Made by a program: the position numbers and the translations under genes
DNA from: Halopelagius longus
GTDB taxonomy: Archaea > Halobacteriota > Halobacteria > Halobacteriales > Haloferacaceae
Direction of reading: 5' to 3'
Length of the DNA: 64,000 bases
Assembly (NCBI RefSeq): GCF_900100875.1
Contig: NZ_FNKQ01000003.1
Location: forward strand, 558,001 to 622,000
Shown: piece by piece, positions 1 through 64,000 of the stretch
Layout of the letters: each line of letters opens with the position of its first letter
Numbering within the stretch: the stretch's first letter is position 1
The notes under the pieces: model-generated
Told to the model about the DNA's origin: nothing
Seen by the model: the letters and a program-made list of their open reading frames with translations, nothing else
The model's database searches: none

Positions 1-205
1 CGTGGTCCACGCCCGAGGGGTCAACCGACTCGTCGCTCTCGGGGTCGTACTTGAACTGCAGTTCCATGCCGTCGTCGCCGCCGACGTACACGTTGCGGAC
101 GCCGTCGAGGGTGAACTCGTGGGCGTACTCCAGTCCGAGCGTCTCGTAGAAATCGAGCGTCGCGTCCACGTCCGACACGTCCAGCGCCGTATGGATGAGT
201 CGCAT
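1..205 (-). CDS. VOC-family (glyoxalase/lactoylglutathione lyase-like) protein, C-terminus beyond window
   Basis: Only the first 68 codons lie inside the window; the gene runs off the left edge. The protein starts MRLIHTALDVSDVDATLDFY, the first beta-alpha-beta unit of the vicinal-oxygen-chelate fold, with His5 in the usual position of the first metal ligand. It continues with a 'NVYVGGDDGMELQFKYD' strand typical of lactoylglutathione-lyase-like members. VOC enzymes bind a divalent metal and act on methylglyoxal adducts, dioxygenase substrates or antibiotics, so the exact substrate cannot be given from this fragment. It lies just downstream of the ferredoxin gene on the same strand. Confidence 0.8.
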   Translation of the reverse strand, partial: MRLIHTALDVSDVDATLDFYETLGLEYAHEFTLDGVRNVYVGGDDGMELQFKYDPESDESVDPSGVDH

Positions 206-242
206 GGCGGCACCACGGCCGGACCCGTGAAATATCGGTCGG

Positions 243-668
<426 letters not shown>

Positions 669-680
669 TCAGAGGACGCC

Positions 681-1181
681 ATGCCGCGCGTCAACGAGTC
701 CGACGTGGAGTGGTCGGAGAAAGAGCACGGAGAGACGACGTTCAGACGGAAACAACTCGGCGTCGCCGCCGACGCGGAACGCCTCGGCGCGAGTCTGTAC
801 GAACTCCCGCCGGGGGCGGCGTCGTGGCCGTACCACTACCACACCGGCAACGAGGAGGCGGTGTACGTCCTCTCGGGGACGGGCGTCCTCCGGACGCCGG
901 AGGGCGAATCCCCCGTCGAACCGGGCGACTTCGCCGTCTTCCCCGACGACGAGTCCGGCGCGCACCGCCTGCGCAACGACGGCGAGGAACCGCTTCGCTA
1001 CCTCGCCGTCTCGACGATGCGCGACCCGGACGTGACCGTCTACCCCGACTCGGAGAAGGTGGGCGTGTTCGCCGGGTCGCCGCCCGGCGGGCGGGAGGAA
1101 CGGACCGTCTCCGGCTACTTCCGGCGCGAGGACGCGGTGGACTACTGGCTCGGCGAGGAGGAGTCGGAACGCGACGAGTGA
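681..1181 (+). CDS. cupin-domain protein
   Basis: A 166-residue single-cupin protein. Motif 1 is visible as HYHTGNEEAVYVLSGTG (around residues 53-70), with two histidines and a glutamate as potential metal ligands, and motif 2 as GDF...SGAHRLRNDG (around 84-105). The C-terminal third (VTVYPDSEKVGVF...YFRREDAVDYW) is seen in small haloarchaeal and bacterial cupins of unknown substrate. It is likely a cytoplasmic metal-binding protein, either an enzyme or a small-molecule sensor. It is transcribed alone, divergently from the ferredoxin gene. Confidence 0.8.
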   Translation: MPRVNESDVEWSEKEHGETTFRRKQLGVAADAERLGASLYELPPGAASWPYHYHTGNEEAVYVLSGTGVLRTPEGESPVEPGDFAVFPDDESGAHRLRNDGEEPLRYLAVSTMRDPDVTVYPDSEKVGVFAGSPPGGREERTVSGYFRREDAVDYWLGEEESERDE

Positions 1182-1224
1182 AAAGAGGCGGGACGACCCG
1201 GTCGCCCCGCCGGAAGCGGGGCGG

Positions 1225-1515
1225 TCACGCGAGGGCGGTCTGGACGCTATCGAGCACGTCTCGCGCCGGACTCCGGTCCCGCGGCGGTACGCTCCCGTCG
1301 ATGTACGACCGGAGCACCGAAGTCAGGTACTCCAGTTGCTCGCAGTCGAAGTCCTTCCCCTCTTCGAGGCGGAAGAGGAGGGTGAGCGCTCGTTCGGCGT
1401 CGTTCCCTTCGTCGAGTTCTCGTTCCACGGTGTCGAGGAGCGCGGTGTGCAGGACCCACGCCTCCTCGCGGTTCAAATCGAGCGTCGTCGGGCAGTCGTG
1501 TGCCGGAGCGGTCAT
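1225..1515 (-). CDS. conserved haloarchaeal protein (DUF7853-like)
   Basis: A 96-residue protein starting at the ATG at 1515 (MTAPAHDCPTTLDLNREEAW). It is mostly helical, soluble and acidic, with conserved-looking segments 'EAWVLHTALLDTVERELDEG' and 'LLFRLEEGKDFDCEQLEYL'. It resembles small hypothetical proteins common in Halobacteria; no catalytic motif is visible. The reading frame stays open upstream to 1779, but that extension runs into repeat DNA and is Arg/Ser rich, so the ATG at 1515 is preferred. Function unknown. Confidence 0.65.
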   Translation of the reverse strand: MTAPAHDCPTTLDLNREEAWVLHTALLDTVERELDEGNDAERALTLLFRLEEGKDFDCEQLEYLTSVLRSYIDGSVPPRDRSPARDVLDSVQTALA

Positions 1516-1660
1516 TGTCTTACTCCGAGCGAAACTACATCCCGGACGGTATAAAGGTGTGTTTGGCATTAGCATACTGCGCACACTAGCGGCAGTGGAT
1601 GCGGTTCGCGAGTTCGCGCCGTCTCTCGGCGCGCGAGGCGGTGAACCGCGTCCGCGCTTC

Positions 1661-1908
1661 CGGTCTCTCTCACGGCCACCGCACCGGTTCGCGTAAACGG
1701 CGTCGCTCGAAGGCCGCGATGCCCGTCGCTGACCGCGATTCCACCGTATCGAGCGACCGGAGTCACTCGAAGGCCGCAATCCCGGTCTTTCTCACGGCCA
1801 CCGCACCGGTTCGAGTAAACGGAGTTACTCGAAGGCCGCGATGCCGGTTGCTAACTGGAATTCCACCGTGTCGAGTAAACGGAGTTACTCGAAGGCCGCG
1901 ATGCCCGT
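1661..1908. repeat. tandem 60/121-bp repeat with conserved stem-loops at the 3' end of the acyl-CoA dehydrogenase gene
   Basis: The 369-bp interval without a gene (1516-1884) is largely occupied by this array. The motif ACTCGAAGGCCGCGATGCC recurs at spacings of 60, 61 and 60 bp. Alternate copies also share the flanking text CGGTCT(C/T)TCTCACGGCCACCG, so a 121-122-bp unit is duplicated. Each copy contains a 22-bp imperfect palindrome (1689-1710, 1749-1770, 1811-1832, 1871-1892). The last two are perfect 8-bp stems around CGGAGT or its complement, and the 1749 copy keeps pairing with one G.T wobble. The 1871-1892 copy contains the stop codon of the adjacent gene, so the array looks like repeated duplication of the gene's last codons plus its terminator region. 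Confidence 0.85.
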
Positions 1909-3048
1909 GAGATCCTCCCCCAACACGAGCGTGTGGATGTCGTGGGTGCCCTCGTACGTGTACACCGTCTCGACGTTCGCCAGATGTCGCATCGGCGAGT
2001 AGTCCGTCGTGATGCCGTTGCCGCCCAGCATCTCTCGGGCGGTTCGGGTCACCTCCCGGGCCATCTCGACGTTGTGTCGCTTCGCCATCGAGACGTGCTG
2101 CGGCCGGAGTTCGCCGCATTCTTTCAGTTCGGCGAGGCGGTACGCCATCAACTGTCCGTTCGTAATCTTCGTCGCCATCTCGGCGAGGTTCTGCTGTTGT
2201 ATCTGGAAGCGCGCGATGGGGCCGCCGAACTGCTCTCTGTCCTTCGCGTACTCGCGGGCCGCCTCGAACGCGTCCCGCGCCGCGCCGACGATACCCCACG
2301 AGATGCCGAACCGCGCCTGCGTGAGACAGGAGAGCGGTCCCTTCATCCCCTCAACGTTCGGGAGGACGTTCTCCTCGGGCACCCGAACGTCGTTGAGGCC
2401 GATTTCGCCCGTGACCGACGCCCGCATCGAGAGTTTGTCGTGGATGGGGTTCGTCGTCACGCCGTCGCGGTCCGTCTCGACCAGAAAGCCCCTGACGGGC
2501 GACTCCTCGGCGGAGACGTCCCGCGCCCAGACGACGGCCACGTCCGAGATGGGCGAGTTCGTTATCCACGTCTTCGACCCGTTGAGGACGTAGCCGTCGG
2601 CATCCCTCTCCGCCCGCGTCTCCATGCCCGCGGGGTTCGACCCGTGTTCGGGTTCGGTCAGTCCGAAACAGCCTACCGCCTCCCCCCGGCCGAGGGCGGG
2701 AAGCCACCGCTCCTTCTGTTCTTCGGACCCGTAGGCGTGGATGGGGTACATGACGAGTGCGCCCTGCACGCTCGCCATCGAGCGAATCCCCGAGTCCCCG
2801 GCTTCCAGTTCCTGCATCAGGACGCCGTACGCCCTCTCGCCGACGCCGGGAAGCCCGTAGCCGTCGATAGTCGGCGCGTAGAAGCCGAGTTCACCCATCT
2901 TCGGGACGAGTTCCTCCGGGAACGTCCCCGCCTCGAAGTGGTCGCCGATGTCGGGTTCGACCTCCTCCTCGACGAACCGGCGCGCCTCGTCGCGTATCAT
3001 GCGCTCTTCGGGCGTGAGGTCCGCCTCCAATTCGAGATAATCGAGCAT
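1885..3048 (-). CDS. acyl-CoA dehydrogenase, glutaryl-CoA-dehydrogenase-like
   Basis: A 387-residue FAD-dependent acyl-CoA dehydrogenase starting at the ATG at 3048 (MLDYLELEADLTPEERMIRD). The segment GIRSMASVQGALVMYPIHAYGSEEQ is very close to the glutaryl-CoA dehydrogenase region that carries the substrate-binding arginine. CFGLTEPEHGSNP is the family signature, and the C-terminal YEGTHDIHTLVLG holds the catalytic glutamate (YEGT). The protein would oxidise a (dicarboxylic) acyl-CoA to the enoyl-CoA, passing electrons to ETF, in lysine/tryptophan or fatty-acid degradation. Specificity for glutaryl-CoA is an inference. The gene's stop codon lies inside the first unit of the downstream hairpin repeat. 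Confidence 0.9.
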   Translation of the reverse strand: MLDYLELEADLTPEERMIRDEARRFVEEEVEPDIGDHFEAGTFPEELVPKMGELGFYAPTIDGYGLPGVGERAYGVLMQELEAGDSGIRSMASVQGALVMYPIHAYGSEEQKERWLPALGRGEAVGCFGLTEPEHGSNPAGMETRAERDADGYVLNGSKTWITNSPISDVAVVWARDVSAEESPVRGFLVETDRDGVTTNPIHDKLSMRASVTGEIGLNDVRVPEENVLPNVEGMKGPLSCLTQARFGISWGIVGAARDAFEAAREYAKDREQFGGPIARFQIQQQNLAEMATKITNGQLMAYRLAELKECGELRPQHVSMAKRHNVEMAREVTRTAREMLGGNGITTDYSPMRHLANVETVYTYEGTHDIHTLVLGEDLTGIAAFE

Positions 3049-3125
3049 GAACGACTCTTGCGCGGCACGACGACAAAAGCGTTCGCTCGGTCCCGACCGG
3101 ACGACGGAGAAGGGAGAGAAGACCC

Positions 3126-3869
3126 TCAGGCGATCAGTTCGGCGTCCGGTTCGTCGGAGTCGGCGTCGGCGTCCGACTCCGCGGCGACGCGTTCTGTGTA
3201 CGCCACGAAGTTGTCGAACAGTCGCTTCGCCTCGCAGGCCGCCTCGTAGTTCTCGGCGTCGATGCCCGCGACGACGGACTCGATGCGTTCCTCGGGGAGG
3301 TCCTTCCCCCGGGTGACGGATTCGGCCGTCTGGGGATCGTACTCGGGGTGGAACTGAACGCCCCACGCGTGGCCCTTCCGGAACGCGTGGACGCCGTAGT
3401 CGTTCTCCGCGACGAGTTCCGCGCCCGGCGGGAGTTCGACGACGGCGTCCGAGTGCGTCGTGAAGGCGGTGAACGTCTCGTCGATGCCCTCGAACAGGGC
3501 GTCGTCGCCCGAGTGCGTCACCTCGCGGTAGCCGAGTTCGTACTCGCCCATGTCCTCGACGCGGCCGCCGAGGGCCGTCGCGAGCACCTGATGGCCGTAA
3601 CAGACGCCGAGCATCGGCAGGCCCGCGTCGTGGGCGTCGCGCACGTAGTCTAAGAGCGGCGCTATCCAGTCTTCGTCCCAGTAGACGGACGACCGCGACC
3701 CGGTGACGACGACGCCGTCGAAGTCGAAGTGGTCCGGCAGTTCGCCGGCCGTCGCGTCGAACTCCGAGAGGTCGGCGTCGAGTTCGCGCCGGAAGTTGCG
3801 CCGCGTGTTCGGGTCGCGGTGCGACGCGTCGAGAAGTGCAAATCGCAGGCGAGAGTGGCCCGTACTCAT
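3126..3869 (-). CDS. class I glutamine amidotransferase (GMP synthase-like)
   Basis: A 247-residue stand-alone GATase1 domain starting at the ATG at 3869. The nucleophile elbow is GVCYGHQ (Cys90) and the His/Glu pair is HPEYDP (His174, Glu176), so the catalytic triad is complete. The oxyanion region 'VVTGSRSSVYWDED' resembles proteins annotated GMP-synthase-like glutamine amidotransferase. It probably hydrolyses glutamine or a gamma-glutamyl substrate; no synthetase partner is adjacent. The C-terminal 20 residues are an acidic tail (ESDADADSDEPDAE). Confidence 0.85.
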   Translation of the reverse strand: MSTGHSRLRFALLDASHRDPNTRRNFRRELDADLSEFDATAGELPDHFDFDGVVVTGSRSSVYWDEDWIAPLLDYVRDAHDAGLPMLGVCYGHQVLATALGGRVEDMGEYELGYREVTHSGDDALFEGIDETFTAFTTHSDAVVELPPGAELVAENDYGVHAFRKGHAWGVQFHPEYDPQTAESVTRGKDLPEERIESVVAGIDAENYEAACEAKRLFDNFVAYTERVAAESDADADSDEPDAELIA

Positions 3870-3987
3870 CACCGCGTGTGAACGTTTCCGACGAAGAAGT
3901 GTCTTGCGTACGTGGCGCGTCGTGCCGGTCTTCGAGACGCCCGCGAACGCCCACGCCGTCGCCGACGGCCGACGCCGACCGGTGCCG

Positions 3988-4767
3988 CTACCGCGACGCC
4001 GACTGCTCGTCGAGGAAGCGCAGGAGTTCGTCGTTGACGACTTTCGACGCTTCGGCGTGCGCGAGGTGGCCCGCGCCCTCGACGGGGAAGAACTCGCCGC
4101 GCGGGAGGTCGGTCGCCAACTCCTCGCCGCGTTCAGGGGGCCAGACGGCGTCCTCCGTGCCATGGACGACGAGCGCCGGGGCGGTAACCTCGTAGAGGTC
4201 CTCAGCGGCGAACCGCTCGACCGCGGCGGCCTGCGCCTCCCACGCCGCCCGCGGGGCGTCCTCCTCGGCGCGCCACTCCAAAATCTGGTCGAACGCCTCC
4301 GGTTGCGCCTCAACGAATCGCTCGGAGACGGCCGCCCGGAGCGACCGTTCGAGTTCCTCGGGGTCGTCGGGCGCGCCGAAGAGAGGTTCGAGGTCCAACC
4401 CACCCCCGTACGCGGCGGTTCCGAACAGCGCGAGACTCCGGACGCGCGAGGTTGACCGCGCCGCCCGCAGGGCGACCATGCCGCCGAGTCCCGCGCCCAC
4501 GAGGTGCGCCTTCCGGACGCCGTGGTCCGCGAGGACGGCCACGAGGTCGTCTACGAGCGTTCCGACGGCGTACGGGCCGTCGGGCGCGTCGGACCGCCCG
4601 GTGCCCCGCACGTCGAGGACGAGGCTCTCGTACGGGCCGGCGACGGCGGCGTGCTGCCACCCCCACTGCCACGCGCCGTACCCGGCGTCGCCGACGAACG
4701 CAACCGTCTCGCCCTCGCCGTCGGCCTCGTAGTGTATCTGGACGCTCCCGTTCGATGCGGTAGGCAT
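3988..4767 (-). CDS. alpha/beta-hydrolase-fold protein lacking the serine nucleophile
   Basis: A 259-residue protein with the general shape of the AB_hydrolase_1 family. The nucleophile elbow that should read GxSxG is GAGLGG (residues 91-96), so the Ser position (93) is glycine. The usual HG oxyanion motif is replaced by GDAGYG. The acid-loop segment VVHGTEDAVWP and the late histidine in GAGHLAHAE are retained. It may be non-hydrolytic (ligand-binding, or a lyase or haloperoxidase-like activity) or simply inactive. The ATG at 4767 (MPTASNG) is chosen; a GTG three codons upstream (4776) is also possible. Confidence 0.8.
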   Translation of the reverse strand: MPTASNGSVQIHYEADGEGETVAFVGDAGYGAWQWGWQHAAVAGPYESLVLDVRGTGRSDAPDGPYAVGTLVDDLVAVLADHGVRKAHLVGAGLGGMVALRAARSTSRVRSLALFGTAAYGGGLDLEPLFGAPDDPEELERSLRAAVSERFVEAQPEAFDQILEWRAEEDAPRAAWEAQAAAVERFAAEDLYEVTAPALVVHGTEDAVWPPERGEELATDLPRGEFFPVEGAGHLAHAEASKVVNDELLRFLDEQSASR

Positions 4768-4828
4768 GGTCGTCACTCTCGGCGGGGGCGTCTTTACGGC
4801 ACCGACAGCGGTCGAGTTCGGAGACGGC

Positions 4829-5416
4829 CTACCGGGAATCGACGCGCCACTCGTCGTCGCGGCGTTCGACGACGGCGTCGAACAGCGTCTTCAGCGTGTT
4901 CACCGTCATCTCGTCGTGCGCCGTCGGGTCGAGGAAGAACTGACCGCGCGCGCCGACGGCCGCGAGGCGTCCCGTGAGGACGTGCAGGAAGCGATACAGC
5001 GTCTCCAACCGGGAGTACTGAAGCAGGAGCGTCAGCGACTCGACGGCGACGACCACCTCGCCGTCGGCCGCCTCCCAGTCGGTCAAGCGGGAGGATAGCT
5101 TCATCCCGATGCCCGTCAGGTCGGCGGGACTCGGCACTCCGTAGACGGTGACTCCCGAGTCAGAGGCGCGACTCGCCGCGTCGGTTCCGGTGACGAGGGC
5201 CGCCGCCGCGGGCGGACCGCCGAGTGTCTCCTCCCACCCGTCCAGCCACCGGTCGGGTGTCCCGGAGAACGACACGCCCGCGACGCGGACGCCGCTCGCG
5301 TCCTCGACGAGGAGACGCCCGTACGCCCGGTCCGAGGGCGCGTCTCCGGCGGACCGCAGAACGAGGACGCTGGTCGCGGTGCGCGGAACGTCGGGGACCC
5401 GCTCGGATAGATCCAT
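4829..5416 (-). CDS. DUF7504-like haloarchaeal protein (degenerate RecA/KaiC-type fold)
   Basis: A 195-residue protein beginning MDLSERVPDVPRTATSVLVL. It has the beta-alpha arrangement seen in small haloarchaeal relatives of RecA/KaiC ATPases, but no Walker A GK(T/S) motif can be found. A hydrophobic strand 'GEVVVAVESLTLLLQYS' stands where a Walker B strand would be, followed by 'ETLYRFLHVLTGRLAAVGARGQFFLDPTAHD'. This layout matches the DUF7504 group as I remember it; function unknown. A strong TATA-like element (5432-5438) lies about 20 nt upstream of the ATG. Confidence 0.65.
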   Translation of the reverse strand: MDLSERVPDVPRTATSVLVLRSAGDAPSDRAYGRLLVEDASGVRVAGVSFSGTPDRWLDGWEETLGGPPAAAALVTGTDAASRASDSGVTVYGVPSPADLTGIGMKLSSRLTDWEAADGEVVVAVESLTLLLQYSRLETLYRFLHVLTGRLAAVGARGQFFLDPTAHDEMTVNTLKTLFDAVVERRDDEWRVDSR

Positions 5417-5431
5417 CCGTTTCGTACACGC

Positions 5432-5438
5432 ATATATA
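5432..5438 (-). promoter_or_regulatory. TATA-like element for the DUF7504-like gene
   Basis: The sequence catatataca (5431-5440) is the most A/T-rich stretch between the divergent 5416 start and the end of alaS. It lies 16-22 nt upstream of the ATG at 5416 on the minus strand. That is slightly close for a leaderless transcript, so the real start may be a few codons downstream. Confidence 0.45.
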
Positions 5439-5519
5439 CACGATACGATAAGTCTTGCTCTCTACCCGTACGGACCGGCGAGAATCGACGAAAAGGGAGA
5501 TGTACTCCCGGTAGACGGC

Positions 5520-8288
5520 CTACGCGTTCAGGACGGTCCGGAGGACGTCCGGGGCGGCGTCGAGCGTCTCGTCTAGCGCGTCCACGTTCGGACCGCCGCC
5601 CTGCGCGAAGTCCGGCGGGCCGCCGCCGCCGCCGCCGACGCGGCCGGCGAGTTGGCCGACGACTTCGCCGGCGTTGATGCCGACGCTCTCGGGGACGCCG
5701 ACGACGAACTGCGCGCTCCCGCCCGCGGCGGACCCGAGGACGGCGACTTTCCCCTCGTCGACGATGGCGTTTGCCGTCGCGCGGAGTTCGTCGGCGTCGC
5801 CGTCGAGTCGTTGGACGACGGCGGGCGTGCCGTCGATGTCGACTTCCTCCGCCTCCGCGGCGGCGCGCGCCTCCGCCAGTTCCGTCTTCAGGCGGTCGAT
5901 GGTCTTACCGCGCTCCTTCCACTCGGTGAAGAACCGCTCGGCCGTCTCCGGCACGTCCTCGGGGTTCACGTCGAGGACGTCGGCCGCCTCGTAGAGGGCG
6001 TTCTCGGTGCGGTGGGTGGCGTCGATGGCGGCGTCGCCGGCGGCGAAGACGATGCGCTCGATGCCGTCCTGAACGGGTTCGGTGTTCAGAATCTTGATGG
6101 TCCCGATGTCGCCGGTGTACTTCACGTGCGTCCCGCCGCAGGCCTGCACGTCGTCGCCGACGGTGATGACGCGGATGTTCTGTCCCGGCGGGATGCCGCC
6201 CTGATACAGGTCGAAGCCGTACTGCTCTTCGGCCTCGTGGCGGTCCGGCCACTCCTGTTTGACCGGGACGTTCTGCATCACGATGTCGTTGGCGAGGCGT
6301 TCTATCTCCTCGATTTCCTCGCGCGTGATGCGTTCGTAGTGCGTCACGTCGAAGCGCGCGCGGTCGGTCCCCTTCTGTGCGCCCGCCTGCCGGATGTGCT
6401 CGCCGAGAACCTCGCGCGTCGCGTGACCGACGACGTGCGTGGCGGTGTGGTGGCGCATCAGGTGACGGCGGCGCTCCGAGTCGACCTTTCCGCGGACGAA
6501 CTCGCCCTTCCCCGGGTCGTCGTCGGCGCGGTGGAGGACGACGCCGTCGGCTATCTGGACGTCCGTCACCTGCACCGTCGTGTCGTCCGAGGAGAGCGTC
6601 CCGTGGTCGGCGGGTTGGCCCCCGCCCTCGGGGTAGAACATCGTCTGGTCTAAGACCACGTCGTACCCGCCGTCGCGTTCGAAGACGTCCAAGACGACCG
6701 CCTCGAACTCCATTCGCTCTTGGTCGTCGTAGTAGAGACGCTCCGTCTCCGGCAGGTCGGCGATGCGTTCGTCGCGGGCGGCGGCGTCCCGGGTGCCGCC
6801 CTCGCCCTCGTGGCGGTCGGCGACCAGCGAGTAGAAGTCGTCCGGCATATCGACCGTCGCGCCGCGTTCGTCGGCGATCTCCTCGACCATGTCCGGTTGG
6901 ATGCCGTGGGAGTCGTACAGTTCGATGAGTTCCTCGACGGGGATGGGATCGCCGGATTCGGCGTACTCGTCGGCGAGGTTACGGACCTTCCGCGTGCCTC
7001 GTTCGAGCGTCTCGCGGTACTTCCGCTCCTCCGTGCGGACGATGTCGCGGATGGTGTCGCGGTTCTCGTAGTCGAGGCGTTCGGCCTGCATGTCCACCAG
7101 TTCGTCGAGGGGCGCGTCCACGCCGACGTTGTCCACCAGACGCTTCGTCCGCCGGAGGACCATCCGCGCGAGGTAGCCGGTGCCGACGTTCGACGGGACG
7201 ATGCCGTCGCCGAACATGTACGCGAGGGTGCGGCAGTGGTCGGCGATGGCGTAGATGTCTTCGAGGGGACGGAGCAGTTGCGTCAGTTCCTCGGCGTCCA
7301 CGTCGAGTTGCTCCGCGATGTCGACGCGCGCCTCGTACACGTCGTCCACCTCGTCGATGTCGAGGTAGCCCGACAGTTTGGCGGCGCGGTGGACGAGTTC
7401 GCGTTCCTCCTCGGAGAGTTCGACGCCCGCGTTCCCCTTGAGGAACTCTATCATGTCGGGGTAGACGGCCTCGTAGACGGTGGGCGTCCCCTGCGACACC
7501 CACGTCCAGCGTTCGAGGCCGTAGCCGGTGTCGACGATGTAGGTGTCCATCGGCGAGTACCGGTTGCCGTCCTTCATCTCGTAGTCGCCCTCGGGGTCCT
7601 GCTCCATCGACATGAAGACGAGCGTCGCCAACTCCGCGCCGCGGTACAGAACCTCGAAGGCGGGGCCGGCGTTGCCGCCGCCGACCCACGGGTCCTCGAT
7701 GTACGTGATTTCCGAGAGGTCCGCGCCCATGTGCTCGAAGAACTGGTCGCAGAGGCGGACCGTCTCGTCCTTCCAGTACACCTCACCCTCGTAGGCGTAC
7801 TCGTCGCCGGCCTCCTCGCGGGCGTTGAAGGCGTGGTGGGCCATCATCTCGAACGCCATCGTGTGCCGGCCCGTCTTGCCGACGTTGTCGATGTCCTGCA
7901 TCCGGATGCAGGGCTGAGAGATGGTCAGCGGGTTCGCCGGCGGGGGCGTCTGACCGCTCGTGACCAGCGGTTGGAAGTCGTAGATGGACGCCTGCGTCAG
8001 GAGAACGTCGTCGCGCCAGCGGTTGGCCGCGACGGGGTACGGTTCGATGCGCTCGTGGCCGTGTTCCTCGAAGAAAGAGAGGAACTCCTCCCGCATCTCC
8101 TCGAGCGTGTACTCCTCGTCGAAGCCGGGGTTGTCGATGAAGGTGTAATCGTCGGCGGGCGGTTCGCCGCAGGTCTCTCTGTCGGGGTCGCGCGTCCAGA
8201 AGTGGACGTCCGTCACCGGGCACTGCTTCCGGTGGAACCCCTCCTCCTCGAAGTAGTCGAGGCGATACTCCTCTTCGAGTTCACTCAT
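5520..8288 (-). CDS. alaS: alanine--tRNA ligase
   Basis: A 922-residue archaeal-type AlaRS that charges tRNA-Ala with alanine in the cytoplasm. The class II catalytic core occupies the N-terminal half ('[21 protein letters not shown]', '[16 protein letters not shown]'). The editing domain has the zinc ligands in [12 protein letters not shown] and [14 protein letters not shown]. The C-terminal domain ends with the glycine-rich segment [16 protein letters not shown] typical of AlaRS. Length and archaeal N-terminal extension ([20 protein letters not shown]) fit the family. Start ATG at 8288, preceded by a TATA-like element at 8314-8320. Confidence 0.97.
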
Positions 8289-8313
8289 TACCCGTGATTG
8301 ACCTACGACCGGG

Positions 8314-8320
8314 TAAAACA
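8314..8320 (-). promoter_or_regulatory. TATA-like element for alaS
   Basis: On the minus strand the sequence reads TGTTTTACC, centred about 29 nt upstream of the alaS ATG (8288). This spacing fits a leaderless transcript. The remainder of the 8289-8544 gap shows no gene; it includes an A/T-rich patch around 8400-8440 that could serve tspO. Confidence 0.4.
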
Positions 8321-8544
8321 GTTCCGGGAACGCCGGGACACGTGCGGTCGATTTCGGGGTCGTCTCCCCGCGAGAACCGAGAAAGAAGCCTCTCGACGTT
8401 CAAGTAGAATTGAGTGTAAGAGTAGATTATACGACCAGCGAAGAGGGCGAAAGAAGCCCACGCGAGGGGGACCGACGGACGCGTCGGAGCGTTCGACCGC
8501 GGTGCGCCGACACCGGTAACCGGTTGCCGCGCCTTTCGACGGGT

Positions 8545-9033
8545 ATGGAGACGCGCGAGGCGGTCCCCGGCCGGTCGATAGGCGAGTGGATAGCGTGGGT
8601 CGGGCTGTCGTTGCTGGCGGGCGTCGTCGGAAACGCTCTCTCGGGGACGGCGGTCCGGACGTGGTATCCGACGCTCGCGGAACCGTGGTTCGCGCCGCCG
8701 GACTGGGTGTTCGGCCCCGTCTGGATAGCGCTGTACGTCCTGATGGGGACGGCGGCGTTTCTGGCGTCCCGGTCGGGAGACGACCGAACGCGCGCCGCAC
8801 TCGCCGCCTTCTTCGTCCAACTGCTGTTGAACGCCGCGTGGTCGGGGGCGTTCTTCGGCCTCCGGTCGCCGGCGTTCGGACTCGCCGTCGTCGTCCCTCT
8901 GCTCGTTGCCGTCGCCGCGACGACCGGACTGTTCGCCCGCATCGACCGACGCGCGGCGGCGCTGATGGTCCCGTACCTCCTGTGGACGGCGTTCGCCACC
9001 GCCCTCAACTACCGGTTCTGGGTGCTGAACTGA
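8545..9033 (+). CDS. tspO: TspO/MBR-family membrane protein
   Basis: A 162-residue integral membrane protein with five predicted transmembrane helices. It has the TspO hallmarks: 'WYPTLAEPWFAPPDWVFGPVW', a Trp/Pro-rich region between TM1 and TM2, then 'NAAWSGAFFGLRSPAFGL' and the C-terminal 'PYLLWTAFATALNYRFW'. TspO proteins bind tetrapyrroles and modulate porphyrin and oxidative-stress responses; in haloarchaea a role in tetrapyrrole or carotenoid regulation is plausible but unproven. The ATG at 8545 gives the normal family length. Confidence 0.92.
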   Translation: METREAVPGRSIGEWIAWVGLSLLAGVVGNALSGTAVRTWYPTLAEPWFAPPDWVFGPVWIALYVLMGTAAFLASRSGDDRTRAALAAFFVQLLLNAAWSGAFFGLRSPAFGLAVVVPLLVAVAATTGLFARIDRRAAALMVPYLLWTAFATALNYRFWVLN

Positions 9034-9086
9034 CGGCGGTACGCTTCGGGGCGGAGGGGAGAAGAGAGGAGAAAAGGGGGAACCGC

Positions 9087-10073
9087 TTACTGCTCCGACG
9101 CGCCCGCGAGGGACGCCAGCAACGCTTCGAGTTGCACCTGTTCGTTCGCGCCCTCGGTGATTCGGTAGTCCGCCTCGCCGATGCGTTCCATCAGGCGAAC
9201 CGTCGCCCGTTCGTCCAAGTCGAAGTCCCACACCGAGCGGTGGAGTTGGTCGATGATGTCGCCGCCGGCCATCCCCGTGTCGACGAGGAGCGTCTCCAAC
9301 TTCGACCGCGCGCCGAGGAAGTCGCCGTCGATGGCGGCGGTGACCATCTCCTCTATGTCCTCGGGGCGGGCCGTGGAGGTTATCATGTACACCGCCTCCT
9401 CGTCCACCACGTCGCCCGTCGTCGCCGCCGCCTGCAGGGAGTTGATGGCGCGGCGCATGTCGCCGCCCGCGGCGTAGACGAGGGCGTCCAGTCCGTCCTC
9501 GGTGAGTTCGATGTCCTCGTTCTCGGCGATGTCCTCCACTTGCGACCGGACGGCGTCGTCCGAGAGCGGAGAGAAGCGGAAGACGGCGCACCGCGACTGG
9601 ATGGGGTCGATGATCTTCGAGGAGTAGTTACACGAGAGGATGAAGCGGGTGTTGTCGGAGAACTGCTCCATCGTCCGGCGGAGCGCCGACTGGGCGTCCG
9701 AGGTCAGCGAGTCGGCCTCGTCTAAGAAGATGACGCGGTAGTCGTACCCGCCGAACGACGAACGCGCGAAGTTCTTGATCCGGTCGCGCACCACGTCGAT
9801 GCCGCGTTGGTCCGAGGCGTTCAGTTCGAGGAAGTTGCCGCGCCAGTCGTCGCCGTAGATGGCGCGCGCGATGGCCGTCGCACAGGTCGTCTTGCCGATG
9901 CCCGCCGGCCCGGCGAAGAGCAGATGGGGAAGGTCGTCCTGTTCGATGTAGGACTTCAGACGCCCCACGATGTCTTCCTGCCCGTACACGTCGTCAAGCG
10001 TCTGCGGGCGGTACTTCTCTATCCAGATCTCTCGGCCCGCGGGGGCGGAGTCGGACTCTGCGGCCTCGCTCAT
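9087..10073 (-). CDS. rfcS: replication factor C small subunit
   Basis: A 328-residue AAA+ clamp-loader subunit that opens PCNA and loads it on primer-template DNA. It has an intact Walker A (GPAGIGKTT), Walker B (FLDEADSL) and the arginine-finger SRC box (IQSRC), followed by the RFC-family lid and C-terminal collar domain. Compare the second, degenerate RFC-type subunit at 52180-53223. ATG at 10073 (MSEAAESDS) is preferred over a GTG at 10082; a TATA-like TTCTTTATC lies 25-33 nt upstream. The gene is divergent from samp2. Confidence 0.95.
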
Positions 10074-10097
10074 ACGCGTCACACGGGCCCCCCGAGT

Positions 10098-10106
10098 GAT
10101 AAAGAA
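10098..10106 (-). promoter_or_regulatory. TATA-like element for the small RFC subunit gene
   Basis: Minus-strand TTCTTTATC lies 25-33 nt from the ATG at 10073, in the otherwise GC-rich 122-bp divergent region shared with samp2. The spacing supports a leaderless rfc transcript starting near the ATG and argues against the upstream GTG start. Confidence 0.45.
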
Positions 10107-10195
10107 CCCGCGTTGGCGCGACCGGCGGACGACCCCGCGACGGGCGGCGGACGCGGAGAGAAACCCTGAAACCCGCGGCGCGCCGACGCACGACC

Positions 10196-10396
10196 ATGCA
10201 GGTGACCGTCGAAGTCGTCGGGGAGGAGACGCGCGAGGTGGAGGTCGGCGACGACGGAACGTACGCCGACCTGATCCGCGCGGTGGACCTCAGTCCCCAC
10301 GAGGTGTCCGTCCTCGTGGAGGGCGCTCCCGTCCCCGAGGACCAACCCGTCGAAGCGCCGGAAGTGAAGGTTCTCAGGCTCATCAAGGGCGGATGA
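10196..10396 (+). CDS. samp2: ubiquitin-like small archaeal modifier protein SAMP2
   Basis: A 66-residue beta-grasp protein ending in the exposed di-glycine LRLIKGG. It is very similar to Haloferax SAMP2 as I remember it ('[15 protein letters not shown]', '[20 protein letters not shown]'). SAMP2 is adenylated by the E1-like UbaA and is used both for isopeptide tagging of proteins and as the sulfur carrier for tRNA-Lys wobble thiolation. It sits alone, divergent from the small RFC subunit gene, as in related haloarchaea. No processing extension follows the GG. Confidence 0.95.
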
Positions 10397-10525
10397 CGGC
10401 CCGACGCGACGACCCCACGAAAACGGGGTCCTCGGAGGGTAGCTGTAGTAGGCGAACGAGTCGCCCCTTCTTCGTCGTTCGGCCGGAGACGTTACAGTAG
10501 TCCAGAGATCACGATTCGTTCGATT

Positions 10526-10684
10526 ATGCGGCTAACTGGGGGAACGGAGGGACGGCCGCGTGGCGGTCGCCGGAGAGGCGTCCCCGACGTGCGAACGAGA
10601 GGGGTTGCGGAGACGAGCGTCCACACCGCCGAGACGAACGCCGTCGACGAAGCGGACGACACCGCCGGGGAGGTACCGACGTGA
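10526..10684 (+). CDS. short reading frame translationally coupled to the arylsulfotransferase-like gene (possible remnant)
   Basis: An ATG-initiated 52-codon frame (MRLTGGTEGRPRGG... AVDEADDTAGEVPT) whose TGA overlaps the GTG of the next gene by GTGA. Such an overlap usually marks coupled genes of one operon. The composition is unusual: the first half is Arg/Gly rich and the second half acidic. I recognise no family. It may be the C-terminal remnant of a lost upstream gene, a leader peptide, or chance. About 130 bp upstream (10397-10525) hold nothing else I can identify. Confidence 0.3.
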   Translation: MRLTGGTEGRPRGGRRRGVPDVRTRGVAETSVHTAETNAVDEADDTAGEVPT

Positions 10685-11952
10685 GTCCACGGAGGGATTC
10701 GCTCCGGCGCGGACTCCTGTTCGTCGGCGCCGGCGTGCTACTCGTCGCCGCCGCGTTCGGAGGGAGTTGGGCGCTCGCTCCCGACATGGACCGGGTGTCC
10801 GAGTCCGCCGACGTAGACAACTCGTCGCTGCTGGTGGGCGTGCAGGGTCCCGGGCCGAACGGAAACGTGACCGCGCTCGACGGTCGGGGGAACGTCAAGT
10901 GGAGCATCGGGAACATCATCAGTTACCAGAGCGTCCAGACGCTCGACAACGGTTCGGTGCTGACCACGTTCGCCGCGGGCGGCTACCAGGACTGCGGACG
11001 GTACCAGCCGCCGTGCAAGCGGACCGGCGTCCGGATCATCGAGCCGAATCCCCGTCCGGAAGTCGTCTACGAGTGGAGCTACCCGGTCCGGACCCGGAAG
11101 GACAGCGAGGTCCACGACGCGGAGATGATGCCCAACGGCGACGTGCTCGTGGCCGACATGGAGTGGGAGAGCATCTTCACCTACGACCCCGAGACGGGTG
11201 AGCGGAACTGGACGTGGAACGCAAGCGACCACTACGAGGCTCCCGACGACCCGACGAAGGTCGACTGGCTCCACCTCAACGACGCCGACTACATCGGCGA
11301 CGGCCGCTTCCTCGTCTCGATCCGCAACGAGAACCAGCTCCTGATCGTCGAGCGCGGGGAGGGCGTGGTCGAAGTGATAAACGAGGACGGCGACGAGGAC
11401 GTGCTGAACCAGCAGCACAACCCGCAGTGGCTCGGCGACGGCGCGGTGGTGGTCGCCGACTCGGAGAACCACCGCGTGGTCGAACTCCACAGGAACGAGA
11501 CGACCGGCGAGTGGGAGGAGGGGTGGGCTGTCGCCAAGGCGGGCGGTGTCGCGTTCGACTGGCCGCGGGACGCCGACCGACTGCCGAACGGCAACACGCT
11601 GGTGACCGACAGCCGGAACAACCGCGTGGTCGAGATACGCGAGGACGGGAGCGTCGTGGCGAGTTACGGCGTCCCCTCGCTGCCGTACGAGGCCGACCGC
11701 GTGCCCCACGGCGAGGTGTCCGGTACGGCCCCGCAGTCGATCCAGCCCTACGGCACCGAGCGGGAGACCGACCTCGGCCTGCTCGACCGCAAGATCCCGA
11801 TACTCTGGATGCTTCTGGCCGGCGCGCGAGAGTTCGTCGCGCTCCCCTACTGGGTGTCGGAGATTCACGTGCTAGTCGTGGCCGTCGCGCTCGTCCTCTG
11901 GATTCGCGGCGGGCACCTGCTCGTACGAGGCGGACTCGGTAGAAAACAGTAA
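10681..11952 (+). CDS. arylsulfotransferase (ASST)-like membrane-anchored beta-propeller protein
   Basis: A 423-residue protein starting at GTG 10681. Residues about 10-32 form a hydrophobic N-terminal signal or anchor (LLFVGAGVLLVAAAFGGSWAL). The body carries repeated 'NGDVLVAD', 'GDGRFLVSIRN', 'GDGAVVVADSENHRVVEL', 'PNGNTLVTDSRNNRVVEI' blades typical of ASST/NHL-type propellers. The C-terminus has a second hydrophobic helix (IHVLVVAVALVLWIRGG). The bulk is predicted outside the cell. Candidate active-site histidines lie in 'SEVHDAEMMPNGD' and 'DWLHLNDADY', comparable to the ASST_2 family. Sulfuryl transfer is an inference; a binding-only propeller is possible. Confidence 0.7.
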   Translation: MSPRRDSLRRGLLFVGAGVLLVAAAFGGSWALAPDMDRVSESADVDNSSLLVGVQGPGPNGNVTALDGRGNVKWSIGNIISYQSVQTLDNGSVLTTFAAGGYQDCGRYQPPCKRTGVRIIEPNPRPEVVYEWSYPVRTRKDSEVHDAEMMPNGDVLVADMEWESIFTYDPETGERNWTWNASDHYEAPDDPTKVDWLHLNDADYIGDGRFLVSIRNENQLLIVERGEGVVEVINEDGDEDVLNQQHNPQWLGDGAVVVADSENHRVVELHRNETTGEWEEGWAVAKAGGVAFDWPRDADRLPNGNTLVTDSRNNRVVEIREDGSVVASYGVPSLPYEADRVPHGEVSGTAPQSIQPYGTERETDLGLLDRKIPILWMLLAGAREFVALPYWVSEIHVLVVAVALVLWIRGGHLLVRGGLGRKQ

Positions 11953-12077
11953 TCGCGCTGTCGGGGTGAGCTACCCCCGTGATCGAGGACGGGGCGGCCG
12001 ACCTGTTCGATGTCATCGTCACCCGCGCCGGGGACGCGCGAGGGGATTTAACCCGACGCGGGGACGAACGTCGGTCG

Positions 12078-12467
12078 ATGAACCTCGCGGTGCGGGAGGC
12101 GACGCCCGGCGACGCGGACGACGCGATGTTCCTTCTCGACGGCGCGATGCTGGAAGCGGACGCCGAGGCGGTCCGCCGCCGAATCGAGTCGGGGTCGGTG
12201 CTGGTGGCCGTCGCGGATGCGGAAGGAGACGGCGACGTCCGCGTCGTCGGCGTCTGCGTCCTCGACGGGGGCGAAATCGAGCAGATAGCCGTCCGGCGAG
12301 AGCGTCGCGGGCGGGGCGTCGGAACCGCGCTGGTCGAAGCGGTCGATTCGCGGACCGACGGCGCGGTGACCGCTGAGTTCCGCGAAAACGTGAGGCCGTT
12401 CTACGAGTCGCTCGGATTCGAGATTCGAGAGACCGAGGAAGGACGCTACCGGGGCGTCCTCAGATGA
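12078..12467 (+). CDS. GNAT-family N-acetyltransferase
   Basis: A 129-residue acetyl-CoA-dependent N-acetyltransferase starting at ATG 12078 (MNLAVREATPGDADDAMFLL). The acetyl-CoA-binding loop is RRERRGRGVGTALVEA (motif A, Q/RxxGxG/A), and 'ENVRPFYESLGFEI' is motif B. It is compact with no second domain; the substrate is unknown. The 3' end overlaps the convergent phosphohexomutase gene by 8 bp. Confidence 0.85.
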   Translation: MNLAVREATPGDADDAMFLLDGAMLEADAEAVRRRIESGSVLVAVADAEGDGDVRVVGVCVLDGGEIEQIAVRRERRGRGVGTALVEAVDSRTDGAVTAEFRENVRPFYESLGFEIRETEEGRYRGVLR

Positions 12468-13833
12468 GCGGTTCGACCAGTTCCCGTCCCGCCTCGAGCA
12501 AGGTGTCGACGTCCTCCCGACTCGACGCCTCGGCGTAGACGCGCATCATCGGTTCCGTCCCCGAGGGGCGGACCAGTACCCACGAGCCGTCGTCTAAGAG
12601 CAGTTTGAAGCCGTCGAGCGTGACGACCTTGGCGATGTCGCGGCCGGCGACCCGTTCGGGGAGTTCGTCCTCCAACTCCTCGATGACGCGTTCCTTCTCG
12701 GAGTCGGGGCACTCCAAGCCTATCTTGTCCGCCACGATGTCGCCGTGTTCCGAGAGGAGGCGGTCCACGCGTTCGTCCATCGGTTCCGCCGCCGTCGCCG
12801 CCGCGCCGAGGAGTCCCATGAGGACGCCGTCCTTCTCGCGCACGTGCCCTCGAATGGAGAACCCGCCCGATTCCTCGCCGCCCATCAGGGCGTCGTGTTC
12901 CTTCATCGCGTCGGCGACCCACTTGAACCCGACCGGCGTCTCGAACACCTCCTCGCCGTGCGCCTCCGCGATGCGGTCGATGAGGAACGTCGTGGAGACG
13001 GTGCGGATGGCCGGGCCGCTATCCGATTCCAGCAGGTAGTCGTAGGCGGCGGCGAAGAACAGGTTCTCGTCGAGGTGGCCGCGTTCGGGGGTGACGAACG
13101 CCACGCGGTCGGAGTCCCCGTCGTTGGCGACGCCCAGGTCGGCGTCCTCCTCGCGGACGGTTTCGACCAACCGCTGAAGGTTCTCTGCGCTCGGTTCCGG
13201 CGGCGTCCCGCCGAAGTCCGGGTCGCGTTCGTCGCGGATGCTGATGACCTCCGCGCCCGCGGATTCGAGGAGGGCGTCCGTGACGCCGCGGCCCGACCCG
13301 TGCATGGCGTCGTAGACGACGGTCAGACCCGAGAGGTCCGCGTCCACGAGTTCGCGCGCGTGTTCCGCGTGCGGCGTGACGATGTCTACCTCCTCGACGT
13401 CGCCGCGTTCCTCCTCCGGAAGCAGGTCGGGTTCCGCGAGGCGTTCGACGATTGCCTCCGTCACCTCCGGGAGGGCGGGCGCGCCGTCGGCGGGGATGAA
13501 CTTCACGCCGTTGTACTCCGCGGGGTTGTGCGACGCCGTGACCATCATCGCGCCGGAGAGTTTCCGGTCGACGATGGCGTGGGCGACGAGGGGCGTCGGT
13601 CGGTCGCGGTCCGGGAGCAGAACGTCGAAGCCGTTGCCGGCGAGTACCTCCGCCAGCGACCGGGCGAACCCGGGCGAGGACTCGCGGGCGTCGTACCCGA
13701 CGAACACCGGCGCGTCGTACCCCTCCTCCGAGAGGTAGTCGGCGACGGCCTGTCCGACGATGCGGAGGCGGTCGTCGGTGAACGTCTCGAGGGTGGCGCG
13801 CCACCCGTCGGTGCCGAAGGATATTTCGTCCAT
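12460..13833 (-). CDS. phosphoglucomutase/phosphomannomutase family protein
   Basis: A 457-residue alpha-D-phosphohexomutase. The active phosphoserine loop is TASHNP (in MMVTASHNPAEYNGVKF), the metal loop is NDGDSDRV, the sugar loop is GGEESGGFS, and the phosphate-binding loop is RPSGTEPMMR, all complete. It interconverts hexose-1- and hexose-6-phosphates (glucose, mannose or glucosamine), feeding nucleotide-sugar synthesis for S-layer glycosylation or polysaccharide. Which sugar cannot be decided here. Start MDEISFGTDGWRA at 13833 places the family N-terminal FGTDGWR motif correctly. Confidence 0.93.
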   Translation of the reverse strand: MDEISFGTDGWRATLETFTDDRLRIVGQAVADYLSEEGYDAPVFVGYDARESSPGFARSLAEVLAGNGFDVLLPDRDRPTPLVAHAIVDRKLSGAMMVTASHNPAEYNGVKFIPADGAPALPEVTEAIVERLAEPDLLPEEERGDVEEVDIVTPHAEHARELVDADLSGLTVVYDAMHGSGRGVTDALLESAGAEVISIRDERDPDFGGTPPEPSAENLQRLVETVREEDADLGVANDGDSDRVAFVTPERGHLDENLFFAAAYDYLLESDSGPAIRTVSTTFLIDRIAEAHGEEVFETPVGFKWVADAMKEHDALMGGEESGGFSIRGHVREKDGVLMGLLGAAATAAEPMDERVDRLLSEHGDIVADKIGLECPDSEKERVIEELEDELPERVAGRDIAKVVTLDGFKLLLDDGSWVLVRPSGTEPMMRVYAEASSREDVDTLLEAGRELVEPLI

Positions 13834-13940
13834 AGGTGAACGTCTCCGGCGTCCGTCAAAAAGGTACGGCGCGGCGACGGGTAGACGCCCCCTACGGAGT
13901 GCCGACGGGCTTTTCAGCCGATGGGCCTAGTTCGCTAGCG

Positions 13941-14498
13941 ATGACGAAGGTTATCGCCGTCTGCGGAAGTAGGCGCGACGGCAGTCACACCTTGAACGCT
14001 CTCCGCGTCGTCCTCGAGGCCGCCCGCGAGGCGGGCGCCGAGACCGAGATGATAGACCTCGGCGAAGTCGACCTCCCCCTCTTTCACCCGGATAAAGACG
14101 AACAGGGCGACTCCGCCCGACTCACCCGAACGGTCCGCGAGGCCGACGGCGTGGTCCTCGGCTCTCCGGTGTACCACGGGTCGTACTCCTCGACGTTCCG
14201 CAACTTCCACGACTACTGCAATTTCGACGACTACGAGGACACCGCCGTCGGGTTAGTCGCCGTCGCGGGCGGCGGGTCCTACGGCGCGACGCTCGAACAC
14301 ATGCGGAGCACCGTCCGGGGCGTCCACGGGTACGTCGTCCCGCAACAGGTCGGAATCAGGAAGGGATACGAGAAGTTCGAGAGCGGCGAACTCGTCGACG
14401 AGGACATCGAAGAGCGACTCGTCTCCCTCGGCAAGGCCGTCTTCGAACACGCGGCCAAACTCAACTGCGAACCGCCCGTCCTCGCGGAGTCGGACTGA
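13941..14498 (+). CDS. NAD(P)H-dependent FMN reductase
   Basis: A 185-residue flavodoxin-fold protein (MTKVIAVCGSRRDGSHTLNAL) of the FMN_red family. The FMN phosphate loop is GSRRDGSHT, and 'GVVLGSPVYHGSYSSTFRNFHDY' is the conserved flavin-binding segment. 'VAVAGGGSYGATLEHMRS' is the second isoalloxazine-contact loop. It would reduce FMN, quinones or azo-compounds using NAD(P)H in the cytoplasm. ATG 13941 is preferred over in-frame upstream codons because the upstream frame has no folding pattern. Confidence 0.9.
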   Translation: MTKVIAVCGSRRDGSHTLNALRVVLEAAREAGAETEMIDLGEVDLPLFHPDKDEQGDSARLTRTVREADGVVLGSPVYHGSYSSTFRNFHDYCNFDDYEDTAVGLVAVAGGGSYGATLEHMRSTVRGVHGYVVPQQVGIRKGYEKFESGELVDEDIEERLVSLGKAVFEHAAKLNCEPPVLAESD

Positions 14499-14642
14499 CC
14501 GCTCTCCGCTCTCTGCCCGCGTCTCAGAAGAAGGCGGTCACCGACGCGTCCGAGAGCGCGAACGCGAGTATCTGCCCGCCGAGGACCATCGTCGCCGCGT
14601 CGGGAAGCGAGTCGTCCCGAGTTCGTCCGACGAGAGCGACGT

Positions 14643-14693
14643 TAAATCGGCTTAAATCGGAGACATAACGGTCCGAAACCGCCGAAATCGGCG
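14643..14693. promoter_or_regulatory. operator-like repeats upstream of the secreted small protein gene
   Basis: The sequence TTAAATCGG occurs twice in direct repeat separated by one base (14642-14660). It is followed by the 14-bp palindrome CGCCGAAATCGGCG (14680-14693), which reuses the AAATCGG core. The cluster is 60-110 bp upstream of the ATG at 14753. The arrangement looks like regulator half-sites, but no regulator is identified. Confidence 0.35.
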
Positions 14694-14752
14694 TTCACGA
14701 TACGCACCATTCACTACCGTCGCCGCGAGAAGGGAGAGCGGAGGCACCGAAC

Positions 14753-15064
14753 ATGGAACTCCGAACGGTAGCCGTAGCGGTCCTCGCGACACTACTCGTG
14801 ACCGCGGGCGCGGCCGCGGCCGCACCCGGTAACGCACCGACCGACGCGGGCGCAGACGCGTCGAACCAATCCGAAACCGGCGAGGCGAACGCCGACGGCG
14901 CGAACGCCGAGAGGGCGAACGGCCCCGCCGGTGACCTTCCCGAACGGGTGCCGGACCACGTGACGAAGATTCACGACGCCGTCCGGCAGTTCCTCGACGG
15001 GAGTCTCGGCGGAACGCTCGGTGAGGCCGTCAGCGGAGCAGTCGGCGGCGGTTCCGCCGCGTAG
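14753..15064 (+). CDS. small secreted haloarchaeal protein
   Basis: A 103-residue protein with a clear Sec-type signal peptide (MELRTVAVAVLATLLVTAGAAAAA, no twin arginine). A low-complexity Asn/Ala/Gly/Asp/Glu linker follows, and then a short conserved-looking helix 'LPERVPDHVTKIHDAVRQFL' and a Gly-rich tail. Similar signal peptide-linker-amphipathic helix proteins are frequent hypotheticals in Halobacteria. There are no cysteines or lipobox; function unknown. Confidence 0.7.
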   Translation: MELRTVAVAVLATLLVTAGAAAAAPGNAPTDAGADASNQSETGEANADGANAERANGPAGDLPERVPDHVTKIHDAVRQFLDGSLGGTLGEAVSGAVGGGSAA

Positions 15065-15102
15065 AACCAGGTCGTATCGTATCCCTTCCCCCGGTCGTTT
15101 TC

Positions 15103-15354
15103 CTACTCGTCGAGTCCGACTAGCCGCTCTTTTCGCCGCCGCGAGAACTGCTTGACCTCGTACTCGCGGGACATAGCCTCGGACTTCGAGTCGAACGACT
15201 CCGCGTGGACGAGTTCGACCGGCGTCCGGCCGCGGGTGTACTTCGCGCCCTCGCCCGCGTCGTGTTCGGCGACGCGGCGTTCGACGTCGGTCGTGTACCC
15301 CGTATACAGCGACCCGTCGGCGCACCGGAGGACGTAGACGTAGTGTTCCGACAC
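15103..15354 (-). CDS. GIY-YIG nuclease family protein (UPF0213-like)
   Basis: An 83-residue stand-alone GIY-YIG domain. The two-strand signature appears as YVYVLRC...LYTGYTTDVERRVAEH, with the conserved Arg in 'ERRVAEH' and a glutamate in 'REYEVKQFSRRRK'. Single-domain members (YhbQ/UPF0213 type) are structure-dependent DNA nucleases or of unknown role. Start is GTG at 15354. It is convergent with the secreted-protein gene. Confidence 0.88.
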   Translation of the reverse strand: MSEHYVYVLRCADGSLYTGYTTDVERRVAEHDAGEGAKYTRGRTPVELVHAESFDSKSEAMSREYEVKQFSRRRKERLVGLDE

Positions 15355-15460
15355 GGCGAGACGGTCCGCGCCGGGCGGTGAAAATTCGCTCGGTCGGTGA
15401 CGCCGGACGTCCCGACACTGGCGAAAAGTAATTCACGGAGTGCGCCGACTGGTAGTGACA

Positions 15461-16255
15461 ATGTCAGATTCCCGTGATATCCAAAAACTTCTCCTCGACC
15501 GACACGACGTCCTACAGGTTCTCAGTCGGGATCCGAGCTCGAAACGGGAGATTCTTCCCGAAGTCGGCGTCGCACGCTCGACGCTCGATAACATCATGAG
15601 ACAGCTCGAAGAGGCGGGATTGGTCGCCTACGCGGACAACGAGTGGCATCTGACGGTCTTCGGGCAGAGCGCGTTCGCGCTCTCTCGGGAGTACCGCGAA
15701 CATCTGTCGGACCTTCACCGGGCGTCGTCGTTAGTCGATACGCCGGCCGAGGAGAGCCCGTTCGACGACTCGCTACTCGTCGGCGCGGAGGTCTACTATC
15801 CCGAAGAGACGATTCTCGACGGGGTCATGCAGGAACTGTTGGACGCGGCGAAGGGAGCCAGCCGATTCCGTATCTTCACGCCCGCGATACTCTCGTCGTA
15901 CGTCGAACCGTTCTACGAAAGCGCGAGACACGGCGACGACCCGCGCGTCGAGGTCATCGTGACGCCCTCGCTCCTCGAACAGTTACGCGTCCACCATCCG
16001 GACCTCCTCGACAGGGCGATAACGGACTCTCCGTTCTCGTTTTTCACCGGCGAGACACCGGAGTCGTTCGGCCTCTGGATCGCCGACGACAGGCAGGTGG
16101 GCGTGTTAGTGTTCGGAGACACCGGAATCCGCGGTATCTTGGTGAACGACACCGACGCGGCGCTCGAGTGGGCCGAAGAGTACTACGAACGGGTCAAACA
16201 GACCGCCGACGCCGTGTTCCTCCGAAAGCGGTCGAACTCGAGCGACGTCGTTTGA
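15461..16255 (+). CDS. helix-turn-helix transcriptional regulator (FilR1/DUF1724-type)
   Basis: A 264-residue regulator. An N-terminal winged helix (about residues 8-80, 'KREILPEVGVARSTLDNIMRQLEEAGLV') is joined to a C-terminal effector domain of about 150 residues ('SRFRIFTPAILSSYVEPFYES', 'FGLWIADDRQVGVLVFGDTGIRGILVNDT'). The effector domain resembles the middle domain of methanogenesis regulator FilR1, common in haloarchaeal HTH proteins. It probably binds a small ligand and controls a distal target; neighbours give no hint. ATG 15461 sits next to the upstream A/T patch 'aaaagtaattcacgg'. Confidence 0.85.
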   Translation: MSDSRDIQKLLLDRHDVLQVLSRDPSSKREILPEVGVARSTLDNIMRQLEEAGLVAYADNEWHLTVFGQSAFALSREYREHLSDLHRASSLVDTPAEESPFDDSLLVGAEVYYPEETILDGVMQELLDAAKGASRFRIFTPAILSSYVEPFYESARHGDDPRVEVIVTPSLLEQLRVHHPDLLDRAITDSPFSFFTGETPESFGLWIADDRQVGVLVFGDTGIRGILVNDTDAALEWAEEYYERVKQTADAVFLRKRSNSSDVV

Positions 16256-16280
16256 ACGTTCGTACGCGTCGAACGGCCGA

Positions 16281-16406
16281 CTACCGGTCGTCGTAGGAGA
16301 ACTCGGTCCCGCCGCACTTCGGGCAGGTGTCCCTCCCGATGGGTTTCGGGCCGTACGACCGGAGACCGAGGAGGGTGACGCCGCAGGAGTCACAGACGAT
16401 GTTCAC
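16281..16406 (-). CDS. zinc-ribbon micro-protein
   Basis: A 41-residue protein starting at GTG 16406 (VNIVCDSCGVTLLGLRSY). Two CxxC knuckles (CDSC and CPKCGG) are spaced as in single-domain zinc-ribbon micro-proteins of haloarchaea. It is likely a cytoplasmic protein- or nucleic-acid-binding adapter. It is short and has a GTG start, so it could be missed, but the paired CPxCG-like motifs are strong support. Confidence 0.6.
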   Translation of the reverse strand: MNIVCDSCGVTLLGLRSYGPKPIGRDTCPKCGGTEFSYDDR

Positions 16407-16479
16407 CGGCACAGGTCGGAGGCGTTCGACGAGGGCGTCGGTTCGCCGGCGTCGATTCCCCGGGGGTCTGAGACCCCGT

Positions 16480-16647
16480 TCATCCGTCGTCCGTCGGCCG
16501 CAACCGGAGTTCTTCGGTTCTCGCCGCGAGGTTGAGTAGTTCCACCTCGTGACTCTGCGACGCGTGGCGAGTGAAGAACTCCTGTGCGGCGTCGTACTCC
16601 TCGAAGATGACCTCCTCTCTGCAGTCGCGACATACGCATCGGTACAT
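16480..16647 (-). CDS. small zinc-finger-like protein
   Basis: A 55-residue protein from ATG 16647: MYRCVCRDCREEVIFEEYDA, with three cysteines (CVCRDC) and two later histidines in 'TRHASQSHEVELLNL' that could complete a C2H2-like site. The frame is open upstream to 16812, but that part is Arg/Ser rich and lacks a good start. GGGGAG lies just before the ATG. Similar small proteins occur in many Halobacteria; function unknown. Confidence 0.6.
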   Translation of the reverse strand: MYRCVCRDCREEVIFEEYDAAQEFFTRHASQSHEVELLNLAARTEELRLRPTDDG

Positions 16648-17015
16648 CTTACTCCCCACCCGGACGTTCGCGGACGGGGTCCTCTCCGCTCGTCCGGGCG
16701 GTTGTCCACCGATTTCGGACGGCGAATCCGACGCACGTCGGTCGGTCCGCACCGTCTCCGAGCGGTCGGAACGCGTCGCCGTCTCTCGCCTCCTGCAGTG
16801 ATAAGCCGTCAACCCCGACGCACCCTACTTCCGAAACTGCCGAGTGACTCTCGGCCCTCGGTCCCGTCGTTTCGGAAGCCGTTAACTGCGCGCTGAGCAA
16901 TCCCATCGGCAGTAGGTGAGTTTGCTACCGCCAAAGTATTTTCTCTAATTCTAGTTATCGAAACGTTATAACCGCCGCGTTCATTTATATTTCAAAACAG
17001 AGATATAGAAATTAT
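16648..17015. other. gene-free interval with an A/T-rich stretch
   Basis: No convincing gene in these 368 bp. The right third (about 16925-17015) is very A/T rich for this genome (e.g. tttatatttcaaaacagag) and directly abuts the 3' end of the Lrp-type regulator gene. It could hold that gene's terminator (minus-strand T-runs) or a promoter for a small untranslated RNA. Short minus-strand frames here look random in composition. Confidence 0.5.
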
Positions 17016-17495
17016 CTACGGGTCGGAGACGATTCCCGCGCCGAAGTGGTTGAACGGTTGGATGTAGGTCCGCCGTCGGAGACGTTCGCTGACGATGGTC
17101 AGTCCCAAGTTGTCAATCTGCGTGGCGATGTCGTTTATCTCCTCGGAGTCGTTCGAGACGGCGAGAACGCGGACATTCTCCTGCGCGCTCAGCATCTCCT
17201 CGACCCGGACGACGTGGTCGATTTCCAGCGCCGCCTGAGCGAGTTCCTCGCGGCGTTGGACCGGCGCGGTACAGCAGAATTCGAGCCGAATGGGGAACCC
17301 GGCGTTCTGATAGTCGATGACGGGAACGTACCCTTCGAGGACGCCCATCCGCTCCATCTTCTCGATTCGGTTCCGAACCGTCTGGTCGGACACCGGGAGC
17401 TGTTTGGCCATGTCGACGGGCGTGTAGTTCCGAGCGTCTTCCTGAAGGAGATGGAGGATGCCTAAGTCTATCTCGTCGAGTCCCTCGGCACTCAT
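17016..17495 (-). CDS. Lrp/AsnC-family transcriptional regulator
   Basis: A 159-residue regulator from ATG 17495 (MSAEGLDEIDLGILHLLQED). The AsnC-type winged helix covers residues about 5-60 ('VSDQTVRNRIEKMERMGVLEGYVPVID'). A RAM/ACT-like C-terminal domain follows ('FCCTAPVQRREELAQAALEIDHVVRVEEMLSAQENVRVLAV'). It likely senses an amino acid or small ligand as an octamer or dimer. A GTG eight codons upstream (17519) is an alternative start. The gene is single and flanked 3' by an A/T-rich stretch. Confidence 0.88.
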   Translation of the reverse strand: MSAEGLDEIDLGILHLLQEDARNYTPVDMAKQLPVSDQTVRNRIEKMERMGVLEGYVPVIDYQNAGFPIRLEFCCTAPVQRREELAQAALEIDHVVRVEEMLSAQENVRVLAVSNDSEEINDIATQIDNLGLTIVSERLRRRTYIQPFNHFGAGIVSDP

Positions 17496-17615
17496 GGGTG
17501 ACGTAGCAGTATCCGACACAATGATTCTTTGGACTGACGCCTTCGAGCCGCGAAACTACGGAATTCGCGGGCGCTCCGCTCCGACCGCGGCGCCGGAGAA
17601 CCACGGGGAGAGCGC

Positions 17616-17828
17616 TCAGGAGACTTCGTACCCCATGTCTTGGAACGCGCCGCGAATCTGTTCTTCGCCTATCTCGTCGTCGTCGTAGCGCACGTCCGCC
17701 GCGCCGCTTTCGGGGTCTATGTCCACCGCGACGACGCCGCGCGCGTTCGACAGTTCGTGCTCTACGTCCTCGACTTCGTCCTCGGACTTGACGGCTCTGA
17801 GGGCGAACCGCGCGTTCTCTTCGGCCAT
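17616..17828 (-). CDS. small HMA-like (ferredoxin-like fold) protein
   Basis: A 70-residue protein (MAEENARFALRAVKSEDEVE) with the beta-alpha-beta-beta-alpha-beta pattern of heavy-metal-associated domains. The phrases 'DVEHELSNARGVVAVDIDPESGAADVRYDDDEI' and 'IRGAFQDMGYEVS' match. The metal-binding CxxC between strand 1 and helix 1 is absent ('AVKSEDEVEDVE'), so it may not bind copper. It lies 59 bp after surE on the same strand. Confidence 0.7.
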   Translation of the reverse strand: MAEENARFALRAVKSEDEVEDVEHELSNARGVVAVDIDPESGAADVRYDDDEIGEEQIRGAFQDMGYEVS

Positions 17829-17887
17829 GCGAGTACGGTATTCGAGGCTGGAGGATGAGCGTGCGGCCTGCAAGGACAAGCCCTCCG

Positions 17888-18730
17888 TCACTCGATTTCG
17901 AAGCTCTCTACCACGTCCGCGAGGGCGTCGCTGTTCGGTACGCCGTGGTTCACCGAGAGGGGAGAGACGCTCACTTGCGCGTCCACGAGGGCGCGGCGGT
18001 CGGTGCCGACCGGGTACAGGCGGCGGTGTTCCTCCGTCGGCGGGAAGGGGTTCTCCCACCCCACCGCGCCGGGCCACGTCCGGTCGTGGAGGCGGACGAG
18101 GCGTTCGTCGTCCGCGAGGTCGTACTCCTCGCCCGGTTCGGTCACGGGTTCGACGTGTTGGCCGTAGTCGTGGTGCGGGCGCGTGAGGATGACGGGCGGG
18201 TTCGCCGCGTCCACCGGCGCGTTGACGTTCAGCAGGTCCACCTCGTCGTAGACGCCCGCCTCCAGTGCGCGTTCGACCAGTCCGCGGGCGGCGCGGGCGG
18301 GCCGGGAGAAGTCGTACTCCTCGGGCGGCGAGAGGAAGAAGTCCGTCGAGTGGTACGCCGAGACGGCGAGGGCGGGCGTGTCGAGGAACGCCGCCTCCAA
18401 ACCCGCGCCGACGGTGGCGGAGCGTCCCACGACGTAGTTGCCGGCGTTCGGGCCGTCGTTGACGCCCGCGACGACCACGTCGAAGGAGTCGTCGAGTCCG
18501 CGGAGGCCGTACGCCACGCAGTCGGCGGGCGTGCCGCCGAAAGCGTACCCCCACGGGTGGTCGCGGACGACGGCGGTGTCGTTCCGCGTCCGTCCGAGGC
18601 CGCTTCGGTTGCCGTCGGGCGCGACGACGGTCACCTCCCCGAGGGCGGTGAGTTCCTCGCGGAGGGCCGCGATACCGGGCGCGTCGATGCCGTCGTCGTT
18701 GGTTAGGAGGATGGAGAGACCGTCGCTCAT
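17888..18730 (-). CDS. surE: 5'/3'-nucleotidase SurE
   Basis: A 280-residue SurE-family phosphatase that dephosphorylates nucleoside monophosphates using a divalent metal. The N-terminal metal site is ILLTNDDGIDAPGI (Asp-Asp), with a second ligand Asn in 'AGVNDGPNAGNYVVG' and the conserved 'SAYHSTDFF' segment. The length is slightly above the bacterial norm (about 250). ATG at 18730. The HMA-like gene follows and may be cotranscribed. Confidence 0.93.
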   Translation of the reverse strand: MSDGLSILLTNDDGIDAPGIAALREELTALGEVTVVAPDGNRSGLGRTRNDTAVVRDHPWGYAFGGTPADCVAYGLRGLDDSFDVVVAGVNDGPNAGNYVVGRSATVGAGLEAAFLDTPALAVSAYHSTDFFLSPPEEYDFSRPARAARGLVERALEAGVYDEVDLLNVNAPVDAANPPVILTRPHHDYGQHVEPVTEPGEEYDLADDERLVRLHDRTWPGAVGWENPFPPTEEHRRLYPVGTDRRALVDAQVSVSPLSVNHGVPNSDALADVVESFEIE

Positions 18731-18833
18731 CGGGTACCGAAGCCTCGTCGGAGTCGAACCTATGGCTTCTGATTCGCGCGCGGGAAAAGGGGGGGGTCGG
18801 CTTCGCGTGGTGGTCTTTCGTCCGCTTCAGTGG

Positions 18834-18983
18834 TTATGCGGTGCGGGTGCGTCGCCTCGCGACTTCAGCGATGCCCGCGTTCGCCGAACAGTTTGGACAG
18901 GCGAGGACTCGCCCACGTTCGTCGGCAAACACGCGCACGAAGTGCTCGGAGACGTGCGACCCGCAATGGTCACAGGTTGACAT
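18834..18983 (-). CDS. zinc-finger micro-protein (DUF7563-like)
   Basis: A 49-residue protein from ATG 18983: MSTCDHCGSHVSEHFVRVFA, followed by 'LACPNCSANAGIAEVARRR'. It carries two CxxC knuckles (CDHC, CPNC), the type of two-knuckle zinc micro-protein abundant in Halobacteria. It resembles the DUF7563 group as I remember it. Function unknown; possible role in protein-protein or RNA interaction. Confidence 0.75.
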   Translation of the reverse strand: MSTCDHCGSHVSEHFVRVFADERGRVLACPNCSANAGIAEVARRRTRTA

Positions 18984-19097
18984 GGTTGTCCGGCAGCCAC
19001 CACAGTGCCGGTATCCACCGCTACGCGTTCCGTCCGTAAGACCGCTTCGCGCGCGTGCAACGATACCACACAACGGCCCCCGCGTCGCGGCCGCGCG

Positions 19098-19916
19098 TCA
19101 GTCCGAGTCGGACCCGGAGACGGCGCCTTCGTCCGTATCAGCGTTCTCGTCGGTATCGGCGTCTCCCCTCGCCTGCGACACCGCGCGGGCGACGAGTCCG
19201 GCCTGCGCCCCGGCGACGAACCCGGCGTCCACGTTGACGACGGAGAGGACGGTACAGGACTGAAGCATCCCCGAGAGGGCCGCCTCGCCGTCGCCGCCGT
19301 GGCCGTACCCCGTCGATACGGGCAGGCCGATGACCGGCGTATCGACCAGTCCGGCGACGACGGTCGGAAGCGCACCCTCGCGCCCGGCGGCGACGACGAG
19401 GACGTCCGCGGCCCGCAGTTCGTCGAGGTGGTCGAGGACGCGCCCGAGGTGGGCGACGCCCACGTCCTCGACGCGCGCGACGGACGCGCCCATCTCGCGC
19501 GCGATGACGGCCGCCTCGCCCGCGGCCTCGGCGTCGGAGGTGCCGCCGGTGACGATACCGACCGCGGCGTCGAGACTCGGCGGTTCGAAGTCCGGCGCGT
19601 GCGCGACGAGCGTCCGCGCCCGTTCGTCCCGGTCGAGTTCTACCGCGTCGTCTAGCTCCTCTGCGACGGCGTCCACGTGGGCCTGCGACGCGCGGGTGAG
19701 TATCGCGCGACCGGTGGATTCGACGGCTGCGGCGGCTAACGTCGCCGTCTCCGCGGGCGTCTTCACGTCCGCGAGGATGGCCTCGGGGACGCCTCGGCGC
19801 GTCTCGCGGGCGGCGTCGAACCGCCCGGCGTCCGTCGTCGCGTACCCCGCCAGTCGGGCCTCGGCGGCCGCCGGGGAGAGATCGCCCGCGGCTACCGCCT
19901 CCAGAATATCTCGCAT
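19098..19916 (-). CDS. larB: nickel pincer cofactor biosynthesis protein LarB
   Basis: A 272-residue protein that carboxylates nicotinic acid adenine dinucleotide and hydrolyses its phosphoanhydride, the first step to the nickel-pincer nucleotide. The N-terminus 'MRDILEAVAAGDLSPAAAEARL' and the PurE-like core 'VGIVTGGTSDAEAAGEAAVIAREMG' ... 'VAAGREGALPTVVAGLVDTPVIGLPVSTGYG' are diagnostic. The C-terminal tail (DADTDENADTDEG) is an acidic halophile addition. larE lies 5.7 kb away at 25593; larC and the larA-type racemase are not in the window. Confidence 0.93.
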   Translation of the reverse strand: MRDILEAVAAGDLSPAAAEARLAGYATTDAGRFDAARETRRGVPEAILADVKTPAETATLAAAAVESTGRAILTRASQAHVDAVAEELDDAVELDRDERARTLVAHAPDFEPPSLDAAVGIVTGGTSDAEAAGEAAVIAREMGASVARVEDVGVAHLGRVLDHLDELRAADVLVVAAGREGALPTVVAGLVDTPVIGLPVSTGYGHGGDGEAALSGMLQSCTVLSVVNVDAGFVAGAQAGLVARAVSQARGDADTDENADTDEGAVSGSDSD

Positions 19917-20008
19917 GGTGCGCCGTTCTGGTTACTCCCCCTCGTACGTGTCGTTTCCGGTCGATGCGGGGTCCAGTAACGGCCGAACTTTCCCTATCAA
20001 ACTCCCAC

Positions 20009-20052
20009 TATATAAATCCGTCCCCTCTGAAAGGCCATAACCTACCGGTAGG
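20009..20052 (+). promoter_or_regulatory. TATA element followed by a 12-bp perfect palindrome
   Basis: TATATAAAT (20009-20017) is one of the best TATA matches in the window. It is followed 23 bp later by the perfect palindrome CCTACCGGTAGG (20041-20052), about where transcription would start. The next gene (20113) has its own TATA-like element, so this could be a distal promoter with an operator or the start of a short RNA. Inferred only from sequence. Confidence 0.4.
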
Positions 20053-20082
20053 GACGTAGAGGCGGCAGATTTGCGAAATCTT

Positions 20083-20089
20083 CTTAAGT
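20083..20089 (+). promoter_or_regulatory. TATA-like element for the DUF1931 gene
   Basis: CTTAAGT (20083-20089) in the context gaaatcttcttaagtag lies 24-30 nt before the ATG at 20113. This spacing predicts a nearly leaderless mRNA. Confidence 0.45.
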
Positions 20090-20112
20090 AGTGACTCTGA
20101 AAGGTGGGTTGT

Positions 20113-20280
20113 ATGGCAGACCTTATTGTCAAGGCAGCCGTCAAGGAAGCGCTCAACGACAAGAACGTTGCTTCGGACTTCTACGACGCGCTCGACGAGG
20201 AAGTCAACGAACTGCTCGAAGACGCCGCCCGCCGTGCGGAAGAGAACGACCGGAAGACGGTCCAGCCCCGCGACCTGTAA
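20113..20280 (+). CDS. DUF1931 histone-fold small protein
   Basis: A 55-residue, highly charged helical protein (MADLIVKAAVKEALNDKNVA ... EENDRKTVQPRDL). It matches the DUF1931 family, a single-histone-fold group with the characteristic 'VxSDFYDALDEEV' helix and 'RKTVQPRDL' C-terminus similar to histone loop 2. It may bind DNA as a dimer or act as an abundant protein-interaction module. The length is normal for the family. It is a single gene with two upstream promoter-like elements and a T-run after the stop. Confidence 0.85.
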   Translation: MADLIVKAAVKEALNDKNVASDFYDALDEEVNELLEDAARRAEENDRKTVQPRDL

Positions 20281-20301
20281 ACCGGTTCCATTCGGTTTCG
20301 A

Positions 20302-20307
20302 TTTTTT
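20302..20307 (+). terminator. T-run after the DUF1931 gene
   Basis: TTTTTT 22 nt downstream of the stop codon at 20280. Archaeal intrinsic termination uses such U-runs without needing a hairpin; the surrounding 90 bp hold no gene before the convergent rpiA stop. Confidence 0.4.
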
Positions 20308-20375
20308 CGAGGCGCTACGTCCGATAGCCTCGCGTCCGCGGAGCGACGCGCCCGGGAAGGCGACGGAGAGCGGCG

Positions 20376-21071
20376 TCAGCCGCGCGTCCTGACCTCGACG
20401 CCGTCGTCCGTGCCGACGTACACCTCGTCGGCCATCCCGACGAACAGGCCGTGTTCGACGCACCCCGGAACCGACGAGAGGTCCGTAGCGAGGGACGCGG
20501 GGTCCTCGATAGCGCCGAACTCGCAGTCGAGGACGAGGTTCCCGTTGTCGGTGACGACGGGGCCGTCCTTCCGTTCGGCGCGTCTGAGCGTCGGGTCGCC
20601 GCCGAGTTCCCGCAGGCGCGCGGCGACGGTCGTCCGCGCGTCGGGCAACACCTCCACCGGCACCGCGCGGTCCAGCGTCGCCGCCGTCTTCGAGGGGTCG
20701 GCGACGACGACGAATCGCTCCGCGGCGGCGTCCACGATTTTCTCCCGCGCGTGCGCCGCCCCGCCGCCCTTGATGGCGTTCAGCGCGTCGTCCACCTGGT
20801 CCGCGCCGTCGATGGCGACGTCTACGGTCTCCACCTCGTCCAAGGAGACGAGGGGGATGCCCTCCTCGCGGGCGAGTTCGCGCGTCGCGAAGGAGGTGGG
20901 GACGCCGCGGACGTCGAGGCCGTCCTCCTCGACGGCGCGGGCGACGGCGCGCACGGCGAACGCCGCCGTGCTACCGGTGCCGAGTCCGACCGTCGCGCCG
21001 TCCGTCACGAGCTCCGCCGCGCGTTCGCCCGCGCGGCGCTTCTGGTCGTCCGTACCGCCCGTCGTCTTCAT
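20376..21071 (-). CDS. rpiA: ribose-5-phosphate isomerase A
   Basis: A 231-residue RpiA that interconverts ribose-5-phosphate and ribulose-5-phosphate. The phosphate loop is GLGTGSTAAFAV, the catalytic region is 'AIDGADQVDDALNAIKGGGAAHAREKIVD' with the Asp/Asp/Lys residues, and 'PVEVLPDA' and 'TDNGNLVLDCEFG' complete the family signature. It probably supplies ribose for nucleotides, as haloarchaea lack a full oxidative pentose pathway. ATG 21071 gives the standard length; the longer open frame upstream is antisense to the SDR gene. Confidence 0.95.
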   Translation of the reverse strand: MKTTGGTDDQKRRAGERAAELVTDGATVGLGTGSTAAFAVRAVARAVEEDGLDVRGVPTSFATRELAREEGIPLVSLDEVETVDVAIDGADQVDDALNAIKGGGAAHAREKIVDAAAERFVVVADPSKTAATLDRAVPVEVLPDARTTVAARLRELGGDPTLRRAERKDGPVVTDNGNLVLDCEFGAIEDPASLATDLSSVPGCVEHGLFVGMADEVYVGTDDGVEVRTRG

Positions 21072-21159
21072 ACTCGTGCGTCGGAGAGGCGCGGCGAAAA
21101 GCCTTCGAACGCCGACGCCCGCGGTCACGCCTTTACTCCCGGAGTCCGTCGTCCGCGGT

Positions 21160-21873
21160 ATGACAGATTCTGTCGCGGTCGTCGCGGGGGTCGGCCCCGG
21201 ACTCGGAGCGTCGGTCGCCCGCCGGTTCGCCGAGGAGGGGTGTTCGGTCGCCCTGTTCGCCCGGTCGGAGTCGTTCGTCGAATCGCTCGCCGCGGAACTC
21301 GACGGCGGGCCGGGCGAGGGACTCGCGGTACCGACGGACCTCACGGACCCCGAGGCGGTGACGGACGCCTTCGAACGCGTGCGGTCGGAGTTGGGGCCGG
21401 TCGATATCCTCGTCAACAACGCCAGTTCGTCCGCGTGGAAAGGAGTCCGCGAGCTCTCGGCGGCGGAGTTGGACGACGCGTTGGCCACCGGCGTCCGCGG
21501 TGCGTTCGTCTGCACGCAGGAGGCCGTAGACGACATGCTCGAAGGGGAGGGAGGCACCGTCATCTTCACCGGGGCAACCTCCGCCGTTCGCGGGCGGGAG
21601 GGGGCGGTCGGGTTCTCGGCGGCGAAGTTCGCCGCGCGCGGGATGGCCGAGTCGATGGCGCGGGAGCTCGGACCGGAGGGCGTCCACGTCGCCCACGTCG
21701 TCGTGGACGGCGGTATCCGCCCGCCGGACGCCGAGGGAGACGGGGACGGCACCGGCGAGGTGGAGTCGCTGGACCCCGACGCCATCGCCGACGCGTACTG
21801 GTACCTCGTCGAACAGGACAGAAGCGCGTGGACGCTGGAGTTGGACCTCCGCCCGAACGCCGAGGAGTTCTGA
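21160..21873 (+). CDS. short-chain dehydrogenase/reductase-fold protein with Tyr-to-Phe change
   Basis: A 237-residue SDR. The nucleotide-binding motif is GVGPGLGASVA (residues 10-20), the NNAS motif is at 86-89, and the catalytic Ser is in GATSAV (141). The active-site YxxxK reads F152-SAA-K156, so the proton-donating tyrosine is phenylalanine. 'VVDGGIRPP' replaces the usual PG motif. The family fold is certain; normal dehydrogenase chemistry is doubtful, so it may bind NAD(P) for another reaction. ATG 21160. Confidence 0.88.
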   Translation: MTDSVAVVAGVGPGLGASVARRFAEEGCSVALFARSESFVESLAAELDGGPGEGLAVPTDLTDPEAVTDAFERVRSELGPVDILVNNASSSAWKGVRELSAAELDDALATGVRGAFVCTQEAVDDMLEGEGGTVIFTGATSAVRGREGAVGFSAAKFAARGMAESMARELGPEGVHVAHVVVDGGIRPPDAEGDGDGTGEVESLDPDAIADAYWYLVEQDRSAWTLELDLRPNAEEF

Positions 21874-21893
21874 GAGAAAGTTCCGCCGTCGGC

Positions 21894-23018
21894 TCAGAGG
21901 CGGTCTAACACGGCCTCGGGGTCGTACGCCAACGAGAGCGACCGGGAGCGTCCCCGGCCCTCGATGTCCGCGTACTCGGCCTCGATGATGCCGAGTTGGT
22001 CGAGTTTGTTCGTTATCTCGGAGTACCGCGTGTAGCCGAGATCCGTCTCCTCACGGAAGGCGTCGTAGACGGTGCCGGCCTGTTCGCCGTCGTACTCGGC
22101 GATGACCCGCACGAGGTCGCGTTCGGTATCGGAGAGGCCGCGGAGACACCGCGAGAGGTGGACGTACTTCGATTTGTCGTAGGCCGCCTCGATATCTTCG
22201 AGTTCGACCGTCCGACTCGCGCGCATCTCCGCGTGGAGTCCCGCGCGGCGGAGCAAGTCGATGCCGACGCGCAGGTCGCCGTTCTCGGCGGTGAGTTCCG
22301 CCACTCGGTCGAGTTCCGGGTCGCCGATGACGTTCTCGTGGAAGCCGCGACGGGCGCGTTCGCGGAGGATGTCCACGATTTCGTCGGCGTCGTAGACGGG
22401 GAAGTACACCTCCTCGGGGCGGAAGACGCTCTGGACGCGCCCGTCGAGTTCGTCGATGACGTCCAGAGAGAGGTCCGAGGAGACGATGATGACGCCGATT
22501 CGCGCGCCCGTGTGCGTCTCGTGGGCGCGCAGGAGAGAGTAGAGCGTGTCGGACGCCTCGTTCTCGTAGAACAGGTAGTTCACGTCGTCCAAGGCGACGG
22601 CCAACACCTCCTCGTCCTCGACGAGTCTGTCGGTTATCTGCCCGAACAACTTCTTGAAGGAGATACCCGACGACGGCGGTTCGTACTCGAAGATGTGCTC
22701 GAAGATGCGGGAGAACACCGCGTAGCGCGTCGAATCGACTTGGCAGTTCACCCGGACGGTCCGGACGCCCGACTGCGCGCCGAGTTCGCCGAACAGTTTC
22801 TGCACCGCGGTGGTCTTCCCGGTTCCGGGGGGACCCCGGACCGTGGTGTTGAGGGGACGCGAACCGCGAACTGCGGGACGGAGCGCGTATTTCAGGCTCT
22901 GTAGTTGCGTCTCGCGGTGGTCGAACGTCTCCGGGACGTAATCTATCTCGAAGACGTGTTCGTCGCGGAACACCGTCTCGTCCCACGATAGCATCCCCTC
23001 CTCGGGGTCGTCCCTCAT
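21894..23018 (-). CDS. Orc1/Cdc6-family replication initiator-like AAA+ protein
   Basis: A 374-residue Orc1/Cdc6-type ATPase: Walker A GPPGTGKTTAV, Walker B ALDDVNYL, then lid and a C-terminal winged helix ('GLSDTERDLVRVIAEYDGEQ', 'GYTRYSEITNKLDQLGIIEAEY'). These proteins recognise origin repeats and load MCM. I do not see tandem ORB-like repeats or an A/T-rich unwinding element beside the gene, so it may be one of the many orc paralogues not tied to a local origin. ATG 23018 (MRDDPEEG) preferred; a GTG at 23030 is possible. Confidence 0.9.
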   Translation of the reverse strand: MRDDPEEGMLSWDETVFRDEHVFEIDYVPETFDHRETQLQSLKYALRPAVRGSRPLNTTVRGPPGTGKTTAVQKLFGELGAQSGVRTVRVNCQVDSTRYAVFSRIFEHIFEYEPPSSGISFKKLFGQITDRLVEDEEVLAVALDDVNYLFYENEASDTLYSLLRAHETHTGARIGVIIVSSDLSLDVIDELDGRVQSVFRPEEVYFPVYDADEIVDILRERARRGFHENVIGDPELDRVAELTAENGDLRVGIDLLRRAGLHAEMRASRTVELEDIEAAYDKSKYVHLSRCLRGLSDTERDLVRVIAEYDGEQAGTVYDAFREETDLGYTRYSEITNKLDQLGIIEAEYADIEGRGRSRSLSLAYDPEAVLDRL

Positions 23019-23180
23019 CGCTTCAATCACGAATAGCAGTCTACTTAACGGTTCCCCAGCGGCGGAGCGAAAGTGAAAGTAAAACGAAGGGAGTCTGAGA
23101 CGCCCGGTATCGTATGTTCACGTTAACTGACTCGTTCCGAGCGTCGGCGGTCCGCGGACGGCCGTCGGACGGCCGGGGAT

Positions 23181-23459
23181 TCACTCCGTCACGAGGGAGA
23201 AGACGCGGTAGACGGAGAACAGACCGACGGCAATAGCGCCGGCAGTGACGACACCGAGGGTCACCGACCGGGAGTCGGAGAGGAACTGATCGATTCCGGC
23301 GTAGGCGATGGAGAGGCAGATAGCCGCGAGAGCGAGGTGAAACAGCATCAGCGTCACCGTGCCGACGACGTACCAGACGGCGTCTCTCGTCGCGCGGTGG
23401 ACGGCGTCGTACGTCTCGTCCGCGTCGGAGGTGGAGGAGTCGAGGACCATATCCGACAT
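23181..23459 (-). CDS. small membrane protein, unknown
   Basis: A 92-residue protein from ATG 23459 (MSDMVLDSSTSDADETYDAV). It has a soluble acidic N-terminus, then two hydrophobic helices ('VWYVVGTVTLMLFHLALAAICLSIAYAG' and 'VTLGVVTAGAIAVGLFSVYRVF'), suggesting a hairpin in the cytoplasmic membrane. Not recognised. It lies just upstream of orc1/cdc6 on the same strand, separated by 160 bp of A/T-patched sequence. Confidence 0.65.
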   Translation of the reverse strand: MSDMVLDSSTSDADETYDAVHRATRDAVWYVVGTVTLMLFHLALAAICLSIAYAGIDQFLSDSRSVTLGVVTAGAIAVGLFSVYRVFSLVTE

Positions 23460-23486
23460 ATGGCAACAGATCAACATAAATCCCCG

Positions 23487-25457
23487 TCAGAACTTCTCTA
23501 AGAGGCGGTCGTAGAACCCGGACCCGTCCTCGCCGGCGAGTTTCTCGACGATGAGTTCCGGCGTCGAACGCGCGAGGTGGTCCTTCACCGGCGAGCGGTT
23601 CACCTGCAGTTCGCCGCCCTTCAGGCCGACGGCTTGGATGCCGTCGACGGCCACTCCGAACGACGCCGCCTCGCGTATCTCGCCGGCGAGGTGCGAGACG
23701 AACACCGCCGTCGCGTCCTGTTCGTCCAACGCTTCGAGGATGCCCGCGATAATCTTCGCCGACGCGCCGGGTTCGGTGATGCTCTCCAGTTCGTCCACGA
23801 GGACGAGACGGTTCGCGTCGCCGTCGGCGAGTTCCCGGAAATCGCGGAGGGTGCTCTCGAACGCGCCCGCGTCGAGGGTCCCCTGCGTCTTCGCGTAGTA
23901 GTGCAGTTCCGAGAAGCGTTCGAGTTCGACGCGTTCGGCGGGGACGGGCAGTCCCATGTGCGCGAGGACGACGACGACGGCGACCAGATCGAGCGTGGAC
24001 GTCTTCCCGCCGGAGTTGACGCCCGAGAGCAAGGTGACGCCGGAGACGCCGTAGTCGACGGGTTCCACGTCCTCGAACGCGACGTCCAGCAAGGGCGACC
24101 GGCCGCCCGCCACCTCGAACCCCTCGCCGTCGAACTCGGGGACGACGCAGTCGAAGTCGCGGGCGAACCGCGAGACGGCCAGTTCCACGTCGAGTTCGAG
24201 GGCCGCGTCGACCATCTCCTCGGCGGGGTCACGGAGAGAGGCGAGGTCCTCGGCGAGTTCGCGCTTGAGTCGCGCCGCGCGCCTGTCGCGGCCCGCCTTC
24301 AACTCCGTCCGGAGGCGCGAAACCATCTCCTCGTTCCGTTCGACGGGGAAGGAGGCGTCGTCGGAGAACGCGCGGACGGCCACGTCCGCTTCTTCGGGTT
24401 CGAGGCGCAACGTCTCGACGAGGTGGTCCCTCGCCGCCTCGATGGCCGCGTCGTACTCGTCCTCTAACTCCCGAGAGAGGAGCGAATCGACGCGCGCGCC
24501 CTGTTCGACCAAGGAGAGGAAGTCCGTCCCCTCGATGGTCACGTCGCGTTCGCGAATGGCGTCGCGGAGGCGGTCGTTGGCGACCGACTCGGCGGCCGAG
24601 ACGGCCGTATCGAGGTCGTCCACCGCCGCCGCGAGGCGGTCGAGTTCCTCGTCGCCGACGACGGTACCGTCCTCGTCCAACCGGTTCAAGGCGTCCCGCA
24701 GTCGGTCGATATCGCAGGGCGCGTCGAGGCCCGCCGCCTCGTGAACGTCCGCGGCCGCCTGCACGCGTTCGCGGTTCCGCGCGAAGAACGCGAGCACCCG
24801 TTCGGGGACGATTTCGTCGGGGTTCTCCTCGGCATCGGGGCGCACGCGAACGTCGCCCTCCACGTCCACGCCCGCGAACTTCTCGTCTAAGGCGACGACG
24901 GTGGAGTACGACCGGGCGAGTTCCGCCAAGTCCCGGGCGTCCTCGACGACTTCGACCGACAACTCGGGGAAGGCGTCCTTCGCCGCCGCGTAGCGTTCGG
25001 CGTCGAGAGTGGCGAGACAGCGCTCTCTGACGCGGATGCCGGTGGCCGGTTCGAGGGGTTCGACGCCGTCTAAGGCGGCCAGAACGTCGGGGTCGGGCGT
25101 CCGTTCGACCGCCTCCGCGGCGAACTCGCGGACCTCCTCGATGCGCGAGGCGGACGACGTGGGGAAGAACGTCTCGACGCGCTTGCCGGCGTACGCGGTG
25201 ACGGTTCGCTCGCGGAGTAGCGAGAGCACGTCGCGGTACACCTCCCGGGCGCGGTCGGTGGCGAGAAAGTCGCCGTCGTCGTCGTGACGGCGGCGGATGG
25301 CGGCCCGCGCGATGGCCGCCGCGCGCCCCTCGGTGATGCCCGGGGCGCGGGCGAGTTCGGCGACGTCGCCCGCTTCGAGGGCCCGAGCGGGGTCGTCGAG
25401 TTCCGAGAGCGCGGCCGCCGTCTTCTCGCCGACGCCCGGAACGCTTTCGAGGTCCAT
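23487..25457 (-). CDS. MutS-family DNA-binding ATPase with N-terminal helix-hairpin-helix (MutS2/MutS5-like)
   Basis: A 656-residue MutS-related protein. An N-terminal HhH unit ('VPGVGEKTAAALSELDD', 'APGITEGRAAAIARAA') precedes the core/clamp domains and a C-terminal MutS ATPase with Walker A GVNSGGKTST, signature region 'FSELHYYAKTQGTLDAGAFESTLRDF', Walker B LVLVDELES and 'VFVSHLAG'. It lacks the MutS1 mismatch-reading Phe-x-Glu domain and a C-terminal Smr nuclease. A role on branched or recombination intermediates is more likely than classical mismatch repair. ATG 25457 selected because the HhH starts immediately. Confidence 0.9.
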   Translation of the reverse strand: MDLESVPGVGEKTAAALSELDDPARALEAGDVAELARAPGITEGRAAAIARAAIRRRHDDDGDFLATDRAREVYRDVLSLLRERTVTAYAGKRVETFFPTSSASRIEEVREFAAEAVERTPDPDVLAALDGVEPLEPATGIRVRERCLATLDAERYAAAKDAFPELSVEVVEDARDLAELARSYSTVVALDEKFAGVDVEGDVRVRPDAEENPDEIVPERVLAFFARNRERVQAAADVHEAAGLDAPCDIDRLRDALNRLDEDGTVVGDEELDRLAAAVDDLDTAVSAAESVANDRLRDAIRERDVTIEGTDFLSLVEQGARVDSLLSRELEDEYDAAIEAARDHLVETLRLEPEEADVAVRAFSDDASFPVERNEEMVSRLRTELKAGRDRRAARLKRELAEDLASLRDPAEEMVDAALELDVELAVSRFARDFDCVVPEFDGEGFEVAGGRSPLLDVAFEDVEPVDYGVSGVTLLSGVNSGGKTSTLDLVAVVVVLAHMGLPVPAERVELERFSELHYYAKTQGTLDAGAFESTLRDFRELADGDANRLVLVDELESITEPGASAKIIAGILEALDEQDATAVFVSHLAGEIREAASFGVAVDGIQAVGLKGGELQVNRSPVKDHLARSTPELIVEKLAGEDGSGFYDRLLEKF

Positions 25458-25592
25458 CTCGCCGTGGAGTATCGCTCCACCCGACAAAACGTTACGGGTC
25501 GGCCGGTCGGCCCGCGACGCCGCCTCGGAGGCCTTCCGGCGGCGGACGCCGAGGACAACGCGCTTTTGGCGCTTCGCGTGGAAGTTCGTGCC

Positions 25593-26510
25593 ATGCAACC
25601 CGACGCGGACTCGACGGGCGCGGCGGACGCTTCGGTCGAAAAGAAGGCCGAAGCGGTCCGGACGGCCCTCGGAGAACGGGACGGCGTCGTCGTCGCCTTC
25701 TCCGGCGGCGTAGACTCCTCCGTCGTCGCCGCCCTCGCGCGCGACGCCCTCGGCGACCGAGCGGTGGCCTGTACGGCGCGGTCCGAGACGCTGCCGTCCT
25801 CGGAACTCGACGAGGCGCGCCGCGTCGCCGACGAAATCGGAATCAGACACGAAGTCGTCGAGTTCTCCGAACTGGACAACCCCGACTTCGTGGCGAACGA
25901 CGGCGACCGGTGTTACCACTGCCGGACGATGCGCCTCGGTCGGATGTACGAGACGGCGCGCGAACTCGGCATCGACACCGTCTGCGACGGCACGAACGCC
26001 TCCGACCCCGGCGAGGGGCACCGACCCGGCCTCCGCGCCGTCGAGGAGTTGGAAGTGTACTCCCCGCTTTTGGCCCACGGCATCACCAAAGACGAGGTGC
26101 GCGCGATAGCCGACGAGTACGGCCTCTCCGTCGCCGACAAGCCCTCGATGGCGTGTCTCTCCTCGCGCATTCCCACGGGACTGGAAGTGACCGAGGAGCG
26201 ACTCACGCGCGTCGAGAAGGCCGAACGCGTCCTTCGGACGTGGGGGTTCTCGCAGTTCCGCGTCCGCGACCACGACGGCCTCGCCCGCATCGAAGTCGCC
26301 CCCGAGGAACTGGAGGCGGCGCTCGACATCGACTTCGTGGAGGCGGCCCGCGAACACCTGACGGACATCGGATTCGACCACGTGACCCTCGACATGCACG
26401 GCTACCGCACCGGGAGCGTCAGTCCCGAAGACGACAGCGAGGAGAACGCCGACGGCTCCGAACCGGTGGTGGAGGACGTGTTCTCGACGGAGTACCCGAC
26501 CGGAGAGTAA
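25593..26510 (+). CDS. larE: ATP-dependent sulfur transferase LarE
   Basis: A 305-residue adenine-nucleotide alpha-hydrolase (PP-loop SGGVDSS at 37-43) that installs sulfur into the pyridinium dicarboxylate precursor of the nickel-pincer nucleotide. Diagnostic segments are 'CDGTNASDPGEGHRPGLRA' and 'KPSMACLSSRIPTG'; Cys188 in ACL occupies the position of the sacrificial cysteine. In addition a CYHC pair (Cys107, Cys110) is present, so this is a three-cysteine LarE, a pattern linked to a [4Fe-4S]-dependent, non-sacrificial mechanism. larB is at 19098. Divergent from the MutS-like gene. Confidence 0.93.
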   Translation: MQPDADSTGAADASVEKKAEAVRTALGERDGVVVAFSGGVDSSVVAALARDALGDRAVACTARSETLPSSELDEARRVADEIGIRHEVVEFSELDNPDFVANDGDRCYHCRTMRLGRMYETARELGIDTVCDGTNASDPGEGHRPGLRAVEELEVYSPLLAHGITKDEVRAIADEYGLSVADKPSMACLSSRIPTGLEVTEERLTRVEKAERVLRTWGFSQFRVRDHDGLARIEVAPEELEAALDIDFVEAAREHLTDIGFDHVTLDMHGYRTGSVSPEDDSEENADGSEPVVEDVFSTEYPTGE

Positions 26511-26974
26511 CAGTAGTCGGTCGTCTGGTTTTCTTTATTTGGAATAGACTACGAAACTGGGAGCGCTCGGAATGGTAGTTCGGTGTACGAACACATCAGA
26601 ACAGGTTTGATAATGTAGGTTTTTTGAATACTAATCACCATGAATAAGATGGATTTCTTTCAGTCACTGACGCTCTGGTTCGTCATCGCAATTTTCCTCC
26701 AAACCGCCCCGGAGAACTTTGGTGGGCCGATAGGCCCGGTCATCGCTATCATCGCTATTCCCCTTCTCTATCTCATTCCACTTTATGTTCTCGTCGGAAT
26801 TGGCGCAAAACTGGTCGGTAACTGAGTCATCGGTAGTGATGTTTTCAAGCTATATTCCTTGTGAATAATACGCATTGCCGACGACCGATAACCGGCGTGT
26901 CGTTCTCGAAAGCGAGCGGAGTAAGACGGTCGTTCGTGCGCTAGTTCACGTGCACAGACGACGTATAGGGACGT
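26511..26974. other. low-GC islet between larE and the SRPBCC gene
   Basis: About 460 bp with clearly lower GC than the flanks (visible runs such as ttttctttatttggaatag and taggttttttgaatac). It contains one small hydrophobic reading frame (26640-26825). No inverted termini or target duplications were seen. It may be a small horizontally acquired insertion or simply a promoter-rich spacer. Confidence 0.5.
26640..26825 (+). CDS. small two-helix membrane protein
   Basis: A 61-residue protein (MNKMDFFQSLTLWFVIAIFL) with two hydrophobic helices separated by 'TAPENFGGPIGP'. It has few acidic residues and codon use (AAT, TTT, CTT) unlike the neighbouring GC-rich genes. The A/T-rich stretch tttgataatg...ttttttgaatac upstream could be its promoter. 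Not recognised; possibly acquired. Real but uncertain. Confidence 0.5.
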   Translation: MNKMDFFQSLTLWFVIAIFLQTAPENFGGPIGPVIAIIAIPLLYLIPLYVLVGIGAKLVGN

Positions 26975-27451
26975 ATGCGAGAACTCGTTACGACGATATC
27001 CATCGACGCCGCGCCCGAGAGGGTGTGGGAGGTGCTGACCGACTTCGAACGCTACCCGGAGTGGAACCCGTTCATGCGGATTATGGGCCGGGCCAACGAG
27101 GGCGCGCGCATCGCGGTGGAACTCCGCCCGCCGGAGGGGCGAACGGCGTCGTTCCGAGCGACCGTGACCGCCTCGGAGTACGGCCGCAGACTGGAGTGGG
27201 TCGGCCACCTCGGCGTCCGCGGACTGTTCGACGGCCGACACCGTTTCGTCCTCGAACCCGACGCCGACGGCGAGCGAACGACGCTGACGCACGCGGAGAC
27301 GTTCCGCGGCGTCCTCTCGGGACTCCTATTCAGGGTGGTCGGCGAGAACACGGAGGCGGGCTTCCGGCAGATGAACGAGGCGCTGAAGGCGCGCGCGGAG
27401 TCGCCCGCGCCGGACATCGCCCGCGGGTGGAGCGAGGGAAACGCGGCCTGA
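26975..27451 (+). CDS. SRPBCC (START/Bet v1-like) ligand-binding protein
   Basis: A 158-residue SRPBCC domain: 'ISIDAAPERVWEVLTDFERYPEWNPFM' is the characteristic first strand-helix, and 'GVLSGLLFRVVGENTEAGFRQMNEALKARAE' is the C-terminal long helix that lines the hydrophobic pocket. Members bind or process hydrophobic small molecules such as polyketides or lipids; the ligand here is unknown. It is a single gene ending 15 bp from the convergent tatC. Confidence 0.88.
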   Translation: MRELVTTISIDAAPERVWEVLTDFERYPEWNPFMRIMGRANEGARIAVELRPPEGRTASFRATVTASEYGRRLEWVGHLGVRGLFDGRHRFVLEPDADGERTTLTHAETFRGVLSGLLFRVVGENTEAGFRQMNEALKARAESPAPDIARGWSEGNAA

Positions 27452-27466
27452 ACTGCGCCGTCGCTG

Positions 27467-28807
27467 TTACTCCATCCTCGTCCACCGCAGGAGGAACAGC
27501 GTCCCCTCGAACAGCGTAATCATCGTCGCGGCGATGATGATGGGGGCCATCCCCGTCGGGTCCGGACTGACGAGGAACGAGAGGCCGAGGAACGCGCCCC
27601 AGAAGAGCAGGCGGCGCTGAATCAGCCAGTCGCGCGTGACGAGGTTCATCATGATGGCGAGCATGACGAACAGCGGAATCTGGAACACGATGGCCATGTA
27701 GCCCATCAGAAGCAGGATGAGGTTGAACGTCTCCTTGAGGCCGAACGCGACGGTGGCCGTCCCGGTGGTGTAGGAGGTGAAGTACGCGAAGATGGCGGGG
27801 AGGACGACGAAGTGCGCGAACGCCATGCCGACGAGTGCGAGGACGAGACTCGTCGGGACGGCCGCGAGGTAGTAGCGCCGCTCCCGCTTGTAGAGGCCGG
27901 GGCGCATGAACAGGTACGTCTCGTAGACGAAGACCGGAAGTCCGACGAGGAGGCCCGCGAGGCCCGCGACCTTCAGTTCGGTCAACACGAGTTCGAGCGG
28001 TCCGTACACGCGGGGGCGGCGCTTCGCAATCTCCGGCGCGCCGGGGATGTGGCGGTTCCACAGGTAGTTGATTACCTCCGTCGCGCTTGTGAGGTTGAAG
28101 CCGAAGGCGGAGTTGACGAGTTCGCCGCCGGGGAACAGAATCAGCGTGACGATGCCGCCGACGGCGAACACCACCGCGAGGCGGCGGACCATCTCTTCGA
28201 TGTGGTCCGCGAGCGGCATCTCCTCGTCGCTCTCGGGGCCCTCGCCGACGATGCCGTCGTCGACGTACTCGGTCTCCGAACGCTGCTGGCGTGTCGGGGC
28301 GTTCGACGACGGGACTTCGCCGCCGTCCGTCCCCGTCTCGACGGCCCCGGCGTCCGCGTCCGTTTCCCCAACGTCCGGCGCTGGGTCGTCTGCGTCGTCT
28401 GGCGTGTACTCCGCTTCCTCGGCGTCCGGCGCTGGGTCGTCTGCGTCGTCGGGCGTGTACTCCGCCTCGGGCCACAGGTCGGTGTCCGCGTCCGTCGTGT
28501 CGTCCGCGTTCGGAGCGGGGTCCTCCGCGTCCGGCGCGGGGTCGTCGGCGTCGTCGGGCGTGTACGCCACCTCGGGCGATCGGTCGCCGTCGGCGTCCGC
28601 AGGTGCGTCGGAGTCGGAATGGGTGTCCGCAGGAGCGTCAGAATCGGAATCGGCGTCCGCGGGAGCGTCGGAACCGACGTCCGCGTCGCCGTCGCTCTCG
28701 GTGTCCGTCTCGGGAACCGCCTCGTCGCTCTTCGCGGGGTCGCCCCCCGACTCGGACGCGAGTTCGTCGGGGGGGCTTCCCTCGTCCGTCTCCGACTCGT
28801 CGGCCAT
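27467..28807 (-). CDS. tatC: Sec-independent protein translocase TatC (single-domain, TatCo-type) with long acidic N-terminus
   Basis: A 446-residue protein. Residues about 198-446 are a TatC domain with six transmembrane helices ('PLADHIEEMVRRLAVVFAVGG', 'VYETYLFMRPGLYKRERRYY', 'FVVLPAIFAYFTSY', 'MAIVFQIPLFVMLA'), the receptor for twin-arginine signal peptides. The first 195 residues are an acidic low-complexity region with repeats of YTPDDADDPAPD and SDSDAPAD, probably cytoplasmic. Haloarchaea depend on Tat for most secretion. The gene is divergent from the double TatC gene, an arrangement conserved in Halobacteria. Confidence 0.93.
   Translation of the reverse strand: MADESETDEGSPPDELASESGGDPAKSDEAVPETDTESDGDADVGSDAPADADSDSDAPADTHSDSDAPADADGDRSPEVAYTPDDADDPAPDAEDPAPNADDTTDADTDLWPEAEYTPDDADDPAPDAEEAEYTPDDADDPAPDVGETDADAGAVETGTDGGEVPSSNAPTRQQRSETEYVDDGIVGEGPESDEEMPLADHIEEMVRRLAVVFAVGGIVTLILFPGGELVNSAFGFNLTSATEVINYLWNRHIPGAPEIAKRRPRVYGPLELVLTELKVAGLAGLLVGLPVFVYETYLFMRPGLYKRERRYYLAAVPTSLVLALVGMAFAHFVVLPAIFAYFTSYTTGTATVAFGLKETFNLILLLMGYMAIVFQIPLFVMLAIMMNLVTRDWLIQRRLLFWGAFLGLSFLVSPDPTGMAPIIIAATMITLFEGTLFLLRWTRME
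28373..28570. repeat. in-frame 42-bp coding repeats in the tatC N-terminal region
   Basis: Near-identical 42-bp segments (28373-28414 and 28424-28465, spaced 51 bp, and a diverged copy at 28529-28570) encode the YTPDDADDPAPDA peptide units. The region continues with shorter SDSDAPAD repeats to about 28690. Such tracts expand and contract by slippage, so the length of the TatC acidic tail probably varies between strains. Confidence 0.75.
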
Positions 28808-28927
28808 TCACCTGAAATTCACCACCCGGTTCTTATAGGCCTTTCCGCATCGCGCCGAGGTTTCGCGGTGGGTAACCGACGAGTGCGGTGAAAAAGATTG
28901 ATAACCGCGAGAGGGCTTTCAGTACGT

Positions 28928-31117
28928 ATGTCCAGCGCGCTCGACGAGGACACCCAACAGACGCTCGCGGCGGGACGCGAAACCGCCGGCGCGATGCTTC
29001 GAGCGGCGCAGAAAGACCTCCAGAAGGTGTTCATCGTCTTCCTCGTCGGCTTCCTCGGTACGTTCTACGCGCTCCGGTTGGTCGTCTGGGACTTCCTGAA
29101 GAGCGTCACGGAAGCGCAGATGTCGGCCCACATCCAGGGGAACTACGACATCATCGCGCAGACGCCCTTCGACGTCATTCTCCTGCAGGCGAAGATAGGG
29201 CTGGTGACCGGCATCATCCTCGCCGCGCCCGTCTTCCTCTACTTCTCCCGGGACGCCCTCAGAGAACGGGGCGCGTGGCCGCAATCGCCCGTCGCGACGT
29301 GGAAACTCGCCTTCATCGTCGTCACCTCCGCGATTCTGTTCGTCGTCGGCGTCGCCTACGGCTACTTCGTCTTCTTCCCGTTCATGTTCGCGTTCCTCGC
29401 CGGGAACGCCCTCAGCGCCGGGTTCTCGCCCACCTACTCCATCGTCATGTGGGCGCAGTTCATCTTCCTCTTGACCGTCTCGTTCGGCCTCGCGGCGCAG
29501 ATGCCGCTCGCCATCACCGGCCTCTCGTACGCCGAAATCGTCCCCTACGAGACGTTCCGCGACAAGTGGCGCTACGCCGTCGTCGCCATCTTCGTCTTCG
29601 GAGCCCTGTTCTCGCCGCCGGACCCCTTCACGCAGATAATGTGGGCGCTCCCCTTGCTCTTCCTCTACGGCGGGAGCCTCTACCTCGCGAAAGTCGTCGT
29701 CACGGCGCGGCGCGGGAGCGAACGCATCAGCGTCCCCGCCGTCGCGAAACGGCGGTGGAACCTCCTCGCCGGGAGCGCCGTCGTCGGCGGACTCCTCGTC
29801 TACCTGTTCTACGAGCGCGGCGGCCGAACCGCGTTCAACGGTCTGCTCGCCCGGTTCGGGAGCGACTACCGCGTCCTCGAACCCGGGGCGACGCTCGGCC
29901 TCCCGCCGGAGGTGTCGCTCGCGGTGTGGGCCGCACTCGGTGCCGCCGCCTTCGGCATCGCGACACTCGCGTACGTCGTCTACGCCGCCATCGCGGAGTC
30001 GGTCGACCCCCTCGAAGCCGGCCTCGGCGACCCGAGCGAGATAGACGTCGCGGGGCTCGACGCCGCGGGCGTGCGCGCCGCGCCGCCGGAGGCGTTCGAC
30101 GACATGACCGAGGACGAGGCGATGGCCATCGCCGGGCAGGCCGTAGACGAGGACGACCACGAGAAGGCCCAAGCCGTCCTCGACAGGTTCGACGAGGCGG
30201 AGGAGCGCCGCGAGTCCGAGGCTGACGAGGACGCCCCCGACGTGCCGGAGGACGCCGGCACCATCGAAGACAGGGCGACGCGCGCCGGCGGGACGTTCCT
30301 CGACGAGTTGACCGAGGGCGAGAAGGACGAGGACGACATCGGTGGCTACTACGCCGACCTCGCGTTCATCTTCGACTCGGTCACCTCGAAGACGTTCCGC
30401 ATCGTCGCCGTGTTCATGCTCGTCCTCGCGGGCACGTTCGCGTGGCTCTATACGGGCGGCATCAAGACGGTGTACGACAACTTCCTGCGCAGCCTCCCCG
30501 CCTCGGTGACGCCGGACGAGGTCATCAACGTCGTCGCCCTCCACCCCGTCGAAGCGCTCATCTTCGAGGTGAAGTTCTCGACGCTCGTGGCCGCACTCGT
30601 CACCCTCCCCATCGTCGCCTACTACGCGTGGCCGGCGCTCAGAGAGCGGAACATCGTCCGCCAGCGTCGCCGGAACGTCTTCCTGTGGACCGGGTCGCTC
30701 ACCGCCGGACTGCTCGGCGGGTTCGTCCTCGGGTACGCCTACATCGCCCCGACTATCATCTCGTGGTTGGTGCACGACGCGGTGACGGCGAACATGATAA
30801 TCGCCTACCGCATCACCAACTTCTTCTGGCTCATCTTCTTCACGACGGCCGGAATCGGCATCCTCGCCGACGTGCCGGTGGCGATGGTGCTCCTGAACAG
30901 CACGGGCGTCTCCTACCAGACGATGCGGAATCGCTGGCGCGAGGTGACCGTCGGCGTCCTCGCGTTCGCCGCCGTCTTCACGCCCGCCGGCATCATGACG
31001 ATGTTCCTCGTCACCGTCCCCCTCATGGTCGCCTACGGCATCGGCCTCGGCGTCCTACTCGTCGTCACCCTCGGCGGGCGGCGCAACCTCGCCCCCGCCC
31101 GCGGCGAGGACGTGTGA
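28928..31117 (+). CDS. tatCt: double-domain TatC (TatCt-type, fused translocase)
   Basis: A 729-residue fusion of two TatC domains. Domain 1 (about 20-290: 'QKVFIVFLVGFLGTFYALRL', 'YFVFFPFMFAFLAGNAL') is joined by two extra helices and a long acidic linker (about 370-470) to domain 2 (about 480-729: 'EALIFEVKFSTLVAALVTLPIVAYYAWPALRER'). It makes about 14 membrane helices in total. This architecture is specific to Halobacteria and is essential in Haloferax as I recall. It likely cooperates with the single TatC encoded divergently. ATG 28928 chosen over a GTG-rich upstream extension. Confidence 0.94.
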   Translation: MSSALDEDTQQTLAAGRETAGAMLRAAQKDLQKVFIVFLVGFLGTFYALRLVVWDFLKSVTEAQMSAHIQGNYDIIAQTPFDVILLQAKIGLVTGIILAAPVFLYFSRDALRERGAWPQSPVATWKLAFIVVTSAILFVVGVAYGYFVFFPFMFAFLAGNALSAGFSPTYSIVMWAQFIFLLTVSFGLAAQMPLAITGLSYAEIVPYETFRDKWRYAVVAIFVFGALFSPPDPFTQIMWALPLLFLYGGSLYLAKVVVTARRGSERISVPAVAKRRWNLLAGSAVVGGLLVYLFYERGGRTAFNGLLARFGSDYRVLEPGATLGLPPEVSLAVWAALGAAAFGIATLAYVVYAAIAESVDPLEAGLGDPSEIDVAGLDAAGVRAAPPEAFDDMTEDEAMAIAGQAVDEDDHEKAQAVLDRFDEAEERRESEADEDAPDVPEDAGTIEDRATRAGGTFLDELTEGEKDEDDIGGYYADLAFIFDSVTSKTFRIVAVFMLVLAGTFAWLYTGGIKTVYDNFLRSLPASVTPDEVINVVALHPVEALIFEVKFSTLVAALVTLPIVAYYAWPALRERNIVRQRRRNVFLWTGSLTAGLLGGFVLGYAYIAPTIISWLVHDAVTANMIIAYRITNFFWLIFFTTAGIGILADVPVAMVLLNSTGVSYQTMRNRWREVTVGVLAFAAVFTPAGIMTMFLVTVPLMVAYGIGLGVLLVVTLGGRRNLAPARGEDV

Positions 31118-31176
31118 GGCGAAGAGTTCCGGAGTGCCGGTATTCGAACGATATTCTCGTGGTGTGAAGACCGTAT

Positions 31177-31184
31177 GCTTAATA
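31177..31184 (+). promoter_or_regulatory. TATA-like element for the ribbon-helix-helix/transporter pair
   Basis: GCTTAATA (31177-31184) lies 26-33 nt before the ATG at 31210 and just after the end of the double tatC gene. It suggests that the following two overlapping genes have their own leaderless promoter. Confidence 0.45.
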
Positions 31185-31209
31185 CCGGGTTGCTACCCAA
31201 GGGGCGGGT

Positions 31210-31386
31210 ATGGCCAAGATAAGCGTCGAGATACCCGACGAACTGCTCGCGGACCTCGACGAACACGTCGGCGACGACGGGAAGTTCGTCAACCGCAGCG
31301 ACGCCATCAGGGCGTCGGTTCGAAAGACGTTGGACGTGTTAGACGAGATAGACCAGCGACACGGACGCCTCGAAGATGAGCGATAG
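31210..31386 (+). CDS. ribbon-helix-helix (CopG-type) protein
   Basis: A 58-residue protein, MAKISVEIPDELLADLDEHV, with the RHH beta-strand (KISVEIP), helix A and helix B ('NRSDAIRASVRKTLDVL'). The family forms DNA-binding dimers with the strand in the major groove. The stop overlaps the ATG of the next gene (31376) by 11 bp, so the two are translated from one mRNA, which makes it the probable regulator of the transporter or of itself. No toxin partner is present. Confidence 0.8.
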   Translation: MAKISVEIPDELLADLDEHVGDDGKFVNRSDAIRASVRKTLDVLDEIDQRHGRLEDER

Positions 31387-32089
31387 GGGACCGGCGACCG
31401 GTCAGGTCGTCCTCATCGGACTGTTCGTCACGGCGTTGGTGACGGCGCAGTTGAGCGCCTCGAAACTGCTGGCGTTCGGCCTGCCCCTCTCGCTTCCGGT
31501 GACGGGCGACAGCGTCGTCCTCCCCGGGGCGGCGCTGGCGTACGCGCTCACCTTCTTCGCCTCCGACTGCTACTCGGAACTGTACGGCCGCCGGGCGGCG
31601 CAGGTGATGGTCAACGTCGGCTTCGCGATGAACTTCGTCCTCCTCGCGTTGGTGTGGGGGACCATCTTCGCCCCCGCCGCAGATCCCGAGTTCGGCGCGC
31701 AGTTCCGGAGCGTCATCGCGCCGGGGACGAACATCGTCGTCGGGAGCTTGCTGGCCTACGTCGTGAGCCAAAACTGGGACGTGGTGGTCTTCCACCGCAT
31801 CCGGGAGGCGACCGGCGGGTCGATGCTGTGGCTCCGCAACATCGCCTCGACGGCGACGAGTCAGGCGATAGATACGGTCATCTTCGTCACCGTCGCCTTC
31901 CTCGTCGCGCCGACGGTACTCGGCTTCGGCGAGGCGGTGCCGACGGGGGTGGCGCTGTCGCTTATCGTCGGGCAGTACCTCCTGAAACTGCTCATCGCCC
32001 TCGTGGACACGCCGTTCGTCTACGGCGTCGTCGCCCTGTTCGGCGGCGACCGGGCGAACGCGTCGGACGACGCGTGGGCGGTCGAGTAA
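31376..32089 (+). CDS. queuosine precursor transporter (YhhQ/VUT family)
   Basis: A 237-residue six-helix membrane protein of the VUT_1/YhhQ family. 'ASDCYSELYGRRAAQVMVNVG' and 'LRNIASTATSQAIDTVIFV' are the diagnostic loops. In bacteria YhhQ imports 7-cyano/7-aminomethyl-7-deazaguanine; in archaea the same bases are archaeosine precursors, so salvage of preQ0 for tRNA G15 is the best inference. It overlaps the upstream RHH gene by 11 bp. Confidence 0.88.
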   Translation: MSDRGPATGQVVLIGLFVTALVTAQLSASKLLAFGLPLSLPVTGDSVVLPGAALAYALTFFASDCYSELYGRRAAQVMVNVGFAMNFVLLALVWGTIFAPAADPEFGAQFRSVIAPGTNIVVGSLLAYVVSQNWDVVVFHRIREATGGSMLWLRNIASTATSQAIDTVIFVTVAFLVAPTVLGFGEAVPTGVALSLIVGQYLLKLLIALVDTPFVYGVVALFGGDRANASDDAWAVE

Positions 32090-32136
32090 CGAAACGAACC
32101 GCGAATCTGCGACGCGAATCGGCGCGCGAACGAACC

Positions 32137-32910
32137 TTACTCCTCTAGGACTTCCGCGAAGCCGAAGTTCGGCTTCAGGTCGGTGACGCGGACGCGTACT
32201 TCGTCGCCGGCCTCCGTCTCCGGGACGAACAGCGTGTAGCCGTCCACCTTGGCGACGCCGTCGCCCTCGCTCCCCACGTCGTCGATGGTGACTTCCACCT
32301 CGTCGCCGGTGGCGACGGGGGCGGTGATGCGGTGTTTGCCGACGAGATACTGCTCGGAGGACTGGTCGCGGGAGGCGTCCGGCCGGATGGAGCGGACGTA
32401 CTGGAACTCCTCCTCCATGTCGGCGCGGAGGTCCTCGACGTCCGGGCCGTCGAACACCTTCACCGCCAGGTCGCCGCCCGCGGGGAGCAGTTCGAGGGCC
32501 ACCTCGAACGCCTGCCGGGCGAGGTGCACCGAGCGAGCGTGGTCTAACGAGTACTCGCCGGTCATGTTCGGAGCCATGTCGGAGATGACCACGTCCGCGC
32601 CCTCCTCGCCGACTCGCTCCCGGAGTTTCTCCTTCGTCTCCTCGTCGGTCATGTCGCCGCGGATGGTCTCGACGGTGTCGGCCTCCACGTCGCGGATTCG
32701 CTGGAGGTCCACGCCGATTACCTGCCCCTGCGGGCCGACTTCCTCGGCGGCGACCTGCAACCACCCGCCGGGGGCCGCCCCGAGGTCCACCACGGTGTTT
32801 CCGGGTCCGAACAGCCCCGCGTCTTGGTCTAACTGCTTCAACTTGTACGCCGAACGGGCGCGATACCCCTCCTGCTTGGCCTTGTTGTAGTAGTGGTCCT
32901 TGCGCGCCAT
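32137..32910 (-). CDS. rlmE: 23S rRNA (uridine-2'-O-)methyltransferase RrmJ/FtsJ with TRAM domain
   Basis: A 257-residue protein. The RrmJ methyltransferase (residues 1-190) has 'ARSAYKLKQLDQ', SAM motif VVDLGAAPGGW, catalytic Asp in SDMAPNMTG and Lys in AVKVFDG. A C-terminal TRAM RNA-binding domain (about 195-257, 'GDEVEVTIDDVGSEGDGVAKVDGYTLFVP') is typical of the haloarchaeal version. It 2'-O-methylates the A-loop uridine of 23S rRNA using SAM. ATG 32910 gives the canonical MARKDHYYNKAK start. Confidence 0.94.
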   Translation of the reverse strand: MARKDHYYNKAKQEGYRARSAYKLKQLDQDAGLFGPGNTVVDLGAAPGGWLQVAAEEVGPQGQVIGVDLQRIRDVEADTVETIRGDMTDEETKEKLRERVGEEGADVVISDMAPNMTGEYSLDHARSVHLARQAFEVALELLPAGGDLAVKVFDGPDVEDLRADMEEEFQYVRSIRPDASRDQSSEQYLVGKHRITAPVATGDEVEVTIDDVGSEGDGVAKVDGYTLFVPETEAGDEVRVRVTDLKPNFGFAEVLEE

Positions 32911-33101
32911 CTGAGTACGGAGGGGTTGTCGGCGCACCGTTATCCGACTGTCGCTCCCGCCTCGGGGACTCGGCGCGCGAAATCGGACGCCCCGCAGGTC
33001 CGACCGGGGAGAACCGACGACCGCGCCGGTTCGGCGGAGACGAGTTAGAAACTGTTCACGTGGCGACATAATTACGGTGTTCGGCGAACGTACGGAGAGC
33101 A

Positions 33102-33326
33102 ATGTCCGAATATTACTGCGTGAACGACCAGTGTCGATGGCAGCAGTACACGTTCGACCAGTCTCGATGTCCGTCGTGCGGGGAGTCCGGCGCGCGCCTC
33201 TCGAAGGGGTCGCTGAAGTGGGCGGTCGAAGGGGCGAAAGTCGGCCGCCGGATACGCCGGTGCGACGACTGCGACGAACTCCTCTTGGCGGGGGTGCCGC
33301 ACGGGTGCGCGGAGGGGCCGCCGTAG
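33102..33326 (+). CDS. zinc-ribbon small protein
   Basis: A 74-residue protein (MSEYYCVNDQCRWQQYTFDQ) with four cysteine pairs or knuckles: Cys6/Cys11, CPSCGES, and CDDCDE with a later Cys in 'PHGCAEG'. It is basic in the middle ('VEGAKVGRRIRRCDD'), suggesting nucleic-acid or ribosome association. Not assigned to a named family. It lies between rrmJ and pcn. Confidence 0.7.
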   Translation: MSEYYCVNDQCRWQQYTFDQSRCPSCGESGARLSKGSLKWAVEGAKVGRRIRRCDDCDELLLAGVPHGCAEGPP

Positions 33327-33398
33327 TCGCGGCGGGTCGCCCGCGCGCATCGCGCCCGACGCACGGGAACACTCTATGACACCGAGAAACCGGGGGGA

Positions 33399-33405
33399 TT
33401 TTTAA
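33399..33405 (+). promoter_or_regulatory. TATA element for pcn
   Basis: TTTTTAA (33399-33405) in ggggggatttttaagccc is located 25-31 nt before the PCNA ATG at 33430, giving a leaderless transcript by haloarchaeal spacing rules. Confidence 0.55.
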
Positions 33406-33429
33406 GCCCGATATCCTATCACCGTCCAT

Positions 33430-34173
33430 ATGTTCAAGGCCATCGTCAGCGCCTCCACGCTCCGGGACGCGCTGGATTCGGTGAGCGTACTCGTCGACGA
33501 GTGTAAGATACGACTCAACGAGGACGGACTCGCGATTCGTGCCGTGGACCCCGCGAACGTCGGCATGGTCGATCTGTCTCTCGACGCGGCGGCGTTCGAG
33601 TCCTACGAGGCGGACGGCGGCGTCATCGGCGTCAACCTCTCGAAGCTCGAGGACTTCGTCGGCATGGCCGACTCCAGCCAGCTCGTCGAACTCGAACTCG
33701 ACGAGGAGACGCGGAAGCTGAACATCCGCATCGAGGGGCTCTCCTCGACGCTGGCGCTCATCGACCCCGACTCCATCCGGCAGGAGCCCGACATCCCGGA
33801 CCTCGATCTGGCCGCCGAAATCGTCCTCGAAGGTGCGCAACTGGACCGCGGTATCAAGGCCGCCGATATGGTCTCCGACCACGTCCGCCTCCGCGTGGAC
33901 GACGTCGAGGAGGCGTTCCACATCCAAGCGCAGGGCGACACCGACGACGTGGACTTCGAACTCGACGCCGAGGACCTCATCGACCTCACCGCCGGACAGG
34001 CCGACTCGCTGTTCTCGCTGGACTACCTCAAGGACATGAACAAGGCCATCCCGAAGGACGCCGAGGTCACCGTCGAACTCGGCGAGGAGTTCCCCGTCAA
34101 GCTCCACTACCGCGTCGCGGAGGGGCAGGGCAACGTCACCTACATGCTCGCGCCGCGCATCCAGAGCGACTGA
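33430..34173 (+). CDS. pcn: DNA polymerase sliding clamp (PCNA)
   Basis: A 247-residue PCNA that trimerises round DNA and tethers polymerases, ligase, FEN1 and Hjc. Both clamp domains are visible; '[26 protein letters not shown]' is the canonical N-terminus and '[32 protein letters not shown]' the C-terminal domain. The interdomain connecting loop lies around residues 115-130. Very acidic, as expected. Single gene with a clear TATA box. The clamp-loader subunits are at 9087-10073 and 52180-53223. Confidence 0.97.
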
Positions 34174-34212
34174 ACCGCTCTCTCTTCTCGCTCCCGCCGT
34201 CCGCACGCCCAG

Positions 34213-35613
34213 TTACTTCTCTCTCGCGTCCGCCTCGCGTCTCCCGTCGTCGTCGCCGTAGCGAGCGATTCGAGCGGTTCCGACCGCGAGGATGGCGACG
34301 ACCGGAACGACGAGTACCGCGCCGGCGACGAACGGCGACCAGTACGCGAGGACGTACAGCGCCGCCATCGACGGCGGGCCGACGGTTCGCCCGAGACTCC
34401 CCGCGCCTTGTGTGACGCCGAAGGCGTTGCCCTGCCTGTCGGCGGGAACCGACCGCGAGACGAGCGTCGAGAGGGCGACGTTCAGCAGGCTGTTTCCGAG
34501 CGAGAGGCCGGCCAAGACCAGCAGTAAGGCGAGAACCGGGGCGGTGAGCCACGCCGGACCACCGACGCCGGGGACGACCGATCCGAGGGCGTGCGAGAAC
34601 GGAAGCGCCGCCAGCGCGACGGCGAGAATCGCCGCGCCGGCGACGGCGACGGTTCGTTCGCCGTACCGACGGGAGAGGCGGCCCACGACGACGCCCTGAT
34701 TCAGGATGCTGAGGACGCCGACGTAGGACAAAAGAAGCGCGGTCTGCGTCTCGTCGTATCCGTACAGGTCCGCGGCGTAGGGGATGAACATGACCTGGAC
34801 GCCCGAGAACGCGACGGAGACGAGGAAGAAGGAGACGACGAACGCGCGAAGCGAGGGGTCAGAGAGCGCGTCTGTGAACTGCCCGACGAGCGTCGTCCGG
34901 TTGGCCGCGGAGCGAATCCGGTCGGGTTCGGGGAGGAACGCCGCGGCGGACGCGAATGCGACCAAACTGAAGAACGCGGCGGCGAAGCTCGGCAGCGAGA
35001 AGCGCGTCGCCGGGACGAACCCGGGGAGAACGGCCCGCGCCGTCGCCACGACTTCCTCGCTGGCGAAGACGCCGCCTATCGCCGGACCGAAGACGAACCC
35101 GAGACCGAACGCCGCGCCGACGAGTCCGAGGGCCGCGGCGCGGCGGTCGGCGGGCGTCACGTCCGCGATGTACGCCTGCGCGGTGGCGATGTTGCCGCCC
35201 ATCGCGCCCGCGAGCATCCGCGAGGCGAACAGGGTCGCGAGCGCCGGGACGGTGCCGAAGAGCAGTCCCACCTGCGTCCCCAACCCGAACACCGTCCACG
35301 CGACGGTGTTGCCCGCGAGCGACAGCATCAACACCGGACGGCGGCCGCGGGAGTCCGAGACGCGCCCGAGAAGCGGCGCGGAGAGGAACTGCATCATCGA
35401 GTAGGAGGCCGCGAGCAGGCCGATGAACACGTCGCTAGTGGCGAAACTCCGGACGTAGAACGGCAGGATGGGGATGACGACGCCGAATCCGAGCAAATCG
35501 ACGAAGACGATGCCGACGACGATGGCGAGGGCGCGTTTCGGAGCGGCTACCGACTCCGCGGGCGGAGCGTCGGGCGACCCCGGACCGGCGGACGCGCCCT
35601 CGGGTGTGCTCAC
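34213..35613 (-). CDS. major facilitator superfamily transporter
   Basis: A 466-residue 12-helix MFS protein. The loop 2-3 motif is 'LGRVSDSRGRRPVL' (MFS motif A) and the TM5 region is 'DRRAAALGLVGAAFGLGFVFGPAIGG' (antiporter-type motif C, GP dipeptide). It resembles TetA/multidrug drug:H+ antiporters; the exporter direction is an inference and the substrate unknown. N-terminus 'MSTPEGASAGPGSPDAPPAES' is a soluble tail from a GTG start (35613). Convergent with pcn. Confidence 0.88.
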   Translation of the reverse strand: MSTPEGASAGPGSPDAPPAESVAAPKRALAIVVGIVFVDLLGFGVVIPILPFYVRSFATSDVFIGLLAASYSMMQFLSAPLLGRVSDSRGRRPVLMLSLAGNTVAWTVFGLGTQVGLLFGTVPALATLFASRMLAGAMGGNIATAQAYIADVTPADRRAAALGLVGAAFGLGFVFGPAIGGVFASEEVVATARAVLPGFVPATRFSLPSFAAAFFSLVAFASAAAFLPEPDRIRSAANRTTLVGQFTDALSDPSLRAFVVSFFLVSVAFSGVQVMFIPYAADLYGYDETQTALLLSYVGVLSILNQGVVVGRLSRRYGERTVAVAGAAILAVALAALPFSHALGSVVPGVGGPAWLTAPVLALLLVLAGLSLGNSLLNVALSTLVSRSVPADRQGNAFGVTQGAGSLGRTVGPPSMAALYVLAYWSPFVAGAVLVVPVVAILAVGTARIARYGDDDGRREADAREK

Positions 35614-35741
35614 ACGCCGGCGACACGGACGGCGGAGCCGTAACCCTTCCGACGAGTCAGCGGAGAATCAGGTAGGCGAACGGGTTCGACCGACGGGCGG
35701 CCGACTCCGACGGGCGGCCGACGCCGTCGAGACGCCGCGGA

Positions 35742-36329
35742 CTACCGGTGACGGTCGATGACCCGCTTTGCGGATTCTGCCTTCTCCTTCCAGCCGTACC
35801 CCGCCTCGTAGACGTGGCGCTTCTTGTCCACCAACTGCTCGGGCGTCGCCTCCTCGAACCCGCCGCGGCTCCACGAACCGCTCTCTCGGAGCCAATCGGC
35901 GACGTTCTCGCGGGTCTCGGACCACGAGAGGCCGACCATCTCGTACCACGCGATCATGGCGAAGACGGCGTTGTCGTGACAGCCGGGGTAGCTCCCGTGG
36001 CGGTAGAGCGTCTTCATCGGTTCCCGCGACGGGACCGACACCTCCTCGCGGAACTCCTCGGCCGTCAGGAGGCGGAGGACGCCGTTCGAGTCGTCGACGC
36101 GCCCGTCGCGCTTCAGTCGCTCCATCGCCGCGCGGTGGAGCGCGTCCCACTCGCCGTGGACGAGGCTAGAGAGGTCGTCCTCGTCCGTCGTTCCCGCCGA
36201 GAGGTGGGCGACCACGTCGGTGTACGCCTTCTCGACGTCCGGCCACGGCGTCCCCTCGAACTGGCAGTCGGCGTCGTGGAGGCTGTTCGTGGCCCGGCAG
36301 TCGGGACACGGGTAGTCGAACTGCGGCAC
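35742..36329 (-). CDS. conserved haloarchaeal protein with N-terminal zinc knuckle (DUF7474-like)
   Basis: A 195-residue protein. The N-terminus 'YPCPDCRATNSLHDADCQFEG' supplies Cys/Cys/His/Cys ligands for one zinc. The rest is a helical domain with 'LKRDGRVDDSNGVLRLLTAEEFREEV' (winged-helix-like) and 'HGSYPGCHDNAVFAMIAWYEMVGLSW'. I associate this layout with the DUF7474 group; function unknown. Start is GTG 36329. It is divergent from priL with 141 bp between them. Confidence 0.75.
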   Translation of the reverse strand: MPQFDYPCPDCRATNSLHDADCQFEGTPWPDVEKAYTDVVAHLSAGTTDEDDLSSLVHGEWDALHRAAMERLKRDGRVDDSNGVLRLLTAEEFREEVSVPSREPMKTLYRHGSYPGCHDNAVFAMIAWYEMVGLSWSETRENVADWLRESGSWSRGGFEEATPEQLVDKKRHVYEAGYGWKEKAESAKRVIDRHR

Positions 36330-36470
36330 GGGACGACGGACGACGGTGGTCGTCTTAGGTGATGTGATGTTCTCCGCTCCGAGAGAAAATGTGACACTCT
36401 AACACGGCGGGCGTGACGCACGCCGCGACAATCGCCGTGTTTATTCGGAGTCACTCGCAAACCAGAGCCG

Positions 36471-37595
36471 ATGCCGATGGACCCGCTCCACGCGCGCTAC
36501 CCGTTCTTCGGCGGCGCACGTGACGCCGTACGGGAGGCGGACATCTCTCCCGCGGAACTCATCGCCGAAGACGCGCCCGCCGTAGAGCGCGGGCTGGAAC
36601 GGGTCGAACGCGCCCTCATGGAGGGCACCGTCGAAGCCGAGGAGCCGAGCCGGTGGGACGAACGCGAGGAACTGCTCTCGTACCCCATCGCCCGCATCCT
36701 CGTCTCCCTCGTCGATACCCCGGCGGCGGTGGCGAAGTACGCCGCCGCGGAGGCCGCCACCGCCCGAGCGCGGTTTCTCAGAGACTTCGAAGCCGACGAC
36801 GACGACCTACAGAGCACGCGGACGCGTCGCGCGTCCCTCGACGGCGTCCTCTCGGAGTTCGGACTCTCCGACGACGTGCGCCCCGAACGCGACGACGACG
36901 CGCCGCGGGGGCGCGACCCGACGCACTACTGGGTCGCCCTCGGGTCGTACCTGACGCTTCAGGACGCCGACTGGGGCGAACGGTGGCGACTCGTCAACCG
37001 CGAGGTGGCCGACGGCGAGGTTCGCGTGACGAGAGACGAACTGCACCGGACGCTGGAGGAGGCGGTCCGACGGCGCGTCGCGGAGGGACTCCCGTTCGAG
37101 GTGCGCGGCAGTCCCGCGGGCGAGGAGATAGCCGACGCCCTCGAAGAGGAGGTGTCGAAGCTCCGCGACCTGTTGAACGACCACGACGCCGCCGGGAGCG
37201 CCGCCGTCGAAACCGTCGTCCCCGCCCTGTTCCCGCCGTGCATGAAGACGCTCGTCCGGCGCGTCCGGGAGGGCGAAGCCGTCGCGCCGCACTCCGAGTT
37301 CTCGCTCGTCTCCTTCCTCGTCGCACTCGGGATGGACGAGACGGAGGTGACGACGCTTCTGAACGCCGACGACGAGGACGCAGAGCGGTTGGAGACGCGC
37401 GTGGCGTACCTCGCGGACGCCGACGGGTCGCAGTTCGCGCCGCCGACCTGCGCGACGCTGAAGGCGTACGGCGACTGCACGGACCCCGACGAGCGCTGCG
37501 AGACCATCTCGCATCCGCTCTCCTACTACGAGAGCGCGGTGCGAGATGCGGGTGACGTCCGCGACTGGCGCGAGACGGTCGCAGAAAGCGAGTAG
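36471..37595 (+). CDS. priL: DNA primase large subunit PriL
   Basis: A 374-residue PriL, the regulatory subunit that with PriS makes replication primers. The N-terminal helical domain starts 'MDPLHARYPFFGGARDAVRE'. The C-terminal [4Fe-4S] domain has four cysteines: PPCMKT, PPTCATLKAYGDC and DERC. ATG 36471 or the second methionine at 36477 may be used. The stop codon abuts the stop of the convergent small membrane-protein gene. priS is not in this window. Confidence 0.94.
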   Translation: MPMDPLHARYPFFGGARDAVREADISPAELIAEDAPAVERGLERVERALMEGTVEAEEPSRWDEREELLSYPIARILVSLVDTPAAVAKYAAAEAATARARFLRDFEADDDDLQSTRTRRASLDGVLSEFGLSDDVRPERDDDAPRGRDPTHYWVALGSYLTLQDADWGERWRLVNREVADGEVRVTRDELHRTLEEAVRRRVAEGLPFEVRGSPAGEEIADALEEEVSKLRDLLNDHDAAGSAAVETVVPALFPPCMKTLVRRVREGEAVAPHSEFSLVSFLVALGMDETEVTTLLNADDEDAERLETRVAYLADADGSQFAPPTCATLKAYGDCTDPDERCETISHPLSYYESAVRDAGDVRDWRETVAESE

Positions 37596-37790
37596 TTACC
37601 CGTCCAGCCAGAGACCGAGAGCGCCCATCGCCACGATGAAAAGCGAGATGGCGCCGACGAGGGCGAGTCCGCCGGTGCCCGTCGCTCCGTCACCGAACGT
37701 GACGCCGAGACCGATGATAAGCGCGATGAAGAACCCGACCGCCACGACGGAGGCGACTATCTTGCGACGCATCTCCGCTTCGATTTCCAT
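37596..37790 (-). CDS. small two-helix membrane protein (DUF7472-like)
   Basis: A 64-residue protein (MEIEAEMRRKIVASVVAVGF) with two transmembrane helices, 'IVASVVAVGFFIALIIGLGVTF' and 'GGLALVGAISLFIVAMGALGLW'. Such proteins are widespread haloarchaeal hypotheticals. Its stop codon directly abuts the priL stop (convergent). ATG 37790 is chosen; an upstream extension has no start. Confidence 0.75.
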   Translation of the reverse strand: MEIEAEMRRKIVASVVAVGFFIALIIGLGVTFGDGATGTGGLALVGAISLFIVAMGALGLWLDG

Positions 37791-37929
37791 GCTCCGGCTT
37801 ACCCCCGGCCGTTCTAAAAGGCCTTCGATGGACGTTTCGGACCGTTCGTCCACCTGAAACCAAGGTTTAGGTTCGTGCGGCACGTACGTATATTCGACGA
37901 GGGAACGGCCCTCAGACCCCCCTAAACCG

Positions 37930-38685
37930 ATGACGCACACACGAAATACACCCGCGTCTAACACGCAGTCTCGTCCCCGCCGCCGGGCGGTCAGACAGAA
38001 GACGACGCTTCCGGCGTCGGGCTTCGTCGGTCGCGCCCGCCGCGCCCGCGAAGACCCGATGGCGGTCCGCCCCCTCCGCGACGGCCGATACGTCGTCGAG
38101 ACGGAGGGCGGGACCTACGTGGTAGACTCGGACGCCGACACCTGCACCTGCCCCGACAGCGCCATCCGCGACGCACGCTGTAAGCACCTTCGACGGGTCC
38201 ACATCGAGATAGCCGACGGTCTCGTCCCGGCGCCCGACCAACGCACGGCGGTCTGCGCCGTCTGCGGCAACCGGACGTACGTGCCGCGGTTCGACTCCGG
38301 CCCCGTCCTCTGTGACCGCCACGACCACGCCTCGGGCGACTTAGTGCGCGACCGGGAGACCAAGAACCTGCTCGTCGTCCTCCGGGCGACGGGCGACAGG
38401 GCCGACGAGGCCCGAACCGACTCGGACCGAACCGTCGCGGACTACGACACGAACGACGACTACGGGTCGCACGAACCCGTCTTCGAGGCCGTCTACGTCG
38501 AGTCGGTCCCCCTCGAGGAGGACATCGCGGAACTCAGAGCGAAGAAGCGGTACCTCTTCCCCGCATCGCGCCTCGTCCCGGTCGAACCGGGCTTCGCGAC
38601 GGAGGAAGTGCGCCGAACGCTCGCCGGGTCGCACCTCGGCGGCGAGTCGCAGACGACGCAGGCGACGCTGAGACTGCGGACGTAA
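37930..38685 (+). CDS. SWIM zinc-finger protein
   Basis: A 251-residue protein. The SWIM motif CTCPDSAIRDARCKHLRRVH (CxCx(n)CxH, about residues 74-93) follows two short strands 'RYVVETEGGTYVVDSD'. A second Cys/His group 'CAVCGNRTYVPRF...LCDRHDH' may bind another zinc. The N-terminal 45 residues are basic and disordered. SWIM domains bind DNA or proteins in recombination and ATPase partners. The gene is convergent, 4 bp from the end of hjc. Confidence 0.85.
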   Translation: MTHTRNTPASNTQSRPRRRAVRQKTTLPASGFVGRARRAREDPMAVRPLRDGRYVVETEGGTYVVDSDADTCTCPDSAIRDARCKHLRRVHIEIADGLVPAPDQRTAVCAVCGNRTYVPRFDSGPVLCDRHDHASGDLVRDRETKNLLVVLRATGDRADEARTDSDRTVADYDTNDDYGSHEPVFEAVYVESVPLEEDIAELRAKKRYLFPASRLVPVEPGFATEEVRRTLAGSHLGGESQTTQATLRLRT

Positions 38686-38689
38686 GTCC

Positions 38690-39139
38690 CTAGTCGTCCG
38701 AATCGTCCCCGTCTTCGGGAACGTCCGTCAACCGACTCTGCGACGGCCCGCCGACGAACGAGTCGAACGGTTCGCCTTCGGCGAGTGCGGTTTCCTTTTT
38801 CACCCGGTAGTTGCCGCCGTCGGTGACGTACAGGTCGCCGGGGTGGAAGAAGTACCACTCCTCCCGGTCGAACCTGACGGCGATGCGCGACTTCGCCCCG
38901 AAGTTCTGCGCGAAGTAGATGAGCGCTTCGACTTCCTCGCCCGTGAGGTAGATGGGGTTCCCGGAACTGGATTTCGCCTCGATGGCGTAGAAGACGTCGC
39001 CGTTCCCCGCGAGCACGTCCGGCAGTTCGCGTTCGGTCGCGCTTCCGGAGGCGGGCGCTCGCATCACCGCGAATCCGGCCTCGTCGAGTTTGTTGACGAG
39101 TTCCCGTTCGCGGCGGTCCCCTTTGCGGTTCGAAGACAT
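38690..39139 (-). CDS. hjc: Holliday junction resolvase Hjc
   Basis: A 149-residue archaeal resolvase that cleaves four-way junctions symmetrically. The nuclease motif is complete: Glu in '[11 protein letters not shown]', Asp in '[10 protein letters not shown]' and the E-x-K in 'AIEAKSSSG', the endonuclease-fold PD-(D/E)xK site. The acidic C-terminal tail ([11 protein letters not shown]) is a halophile extension. It likely works with PCNA. Confidence 0.95.
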
Positions 39140-39275
39140 TGGCGTTTCTCGGAGGTTCGCGCCCTTAAACTGGGCGAAACGTACGGGCGTCCTCGCGAAC
39201 GATAATCTAACCTAACCTGTTTGTTCTCCGGCAAGAGAGATTTTCCGCGGCGCATCCGACGAACAGAGTGTCAGA

Positions 39276-40154
39276 ATGAGCGACCCGAGAGAGGAGAGGG
39301 CCGAGGAGTTAGCGGAGGAGGCCGACGCCACCGAGGCGGTGAAGGAGGCGCAGGCCGAGGCGAAGAACCGGGGCGAGCAGACGCCCGAGCGGGCCATCCT
39401 CGAAGAGCAGATTACCAACGCGATGAACGAACTCCGTCGGCCGGCGAGCGGACTGTTCCTCTCGGCGTTCTCCGCCGGCCTCGACATCGGGTTCGGTCCC
39501 CTCCTCATGGCCGCCGTGTTCACGCTCGTGTCGGAGGCGTGGAGCGACCCCCTCACGAGCATCGTACTCGCGAACCTCTACAGCGTCGGGTTCATCTTCG
39601 TCGTCCTCGGTCGCTCGGAACTGTTCACCGAACACACGACGCTCGCCGTGCTGCCGGTGCTCGACGGCCGAGCGTCGATATCGGACCTCGGCCACCTCTG
39701 GGGCGTCGTCTACGTCGGAAACGTCGTCGGCGGCGTCATCTTCGCCAGCATCGCCGTCACCGTCGGCCCGGAGTTCGGCATCGCCGACACCGCGGCGTTC
39801 GTCGAACTCGCGCGGGGACTCACTCAGCACTCGCTGTGGGGGCTGATGACCGCCGCCGTCCTCGCGGGGTGGCTCATGGGACTCCTCTCGTGGCTGGTCG
39901 CCGCGGCGCAGGAGACGATTTCGCGCACGTTCTTCGTCTGGCTCATCGCCACCACCATCGGACTCGCGCACCTCCCCCACTGCATCGCCGGCAACGTCGA
40001 AGTGCTGATGGGTCTCCTCGCCGGGTCGGAAGTCGGATTCTTCGCGTACGGCCGGTTCCTCGCGGTATCGACGGTCGGAAACGCAGTCGGCGGGTCGGTG
40101 TTCGTCGCACTCCTGAAGTACGGACACGTCGTCCGGGGCGGGCCGGGCGTGTGA
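39276..40154 (+). CDS. formate/nitrite transporter (FNT) family channel
   Basis: A 292-residue FNT protein. An acidic soluble N-terminus of about 55 residues precedes six helices. FNT signature segments are 'NLYSVGFIFVVLGRSELFTEHTT' and 'FVWLIATTIGLAHLPHCIAGNVEVLMGL', the latter containing the conserved His-Cys/Asn pore region. It probably forms a pentameric channel for a small monovalent anion (formate, nitrite, acetate). It is single, with no formate-dehydrogenase genes nearby, so the substrate is unknown. Confidence 0.88.
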   Translation: MSDPREERAEELAEEADATEAVKEAQAEAKNRGEQTPERAILEEQITNAMNELRRPASGLFLSAFSAGLDIGFGPLLMAAVFTLVSEAWSDPLTSIVLANLYSVGFIFVVLGRSELFTEHTTLAVLPVLDGRASISDLGHLWGVVYVGNVVGGVIFASIAVTVGPEFGIADTAAFVELARGLTQHSLWGLMTAAVLAGWLMGLLSWLVAAAQETISRTFFVWLIATTIGLAHLPHCIAGNVEVLMGLLAGSEVGFFAYGRFLAVSTVGNAVGGSVFVALLKYGHVVRGGPGV

Positions 40155-40184
40155 AGCGACTTCCCCCTCGGAAGCGACCGGCCG

Positions 40185-40883
40185 TCACTCGACCAGTTCG
40201 TGGAGGCTCTCGACGACGTAGGTGGGTTCGCCCGCGTCGAGGCCCTCGGGCGTCGAGAACGCGGCGTTCTCTCGCCCCTCCCGGCGGACGAACGCCGAGT
40301 CCGCGCCCGCGCGGGTCGCCGCCGCCACGTCCACGGGTTCGTCGCCGACGTACAGCGTTCGCTCGGGGGCGACGCCCACGTCGTCGCAGGCGGCACAGAG
40401 GTAGTGCGGGTCGGGCTTGGTCCGACTGAGTTCCTCCGGCGTGAAGGAGGGCGCGCGTACGGACTCGACGCCGAGGCGCGTCCGGAGGTCGAACCGGTCG
40501 ACGACTTCCTCCACGACGCGGCGGAGGTTGTTGCTCACCAACGCGCTCGGTGCAGAGAGCTCGGAGAGTGCGTTCACGTCGTCGTACACCGAGCGGAGGC
40601 CGCGTTCGAGTTCGCGCTTCTGTGCGCGGTACGCCTCCCGCGCCGCCTGCGTGCAGAAGTCGCTTCGGTCCACGCCCGCGGCGCGACAGAGGTCGGTGAT
40701 GCGTTCGACGTCGCCGGTGACGAGTGCGCGGACGCCGTCCCGGGAGGGCGATTCGAGGCCGAACCGAGAGAAGGTTCGTGCGGCCGCCTCTCGAAGGGCG
40801 TCCCGACTCGGGACTTCCACGAGGACGCCGTCGACGTCGAAGACGTAGGCGTCGTACGAGGGGACGGTCGCCGAGTGGGTCAT
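40185..40883 (-). CDS. HAD-superfamily hydrolase
   Basis: A 232-residue HAD phosphatase of the phosphoglycolate phosphatase-like subgroup. Motif I is YVFDVDGVLVE (nucleophile Asp and Asp+2), motif II 'SALVSNN', motif III Lys in 'SRTKPDPHY', motif IV 'LYVGDEPVDV'. A helical cap domain lies at about residues 20-90. Substrate unknown. Divergently oriented to the FNT gene's end and 110 bp from ahcY. Confidence 0.9.
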   Translation of the reverse strand: MTHSATVPSYDAYVFDVDGVLVEVPSRDALREAAARTFSRFGLESPSRDGVRALVTGDVERITDLCRAAGVDRSDFCTQAAREAYRAQKRELERGLRSVYDDVNALSELSAPSALVSNNLRRVVEEVVDRFDLRTRLGVESVRAPSFTPEELSRTKPDPHYLCAACDDVGVAPERTLYVGDEPVDVAAATRAGADSAFVRREGRENAAFSTPEGLDAGEPTYVVESLHELVE

Positions 40884-40994
40884 AGAGTGCCGTCGTCCCG
40901 AAGCACGTATGAATCTATCCGATTGCGGCGAGCGTCGCAGGCGACGAAAAGAACGTTCAGTGAGCGAAACCGGAGCGACGGGTCGCTCGGAGCC

Positions 40995-42284
40995 TTACGT
41001 CCCGTGACTCCAACTGTTCATGTACTCTTCCTGCGTTTCGGTGAGCGTGTCGATGTCGACGCCCTCGGCGTCGAGTTTTATCTCGGCGACTTCCACGTCG
41101 AGTTCGTCCGGCACGTCGTGGACGCCGGCGTCGTACTCGTCGCCGTTCTCGACGAGTTCGCGGACGCAGACGGCTTGGACGCCGAAGGACTGGTCCATCA
41201 CCTCGACCGGGTGGCCGAGGGCGATGGGAGAGGCGAGGTTGACGAGGCGGCCCTCCGCGAGGACGTTGATGCGGCGGCCGTCCTCCATCTCGTAGGCGTC
41301 GACGCCGTCTCTGGCCTCGTACTCGTCCACCGCGAGGTCCGAGAGGGCGTCTAAGTCGATCTCGATGTCGAAGTGCCCGGCGTTCGCGAGGACGGCCCCG
41401 TCCTGCATCTTCTCGAAGTCCTCGCGGGTGATGACGTCGCGGTTGCCCGTCGTCGTGAGGAACACGTCGCCCACCTCCGCCGCCTCGTTCATCGGCATCA
41501 CGTCGTACCCCTCCATGTGCGCTTCGAGGGCGCGGCGGGGTTCGACTTCCGTGACGATGACGTTGGCGTTCTGCCCGGCGGCCTTCTTGGCGACGCCCTT
41601 GCCGCAGTAGCCGTAGCCCGCGACGACGACGTTCTTCGACGCCCACGAGAGGTTCGTCGTCATGGCGATGTTGGCGAGGGAGGACTCGCCGGTGCCGTGG
41701 ACGTTGTCGAACAGGCGCTTCATCGGCGTGTCGTTGACGGCGAAGACGGGGTAGTTCAGTTCGCCGTCCTCGTCCATCGCGCGGAGTCGGTGGACGCCCG
41801 TCGTCGTCTCCTCCGCGCCGCCGAGGATGGTGTCGATGAGTTCGGGGTACTCCTCGTGGACGAGGTAGACGAGGTCCATCCCGTCGTCGACGGTGACGGT
41901 CGGTTCGTGCGAGACGACGGCGTGCATCGCCTCGTAGTACTCGTCTTCGTCCACGCCGCGCTTGGCGTAGGAGGTGATGCTGTCGTTGGCGTCGAGGGCG
42001 GCGCTCACGTCGTCGTGCGTCGAGAGCGGGTTACAGCCGGTGATGGCCACTTCCGCGCCGCCGAGAGCCAGCAGTTCGACGAGGTTCGCCGTCTTCGCCT
42101 CGACGTGCATCGCCATGCCGATAACCTGCCCGTCGAACGGTTTCGACTCGGCGAACTGTTCGCGGAGTTCCTGCAGGATGGGCATGTGCTGAAGCGCCCA
42201 GTCCATCTTCCGTCGGCCCTCCTCGCGGGCTTCCTCGACGTCGTCGAGGTGGCCGCTTATCGGAGCGTAGGTGGAGTCACTCAT
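40995..42284 (-). CDS. ahcY: adenosylhomocysteinase
   Basis: A 429-residue NAD-dependent S-adenosylhomocysteine hydrolase that splits SAH (or S-inosylhomocysteine) to homocysteine plus nucleoside. 'ITGCNPLSTHDDVSAAL' is in the substrate domain and the NAD-binding motif is 'VVVAGYGYCGKGVAKKA' (GxGxxGxG). The C-terminal 'MNSWSHGT' corresponds to the tail that reaches the neighbouring NAD site. An MTA/SAH deaminase lies 1.4 kb away (43706). ATG 42284. Confidence 0.95.
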   Translation of the reverse strand: MSDSTYAPISGHLDDVEEAREEGRRKMDWALQHMPILQELREQFAESKPFDGQVIGMAMHVEAKTANLVELLALGGAEVAITGCNPLSTHDDVSAALDANDSITSYAKRGVDEDEYYEAMHAVVSHEPTVTVDDGMDLVYLVHEEYPELIDTILGGAEETTTGVHRLRAMDEDGELNYPVFAVNDTPMKRLFDNVHGTGESSLANIAMTTNLSWASKNVVVAGYGYCGKGVAKKAAGQNANVIVTEVEPRRALEAHMEGYDVMPMNEAAEVGDVFLTTTGNRDVITREDFEKMQDGAVLANAGHFDIEIDLDALSDLAVDEYEARDGVDAYEMEDGRRINVLAEGRLVNLASPIALGHPVEVMDQSFGVQAVCVRELVENGDEYDAGVHDVPDELDVEVAEIKLDAEGVDIDTLTETQEEYMNSWSHGT

Positions 42285-42414
42285 GCGCCTCGATTCGGGC
42301 AGGGCCGGGAAAATCCTACCGAAGGCGGAGACGAGAACGGTGTGAGTCGGTGTCACGCGGCGGAAGACGCCGGGGGAGACGGCACCGACCGCGACGTTCC
42401 TCCGTACGGATAGA

Positions 42415-42525
42415 TTCAAATCCCACCTTCGCGCAGGTACACGGAAGCGATGCTGGTCACCCGCGCCGAAACGGATATCGACGTTGACGAACGGAGTTCG
42501 TCAGGCCACCAGACGTAGTCTGGTG
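42415..42525 (+). promoter_or_regulatory. TATA-like element plus leader frame with two hairpins before the winged-helix gene
   Basis: ATTCAAAT (42413-42421) is a TATA-like stretch 29-35 nt before an ATG at 42450. From that ATG a 22-codon frame (MLVTRAETDIDVDERSSSGH) runs to a TAG at 42516-42518. The TAG is in the same frame as the downstream winged-helix gene. Two stem-loops lie in the leader: GACGAAC-GGA-GTTCGTC (42486-42502) and CACCAGAC-GTA-GTCTGGTG (42507-42525), the second straddling the TAG. It looks like either an attenuator-type leader or a gene interrupted by a nonsense codon. Confidence 0.6.
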
Positions 42526-42554
42526 ACGTCTCCGACGCCGACCTCCTCACGCTC

Positions 42555-42812
42555 ATGGGGTCGGAGGCCGCGAACGCGATACTCCGCACCGTCGCGGAAC
42601 CGATGACGGTCAAGGAGATTCACCAGTTCGCGGAGGTGCCCCTCTCGACGGCGTACCGCGAGGTGAACCGCCTCGCGGAGGCGAACCTCCTCGAAGAACG
42701 ACTTCAACTCGACCCGATAGAGGGGCGACACGTCAACCGGTACGTCCGCACGTTCGACACGATAGAGATACGAATGACCGACGAGGGCATCGTCGTCCAA
42801 CTGCTCTCCTAA
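42555..42812 (+). CDS. winged-helix transcriptional regulator (possibly 5'-interrupted)
   Basis: An 85-residue protein from the first ATG after the in-frame TAG: MGSEAANAILRTVAEPMTVK. A full winged helix ('EIHQFAEVPLSTAYREVNRLAEANLLEERL') and a beta-tail ('NRYVRTFDTIEIRMTDEGIVV') follow. Homologues as I remember them begin about 30 codons earlier with an acidic N-terminus and 'DLLxLMGSE'. That sequence is present here upstream (SDADLLTLMGSE) but separated from its own ATG (42450) by TAG. Whether translation restarts at 42555 or the stop is read through cannot be told. Confidence 0.75.
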   Translation: MGSEAANAILRTVAEPMTVKEIHQFAEVPLSTAYREVNRLAEANLLEERLQLDPIEGRHVNRYVRTFDTIEIRMTDEGIVVQLLS

Positions 42813-42830
42813 ATCCGCGTCCGCCGCGCC

Positions 42831-43592
42831 TCAGTCGTCGTCGAGGAGGTTCGCGTCGCGGGCCGACTCGTATCGCTTCTCGACGTTCGCCCAGTCGACG
42901 ACGTTCCAGAACGCGTCGACGTACTCGCTGCGGTTGTTCTCGTACTGGAGGTAGTAGGCGTGCTCCCAGACGTCGAGGACGAGAAGCGGCGTTCCGCCCT
43001 GCACGACGAGTTCGTCGTGGTTCTCCACCTGCGTGACGAGCAGCGAATCCGAGCGGTGGTCGTAGAGGAGCGTTCCCCAGCCGGACCCCTCGACGTTCGA
43101 GGCGGACGCGGAGAACTCCTTGCACATCGCCGCGAACGACCCGAAATCCGTCTCGATGCGGTCGGCGAGGGCACCGCTCGGTGTCCCGCCGCCGTCGGGC
43201 GACATGTTCTCCCAGAAAATCGTGTGGAGGATGTGCCCCGAGAGGTTGAACGACAGGTCGCGCTTGACGTGTCTCACGCCGTCGAACTCGTCGGCCTCGC
43301 GCATCTCCGCCAGCGTCTGTAGGGCCTCGTTCGCCCCGTCTACGTACCCCTGATGGTGGGTGTCGTGGTGCAGCGTCATCGTTCGCTCGTCGATGTGCGG
43401 TTCCAAGGCGTCGTAGTCGTACGGAAGCGGCGGGAGTCGATACGCCGGGCCGTCTCCGTCGTCGTCTCCGGTCGCCGCGGCGACGTCCGTGCCGAGGAGT
43501 GTCGCGCCCGCGGCGACGCCGACGCCTCGAAGGACCGTCCGTCGTTCGAGTTCGGGAAGCGACTCGGACCGAAGGTGGGAACCATCTGTCAT
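42831..43592 (-). CDS. sod: Fe/Mn superoxide dismutase with twin-arginine signal
   Basis: A 253-residue SOD. Residues 1-45 form a Tat signal ('LERRTVLRGVGVAAGATLLG'), and the mature part has the metal ligands His in 'MTLHHDTHHQGYV', His in 'SGHILHTIFWENM', and Asp/His in 'VLDVWEHAYYLQY'. It dismutates superoxide. The signal predicts export of a folded, metal-loaded enzyme to the cell surface. No lipobox cysteine is seen, so it is either released or held by the uncleaved helix. Haloarchaeal SODs are usually cytoplasmic, so this is a second, extracellular type. Confidence 0.92.
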   Translation of the reverse strand: MTDGSHLRSESLPELERRTVLRGVGVAAGATLLGTDVAAATGDDDGDGPAYRLPPLPYDYDALEPHIDERTMTLHHDTHHQGYVDGANEALQTLAEMREADEFDGVRHVKRDLSFNLSGHILHTIFWENMSPDGGGTPSGALADRIETDFGSFAAMCKEFSASASNVEGSGWGTLLYDHRSDSLLVTQVENHDELVVQGGTPLLVLDVWEHAYYLQYENNRSEYVDAFWNVVDWANVEKRYESARDANLLDDD

Positions 43593-43705
43593 CGTTCTTC
43601 GGTCCCTCGTTCAGCCGAGCGATTGATTAATCTAATTGACATTTCTGGGACTGTCGCTCCGCCGGACAGATACTGTCAACTAGTTGTCTCAACGGGGTCG
43701 GTCGG

Positions 43706-45010
43706 TTACTCCGCTCGCTCGACGAGGGACGCGGCGCGTTCGCGCGCCTCCGCGACGACGCTCTCTTCGTCCAGCGTCAGAATCTCGCGGTCCCGCATGA
43801 GGACGCGCCCGTCGCAGACCGTGTGGCGAACGTCCGACCCGCGGACGGCGTAGGCGAGGTGGCTCACGTCGTCGTGTCTCGGCGCGAGGTGCGGCGCGTC
43901 GAACTCGACGACGGCGAGGTCCGCGAGTGCGCCCGGTTCGATGCGACCGGCGTCGATACCGATGGCCTCTGCGCTTCCGGCGGTGGCCGCCTTCACGGCC
44001 GCGGCGGCGGGGACGGCGGCGGCGTCGTCCGCGCCGAGTTTCCCTAGCATGGCGGCGTCGCGCAGTTCGTCGAACATGTCGAGGTCGTTGTTCGACGCCG
44101 CGCCGTCGGTACCGATGCCGACGGTGACGCCCGCGTCGAGCATCTGCTGGACCGGCGCGATGCCGGAGGCGAGTTTCATGTTCGACGCCGGACAGTGGAC
44201 GACGGCCGCCCCGCGCTCTGCGAGGAGTGCTATCTCCTCGTCGTCGGTGTGGACCCCGTGCGCGAGGAAGTCCGACTCCGCGAGCATCCCGACGTCGTCG
44301 GCGTACGAGAGGGGGCGTTCGCCGCGTTCCGCGACTATCGGCTCCACCTCGGCGGTCGTCTCGTTGGCGTGGAAGTGGACCGGGATGTCCTCCTCGCGCG
44401 CCGTCTCGACGCCCTCGCGGAGGAGTTCCTCGCCGACGGTGGTCAGAGAGTGGGGCATGAACGCCGTCGAGACGCGCCCCTCGGCCGCGCCGTCGAACTC
44501 GCGGGCGACGCGGAGGCTCTCCTCGACGTCGGCGGCGGCGTCCTCGTCGTCCTTGGCGACGGTGACGACGCCGTGGCCGACGCGGGCGCGGACGCCCGCC
44601 TCCTCGACTGCGGCGACGACCTCGTCCACGTCGAAGTACATGTCCGCGAAGGCCGTCGTCCCCGAGCGAATCATCTCGACGATGCCGAGTTTCGCCCCGG
44701 CGCGCACGTCACCCGGTTCGAGGGCGGCCTCCGCCGGCCAGATGTCCTCCCGAAGCCACGGGTCGAGCGGTTTGTCGTCGGCGTACCCGCGGAGGAGCGT
44801 CATCGCGACGTGGGTGTGAGCGTTGACGAGTCCCGGCATCACCAGACAGCCCTCGGCGTCGAGGGTTTCGTCCACCTCGTACTCCTCGGCGACGTCCGGG
44901 CCGACGGCCTCGATGCGGCCGGTGCCTCGGTCCGCCACCACGTCCGCCCGTTCGACGGTCAGGTCGGGACGGAGCGTCCGCCCGCCCGCGACTAACAGCA
45001 GATTCGTCAT
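43706..45010 (-). CDS. mtaD: 5-methylthioadenosine/S-adenosylhomocysteine deaminase (amidohydrolase)
   Basis: A 434-residue TrzN/ATZ-like amidohydrolase. The metal site includes VNAHTHVAM, 'VHFHANET' and 'AHGVHTDDEEI', and the catalytic Asp is in 'VGIGTDGAASNND', the MtaD/DadD hallmark. It deaminates SAH, MTA and 5'-deoxyadenosine to inosyl products. With ahcY 1.4 kb away it suggests the route SAH to S-inosylhomocysteine to homocysteine known from methanogens. Substrate preference is inferred. Confidence 0.9.
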   Translation of the reverse strand: MTNLLLVAGGRTLRPDLTVERADVVADRGTGRIEAVGPDVAEEYEVDETLDAEGCLVMPGLVNAHTHVAMTLLRGYADDKPLDPWLREDIWPAEAALEPGDVRAGAKLGIVEMIRSGTTAFADMYFDVDEVVAAVEEAGVRARVGHGVVTVAKDDEDAAADVEESLRVAREFDGAAEGRVSTAFMPHSLTTVGEELLREGVETAREEDIPVHFHANETTAEVEPIVAERGERPLSYADDVGMLAESDFLAHGVHTDDEEIALLAERGAAVVHCPASNMKLASGIAPVQQMLDAGVTVGIGTDGAASNNDLDMFDELRDAAMLGKLGADDAAAVPAAAAVKAATAGSAEAIGIDAGRIEPGALADLAVVEFDAPHLAPRHDDVSHLAYAVRGSDVRHTVCDGRVLMRDREILTLDEESVVAEARERAASLVERAE

Positions 45011-45163
45011 ACTCGACCGTTTCCGCTGGCGGGCGTATCACTCCATCGGACGCACTCGACGGAGAGAAATCGCCGAGTACGACGGTTCGAGACGTCGACT
45101 AGTGCGTTTCCCGAACATCGAGAATCGGCGGGCTTCTTAGGGTGGGGGACGAACGACTCACCA

Positions 45164-45499
45164 ATGTTGTCGCCAGCACACGCGGGTGCCCACGGAGGGT
45201 ACGACGGACCGCTCACGGCGGTGTTGCTGCTCGCGGGAGTCGGGTCGCTCGTCGTCGCCGGCCTCGCACTGGGCGCACTCGCCCGGAGACGGTCGCGTTC
45301 GTTCCTGCTCGTGGCGCTCGCGCTGGTGACGCTCGCGGCGCGGACGGCCGTCGCCGGAGCGACGATGGCGGGGATGGTGGAGACGTCGGCGCACCACCTG
45401 CTGGAACACGGCCTCGACGTCGTCATGGCCGGCCTCGTCATCGCGGCCGTCTACTACGCGCGACGGACCGAACGCGCCGCCGGAGGAAACCAGAGATGA
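45164..45499 (+). CDS. three-helix membrane protein coupled to a regulator (DUF7521-like)
   Basis: A 111-residue protein, MLSPAHAGAHGGYDGPLTAV, with three hydrophobic helices ('LTAVLLLAGVGSLVVAGLALGAL', 'FLLVALALVTLAARTAVAGATMAGM', 'LDVVMAGLVIAAVYYARR'). Its TGA overlaps the ATG of the next gene (ATGA at 45496-45499), so the two are translationally coupled. It resembles the small membrane partner (DUF7521-type) often found beside haloarchaeal winged-helix genes; a sensing role is a guess. Confidence 0.75.
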   Translation: MLSPAHAGAHGGYDGPLTAVLLLAGVGSLVVAGLALGALARRRSRSFLLVALALVTLAARTAVAGATMAGMVETSAHHLLEHGLDVVMAGLVIAAVYYARRTERAAGGNQR

Positions 45500-46008
45500 C
45501 CGAGACACGCACACAGATAACGGACTACATCGGGTCGCACCCGGGCGTTCACTTCAACGAACTCGTCCGTTCGTTGGACCTCGCGCCGGGGCAGGCACAG
45601 CACCACATCCGCCGCCTCGTCGGCGACGGTTCCGTCAACCGCGCGGAGTACTACGGGAGAACCCACTACTACCCGCCGGAGTTCGACGAGTGGGAGCGCG
45701 CGACGCTCGCGCTGTTCCGCCGGGAGACGGCGCGCGACGTTCTCGGCGTCCTCCTGCGGGAGGAGGCCGCCAAACCGGACGACGTGGCCGAGGAACTGGA
45801 CATCGCCCGCAGCACCTTGGAGTGGCACCTCGACCACCTCGTCGAGCAGGACATCGTCCGCAAGGAACGGGACATCCGCAACCGCGTGACGCTGGTCCTC
45901 GAACACCCCGACGAGACGGCGGAACTCCTCGCCCGCGTGTCGCCGTCGCTCCCGGGACGGTTCGTGGACCGCTTCGCCCGCCTCGTCGATTCGCTCTTGG
46001 AGGGATAG
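45496..46008 (+). CDS. winged-helix transcriptional regulator with two HTH units
   Basis: A 170-residue protein. The first winged helix spans residues about 5-65 ('HFNELVRSLDLAPGQAQHHIRRLVGDGSV', 'RTHYYPPEF') and the second about 80-140 ('VLLREEAAKPDDVAEELDIARSTLEWHLDHLVEQDIVRK'). It likely binds DNA as a regulator, possibly controlled by the membrane protein encoded just upstream. The four-base ATGA overlap fixes this start. Confidence 0.87.
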   Translation: MTETRTQITDYIGSHPGVHFNELVRSLDLAPGQAQHHIRRLVGDGSVNRAEYYGRTHYYPPEFDEWERATLALFRRETARDVLGVLLREEAAKPDDVAEELDIARSTLEWHLDHLVEQDIVRKERDIRNRVTLVLEHPDETAELLARVSPSLPGRFVDRFARLVDSLLEG

Positions 46009-46028
46009 CCCGCGCCGGCGGGCGTCGT

Positions 46029-46523
46029 TCAGTCGAACCGGTCGAGGAACCCCGCCGCCGCAGTCGAGCGGGGCGGTCCGGAGCCGTCTCCCACCCGCAG
46101 GTACCGCGCCCCGGCGAGCATCACGGTCACCGAGAAGACGGCCGTGAGGCTGTTCAGAATCAGCCAGTTCGTCGAGAAGCCGTGCCGGACGGTGACGAAC
46201 GGCGCGAGGAGGAAGACGCCGCCGGTGACGTAGTCCAAGAGGATGTGCGAGAGGAACCCCACCGCCGCGGCGCGCCACGGTCCGAAGTACGAGAGGACGA
46301 GAACCACCGCGACGCCGGTGAACACCGAGTGGGTCACCCCCCGATGCGCCCACGTGGACCCGGCGACGTAGCCCCAATCGACGAGGGAGGGGAAGACGTA
46401 CGAGTCGATGTCGGGGAACGCGGCGGCGAGTGCCGCGACGAGGTACGGTTCCGGTCGTTCCGCACGGAAGCAGAGGAACGCTAACGCCAGACCGACGAGA
46501 ACGTGGACACCGTGGGCGACCAT
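46029..46523 (-). CDS. membrane-bound metal-dependent hydrolase (YdjM/LexA-binding-like family)
   Basis: A 164-residue four-helix membrane protein. The His/Asp pattern of the DUF457/YdjM family is present: 'GVHVLVGLALAF', 'AAAFPDIDSYVF', 'WAHRGVTHSVFTG' and 'LSHILLDYVTGGV'. These residues probably bind metals at the membrane surface; the substrate is unknown (phospholipid or cell-envelope hydrolase suggested). ATG 46523. Divergent from hisG. Confidence 0.85.
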   Translation of the reverse strand: MVAHGVHVLVGLALAFLCFRAERPEPYLVAALAAAFPDIDSYVFPSLVDWGYVAGSTWAHRGVTHSVFTGVAVVLVLSYFGPWRAAAVGFLSHILLDYVTGGVFLLAPFVTVRHGFSTNWLILNSLTAVFSVTVMLAGARYLRVGDGSGPPRSTAAAGFLDRFD

Positions 46524-46618
46524 ACCGCGGTAAGAAGGTGCGCGGAGGATTAAACGGTGCGCCAGAAGCCACTTCCGGCGAGCGAAAGGCACACGTCGGC
46601 GGGCGCTGACTCCGAGGT

Positions 46619-47491
46619 ATGCGCATCGCCGTGCCCAACAAGGGCCGCCTGCACGACCCGAGCGTCGAACTCCTCGAACGCGCCGGACTCCACATCGAGG
46701 ACGGGACCGACCGGAAGTTGTACGCGAACACGGTGGACCCCGACGTGACGGTCCTGTTCGCCCGCGCCGCCGACATCCCCGAGTACGTCCGCGACGGCGC
46801 CGCGGAGGTCGGAATCACCGGACTCGACCAAGTGCGGGAGTCGGGCCACGACCTGACGGAACTGGTCGATCTGGAGTTCGGCACCTGCCGCCTCGTCCTC
46901 GCGGCCCCCGAGGACGGCGACATCGAGACGGTCGAAGACGTGGACGGGAAGACGGTGGCCACGGAGTTCCCCCACATCGCGCGGGAGTACTTCGCCGAGA
47001 AGGGCGTCGACGCCGACGTGGTGGAGGTGTCGGGCGCGACGGAACTGACGCCGCACGTCGAGATGGCCGACGCCATCATCGACATCACCTCGACGGGGAC
47101 GACGCTCCGGGTGAACCGCCTCGCGATAGTGGACGAAGTGCTCGAATCGTCGGTTCGCCTGTTCGCCCGTCCGGACGTGGTCGAGGACCCGAAGGTCGAG
47201 CAGTTGGCGACGGCGTTCGAGTCCGTCCGCGCCGCAGAGGACAAGCGCTACCTGATGATGAACGCGCCGCGGGAGAGACTCGACGACGTGCGCGAGGTCA
47301 TCCCGGGTCTCGGCGGGCCGACGGTGATGGACATCGCCGGGAGCGACGACGCCGACGACGGAACCGCGTCCGGCGACGTGGCCGTCCACGTGGTCGTGGA
47401 CGAACGCGACGTGTTCGAGGTGGTCAACGACCTGAAGGACGTGGGCGCCTCGGGCATCCTCGTCACCGAGATAGAGCGGTTGGTCGAGTGA
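46619..47491 (+). CDS. hisG: ATP phosphoribosyltransferase (long form)
   Basis: A 290-residue HisG that condenses ATP with PRPP, the first step of histidine synthesis. '[24 protein letters not shown]' is the N-terminal signature, '[19 protein letters not shown]' the substrate region, and '[17 protein letters not shown]' the PRPP loop. The last 75 residues ('[38 protein letters not shown]') are the ACT-like regulatory domain of the long form, which binds histidine for feedback. It is not in a his operon here. Confidence 0.95.
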
Positions 47492-47515
47492 GCGACGGGC
47501 CGCGCGAGGGCCGAG

Positions 47516-48529
47516 TCACCGACGTTCGTCGGTCGTCGGCGCGGTTCGTCGCCGCCCGTCGCCGGTCGTCCCCTCTCTCCCCTCCTCGCGCCACCTGAGG
47601 TCGGGTCTCAGCAGGCCGGGCGCGACGCGGGCCGACCCGTACCGGGCGCGGACGTAGGCGACGACGAGAGCCGTGCCGAGGAGCACCGCACCGACACCGA
47701 GAGCGCCCGCCTCCGGGCCGAACGCGCCGCCGGTGACGGCGTCCGGGCCGGTCTCTCGGGTCGCGACGACGCTCGTCTGGATGCCGAGACCGCTGACGGA
47801 GAAGCCGTAGACGCCGCCCTGAAACAGGTTCCACGTGATGTGGAGGCCGACGGGTATGGCGAGTTCGTCGGTGAGGACGTACCCCGCCGCGAGGAACACG
47901 CCCGCCAAGGAGATACCGAGCGTGCTGACGAGCGTCGCGTTCGGGTTGGTGAGGTGGGCGAAGCCAAACGCGAGCGAGGAGACAACGACGGCGACGGCGA
48001 CGGCCGCGCGGTTCGAGACGTAGCCCGCGAGTCCCTCGGCCACGTTCGTCAGGAGGTACCCGCGAGCGACCAGTTCCTCGGCGAACCCGACGACGACGAA
48101 CTGGAGCGCGAGAACCGCCATCCCGGCGGCGAACCCGCCGGTCCGCGGCCCGCTAACGAACGTGCCGGTGACGCGAACCCACCCCGCGAGGAGGGCGAGA
48201 AGGAAGATGGCGGTCATGAGGGCGGCCCCCAGAAGGAGGCCGAAGCCGAGGTCTATCCACCAGTCGCGGTCGAACCCGAGTCCGGCGTCCGCGAACGTCC
48301 GCCTGTCGAGGAGGGCCGCCGCCGCGAGGACGGCGACGCCCGGGGCGGCCGACCCGCCGACGGCGAGGACGACGAGGACGGGGAGCGAATCGTTCAGAGG
48401 GGTGAACGCGTTCACCGCGAGACTGAAACCGAAGAGGGCGACGAAGACGAGAACGACGGCGACGAGGAGGCGAATCGGGGAGCGAAGCCGCCGTTCGTCG
48501 GCGTTCCAGACGAGGGCGCGGGCGCGCAT
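47516..48529 (-). CDS. CPBP-family intramembrane glutamic metalloprotease
   Basis: A 337-residue multi-pass membrane protein of the CAAX/CPBP (Rce1-like) family. The conserved motifs are 'FVVVGFAEELVARGYLL' (EExxxR), 'SSLAFGFAHLTNPNA' (FxxxH) and 'IPVGLHITWNLFQGGVYG' (HxxxN). It probably cleaves membrane-embedded or prenylated peptides; targets in haloarchaea are not established. ATG 48529. The next upstream gene on the strand is a DUF7473-like membrane protein 60 bp away. Confidence 0.9.
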   Translation of the reverse strand: MRARALVWNADERRLRSPIRLLVAVVLVFVALFGFSLAVNAFTPLNDSLPVLVVLAVGGSAAPGVAVLAAAALLDRRTFADAGLGFDRDWWIDLGFGLLLGAALMTAIFLLALLAGWVRVTGTFVSGPRTGGFAAGMAVLALQFVVVGFAEELVARGYLLTNVAEGLAGYVSNRAAVAVAVVVSSLAFGFAHLTNPNATLVSTLGISLAGVFLAAGYVLTDELAIPVGLHITWNLFQGGVYGFSVSGLGIQTSVVATRETGPDAVTGGAFGPEAGALGVGAVLLGTALVVAYVRARYGSARVAPGLLRPDLRWREEGREGTTGDGRRRTAPTTDERR

Positions 48530-48589
48530 GCGGTGAGATGCACCGCGGGACGGTTTGAAGCCTGCGGAATGTCAGCGTCCCAACTCGTC

Positions 48590-48973
48590 TTACGAGGGGG
48601 CGGTAGAGAGCAGCATCAACCCGGCGAACAGTACCGCGCCGAGGATGACCGAGACGACGAAGTGGACGAACGTGACGTAGGCCGTGAGTCCGTTCGACCG
48701 CCCGTAGAGGGCTTTCACCGTCGCTGCATCGAGGAGGAGGGCGAGGGCCACGCCGGCCAGAGACGGGAGGCCGTACGTCGTGAACACCACCGCGACGGCG
48801 GCGGGGACCGACCCGACGACGAGCGATTTCCGCGCGGACACCTCGCCGAGAACGTTCCGCGCCGCGAGGAACGCGGTGACGGAGAGGAACAGCGCGAACG
48901 ACGCGAACGTTCCGGCGACGGCGACTGCACTGCCGACTGACCCCGACTGCAGGACCGCGACGCCGTTGGACAT
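48590..48973 (-). CDS. four-helix membrane protein (DUF7473-like)
   Basis: A 127-residue membrane protein from ATG 48973 (MSNGVAVLQSGSVGSAVAVA) with four hydrophobic helices. It resembles haloarchaeal DUF7473 proteins as I recall. A TATA-like ACATAAGT (48998-49005 on the minus strand) lies 25-32 nt upstream of this ATG. That argues against the longer version from GTG 49012, whose extra residues would overlap the promoter. Confidence 0.75.
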   Translation of the reverse strand: MSNGVAVLQSGSVGSAVAVAGTFASFALFLSVTAFLAARNVLGEVSARKSLVVGSVPAAVAVVFTTYGLPSLAGVALALLLDAATVKALYGRSNGLTAYVTFVHFVVSVILGAVLFAGLMLLSTAPS

Positions 48974-48997
48974 GTACGCGGCGACGAACGCCGAGAA

Positions 48998-49005
48998 CTT
49001 ATGTA
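48998..49005 (-). promoter_or_regulatory. TATA-like element for the DUF7473-like gene
   Basis: Minus-strand ACATAAGT lies 25-32 nt before ATG 48973. It decides between the ATG and the upstream GTG (49012) start. Confidence 0.45.
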
Positions 49006-49048
49006 CGTCCACTTCGGCGCGACGCGACCCGGGGACCGGCGGCGCGGG

Positions 49049-49612
49049 CTATCCCTCTAAGAGACCGAGTTCGCTCAGTCGAGAGACGATTTCGTCCACC
49101 GCCTCCTTCGCGTCCGAGGGGTGTTTACCGCCCGTGATGACGAGTTTTCCCGACCCGAAGAGGAGTGCCACGACGCTCGGTTCGTCGAGTCGATAGACGA
49201 GACCCGGGAACTGCTCGGGTTCGTACTCGATGTTCTCCAACCCCAGACCGATGGCGATGGCGTTGAGGTTCAAGTTCCGCCCCAAATCGGCCGACGTGAC
49301 GATGTTCTGGACGGTGATGTCCGGCTCCTCGTCCACCGGAATCTGCAGGTCGCGGAGCTTGTCGAAGACGATGTGAAGACTCTCGTGAACGTCGTCCGTG
49401 GACTTCGCGCCCGTACAGACGATTTTCCCCGACCGAAAGATGAGCGCCGCGGACTTCGGGTTCTGCGTTCGGTAGACCAGACCGGGGAACTGCTCCGGGT
49501 CGTAGTCCGCGCCTTCGAGGTCCATCGCCACGCTCTGAAGGTCCAATTCCTGACCGATTCCGGTCGAGGCTACGACGTTCTCGATGTTGATCGTGTCCTT
49601 GGGGTCGGTCAT
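49049..49612 (-). CDS. tbp: TATA-box-binding protein
   Basis: A 187-residue TBP of two direct-repeat saddles ('TINIENVVASTGIGQELDLQSVAMDLEGADYDPEQFPGLVYR' pattern repeated as 'DITVQNIVTSADLGRNLNLNAIAIGLGLENIEYEPEQFPGLVYR'; each about 90 residues). The stirrup motif 'FRSGKIVCTGAKS' is repeated as 'FGSGKLVITGGKH'. It recruits TFB and RNA polymerase. Haloarchaea have several tbp copies. A palindromic TATA region lies just upstream (49636-49651). ATG 49612. Confidence 0.97.
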   Translation of the reverse strand: MTDPKDTINIENVVASTGIGQELDLQSVAMDLEGADYDPEQFPGLVYRTQNPKSAALIFRSGKIVCTGAKSTDDVHESLHIVFDKLRDLQIPVDEEPDITVQNIVTSADLGRNLNLNAIAIGLGLENIEYEPEQFPGLVYRLDEPSVVALLFGSGKLVITGGKHPSDAKEAVDEIVSRLSELGLLEG

Positions 49613-49635
49613 GTGACAACTTAAACGACGTATTT

Positions 49636-49651
49636 AACCTTTAAAAAGGTT
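49636..49651 (-). promoter_or_regulatory. palindromic TATA region upstream of tbp
   Basis: The perfect palindrome AACCTTTAAAAAGGTT (two central bases) contains a TTTTTAAA core on the minus strand, centred about 31 nt from the tbp ATG (49612). The TATA box therefore sits inside a symmetrical site, which suits a dimeric regulator or autoregulation by TBP. No gene starts on the plus strand within 500 bp, so a bidirectional promoter is not needed to explain it. Confidence 0.55.
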
Positions 49652-49674
49652 GGTGCGGAACCTGACAGATATCG

Positions 49675-50028
49675 TCACCGCTGAAGCACGCGGATGTTCT
49701 GGAGCGTCACCACCACGCCGACGAGAGCGACGGCCCCGGGAATCGCCGGGCGAACCGGCGACGATCCGACGAAGAGATAGCCCGCGAGGAAGCAGCCGAA
49801 CGCGGCGGCCTTCAGCAGGGCGAAAGAGACGAGCGGCGAGAGCGGCGCGGCGAAGACGCGTCTGACGATCGGGTTTCGCTCCTCGGCGTCGGGGCGCGAC
49901 GCCGCCGCCACGGTGGTCACGTAGTCGCCGACGCCGTAGAACACGACTGCGAGGGCCCACAGCACGGCTTCGAGCGGAGACGGCGCGGGGGCGGGGGAGA
50001 GCGAGACGACGTCGAGGGGAACACCCAT
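49675..50028 (-). CDS. membrane protein, unknown
   Basis: A 117-residue protein from ATG 50028 (MGVPLDVVSLSPAPAPSPLE) with three hydrophobic helices ('AVLWALAVVFYGVGDYVTTVAAA', 'LVSFALLKAAAFGCFLAGYLFV', 'IPGAVALVGVVVTLQNI'). 'GVGDYVTT' resembles the DUF5658-like haloarchaeal group. A GTG five codons upstream (50043) is possible. Function unknown. The stop is 24 bp before the tbp palindrome. Confidence 0.7.
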   Translation of the reverse strand: MGVPLDVVSLSPAPAPSPLEAVLWALAVVFYGVGDYVTTVAAASRPDAEERNPIVRRVFAAPLSPLVSFALLKAAAFGCFLAGYLFVGSSPVRPAIPGAVALVGVVVTLQNIRVLQR

Positions 50029-50164
50029 CGTCGAAGTAGACACCTTCGAACGCCTTCCCTTTTCGCCCGCCTCCCGGAACGCGTCGCCCCTCTCGCGCGC
50101 CCTGCGTCGGCGCGCCGCCCCGCCGCATCGACACCCTCATGGCCGCCGCCGGACACGTCCGACC

Positions 50165-51154
50165 GTGTACTGCCTCGAACTCGCAGGCGAACCCGACGAC
50201 GAGGCGTTCGCCGCGCTCGAAGCCCGACGCGCCGCCGCGGACGCCGTCTCCGTCGTCGCGCCGGGCGTCGCCACGGCCCGCGGCGTCCGAACCGAACGCG
50301 TTCGCCACCTCGCGTACACCCACCGCGTCAGCGAACTCGTCGGTCGGACGGACGCGAGCGTCGAGAGCGCCGTCGCCCTGCTGGAGGCGGCGTCGATAGC
50401 GCGAGAGGGGTCGGTGGCCGTTCGAGGCCGAAACGTCCGGGCGACGGCCGACGCGAGTACCAGCGAGGCCGAACGCGAACTCGGCGGCGTCCTCGTGGAC
50501 CGGGGGTTCTCCGTGGACTTGGAGGACCCCGACCACGAACTCCGCGCGGTGTTTGCCGGCGAGGCGTGTTACCTCGGGTGGGAAGTGGCCCAGAGCGTCC
50601 GCGACTTCGGCGAGAGGCGGCCCACCGACCGGCCGTTCTTCCAACCGGGGAGCATGGCCCCCCTCGACGCCCGCGCGTACGTCAACGTCGCCGCCGGGCG
50701 GTCACTCCCGGACGCGACGGTTCTCGACCCGATGTGCGGCACCGGAGGCATCCTCGTGGAGGCGGCCCTCGTCGGCGCGCGCGCCCTCGGAAGCGACGCC
50801 CAGTGGAAGATGGCCCGCGGCGCACAGGAGAACCTCTCCGCACTCGCCCCGCGGGACGACTGGGAGGTGGTCCGCGGCGACGCGACGGACCTGCCGTTCC
50901 GCGACGACGCGGCGGACGCTATCGTCTTCGACGCCCCCTACGGTCGACAGTCGAAAATCGCGCGGCACGAACTCTCTGACCTCGTGGGCGGCGCGCTCTC
51001 GGAGGCGGCGCGGGTCGCCCCCTCGGCGGTTCTCGTCGCCGACCGGTCGTGGGAGGACGCCGCCGAGGACGCCGGGTGGCGCGTCGAAGAGCGGTTCGTG
51101 CGGCGGGTCCACCGCTCTCTGGACCGCCACGTTCACGTCCTCGAACGGGTTTAG
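50165..51154 (+). CDS. trmG10: tRNA (guanine(10)-N2)-dimethyltransferase
   Basis: A 329-residue protein. The N-terminal THUMP domain (about 1-140, 'TERVRHLAYTHRVSELVGR') delivers the tRNA acceptor stem. The Rossmann methyltransferase has SAM motif 'DPMCGTGGILVEAALVG' and catalytic D-A-P-Y in 'VFDAPYGRQSK'. It makes m2/m2,2G at position 10 of archaeal tRNAs. GTG start at 50165. The 3' end overlaps the convergent membrane-protein gene by 4 bp. Confidence 0.92.
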   Translation: MYCLELAGEPDDEAFAALEARRAAADAVSVVAPGVATARGVRTERVRHLAYTHRVSELVGRTDASVESAVALLEAASIAREGSVAVRGRNVRATADASTSEAERELGGVLVDRGFSVDLEDPDHELRAVFAGEACYLGWEVAQSVRDFGERRPTDRPFFQPGSMAPLDARAYVNVAAGRSLPDATVLDPMCGTGGILVEAALVGARALGSDAQWKMARGAQENLSALAPRDDWEVVRGDATDLPFRDDAADAIVFDAPYGRQSKIARHELSDLVGGALSEAARVAPSAVLVADRSWEDAAEDAGWRVEERFVRRVHRSLDRHVHVLERV

Positions 51155-51537
51155 CGCGGTTTTGCCCGCTCTCGGCGTCTGTACAGGTAGTACGCCAGCG
51201 ACGGCACCGAGACGAGGAACAAGGGAGTGAACTCGACGGCGGCGAAGTGGACGACGCCCGCGAGTCCCCACGCCCACGTCGGCGTCCACTCTCCGGCCCT
51301 GCGAAGGGCCCGCACGTCGAGGAGGAGAGACGCGAGGACGACGACGGCGACGAGGACGCTCACCCCCTGCGCGAGGGCGACGAGAGCGAACGAGGCGAGG
51401 CCGAGGGCGACGTTCGGGTCACCGGCGGCGGTAGAGACGGCGACGAATCGGCGGGCGGCGACTTCGGCCAGGAACGCGGTGCAGACGACGACGGGGAACG
51501 GGGCGACGCCGTACCACCATCTGGAGGGACCGGGCAC
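51151..51537 (-). CDS. membrane protein, unknown
   Basis: A 128-residue protein from GTG 51537 (MPGPSRWWYGVAPFPVVVCT) with four hydrophobic helices ('VVVCTAFLAEVAA', 'ALGLASFALVALAQ', 'VSVLVAVVVLASLLLDVRAL', 'AVEFTPLFLVSVPSLAYYLYRRR'). I do not recognise the family. It lies 36 bp after pssD on the same strand, so cotranscription with rfcC-pssD is possible. Confidence 0.7.
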   Translation of the reverse strand: MPGPSRWWYGVAPFPVVVCTAFLAEVAARRFVAVSTAAGDPNVALGLASFALVALAQGVSVLVAVVVLASLLLDVRALRRAGEWTPTWAWGLAGVVHFAAVEFTPLFLVSVPSLAYYLYRRRERAKPR

Positions 51538-51573
51538 GGGTCGAGAGTCGCCCGAGGGAAAGATAATAGTTGG

Positions 51574-52179
51574 CTACTCGTCACGTCTCGCGACGACCGA
51601 TTCTCCGGCGCGGAGCGTGTCGCCCACCTCGACCAACACGTCCTCGCGGTCGTAGACGGGCGGGAGCAGCACGTCGGCGCGACTGCCGAAGTCGATGTGG
51701 CCGATTCGCTGGGCGCGCGTCAGGTCGTCGCCCTCCTCGACGTACGGGTGGATTCTGCGGGCGAACGCGCCGGCGATGAGCGACAGTTCCGCCGGTCCCT
51801 CCGGAGTAGAGACGTCAACGTCCACGCGTTCGTTTCGCTCCGACTCCTTCGAGAACGCCGGGCGGTGCGCGCCCGGTCGGTGGGTCACGCGTTCGACGGT
51901 GCCGTCGAACGGCGCGCGGTTGACGTGCACGTCGGTGACGTTCATGAACACGCCGACGCGAATCTGCTCGTCCTCCTCGCGGACGACGGAGACGCGGCCG
52001 TCGGCGGGGGAGACGACGCCCCACGTCGACGGCCGCCGTTCCGGGTCGCGGAAGAACCAGAGCGTGAACGCGCCGACGGCGAAGGCGACGGCGGCGGCGG
52101 GCGGCGCGACGACGGAGAGGGCGGCGGCGGCGAGGAACGCGGGGAGGGAGAACCGCCGGACGCCGGGTGCGAATCGCAT
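51574..52179 (-). CDS. pssD: archaetidylserine/phosphatidylserine decarboxylase (PssD, archaeosortase pathway)
   Basis: A 201-residue small-type decarboxylase. An N-terminal membrane segment (about 10-43) is followed by 'VVSPADGRVSVV', 'VGVFMNVTDVHVNRAPFDG' (His of the proton relay) and 'DFGSRADVLLP', whose Ser becomes the pyruvoyl cofactor after self-cleavage at the FG-S bond. It makes archaetidylethanolamine, which in Haloferax is required for ArtA-dependent lipid anchoring of surface proteins. The ATG directly follows the stop of rfcC, so they are one operon. Confidence 0.92.
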   Translation of the reverse strand: MRFAPGVRRFSLPAFLAAAALSVVAPPAAAVAFAVGAFTLWFFRDPERRPSTWGVVSPADGRVSVVREEDEQIRVGVFMNVTDVHVNRAPFDGTVERVTHRPGAHRPAFSKESERNERVDVDVSTPEGPAELSLIAGAFARRIHPYVEEGDDLTRAQRIGHIDFGSRADVLLPPVYDREDVLVEVGDTLRAGESVVARRDE

Positions 52180-53223
52180 CTACGCCAGCGACTCCTCGTC
52201 GAGTTCCGTCTGGCCGGCGGCCCACGCAGAGAGGAGATGCGAGAGGTGCAGGCGGGCGTCGAGTCCCTCCGCGAGGTCCAAATCGACGCCGCCGGCGAGG
52301 CGGTGGAGGCGAATCAGGTCGTCGTCCCCGAACTCCTCGGGGTAGGTGTCGGCGACGCGGAGGATGTCGCGGAGCAGTTCCTGTCCCTCGTACCCCTCGT
52401 CGTCCAGAAGCGTCGTGAGCGTCTTCCGGGCGTCCCGAATCTCGCCCTCGCGGGCCGTCTCCAGTACGTCCTTCAGGTCGTCGTCGTGGCCGACGGCCGA
52501 GAGCGCTTCCTGTGCGGCGTCCGTCGTTATCTCGCCGTCGCCCTCGATGGCGGCGTTCTGCGCCGCGAGGATGGCGTGGCGGAGGTCCCCGTTGGCCTTC
52601 GAGGCGACGATGTCGAGGGCCATCTCCTCGTAGGTCACCTCCTCCGCGTCGGCGACGTCGCGGAGGACGCCCTTCGTCTCCTCCGTCGTCGGCGCGCGGA
52701 CGGGGACGGGGAAACACCGCGAGCGAATCGGCGGGATGAGTTTCGTCGGTTGCCGCGTCGTGATGACGAACTGCGTCGTCCGGTGGTGCTTCTCCATCAC
52801 GCGGCGAAGCGCCTGCTGGAAGTCCTCGCGGATGGCCTCGGCGTTGTCCAAGAGGATGGTCTTGTACTCGCCGGAGACGGGCGCGTAGCCCGCCGACTCC
52901 TTCAGCACGCGGTTTATCATGTCGCGTTTCGCCATCCGACTCCGGCCGGTGAGGAACTGCGCGAACCGGGGGTCTTGGCGAATCTGCTTCTTCGTGCGGC
53001 CGAAGAAGTCGGCCACGTTGATCTCGACTAAGTCGTTGTCCGGGTCGTCGTGCGCCTCGCGGGCGAGTGCCCGCACGGCGGCGGTCTTTCCGACGCCCGG
53101 CGGCCCCTGCAGTATCAGGTTCATCGGTTCGTCCACGGTTCGGCCCAATCGCTCGCGAACCTCCGCCTGCGGGAGGTCGGACAGCGACGGGGCGTGCGTC
53201 TCCGTCCACAGGGGCGCGTCCAT
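52180..53223 (-). CDS. rfcC: RFC-type AAA+ subunit RfcC with altered Walker B
   Basis: A 347-residue clamp-loader small-subunit relative. Walker A GPPGVGKTAA (40-49) and the arginine-finger box IRSRC are intact, but the Walker B that should be DEAD reads LLDNAEAI (Asp126-Asn127), losing the catalytic glutamate present in the other RFC subunit (9087-10073). The C-terminal collar domain is present. It probably forms an asymmetric loader with the small and large subunits, binding but not hydrolysing ATP efficiently. Operon with pssD. Confidence 0.9.
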   Translation of the reverse strand: MDAPLWTETHAPSLSDLPQAEVRERLGRTVDEPMNLILQGPPGVGKTAAVRALAREAHDDPDNDLVEINVADFFGRTKKQIRQDPRFAQFLTGRSRMAKRDMINRVLKESAGYAPVSGEYKTILLDNAEAIREDFQQALRRVMEKHHRTTQFVITTRQPTKLIPPIRSRCFPVPVRAPTTEETKGVLRDVADAEEVTYEEMALDIVASKANGDLRHAILAAQNAAIEGDGEITTDAAQEALSAVGHDDDLKDVLETAREGEIRDARKTLTTLLDDEGYEGQELLRDILRVADTYPEEFGDDDLIRLHRLAGGVDLDLAEGLDARLHLSHLLSAWAAGQTELDEESLA

Positions 53224-53256
53224 CGGTCGGTGGTAACGGTCGGACGGTAAGAAACC

Positions 53257-53745
53257 CTACGACTCGGACTCCGTCTCCGTCTGCGCCTCTCGCGCCGCGC
53301 GTTCCGCTCTCGCGCGTCGGACGCGCTCCCGGGCGTCCTCCGGCGTCTCCGTCTCCAAGAGGAGTTCGAGTTTCCGCTCGAACTGTTCCTCGGAGAGTTC
53401 GCCCCGCGCGTACCGGTCGCGGATTCGGGCGAGGGCGTCGTCGAACTCGGTGTCGCCCTCGTCCTCGTCGGCCGTCCGTTCCGCGGCGTCCGTCGTCCGG
53501 TCGGCCTCCGCGTTCGCCGAGTCGAGTTGGTGCTTTCGCAGGAGCGCCACCAACGGGACGACGACGGCGAATCCGATGACGAACACCATCCAGAACGGCT
53601 GTATCGGAACGATTCCGACCATCGAGGCGAGACCGAGGCCGACGACGAGGAGGCTCGTCGCCTCGACGATGGGGTCGTCGTCGAGGGAGGCGTCCTCCCA
53701 GTCGTCACCCCAGTCCCCTCCCCACCACTGGCTCCGGTCACTCAT
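53257..53745 (-). CDS. membrane protein with C-terminal SHOCT domain
   Basis: A 162-residue protein from ATG 53745 (MSDRSQWWGGDWGDDWEDAS). Two transmembrane helices ('ATSLLVVGLGLASMVGIVPI', 'FWMVFVIGFAVVVPLVALL') are followed by a charged linker and a SHOCT helix-hairpin ('ALARIRDRYARGELSEEQFERKLELLLE'). SHOCT modules mediate oligomerisation in the cytoplasm; the function here is unknown. Divergent from rnz with 148 bp between. Confidence 0.85.
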   Translation of the reverse strand: MSDRSQWWGGDWGDDWEDASLDDDPIVEATSLLVVGLGLASMVGIVPIQPFWMVFVIGFAVVVPLVALLRKHQLDSANAEADRTTDAAERTADEDEGDTEFDDALARIRDRYARGELSEEQFERKLELLLETETPEDARERVRRARAERAAREAQTETESES

Positions 53746-53893
53746 GTCATCGATATTAGAGTCCGCCGCGAATAAAGCCACGTCTCGCTCGGCCGGCGCG
53801 TCGCCGACGTCCCCTCCGTCGGGTCGCCGTCCGCCGATTTCCTCGCCTCGCCGATTCGACACGGTTTACCGCCGTCGCGCCCGAGCAACGAGC

Positions 53894-54841
53894 ATGTCGA
53901 TGCGCGTGACGTTTCTCGGGACCGGCGGTGCCGTGCCGACGACGGAACGGGGTCCGAGCGCCCTCCTCGTCGCACGCGAGGGGGAGCGACTGCTGTTCGA
54001 CTGCGGCGAGGGGACCCAACGGCAGATGATGCGGTTCGGAACCGGCTTCTCCGTCTCCCACCTGTTCGTCACGCACCTCCACGGCGACCACGTCCTCGGG
54101 ATTCCCGGGCTGATACAGACGTGGGACTTCAACGACCGCGAGGAGCCCATCGCGATACACGCGCCGCCGGGGGGAAAGCGGCACCTCCAGAGCCTCGTGA
54201 ACGCGGGCGGTTACCAACCGGGCTACCCCGTGAACATCCACGAGGTGCGACCGGGGAGCGTCGCACTCTCGGGCGACGGCTACGAGGTTCGGACGTTCGA
54301 GACGGAGCACCGAAACGTCCGGTCGATGGGGTACGCACTCGTCGAGGACGACAGGCCGGGGCGGTTCGACCGCGAACGCGCGGAGGAACTCGGCGTCCCC
54401 GTCGGTCCCGCGTTCGGCCGCCTCCACGCCGGCGAGTCCGTCGAACTCGACGACGGCACCGTGGTCGAACCCGAACAGGTCGTCGGCGACCCCCGACCCG
54501 GGCGAACGCTCGTCTACACCGGCGACACCCGACCCGTCGGCGGCACCGTCGAGGCGGCCGACCGACCGGACCTCCTCGTCCACGACGCCACCTTCGCCGG
54601 CGACTGGGCCGAACGCGCGCGGTCCACCGGCCACTCCACCGGCCGGGAGGCCGCCGAGATAGCGAACCGCGCGGGGGCGCGACGACTCGCACTCACCCAC
54701 ATCTCCTCCCGATACGCGGGCGACCCGACGCCGATACTCGACGAGGCCCGCGAGGTGTTCGAGGGCGAGGAGGTGTTCGTCCCCGAGGACGGAGAGAAGA
54801 TGGAGATTCCGTACCCCGACGCGGACGCCGACTCGGAGTAG
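53894..54841 (+). CDS. rnz: ribonuclease Z
   Basis: A 315-residue tRNase Z that removes the 3' trailer of pre-tRNAs. It is a metallo-beta-lactamase fold with zinc motif 'THLHGDHVLGIPGL', a further ligand in 'VYTGDTRPVGG' and 'HDATFAGDW' plus 'LALTHISSRY'. An exosite flexible arm of about 45 residues ('FDREERAEELGVPVGPAFGR' region) is present. ATG 53894 or the Met two codons later is used. Acidic C-terminal tail. Confidence 0.95.
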   Translation: MSMRVTFLGTGGAVPTTERGPSALLVAREGERLLFDCGEGTQRQMMRFGTGFSVSHLFVTHLHGDHVLGIPGLIQTWDFNDREEPIAIHAPPGGKRHLQSLVNAGGYQPGYPVNIHEVRPGSVALSGDGYEVRTFETEHRNVRSMGYALVEDDRPGRFDRERAEELGVPVGPAFGRLHAGESVELDDGTVVEPEQVVGDPRPGRTLVYTGDTRPVGGTVEAADRPDLLVHDATFAGDWAERARSTGHSTGREAAEIANRAGARRLALTHISSRYAGDPTPILDEAREVFEGEEVFVPEDGEKMEIPYPDADADSE

Positions 54842-54901
54842 TTCGCGAACCAGTACCACACATCGCGTAGCCTTTTGAGCGACGCCGCCGCACCGACTCG
54901 C

Positions 54902-55822
54902 ATGAGCGCGGAGAACCGCTTTCACCTCGTGGACGTGTTCGCCGAACGCCGGTACGCCGGGAACCAACTCGCCGTCGTGGAGGACGGCGCGTCACTGAGC
55001 GACGAGGAGATGCTCGACATCGCGCGGGAGATGAACTACTCGGAGACGACGTTCGTGGAGACAGGCGAGGAGCGAAACGGCGGGTACGACGTGCGCATCT
55101 TCACGCCGAAGGAGGAGATTCCGTTCGCCGGACACCCGACGCTCGGCACCGCCGCCGTCCTCCGCGAGGAGTTCGGGGCCGGCGAGGAGGTGACGCTGAA
55201 CCTCCCCGTCGGGCGGATTCCCGTCGAAGTCCGCGAGGCGGACGGCGAAGAACTGCTGTGGATGACGCAGAACCCCCCGGAGTTCGGCGAGACGGTCGAA
55301 CCCGAACGCGTCGCCGAGGTGCTGTCGCTCGACGCCTCGGACGTCGACGACGAGTGGCCGGTGCAGGTCGTCTCTACCGGCCTCCCGGCGGTGCTGATTC
55401 CGCTGACCGACCGCGACGCCCTCGAACGTATCGCGGTGGACCGGCGGGCGTACGACGAACTGCTCGACGACGTGGGCGTCGAGAACCTCTTCGCGTTCTG
55501 TCCGGACCCGAGGGACGGGTCTCACGACTTCGCGGCGCGGATGTTCGCCCTCGGGTACAACGTGCCGGAGGACCCCGCGACGGGGAGCGCGAACGGGTGC
55601 CTCGCGGGCTACCTCGCGCGGCACCGCTACTTCGACTCCCCGGAAGTGAGCGTCACCGTCGAACAGGGGTACGAGATGGGACGCCCGTCGCTCCTGCATC
55701 TCGAAGCGCACGACGAGGCGGAGGCAGAGGCGAGGGACGACGGCGAGGCGCGAAGCGACGGCGACGTGACGGTGCGCGTCGGCGGGCGCGTCGTCCCCGT
55801 CGCGGACGGAACGCTTCGGTAA
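54902..55822 (+). CDS. PhzF-family isomerase
   Basis: A 306-residue PhzF/diaminopimelate-epimerase-fold protein. 'HLVDVFAERRYAGNQLAVVED' is the signature N-terminus, the catalytic Glu is in 'NYSETTFVE', and 'PFAGHPTLGTAAVL' and 'EDPATGSANGCLAGYL' are the two mirrored active-site loops. These proteins isomerise small acids in secondary metabolism. The substrate here is unknown, as no phenazine genes are near. It follows rnz by 60 bp. Confidence 0.92.
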   Translation: MSAENRFHLVDVFAERRYAGNQLAVVEDGASLSDEEMLDIAREMNYSETTFVETGEERNGGYDVRIFTPKEEIPFAGHPTLGTAAVLREEFGAGEEVTLNLPVGRIPVEVREADGEELLWMTQNPPEFGETVEPERVAEVLSLDASDVDDEWPVQVVSTGLPAVLIPLTDRDALERIAVDRRAYDELLDDVGVENLFAFCPDPRDGSHDFAARMFALGYNVPEDPATGSANGCLAGYLARHRYFDSPEVSVTVEQGYEMGRPSLLHLEAHDEAEAEARDDGEARSDGDVTVRVGGRVVPVADGTLR

Positions 55823-55856
55823 CCGACTCGGACCGCCGACGCGGGGACGCCGCCTC

Positions 55857-56222
55857 TCAGTCCCGCGAGGCGAGAGCGAGGCAGTCGCCGCAGTAGTCGT
55901 TCTCCCCGTCGTCGAGGAGGACGAGTGGGACGCCGAGGACGACGCCCTCGCGGACGTACCGTCGGCGAGTCGTCGCCGGGGACCCGCACTCGACGCACGG
56001 GGGCGAGTCGTCGCGCCCGTCCGCCGGCGACTCCACGACGCGGGTTCGGACGCCGACGGCGGTTCGCGGATACGCCGCTGGCCTCGTCAGCGTCCACGCG
56101 AGTGTGACGGCCACCGCGACGGAGACGGCCGGGAGGACGAACCGGCCGGCCGGGGTCCGAGCGAGTGCGCCGACGGCGACGAGGAGGGCGACGGCGGCGG
56201 CGAGTTCGCGGGCGAGTCGCAC
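55857..56222 (-). CDS. membrane protein with C-terminal zinc-ribbon, paired with SPFH gene
   Basis: A 121-residue protein starting at GTG 56222 (MRLARELAAAVALLVAVGAL). Two N-terminal hydrophobic helices precede a zinc-ribbon-like tail: CVEC...TRRRYVREGVVLGVPLVLLDDGENDYCGDC. It starts only 2 bp after the stop of the SPFH gene on the same strand, so the two are co-operonic. It is not an NfeD-type partner. Function unknown. Confidence 0.75.
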   Translation of the reverse strand: MRLARELAAAVALLVAVGALARTPAGRFVLPAVSVAVAVTLAWTLTRPAAYPRTAVGVRTRVVESPADGRDDSPPCVECGSPATTRRRYVREGVVLGVPLVLLDDGENDYCGDCLALASRD

Positions 56223-56224
56223 GG

Positions 56225-57238
56225 TCAGGCGTTCGCGGAGTCGTTCGCCGTCGCGTTCGAACGCGCGCCCGAGACGTTCGTCGAAGCGGAGTCGGCGTCC
56301 GAATCGGCGGTCGCCGTGACGTTCGCGGAGACGTTGCTGGCGGCGGAGTAGTTCGCGGAGTCGAGCGACTGAACGAACTGCGGATAGCCGCCGTCGCCGA
56401 CGGGGATGTAGACGGTGTCCGTCTCGTCCAGTTTGTCGATGTACTTCTGGGCGAGCACTCGCTGGTCGAGCGACCGGGCGATGATGCGGTTCGAGTCCGC
56501 CTCGCCCTTCGCTTCGATGCGCTTGCGGTCGGCTTCGAGCCGTTCGACCGCCAACTCGTCCTGTTTCTGCTGGCGTCGCTGTTCGGTTATCTCCTTGCGT
56601 TCGACCGCTTGGGCGTACTCGTCGGGGAGTTCGACGTTGCGCACCTGTACCGCTTCGAGGATGAGGCCGGCGTTACCGAACTCGTCCGCCAACGCCTCCT
56701 CCGCGGCCGTTTTCAGTTGCGTCTGCCCCTCGCCGGTGTAGATGACCGTCACGGGGAGGCGACCGGCCTCGGTCCGGAGGGTGGAGCGAATCGAGGGGCG
56801 GATGAGACGTTCCTCGGCGGTTTCGAGCGTCCGGTACTCGCGGTAGAACGTGACCGCGTTCGAGGCGTCCACGCGGTAGCGGACGGTCACGTCGATGTCG
56901 GCGCGCAGGCCGTCCTCGGTCAGGACGGTGATGGCGTCGTCTCTCGATTTGACGTCGCCCTCGCCGGACGTCGAGGACATCGTGTACGACTGCGGTCGCA
57001 CCGAAATCGGCACCGTGGACTGCGCGACGGGGTTGATGAAGTGCGCGCCGGGTTCGAACACTTCCCCGGTCGTCGCGCCCCACTTTTTGACTACCTTCAC
57101 GTTCCCCTCTTCGACCGGTTCCCACGCGAGGAGGCCGGTGACGGGGGCGGCGACGAGGAGGAGGGCGAGAGCGCCCACGAGGACCATTCGAGTCAGCGAC
57201 GCGGCGGAGGTGGAGGGTGGAGGGACGTCGATACCCAT
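56225..57238 (-). CDS. SPFH/prohibitin-family membrane protein with sequon-rich tail
   Basis: A 337-residue protein. One N-terminal transmembrane helix ('MVLVGALALLLVAAPVTGLLAW') is followed by the SPFH/band-7 domain ('VKVVKKWGATTGEVFEPGAHFINP' to about residue 200) and an Arg/Gln/Glu-rich coiled coil (about 210-260). The last ~45 residues contain six N-x-S/T sequons (NYS, NVS, NVT, NVS, NAT, NDS), suggesting extracellular exposure and N-glycosylation. ATG 57238 is preceded by an A/T-rich region; divergent from DUF460. Confidence 0.88.
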   Translation of the reverse strand: MGIDVPPPSTSAASLTRMVLVGALALLLVAAPVTGLLAWEPVEEGNVKVVKKWGATTGEVFEPGAHFINPVAQSTVPISVRPQSYTMSSTSGEGDVKSRDDAITVLTEDGLRADIDVTVRYRVDASNAVTFYREYRTLETAEERLIRPSIRSTLRTEAGRLPVTVIYTGEGQTQLKTAAEEALADEFGNAGLILEAVQVRNVELPDEYAQAVERKEITEQRRQQKQDELAVERLEADRKRIEAKGEADSNRIIARSLDQRVLAQKYIDKLDETDTVYIPVGDGGYPQFVQSLDSANYSAASNVSANVTATADSDADSASTNVSGARSNATANDSANA

Positions 57239-57341
57239 CAATCGAAAATCAATACTGTCCTATATGTCTGTTCCGAATCAGTTCTCCCGGCGCGCCGAAC
57301 CGGCGTCTGGGAGTCGGTTCGAGGGCGTCCCCGGCGTGGGG

Positions 57342-57348
57342 TATATAT
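57342..57348 (+). promoter_or_regulatory. TATA box for the DUF460 gene
   Basis: TATATAT (57342-57348) in ggggtatatattcg lies 23-29 nt before the GTG start at 57371. It supports that start and a leaderless transcript. The 130-bp divergent spacer also has an A/T-rich patch next to the SPFH gene start. Confidence 0.6.
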
Positions 57349-57370
57349 TCGTCTCCGACCAAACTAGTCT

Positions 57371-59350
57371 GTGAACGACCGGACGAGTGCGCTCGACTCC
57401 CTCGTCTTCGGCGTGGACATCCAGAGCGGCGACGTGCGCGGCGACGCGCCGTCGTACGCCGTCGTCGCCTTCGACGGGGAGAACATCGACCGCGACGTGG
57501 TCTCCCACCGGAAACTGAGACGCCTCATCGACCGCGAGAAGCCCGCCCTCGTCGCCACCGACAACATGTACGAGTTGGCGACGGACAAAGACGACTTAGT
57601 TCGGTTTCTCCGGTCGCTTCCCTCCGAAACTCGATTGGTGCAGGTGACGGGAGCGGAGCGGCCGGAACCGCTCTCGCGGGTCGCCTCCAGACACGGCGTC
57701 CCCTACGGCAAGAAGCCGATGAAGGAGGCGGAGACGGCCGCCCGCCTCGCCGCCGCGAACGTCGGCGTCGAGGTGTCCGCCTTCACGAACACCACGACGG
57801 TGAAAGTCTCCCGCGGTCGCTCGACCGGCAAGGGCGGGTGGAGTCAGGACCGCTACACCCGCCGCATCCACGGGTCGGTGAAGCGGCGCGCTCGGGAGGT
57901 GGAGAAGCGACTGAAGCAGGCCGGTTTGGAGTACGAGAAGGACGTGACCGAGAAGTACGGCGGCTACTCGAACGCGACGTTCCTCGTCGAGGCGCGGCCC
58001 GAGGACATCCCCGTCTCGTCCGGTCGGGCGGGCGACACGCGCGTGGAGATAGAGCGCGAACGCCTCGACGGCATCGAGTTCGAACCGCTCGTGAAGCGCC
58101 GCGACCACGTCATCGTCGGCATCGACCCCGGGACGACCACCGCCGCCGCGGTGGTGGACTTAGACGGGCACGTCCTCGACGTGCGTTCGACGCGGACGGC
58201 CGACACCGCCGAGATAATCGAGTGGCTCATCGAACGCGGGCGGCCGGTCATCGTCGCCGCCGACGTGACGCCGATGCCCGAGACGGTGGAGAAGTTCCGC
58301 CGGAGTTTCGACGCGGCCGGGTGGGTGCCGAACTCGGACCTGCCGGTGGACGAGAAACTCCACCGCACCCGCGAGGCGGAGTACGAGAACGACCACCAGC
58401 GAGACGCGCTGGCGGCGGCGTTGTTCGCCTTCGACGACCACGAGGACCAGTTCGAGCGCATCACCCGGAAGGTGCCGCCGGACGTAGAGCGCGGGACGGT
58501 CATCTCCCGCGTCGTCGCGGGCGAGGAGTCCGTCGAAGCCGTCCTCCGGGACTTGGACGACGACGCACAGGAGGAGGACGACGAATCGACGCACCAGCAG
58601 CGCGAACTCACCGACGAGGAAAAGGAGATTCGCCGGTTGGAGACGCGGGTCGAACGCCTCGAATCCCACGTCGAGGACCTCAAGGAGACCATCGACGAGA
58701 AGGACGACACCATCGAGGAGTACAAATCGGAACTGTCCGAGGCGAAACGCGAGGAGCGTCGGGAGGCCAGAGAGCGCCGCGAGGTCCAGCGACTGGAACG
58801 CGAGAACGGCCGCCTCGAACGCCGCGTCGAGACCTTAGAGGAGGAAAACGAGACGCTCGACCGGAAACTGGAGCGGTTGAAGACGCTGTGGAAACTCGAC
58901 CACTCGAACTTCGCGGACGTCAACACCGAGAAGGACCTCGTGCCGGTGAAAGTCGTAGAGCAGTTCACCACGGACGCCGTCGAACGCGCGGACGAGCAGT
59001 ACGGACTCGCCGCGGGCGACGTGGTGTTCCTGCGGGACGCCTCCGGCGCGGGGCGGGCGACGGCGAAACGTCTCGCCGAGACGAACCCCCGCGTCGTCCT
59101 CCGCGGCGTCGGCGGCCTCTCCAGCGAAGCCGACGAAGTGCTCTTCGAACACGAGATACCCGTCGGCCCGGCCGACGACGTGCGACTGCAGGAGGTGGAC
59201 GAACTCGCCGTCGCCCGCGAGGCGGACGTGGCCGAGGTCATCGAAGACTGGGAGGACCGCGCCGAGGAACGCCGCAAGGAGCAAAAGGAGGCGATGATGG
59301 ACCAGATAATCAGCGAGCACCGCGCGGAGACGCGGAGCGAGAGTCGCTGA
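57371..59350 (+). CDS. DUF460 protein: RuvC/RNase H-fold domain with long coiled coil
   Basis: A 659-residue archaeal-specific protein. The RNase H-like core has acidic residues in the RuvC pattern: 'VIVGIDPGTTTAAAVVDLDG' (Asp), 'VIVAADVTPMPETVEKF' (Asp) and 'ENDHQRDALAAALFAFDDHED' (Asp-x5-Asp). An N-terminal domain starts 'LDSLVFGVDIQSGDVRGD'. Residues about 390-510 form a charged coiled coil ('RRLETRVERLESHVEDLKETIDEKD'), and a C-terminal domain follows. A structure-selective nuclease role in recombination is plausible but unproven. GTG start 57371. Confidence 0.88.
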   Translation: MNDRTSALDSLVFGVDIQSGDVRGDAPSYAVVAFDGENIDRDVVSHRKLRRLIDREKPALVATDNMYELATDKDDLVRFLRSLPSETRLVQVTGAERPEPLSRVASRHGVPYGKKPMKEAETAARLAAANVGVEVSAFTNTTTVKVSRGRSTGKGGWSQDRYTRRIHGSVKRRAREVEKRLKQAGLEYEKDVTEKYGGYSNATFLVEARPEDIPVSSGRAGDTRVEIERERLDGIEFEPLVKRRDHVIVGIDPGTTTAAAVVDLDGHVLDVRSTRTADTAEIIEWLIERGRPVIVAADVTPMPETVEKFRRSFDAAGWVPNSDLPVDEKLHRTREAEYENDHQRDALAAALFAFDDHEDQFERITRKVPPDVERGTVISRVVAGEESVEAVLRDLDDDAQEEDDESTHQQRELTDEEKEIRRLETRVERLESHVEDLKETIDEKDDTIEEYKSELSEAKREERREARERREVQRLERENGRLERRVETLEEENETLDRKLERLKTLWKLDHSNFADVNTEKDLVPVKVVEQFTTDAVERADEQYGLAAGDVVFLRDASGAGRATAKRLAETNPRVVLRGVGGLSSEADEVLFEHEIPVGPADDVRLQEVDELAVAREADVAEVIEDWEDRAEERRKEQKEAMMDQIISEHRAETRSESR

Positions 59351-59423
59351 GGGTCGTTTGGATTTGGGGGATAACTGTCAACCTATAGAAAAGTAGATAG
59401 GAGGTAGCGACGTATACGTTGAC

Positions 59424-59879
59424 GTGACATTCTCCTACGTTCTCGGCTCCCCGTTCTCCGCCTTCCACGCGCTGATGTCCGTTCTCCTCGCGTACTGGAT
59501 ATATCTCGACGCGAAGGAGCGAGGAAGCGACTCGAGCCTGCTGTGGGCAGTCGGCTGTACCGTCTTCCAACCTCTCGTCGTCGGGTATCTACTGTACCGG
59601 AGCGAAATCGGCGGTCGGACGGAACCCGCCGGACTGACCGAAAGAGCCGTCGGGACGTTCGTCGTGGGCCATATTCTGACCGTACAGCTCTGGCTCGCTC
59701 TGCGGTACGTCGGTGTACTTCCGCCGTTCGTCGACAGCTTCACCCTCGAGTTACTGTACTACGCTCTCCTGTTCGCAGCGGGCGTCGTTCCCGCGTACTG
59801 GCTCGTCTGGCGTCGAGGGTGGGCGCGTCTCCGCCGGGCGTTCGGGTGGGTTCAGGAGTCGGAGGTAGCGGCACGCTGA
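59424..59879 (+). CDS. membrane protein with DAKERGS motif
   Basis: A 151-residue protein from GTG 59424 with four hydrophobic helices. It contains the segment YWIYLDAKERGSDSSLLWAV, followed by '...FQPLVVGYLLYR', which is mirrored in the convergent neighbour (59934-60230) as VYFDARERGSNSVLAWTALA...FLPFVGAAFYFL. The shared motif suggests a small membrane-protein family; function unknown. A TATA-like ctatagaaaag (59383-59393) is upstream. Confidence 0.75.
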   Translation: MTFSYVLGSPFSAFHALMSVLLAYWIYLDAKERGSDSSLLWAVGCTVFQPLVVGYLLYRSEIGGRTEPAGLTERAVGTFVVGHILTVQLWLALRYVGVLPPFVDSFTLELLYYALLFAAGVVPAYWLVWRRGWARLRRAFGWVQESEVAAR

Positions 59880-59930
59880 GTCGGAAAACGGTATCCGCCG
59901 GTATCGGGGTTCGTCCCCCGAAAGCCTGTA

Positions 59931-60230
59931 TTACCGCGCCAGTTCGCCGAGTCGGGACTGCCAGACGAGGAAGTAGAAGGCCGCGCCGACGAAGGGGAGG
60001 AAAAAGGCTAGCGCCGTCCACGCCAGCACGGAGTTGCTCCCGCGTTCGCGGGCGTCGAAGTAGACGCCGCCGGGAAGCGCGACGTGGGCGACGAGGAAGT
60101 ACGCCGCGAATCCGAGGAGGTAGGCGACTCCTTCGACGCCGCCGACGACGACCCACATCACCGCGAGGGGGACGAACGCGGCGGCGACCAAGCCGACGAG
60201 GATGAGTATCGGCGAGCGAGTGGTTGCCAT
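59931..60230 (-). CDS. small membrane protein with DARERGS motif
   Basis: A 99-residue membrane protein (MATTRSPILILVGLVAAAFV) with three helices. The motif 'VYFDARERGSNSVLAWTALAFFLP' matches the convergent gene at 59424. The two share a domain but differ in flanking helices. ATG 60230. It is divergent from tyrS and ends 51 bp from the stop of its relative. Confidence 0.75.
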   Translation of the reverse strand: MATTRSPILILVGLVAAAFVPLAVMWVVVGGVEGVAYLLGFAAYFLVAHVALPGGVYFDARERGSNSVLAWTALAFFLPFVGAAFYFLVWQSRLGELAR

Positions 60231-60323
60231 TACCGAACGGTACGACCGGTGCGGTATCAGTTTGGTCTTTCTCGGCGCGGCGATTTCCAGAAGTCATATC
60301 CCGAACCGCGGACACGCACACGT

Positions 60324-61319
60324 ATGGACGCCTACGACCTGATCACCCGGAACGCCGCCGAGGTGGTCACGGAGGACGAGGTACGCGCGCTAGCCGACGA
60401 CCCCGATGGCAAGCGAGCGTACGTCGGGTACGAACCCTCCGGGGTCCTCCACATCGGCCACATGCTGACGGCCAACAAGCTCATCGACCTGCAGGAGGCG
60501 GGCTTCGAGGTGGTCATCCTGCTCGCGGACGTGCACGCGTACCTCAACGACAAGGGGACGTTCGAGGAGATTCGCGAGACGGCAGACCGCATGCGCGAAC
60601 AGTTCGTCGCCTACGGCCTCGACGAGGAGAACACCGAGTTCGTCCTCGGCTCCGAGTACCAGATGGACGAGGAGTACGTCCTCGACACCCACGCCCTCGA
60701 ACTGGAGACGACTATCTCGCGGGCCGAACGCGCGATGGCGGAGATTCAGCGCGGGTCGAACCCGAAGGTGTCGCAGGCCGTCTACCCCCTGATGCAGGCG
60801 CTCGACATCGAGTACCTCGATTTGGACCTCGCCGTCGGCGGACTCGACCAGCGGAAGGTCCACATGCTCGCCCGCGAGGTGCTTCCCTCCCTCGATTACG
60901 ACGTGCGCCCGGCGGTGCACACGCCCATCCTCGCGGACCTCTCGACGGGCGTCGGCAAGATGTCCTCCTCGGAGGGCATCACCATCTCGATGGAGGACAC
61001 AGAAGAGGACCTCAGAGAGAAGGTGAACAAGGCGTTCTGCCCGCCGACGGCCGACCCCGAACCCGACGGCGAGGGCAACGAACGGGAGAACCCCGTGCTG
61101 CAGATATTCCAGTACCACGTGTTCCCGCGCTTCGAGAGCGTCGTCGTCGAACGCCCCGAGAAGTACGGCGGCGACTTGGAGTACGACGACTACGAGTCGC
61201 TGGAGTCGGACCTCGAATCCGGCGAACTCCACCCCGCCGACGCGAAGGGCGCACTCGCGGACTACCTCGACGAACTCATCGCGCCGGGCCGCGAGAAGAT
61301 AGCCGAACAGCGCTCCTGA
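60324..61319 (+). CDS. tyrS: tyrosine--tRNA ligase
   Basis: A 331-residue archaeal-type TyrRS: class I HIGH motif as HIGH in 'PSGVLHIGHMLTANKL', 'ILLADVHAYLNDKG', and KMSSS in 'GVGKMSSSEGITI'. There is no bacterial S4 C-terminal domain, as expected in archaea. It charges tRNA-Tyr. ATG 60324 (MDAYDLITRN) gives the standard length; the open frame upstream overlaps the divergent small gene and is not used. Confidence 0.95.
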   Translation: MDAYDLITRNAAEVVTEDEVRALADDPDGKRAYVGYEPSGVLHIGHMLTANKLIDLQEAGFEVVILLADVHAYLNDKGTFEEIRETADRMREQFVAYGLDEENTEFVLGSEYQMDEEYVLDTHALELETTISRAERAMAEIQRGSNPKVSQAVYPLMQALDIEYLDLDLAVGGLDQRKVHMLAREVLPSLDYDVRPAVHTPILADLSTGVGKMSSSEGITISMEDTEEDLREKVNKAFCPPTADPEPDGEGNERENPVLQIFQYHVFPRFESVVVERPEKYGGDLEYDDYESLESDLESGELHPADAKGALADYLDELIAPGREKIAEQRS

Positions 61320-61342
61320 GCGGCGTTCCCCCGCTCGAACCG

Positions 61343-61347
61343 TTTTT
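61343..61347 (+). terminator. T-run after tyrS
   Basis: TTTTT 24 nt after the tyrS stop (61319), in cgtttttctacc, followed by GC-rich sequence before the esterase gene. Consistent with archaeal U-tract termination; no stable hairpin is needed. Confidence 0.35.
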
Positions 61348-61409
61348 CTACCGCCCGTCGCGGTTGCAGCTGTCGAAACGTTGAGGTGACCGGACGTTCG
61401 CCGTCCGGT

Positions 61410-62198
61410 ATGAGCGCCGACAGTTCTCTCACAGTCGAACGCGACCGTCGCGTCGTCGAACGCCCCGAGCGAACGCTGTACGCCGACGCGTACTACGCCG
61501 AGTCGGGGGAGGCGACGGACCGACCGGTCGTCGCCTTCGTCTACGGCGGCGCGTGGGAAACCGGCGCGCGCGGGCAGTTCGCCCGGTGGGCGCTGGATGC
61601 CGCGAGCGAAGGATTCGTCGCCGTCGAACTCTCCTACCGCCTCAGCGACGAGGCGACGTTCCCGGCGCAGATACGCGACGTGCGCGCCGGACTCGCGTGG
61701 GCGCGGGAGAACGCCGAGTCGTTCGGGGGCGACCCGGACCGACTCGCCGCCGTCGGCCACTCCGCGGGCGCGCACCTCGCGGTGCTGTCGGCACTCGCGC
61801 CGGAGGGCGAGTTCGGCGACGACTCGCCGGTCAGAACCCGCCCGGACTCGGTCGTCGGAATCAGCGGTCCGTACGCCTTCGATGGCGACGACGAGGACGG
61901 GGTCACAGAACGGTTCCTCGGCGGCACGCCCGAGGAGGTGCCCCACCGCTACGAGGCGGCGCAACCGGTGAACCACGTCTCCGGGGGCGCGCCGCCGACG
62001 CTTCTGCTGCACGGCGAAGAAGACGAGGTGGTTCCGGCCGAGTCCTCGGAGGGACTCGCCGAGGCGATGGCGGCGGCGGGGGACGAAGCCGAGGTGCGGA
62101 CGTACCCCGAGGCGGACCACGTGTTCCTGCACTCCTCGTACTGGTACCCTCGCGTGCGCGAGGACGCGTTCTCCTTCCTGCGGGAGTCGCTGAACTAG
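61410..62198 (+). CDS. alpha/beta hydrolase (esterase/lipase, HSL-like)
   Basis: A 262-residue alpha/beta hydrolase. The oxyanion region 'VAFVYGGAWETGARG' (HGG-like, with Tyr for His), the nucleophile GHSAG in 'LAAVGHSAGAHLAVL', Asp in 'LLLHGEEDEVVPAE' and His in 'YPEADHVFLHSSYW' complete the triad. It resembles arylformamidase/carboxylesterase-type enzymes. Substrate unknown. ATG 61410 shortly after the tyrS terminator. Confidence 0.9.
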   Translation: MSADSSLTVERDRRVVERPERTLYADAYYAESGEATDRPVVAFVYGGAWETGARGQFARWALDAASEGFVAVELSYRLSDEATFPAQIRDVRAGLAWARENAESFGGDPDRLAAVGHSAGAHLAVLSALAPEGEFGDDSPVRTRPDSVVGISGPYAFDGDDEDGVTERFLGGTPEEVPHRYEAAQPVNHVSGGAPPTLLLHGEEDEVVPAESSEGLAEAMAAAGDEAEVRTYPEADHVFLHSSYWYPRVREDAFSFLRESLN

Positions 62199-62383
62199 GG
62201 CATTCCTCCCATCCCGAGCATCCCCATCACCGACTGCGCGATGCCGCCGGCGACGAGAACGAGTCCGACGACGATGAGACCCAGACCCGCCGCCACGACG
62301 GGCGCACTCCACGCGACGAGTCCGAATCCGGCGACCATGACGACCAGACCGGCGATACCCTTCGCTCCGAGTTTGTCGAGCAT
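62195..62383 (-). CDS. small hydrophobic membrane protein (DUF7470-like)
   Basis: A 62-residue protein (MLDKLGAKGIAGLVVMVAGF) with two Gly/Ala-rich helices ('GIAGLVVMVAGFGLVAW', 'VVAAGLGLIVVGLVLVAGGIAQ') and a 'MGMLGMGGMP' tail. This is characteristic of a widespread small haloarchaeal family (DUF7470-like). Function unknown. It overlaps the end of the esterase gene convergently by 4 bp. Confidence 0.8.
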   Translation of the reverse strand: MLDKLGAKGIAGLVVMVAGFGLVAWSAPVVAAGLGLIVVGLVLVAGGIAQSVMGMLGMGGMP

Positions 62384-62519
62384 GTCACCGCGTGGCGGCG
62401 ACGGGCACCTAAGGGTACCGTTCGCGCCGCGACGCGGCGGCGGAATCGGGAACGCAATCGGCGTCACAGCGCCGGTAACAGTCGTCAGCGGTTAAAATAC
62501 GGCCGGAGAGAACCGCGGG

Positions 62520-62525
62520 TTTAAA
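62520..62525 (+). promoter_or_regulatory. TATA element for the aIF1A gene
   Basis: TTTAAA (62520-62525) in cgcgggtttaaacagc is 26-31 nt upstream of the ATG at 62551. Further A/T-rich gttaaaatac lies at 62491-62500. The spacing supports a leaderless transcript for eif1A and possibly the downstream rio1-KH genes. Confidence 0.55.
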
Positions 62526-62550
62526 CAGCAAGACGACTAATCGCCCACGT

Positions 62551-62847
62551 ATGGCGAAGAACGACAACGAAAATCAGGGGCGTCGCGACCTGCGGATGCC
62601 CGACGAGGACGAGGTTTTCGCCGTCGTGACGAACATGCTCGGTGCGAACCGCGTCGAGGTGCGGTGCGCCGACGGCGTCGAACGAACCGCGCGCATCCCG
62701 GGTCGGATGCAGAAGCGAATCTGGATCCGGGAGGACGACGTAGTGCTCGTCGAACCGTGGGACTGGCAGGACGAGAAAGGCGACATCACGTGGCGCTACG
62801 AGAAGTCCGAAGCGGACCAACTCCGCGACGAGGGCCACATCCAGTAA
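62551..62847 (+). CDS. eif1A: translation initiation factor aIF-1A
   Basis: A 98-residue S1/OB-fold initiation factor, [20 protein letters not shown]. The OB core is '[56 protein letters not shown]'. It binds the 30S A-site and helps start-codon selection. It is followed by rio1 and a KH-domain gene, the conserved archaeal cluster for 30S biogenesis and initiation. Confidence 0.96.
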
Positions 62848-62925
62848 CCCGTTTTCGAGGACGCGTCTCCGCCGACCGAGGACACCTGTGACGCTTTTAC
62901 CGCGCCGTCCCGTAGTGACCGGTAG

Positions 62926-63855
62926 ATGAGCGATGAGTTCGGCCTAATCGCCTCGGACGAAGCCGACGTGCCCGGCGACGAGTGGGAAGAGATAGACGTC
63001 TCCGACACGGAGGCGGACCGCATCGCTCGCCGTCGGGACCGCGAGTTCGACGACTTTCGAAAACGGCTGAAAGACGCGGATCAGTTCAAGGTCGAACAGT
63101 CGGTGTTCGACGACGCCACGTTCGCGGCCATCTACAAACTGGTCCAAGACGGCTACATCGACGCGTTCGGCGGACCCATCTCGACGGGGAAGGAGGCGAA
63201 CGTCTACGAGGCCCTCGGGGAGGAGGGACGGGACGTGGCGGCGAAGATCTATCGAATCAACGCCTCGAACTTCCGCCACATGCGCGACTACCTCGAAGGC
63301 GACCCGCGCTTCGAGGGCATCGGACACGACAAGAAGCAGGTCGTCCTCGCGTGGACCCAAAAGGAGTTCGCCAACCTCAGTCGGGCGCGGCAGGCGGGCG
63401 TCCGCGTCCCCGAACCCATCGCCGTCGAGCGGAACGTCCTCGTGATGGAACTGGTCGGACTGGTCGAAGACCGGGCGCGGCGACTCGCCGAGGTGAACGT
63501 CGAGAACCCCCAGACCGCCTACGAAGTCGTCCGCGAGTACATGCGGCGACTCTACTCCGCGGGCCTCGTCCACGGCGACCTCTCGGAGTACAACATGATA
63601 ATCCACGAGGGCGAACTCGTCGTCATCGACCTCGGACAGGCGGTGACCGTCCACCACCCCAACGCCGACGAGTTCCTCCGGCGGGACTGCACCAACGTGG
63701 CGAAGTTCTTCTCGCGACAGGGGTTGGAGACGGCCGGCGACGACGTCTACGAGTTCGTCACGACGGCGGACCCCGACCCGTCGGGCGCGCCGAACGACCC
63801 CTCGGAGGCCGACGAAACCGACGCCGACGACGCTGGCGTGAACGAAGAGGACTGA
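62926..63855 (+). CDS. rio1: RIO1-type serine/threonine protein kinase
   Basis: A 309-residue RIO1 kinase used in late 40S/30S maturation. The ATP loop is 'GGPISTGKEANVYEA', the Lys is in 'DVAAKIYRI', the catalytic loop 'GLVHGDLSEYNMI' has the catalytic Asp, and the metal Asp is in 'LVVIDLGQAV'. The C-terminus is an acidic disordered tail. Downstream of eif1A, upstream of a KH-domain (Dim2/Pno1-like) gene that interacts with it in eukaryotes. Confidence 0.95.
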   Translation: MSDEFGLIASDEADVPGDEWEEIDVSDTEADRIARRRDREFDDFRKRLKDADQFKVEQSVFDDATFAAIYKLVQDGYIDAFGGPISTGKEANVYEALGEEGRDVAAKIYRINASNFRHMRDYLEGDPRFEGIGHDKKQVVLAWTQKEFANLSRARQAGVRVPEPIAVERNVLVMELVGLVEDRARRLAEVNVENPQTAYEVVREYMRRLYSAGLVHGDLSEYNMIIHEGELVVIDLGQAVTVHHPNADEFLRRDCTNVAKFFSRQGLETAGDDVYEFVTTADPDPSGAPNDPSEADETDADDAGVNEED

Positions 63856-63967
63856 AATCCGGTTTCGGCGGCCGATCGAGGCCGCGATTCTCCTCGGAGC
63901 GAGACGCGCCGACGCGGGGGGAGCGGTCGAACAAACCCTTAAACCGCTCCACCGGGTAGCCAGAGGC

Positions 63968-64000
63968 ATGCAACACGTGAAGGTCCCGCAGGACCGAATC
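63968..64000 (+). CDS. KH-domain protein (Pno1/Dim2-like), start only
   Basis: Only the first 11 codons (MQHVKVPQDRI) are in the window. This start is characteristic of the haloarchaeal KH-domain RNA-binding protein that follows eif1A and rio1, homologous to eukaryotic Pno1/Dim2, a pre-rRNA-binding assembly factor. A/T-rich cttaaacc (63938-63945) lies 23 nt upstream and may be its TATA element. Confidence 0.75.
   Translation, partial: MQHVKVPQDRI

Follow-up and report, generated by a model that had tools for sequence, protein, structure and literature searches.

In the window, that is, the whole stretch of 64,000 nucleotides from Halopelagius longus analysed here, an ATG (42450-42452) opens a frame that, read directly from the sequence, comprises 22 codons and ends at a TAG (42516-42518). 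Beyond the stop the same frame continues unbroken, as S-G-D-V-S-D-A-D-L-L-T-L, up to a second ATG at 42555, from which an 85-aa ORF runs to its end at 42812; its product matches HTH_20 over residues 8-49, entirely downstream of this ATG. The TAG is contained in the second of two perfect hairpins, TGACGAAC-GGA-GTTCGTCA and CACCAGAC-GTA-GTCTGGTG, separated by 3 nt and each formed by 8-bp arms (the original prediction had given 7 bp to the first) and a 3-nt loop. Folding of the 52-nt block that includes them gave -25.3 kcal/mol, against -15.3 +/- 3.1 in shuffles (z = -3.3). The original prediction had described this arrangement correctly, and had proposed either that the hairpins control readthrough or re-initiation or that a palindromic insertion has interrupted an originally longer protein. 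The features of the locus are collected in Table 1.

Table 1. Features of the interrupted regulator gene, numbered within the window.
Feature	Position	Strand	Evidence
TATA-like promoter stretch	42411..42424	+	DNA alignment with the congener (L009): conserved, at the same distance from the upstream ATG
Original 5' end of the gene, the 10 codons MLVTRAETDI preceding the insertion	42450..42479	+	congener MLVTRTEADI
Palindromic element as modelled, 49 nt, GACG...GACG	42480..42528	+	covariance model; comparison with the congener
Net insertion relative to the empty site, 45 bp = 15 codons, in frame	e.g. 42484-42528	+	alignment with the congener
Hairpin 1, TGACGAAC-GGA-GTTCGTCA	42485..42503	+	sequence, fold, covariation
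Hairpin 2, CACCAGAC-GTA-GTCTGGTG; the loop GTA supplies the TAG	42507..42525	+	sequence, fold, covariation
In-frame TAG, brought by the element	42516..42518	+	sequence; comparison of copies
Original coding stretch between insertion and internal ATG, DVSDADLLTL	42525..42554	+	congener DASDAELLTL
Winged-helix ORF that is left, 85 aa, HTH_20; could still be produced by internal initiation	42555..42812	+	ORF, domain match

The orthologue was examined in a single genome of the same genus (G001, compared with the window genome, G000), where it adjoins the same adenosylhomocysteinase gene and shows 82% protein identity. In this congener the gene is an uninterrupted 105-aa frame from the equivalent ATG, running MLVTRTEADIDASDAELLTLMGSDAANAIL... 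without a stop, and the promoter stretch, its spacing and the first codons are conserved (ATGCTGGTCACCCGC). The sole length difference from the ATG to the end of the gene is 45 bp extra in the window, corresponding to the two-hairpin block: at the junction the window reads GATATC-GACG[TT...TCTGGTGACG]TCTCC and the congener GATATC-GACG-CGTCC. The dN/dS between the two species is about 0.2-0.3 on either side of the insert, although on small numbers; the value for the 85-aa part, 0.21, reflects past constraint and gives no date for a loss of function. The closest homologues and more distant ones likewise reach upstream of the equivalent of Met 42555, contrary to a family that starts at this Met with unrelated DNA before it. 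A search of genome contigs with the protein of the gene gave no match, the near relatives of the window possibly lying outside the set searched. Thus, since the frame of the congener is continuous, the difference is 45 bp and the flanking codons are constrained, the longer protein is ancestral and the hairpin block is an insertion, as the second of the two proposals had it. The hairpins are absent from this site in the congener.

A DNA search of G000 found partial copies of the block at other places, and a covariance model was built from five copies, with at least 35 bits as the main cut-off. At this cut-off G000 contains 34 copies and the examined parts of G001 contain 35, while most other haloarchaea have fewer; the window block itself scores 78.3 bits, far above chance. 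The two hairpins are therefore one copy of a small dispersed haloarchaeal repeat, inserted in frame into a regulator gene. The layout of the repeat, about 45 bp, is GACG-NY-[8-3-8 hairpin]-GSC-[8-3-8 hairpin]-GACG, and it is constant: 70 of the 78 own-genus copies scoring at least 30 bits measure 49 nt by the model. Because tandem copies are spaced by exactly 45 bp, we take 45 bp as the size of the unit. With this spacing, two or three diverged elements follow one another inside ORFs of G000 at C1:491437-491530, C3:67576-67669, C3:742998-743091, C3:768939-769086 and C1:1087753-1087849. At L133 and L126 a variant of 17 codons, which the model measures as 55 nt, has a longer second hairpin and is still a multiple of three.

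An exact degenerate pattern of the repeat matched 50 times among about 85,000 bacterial and archaeal species, always in archaea: 49 matches are in named haloarchaea (Haloferax, Halolamina, Halomarina, Halogeometricum, Halorubrum, Natrinema and others) and the remaining one in a metagenome-assembled genome named only as a euryarchaeote. The same pattern had no match in viral contigs, and a viral carrier was rejected on this basis; in Rfam the block had no match above the gathering score. The genome of the window is in the same family as Haloferax: the genome identical to the Haloferax prahovense locus L176 falls into family f1. Unlinked copies of the own genome, compared pairwise, were never identical, the best pair agreeing at 47 of 49 positions.

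The occupied sites differ between the two congeners. Among the sites with both flanks on contig C1 of G001, one copy of at least 35 bits is clearly shared (C3:94586 in G000), a second site, C3:67576, is possibly shared, and near the equivalent of C3:639625 G001 has a different copy of the element. The shared copy (G000 C3:94586, G001 C1:638095) lies in frame +1 in both genomes, and a non-standard frame can thus persist. That the 45 bp of the window are instead ancestral and were deleted from the congener is extremely unlikely: direct repeats at the ends could allow a precise deletion, but the block matches a dispersed repeat, just one or two of the orthologous sites found on this contig are shared, and the trpA site considered below is empty in 13 of 15 Haloferax genomes.

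Three copies of the own genome, at the window locus, in a rhodanese gene and in a glucose/sorbosone-dehydrogenase (GSDH)-like gene, gave clean pairs of empty and filled sites differing by 45 bp; at other sites the difference is 42 or the flanks are rearranged. Among 15 genomes of the genus Haloferax, 2 have the 45 bp in trpA and 13 lack them, with flanks that align without other gaps; in Halomarina trpA, related copies are found at this very codon. In a non-coding target, the right ends of TnpB (IS1341-type) elements, four filled loci compared with six empty ones gave a net 46 bp; 46 bp in this target against 45 in genes is what selection on the reading frame predicts. There the element lies in the omega-RNA region (GCAAAGC/GCGT...ACGTC/GTTGAAGCAGGAAGC, slashes marking the borders) of IS1341-type elements or PATE-like remnants, at L315 (G002), L129 (G029), L171 (Natronococcus) and L261-L269 (G006).

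Both stems are kept by compensatory change. In 111 non-redundant copies the stems are paired in 93.6% of cells, a level inflated to some degree by the way in which the copies were gathered, through a structure model or a pattern shaped like the stems, and pairing falls to 26-40% when the partner is slid. All 16 stem pairs show two-sided changes, in 349 cells, against a mean of 100 and a maximum of 138 in 500 shuffles that keep the relatedness among the copies in. An outer GACGT/ACGTC stem closing a three-way junction, proposed by the RNA fold, showed no covariation and was discarded. The perfect stems might reflect selection for hairpin-dependent mobility or a template-switch correction of the arms.

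The host reading frame was assigned by codon log-odds trained on the genes of the window, with the codons of the element excluded, since frame calls from GC3 only are ambiguous, opposite strands sharing their third positions. Out of 145 copies from the own genome, the congener and other genera, not corrected for shared ancestry, 16-17 are unclear or intergenic; 117 of the about 128 clear ones are read in frame +0 and 11 in other frames. The window copy itself was assigned to frame -1, but only as an effect of the adjacent minus-strand gene, whose coding score extends across it, and at least one non-+0 copy, C3:276574, gives the same peptide after a 1-nt shift of the alignment. The copies are mostly intragenic, in both orientations and at any position of the host gene. 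In frame +0 they encode a hydrophilic peptide, approximately D-V-(D/A)-E-R-S-S-(S/A)-G-R-Q-T-Q-S-G-D, inside unrelated and often housekeeping genes: purC, arcS and tmcA were identified above NCBIfam cut-offs, a mutY-like host below its cut-off, and, by reading the sequences, trpA, an ABC exporter that carries the copy just past Walker A, and histidine kinases that carry it at the N-box.

In histidine-kinase-like proteins of several genera (L146, L150, L151, L153, L163, L167, L168, L180, L185) the element directly follows the conserved N-box (NAVEHG), with AVEHG repeated on both sides and often with tandem copies at 45 bp. In ABC exporters of different genera (L109/L177, L112/L183, L178) a 15-codon insert lies at the same place, IPRFYDVD/.../DVDAGSV, which could be due to inheritance, transfer or repeated insertion. 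More generally, sites occupied in distant lineages (trpA, purC, the ABC exporter) could reflect inheritance or gene transfer instead of repeated insertion.

The sequence that follows the insert repeats the left end of the element over about 7-11 bp (GACGNYGNCGA), and the match is specific to the single copy: at variable position 5 it occurs in 50% of cases against 33% expected (z 4.7), and at variable position 8 in 46% against 31% (z 3.7). This direct-repeat signal would fit either the duplication of a target resembling the left end or integration through short homology. A rule of this kind would explain how distant lineages came to reuse one trpA codon and, in part, the prevalence of frame +0. 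Read as GAC GTC GNC GAR, the target follows the usual haloarchaeal codon pattern, and the +0 bias may therefore stem in part from the choice of target.

The stop codon is an uncommon variant of the element. The second-loop codon is CAG (Gln) in 33 of the 111 copies, GCA being the commonest loop, and most of the remaining copies have other sense codons there; TAG is found in seven. Four of these seven lie antisense or in unclear, probably intergenic DNA, the copy at C1:1041401 terminates its host frame, and the one at 410418 in G001 has a weak coding signal around it, so that the window copy is the only TAG copy seen to precede a conserved domain that shares its frame. The copy at C3:625872, which lies at a distance of 25 kb and runs antisense to the frame of its host, has the same final 27 nt as the window copy, with the TAG among them; the TAG thus probably arrived with the element and not later. 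The gene was thus most likely truncated by a stop-carrying variant of the element; the simplest outcome would be a 22-aa peptide and the loss of the regulator.

The alternative that the hairpins and the TAG form a gene-specific translational attenuator or a programmed readthrough signal regulating the winged-helix protein, whose full-length product would be expected to start MLVTRAETDIDVDERSS..., has in its favour the stable structure (z = -3.3), the position of the TAG at a loop and the intact frame downstream, with its dN/dS of 0.21. Nevertheless, we regard it as very improbable, because the same block recurs in dozens of genes that have nothing in common, wherever in the gene and also antisense, is absent from the orthologue and in most copies has a sense codon in place of the stop; moreover, a search for PylS in the genome gave only a sub-threshold score (21.7 bits against a cut-off of 178), and no Rfam family was reached above its gathering score. 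Neither of these two regulatory proposals is therefore supported.

A different possibility, which we consider doubtful, is that the gene was interrupted and yet remains functional because translation restarts efficiently, or starts internally, at ATG 42555 and yields the 85-aa protein without its original first 20 residues. The whole HTH_20 match lies downstream of this ATG, which is only 36 nt past the stop. On the other hand, no Shine-Dalgarno-like purine run precedes it (GACCTCCTCACGCTC), the lost and conserved SDADLLTL is probably part of the first helix, and the closest homologues begin further upstream.

As for the means of spreading, no Y1 transposase (PF01797) was matched in G000 or G001, and no TnpB was found in G000. 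It is improbable that the copies are REP- or PATE-like debris which RAYTs or the Y1 (HUH) transposases of IS200/IS605 have moved, in spite of the resemblance of these GACG/CGTC-tagged hairpins to CGTC-REPs (PMC3733652) and of the derivation of Haloquadratum PATEs from IS605 ends (PMC3119063). Both congeners are rich in the element and have no PF01797 match, several element-free genomes carry Y1 genes, and the 7-11 bp direct-repeat signal differs from the IS605 mode; owing to the absence of Y1 from both genomes and of TnpB from G000, and to the existence of element-free genomes with Y1, an IS605/RAYT route is disfavoured at present in G000. An origin from the TnpB omega-RNA was suggested by several non-coding copies 3' of tnpB and was rejected; since most tnpB right ends have no block at that place, the block is there an insertion, and these ends are targets and not a source. 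The absence of identical pairs among the unlinked own-genome copies compared speaks against taking present activity of the element for granted.

The closest functional parallel is with the Rickettsia palindromic elements (RPE; Ogata et al. 2000, 2002, as reviewed in PMC10969869), palindromic repeats that lie in frame in many unrelated ORFs, encode a recurring peptide and have no transposase of their own. Here too there are in-frame insertions in unrelated genes (the 117 copies and the empty and filled pairs) and a palindrome preserved through sequence change, at all 16 stem pairs. The haloarchaeal element differs in its archaeal hosts, its 45 bp against about 150 bp in Rickettsia, its fixed two-hairpin layout and the direct-repeat signal at its ends, and we liken the two by function, no relation in sequence being seen. 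According to passages of Di Nocera et al. 2013 (PMC3733652), the CGTC-tagged REP superfamily, which includes RPE-4 and RPE-6, shares stems of 8 bp, possibly the terminal tag CGTC (which reads GACG on the opposite strand), frequently paired units, some intragenic copies and the lack of a dedicated transposase. Those passages mention no archaeal hosts, and the REPs they describe have loops of 4-5 nt instead of 3 and are mostly extragenic, whereas the haloarchaeal copies are mostly intragenic, 17 of 145 being unclear or intergenic, and consist of two different hairpins at a fixed 3-nt spacing. The description given there, of 8-9 bp stems starting with A-T pairs and a CCA tail, does not fit either, the stems being 8 bp long with mostly G-C pairs at their bases. 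GACG stands at the 3' end in 86 of 111 copies, its G being the last base of stem 2; the CGTC-REP tag is unpaired. As regards MITEs, which have the terminal inverted repeats of a known transposon and a target duplication, a direct-repeat signal of about 7-11 bp was found, no terminal inverted repeat was seen, and a parent transposon was sought among IS605 types.

The PATEs and SMRs of Haloquadratum walsbyi are likewise short, transposase-free repeats of a haloarchaeon; in the passages of PMC3119063 cited here, PATEs are IS605-related with near-terminal palindromes, SMR-A is about 110 bp long with terminal inverted repeats, and in-frame insertion into proteins is not part of the description. The enterobacterial RU-1/2/3 sequences (PMC2759123) are also small and mobile, and reportedly intragenic with open frames, but measure 103-168 bp and are bacterial. 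A search of open-access literature, which takes in few subscription journals, turned up no description of archaeal coding palindromes, and priority cannot be claimed.

Taken together, it is highly probable that the window block is an in-frame insertion of a stop-carrying copy of the dispersed haloarchaeal repeat, with a likely loss or strong reduction of the regulator. We infer that the element is mobile, and not spread by recombination or gene conversion. It would insert beside a sequence resembling its own left end (about GNCGNYGNCGA), leave direct repeats of about 7-11 bp and add 15 codons; in most copies the host frame reads these as a hydrophilic peptide that the host protein tolerates. 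In the window, the copy that entered the winged-helix regulator gene, in sense orientation and behind its codon 10, probably already had GTA instead of GCA in the second loop and so introduced the in-frame TAG; what is likely made is a peptide of 22 aa and, at best, a shorter form of the regulator from ATG 42555.

We lean towards considering these copies a haloarchaeal class of protein-coding palindromic mobile elements, the first outside bacteria in the open-access literature searched, which would spread without an IS605-type transposase by joining targets that resemble their left end, and whose 15-codon length and hydrophilic peptide would make them tolerable in essential proteins and, in one transposon group, in the TnpB guide-RNA region. 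A small repeat thus lengthens archaeal proteins and here probably breaks one. Most of what is known of coding palindromes comes from Rickettsia, a genus that does not lend itself easily to manipulation; the compact form in the genetically tractable Haloferax, whose trpA offers clean sites with and without it, makes both the movement of the element and the survival of the host protein directly testable. For annotation, such elements may account for short insertions of no evident origin in the proteins of haloarchaea, and for some early-stopping frames.
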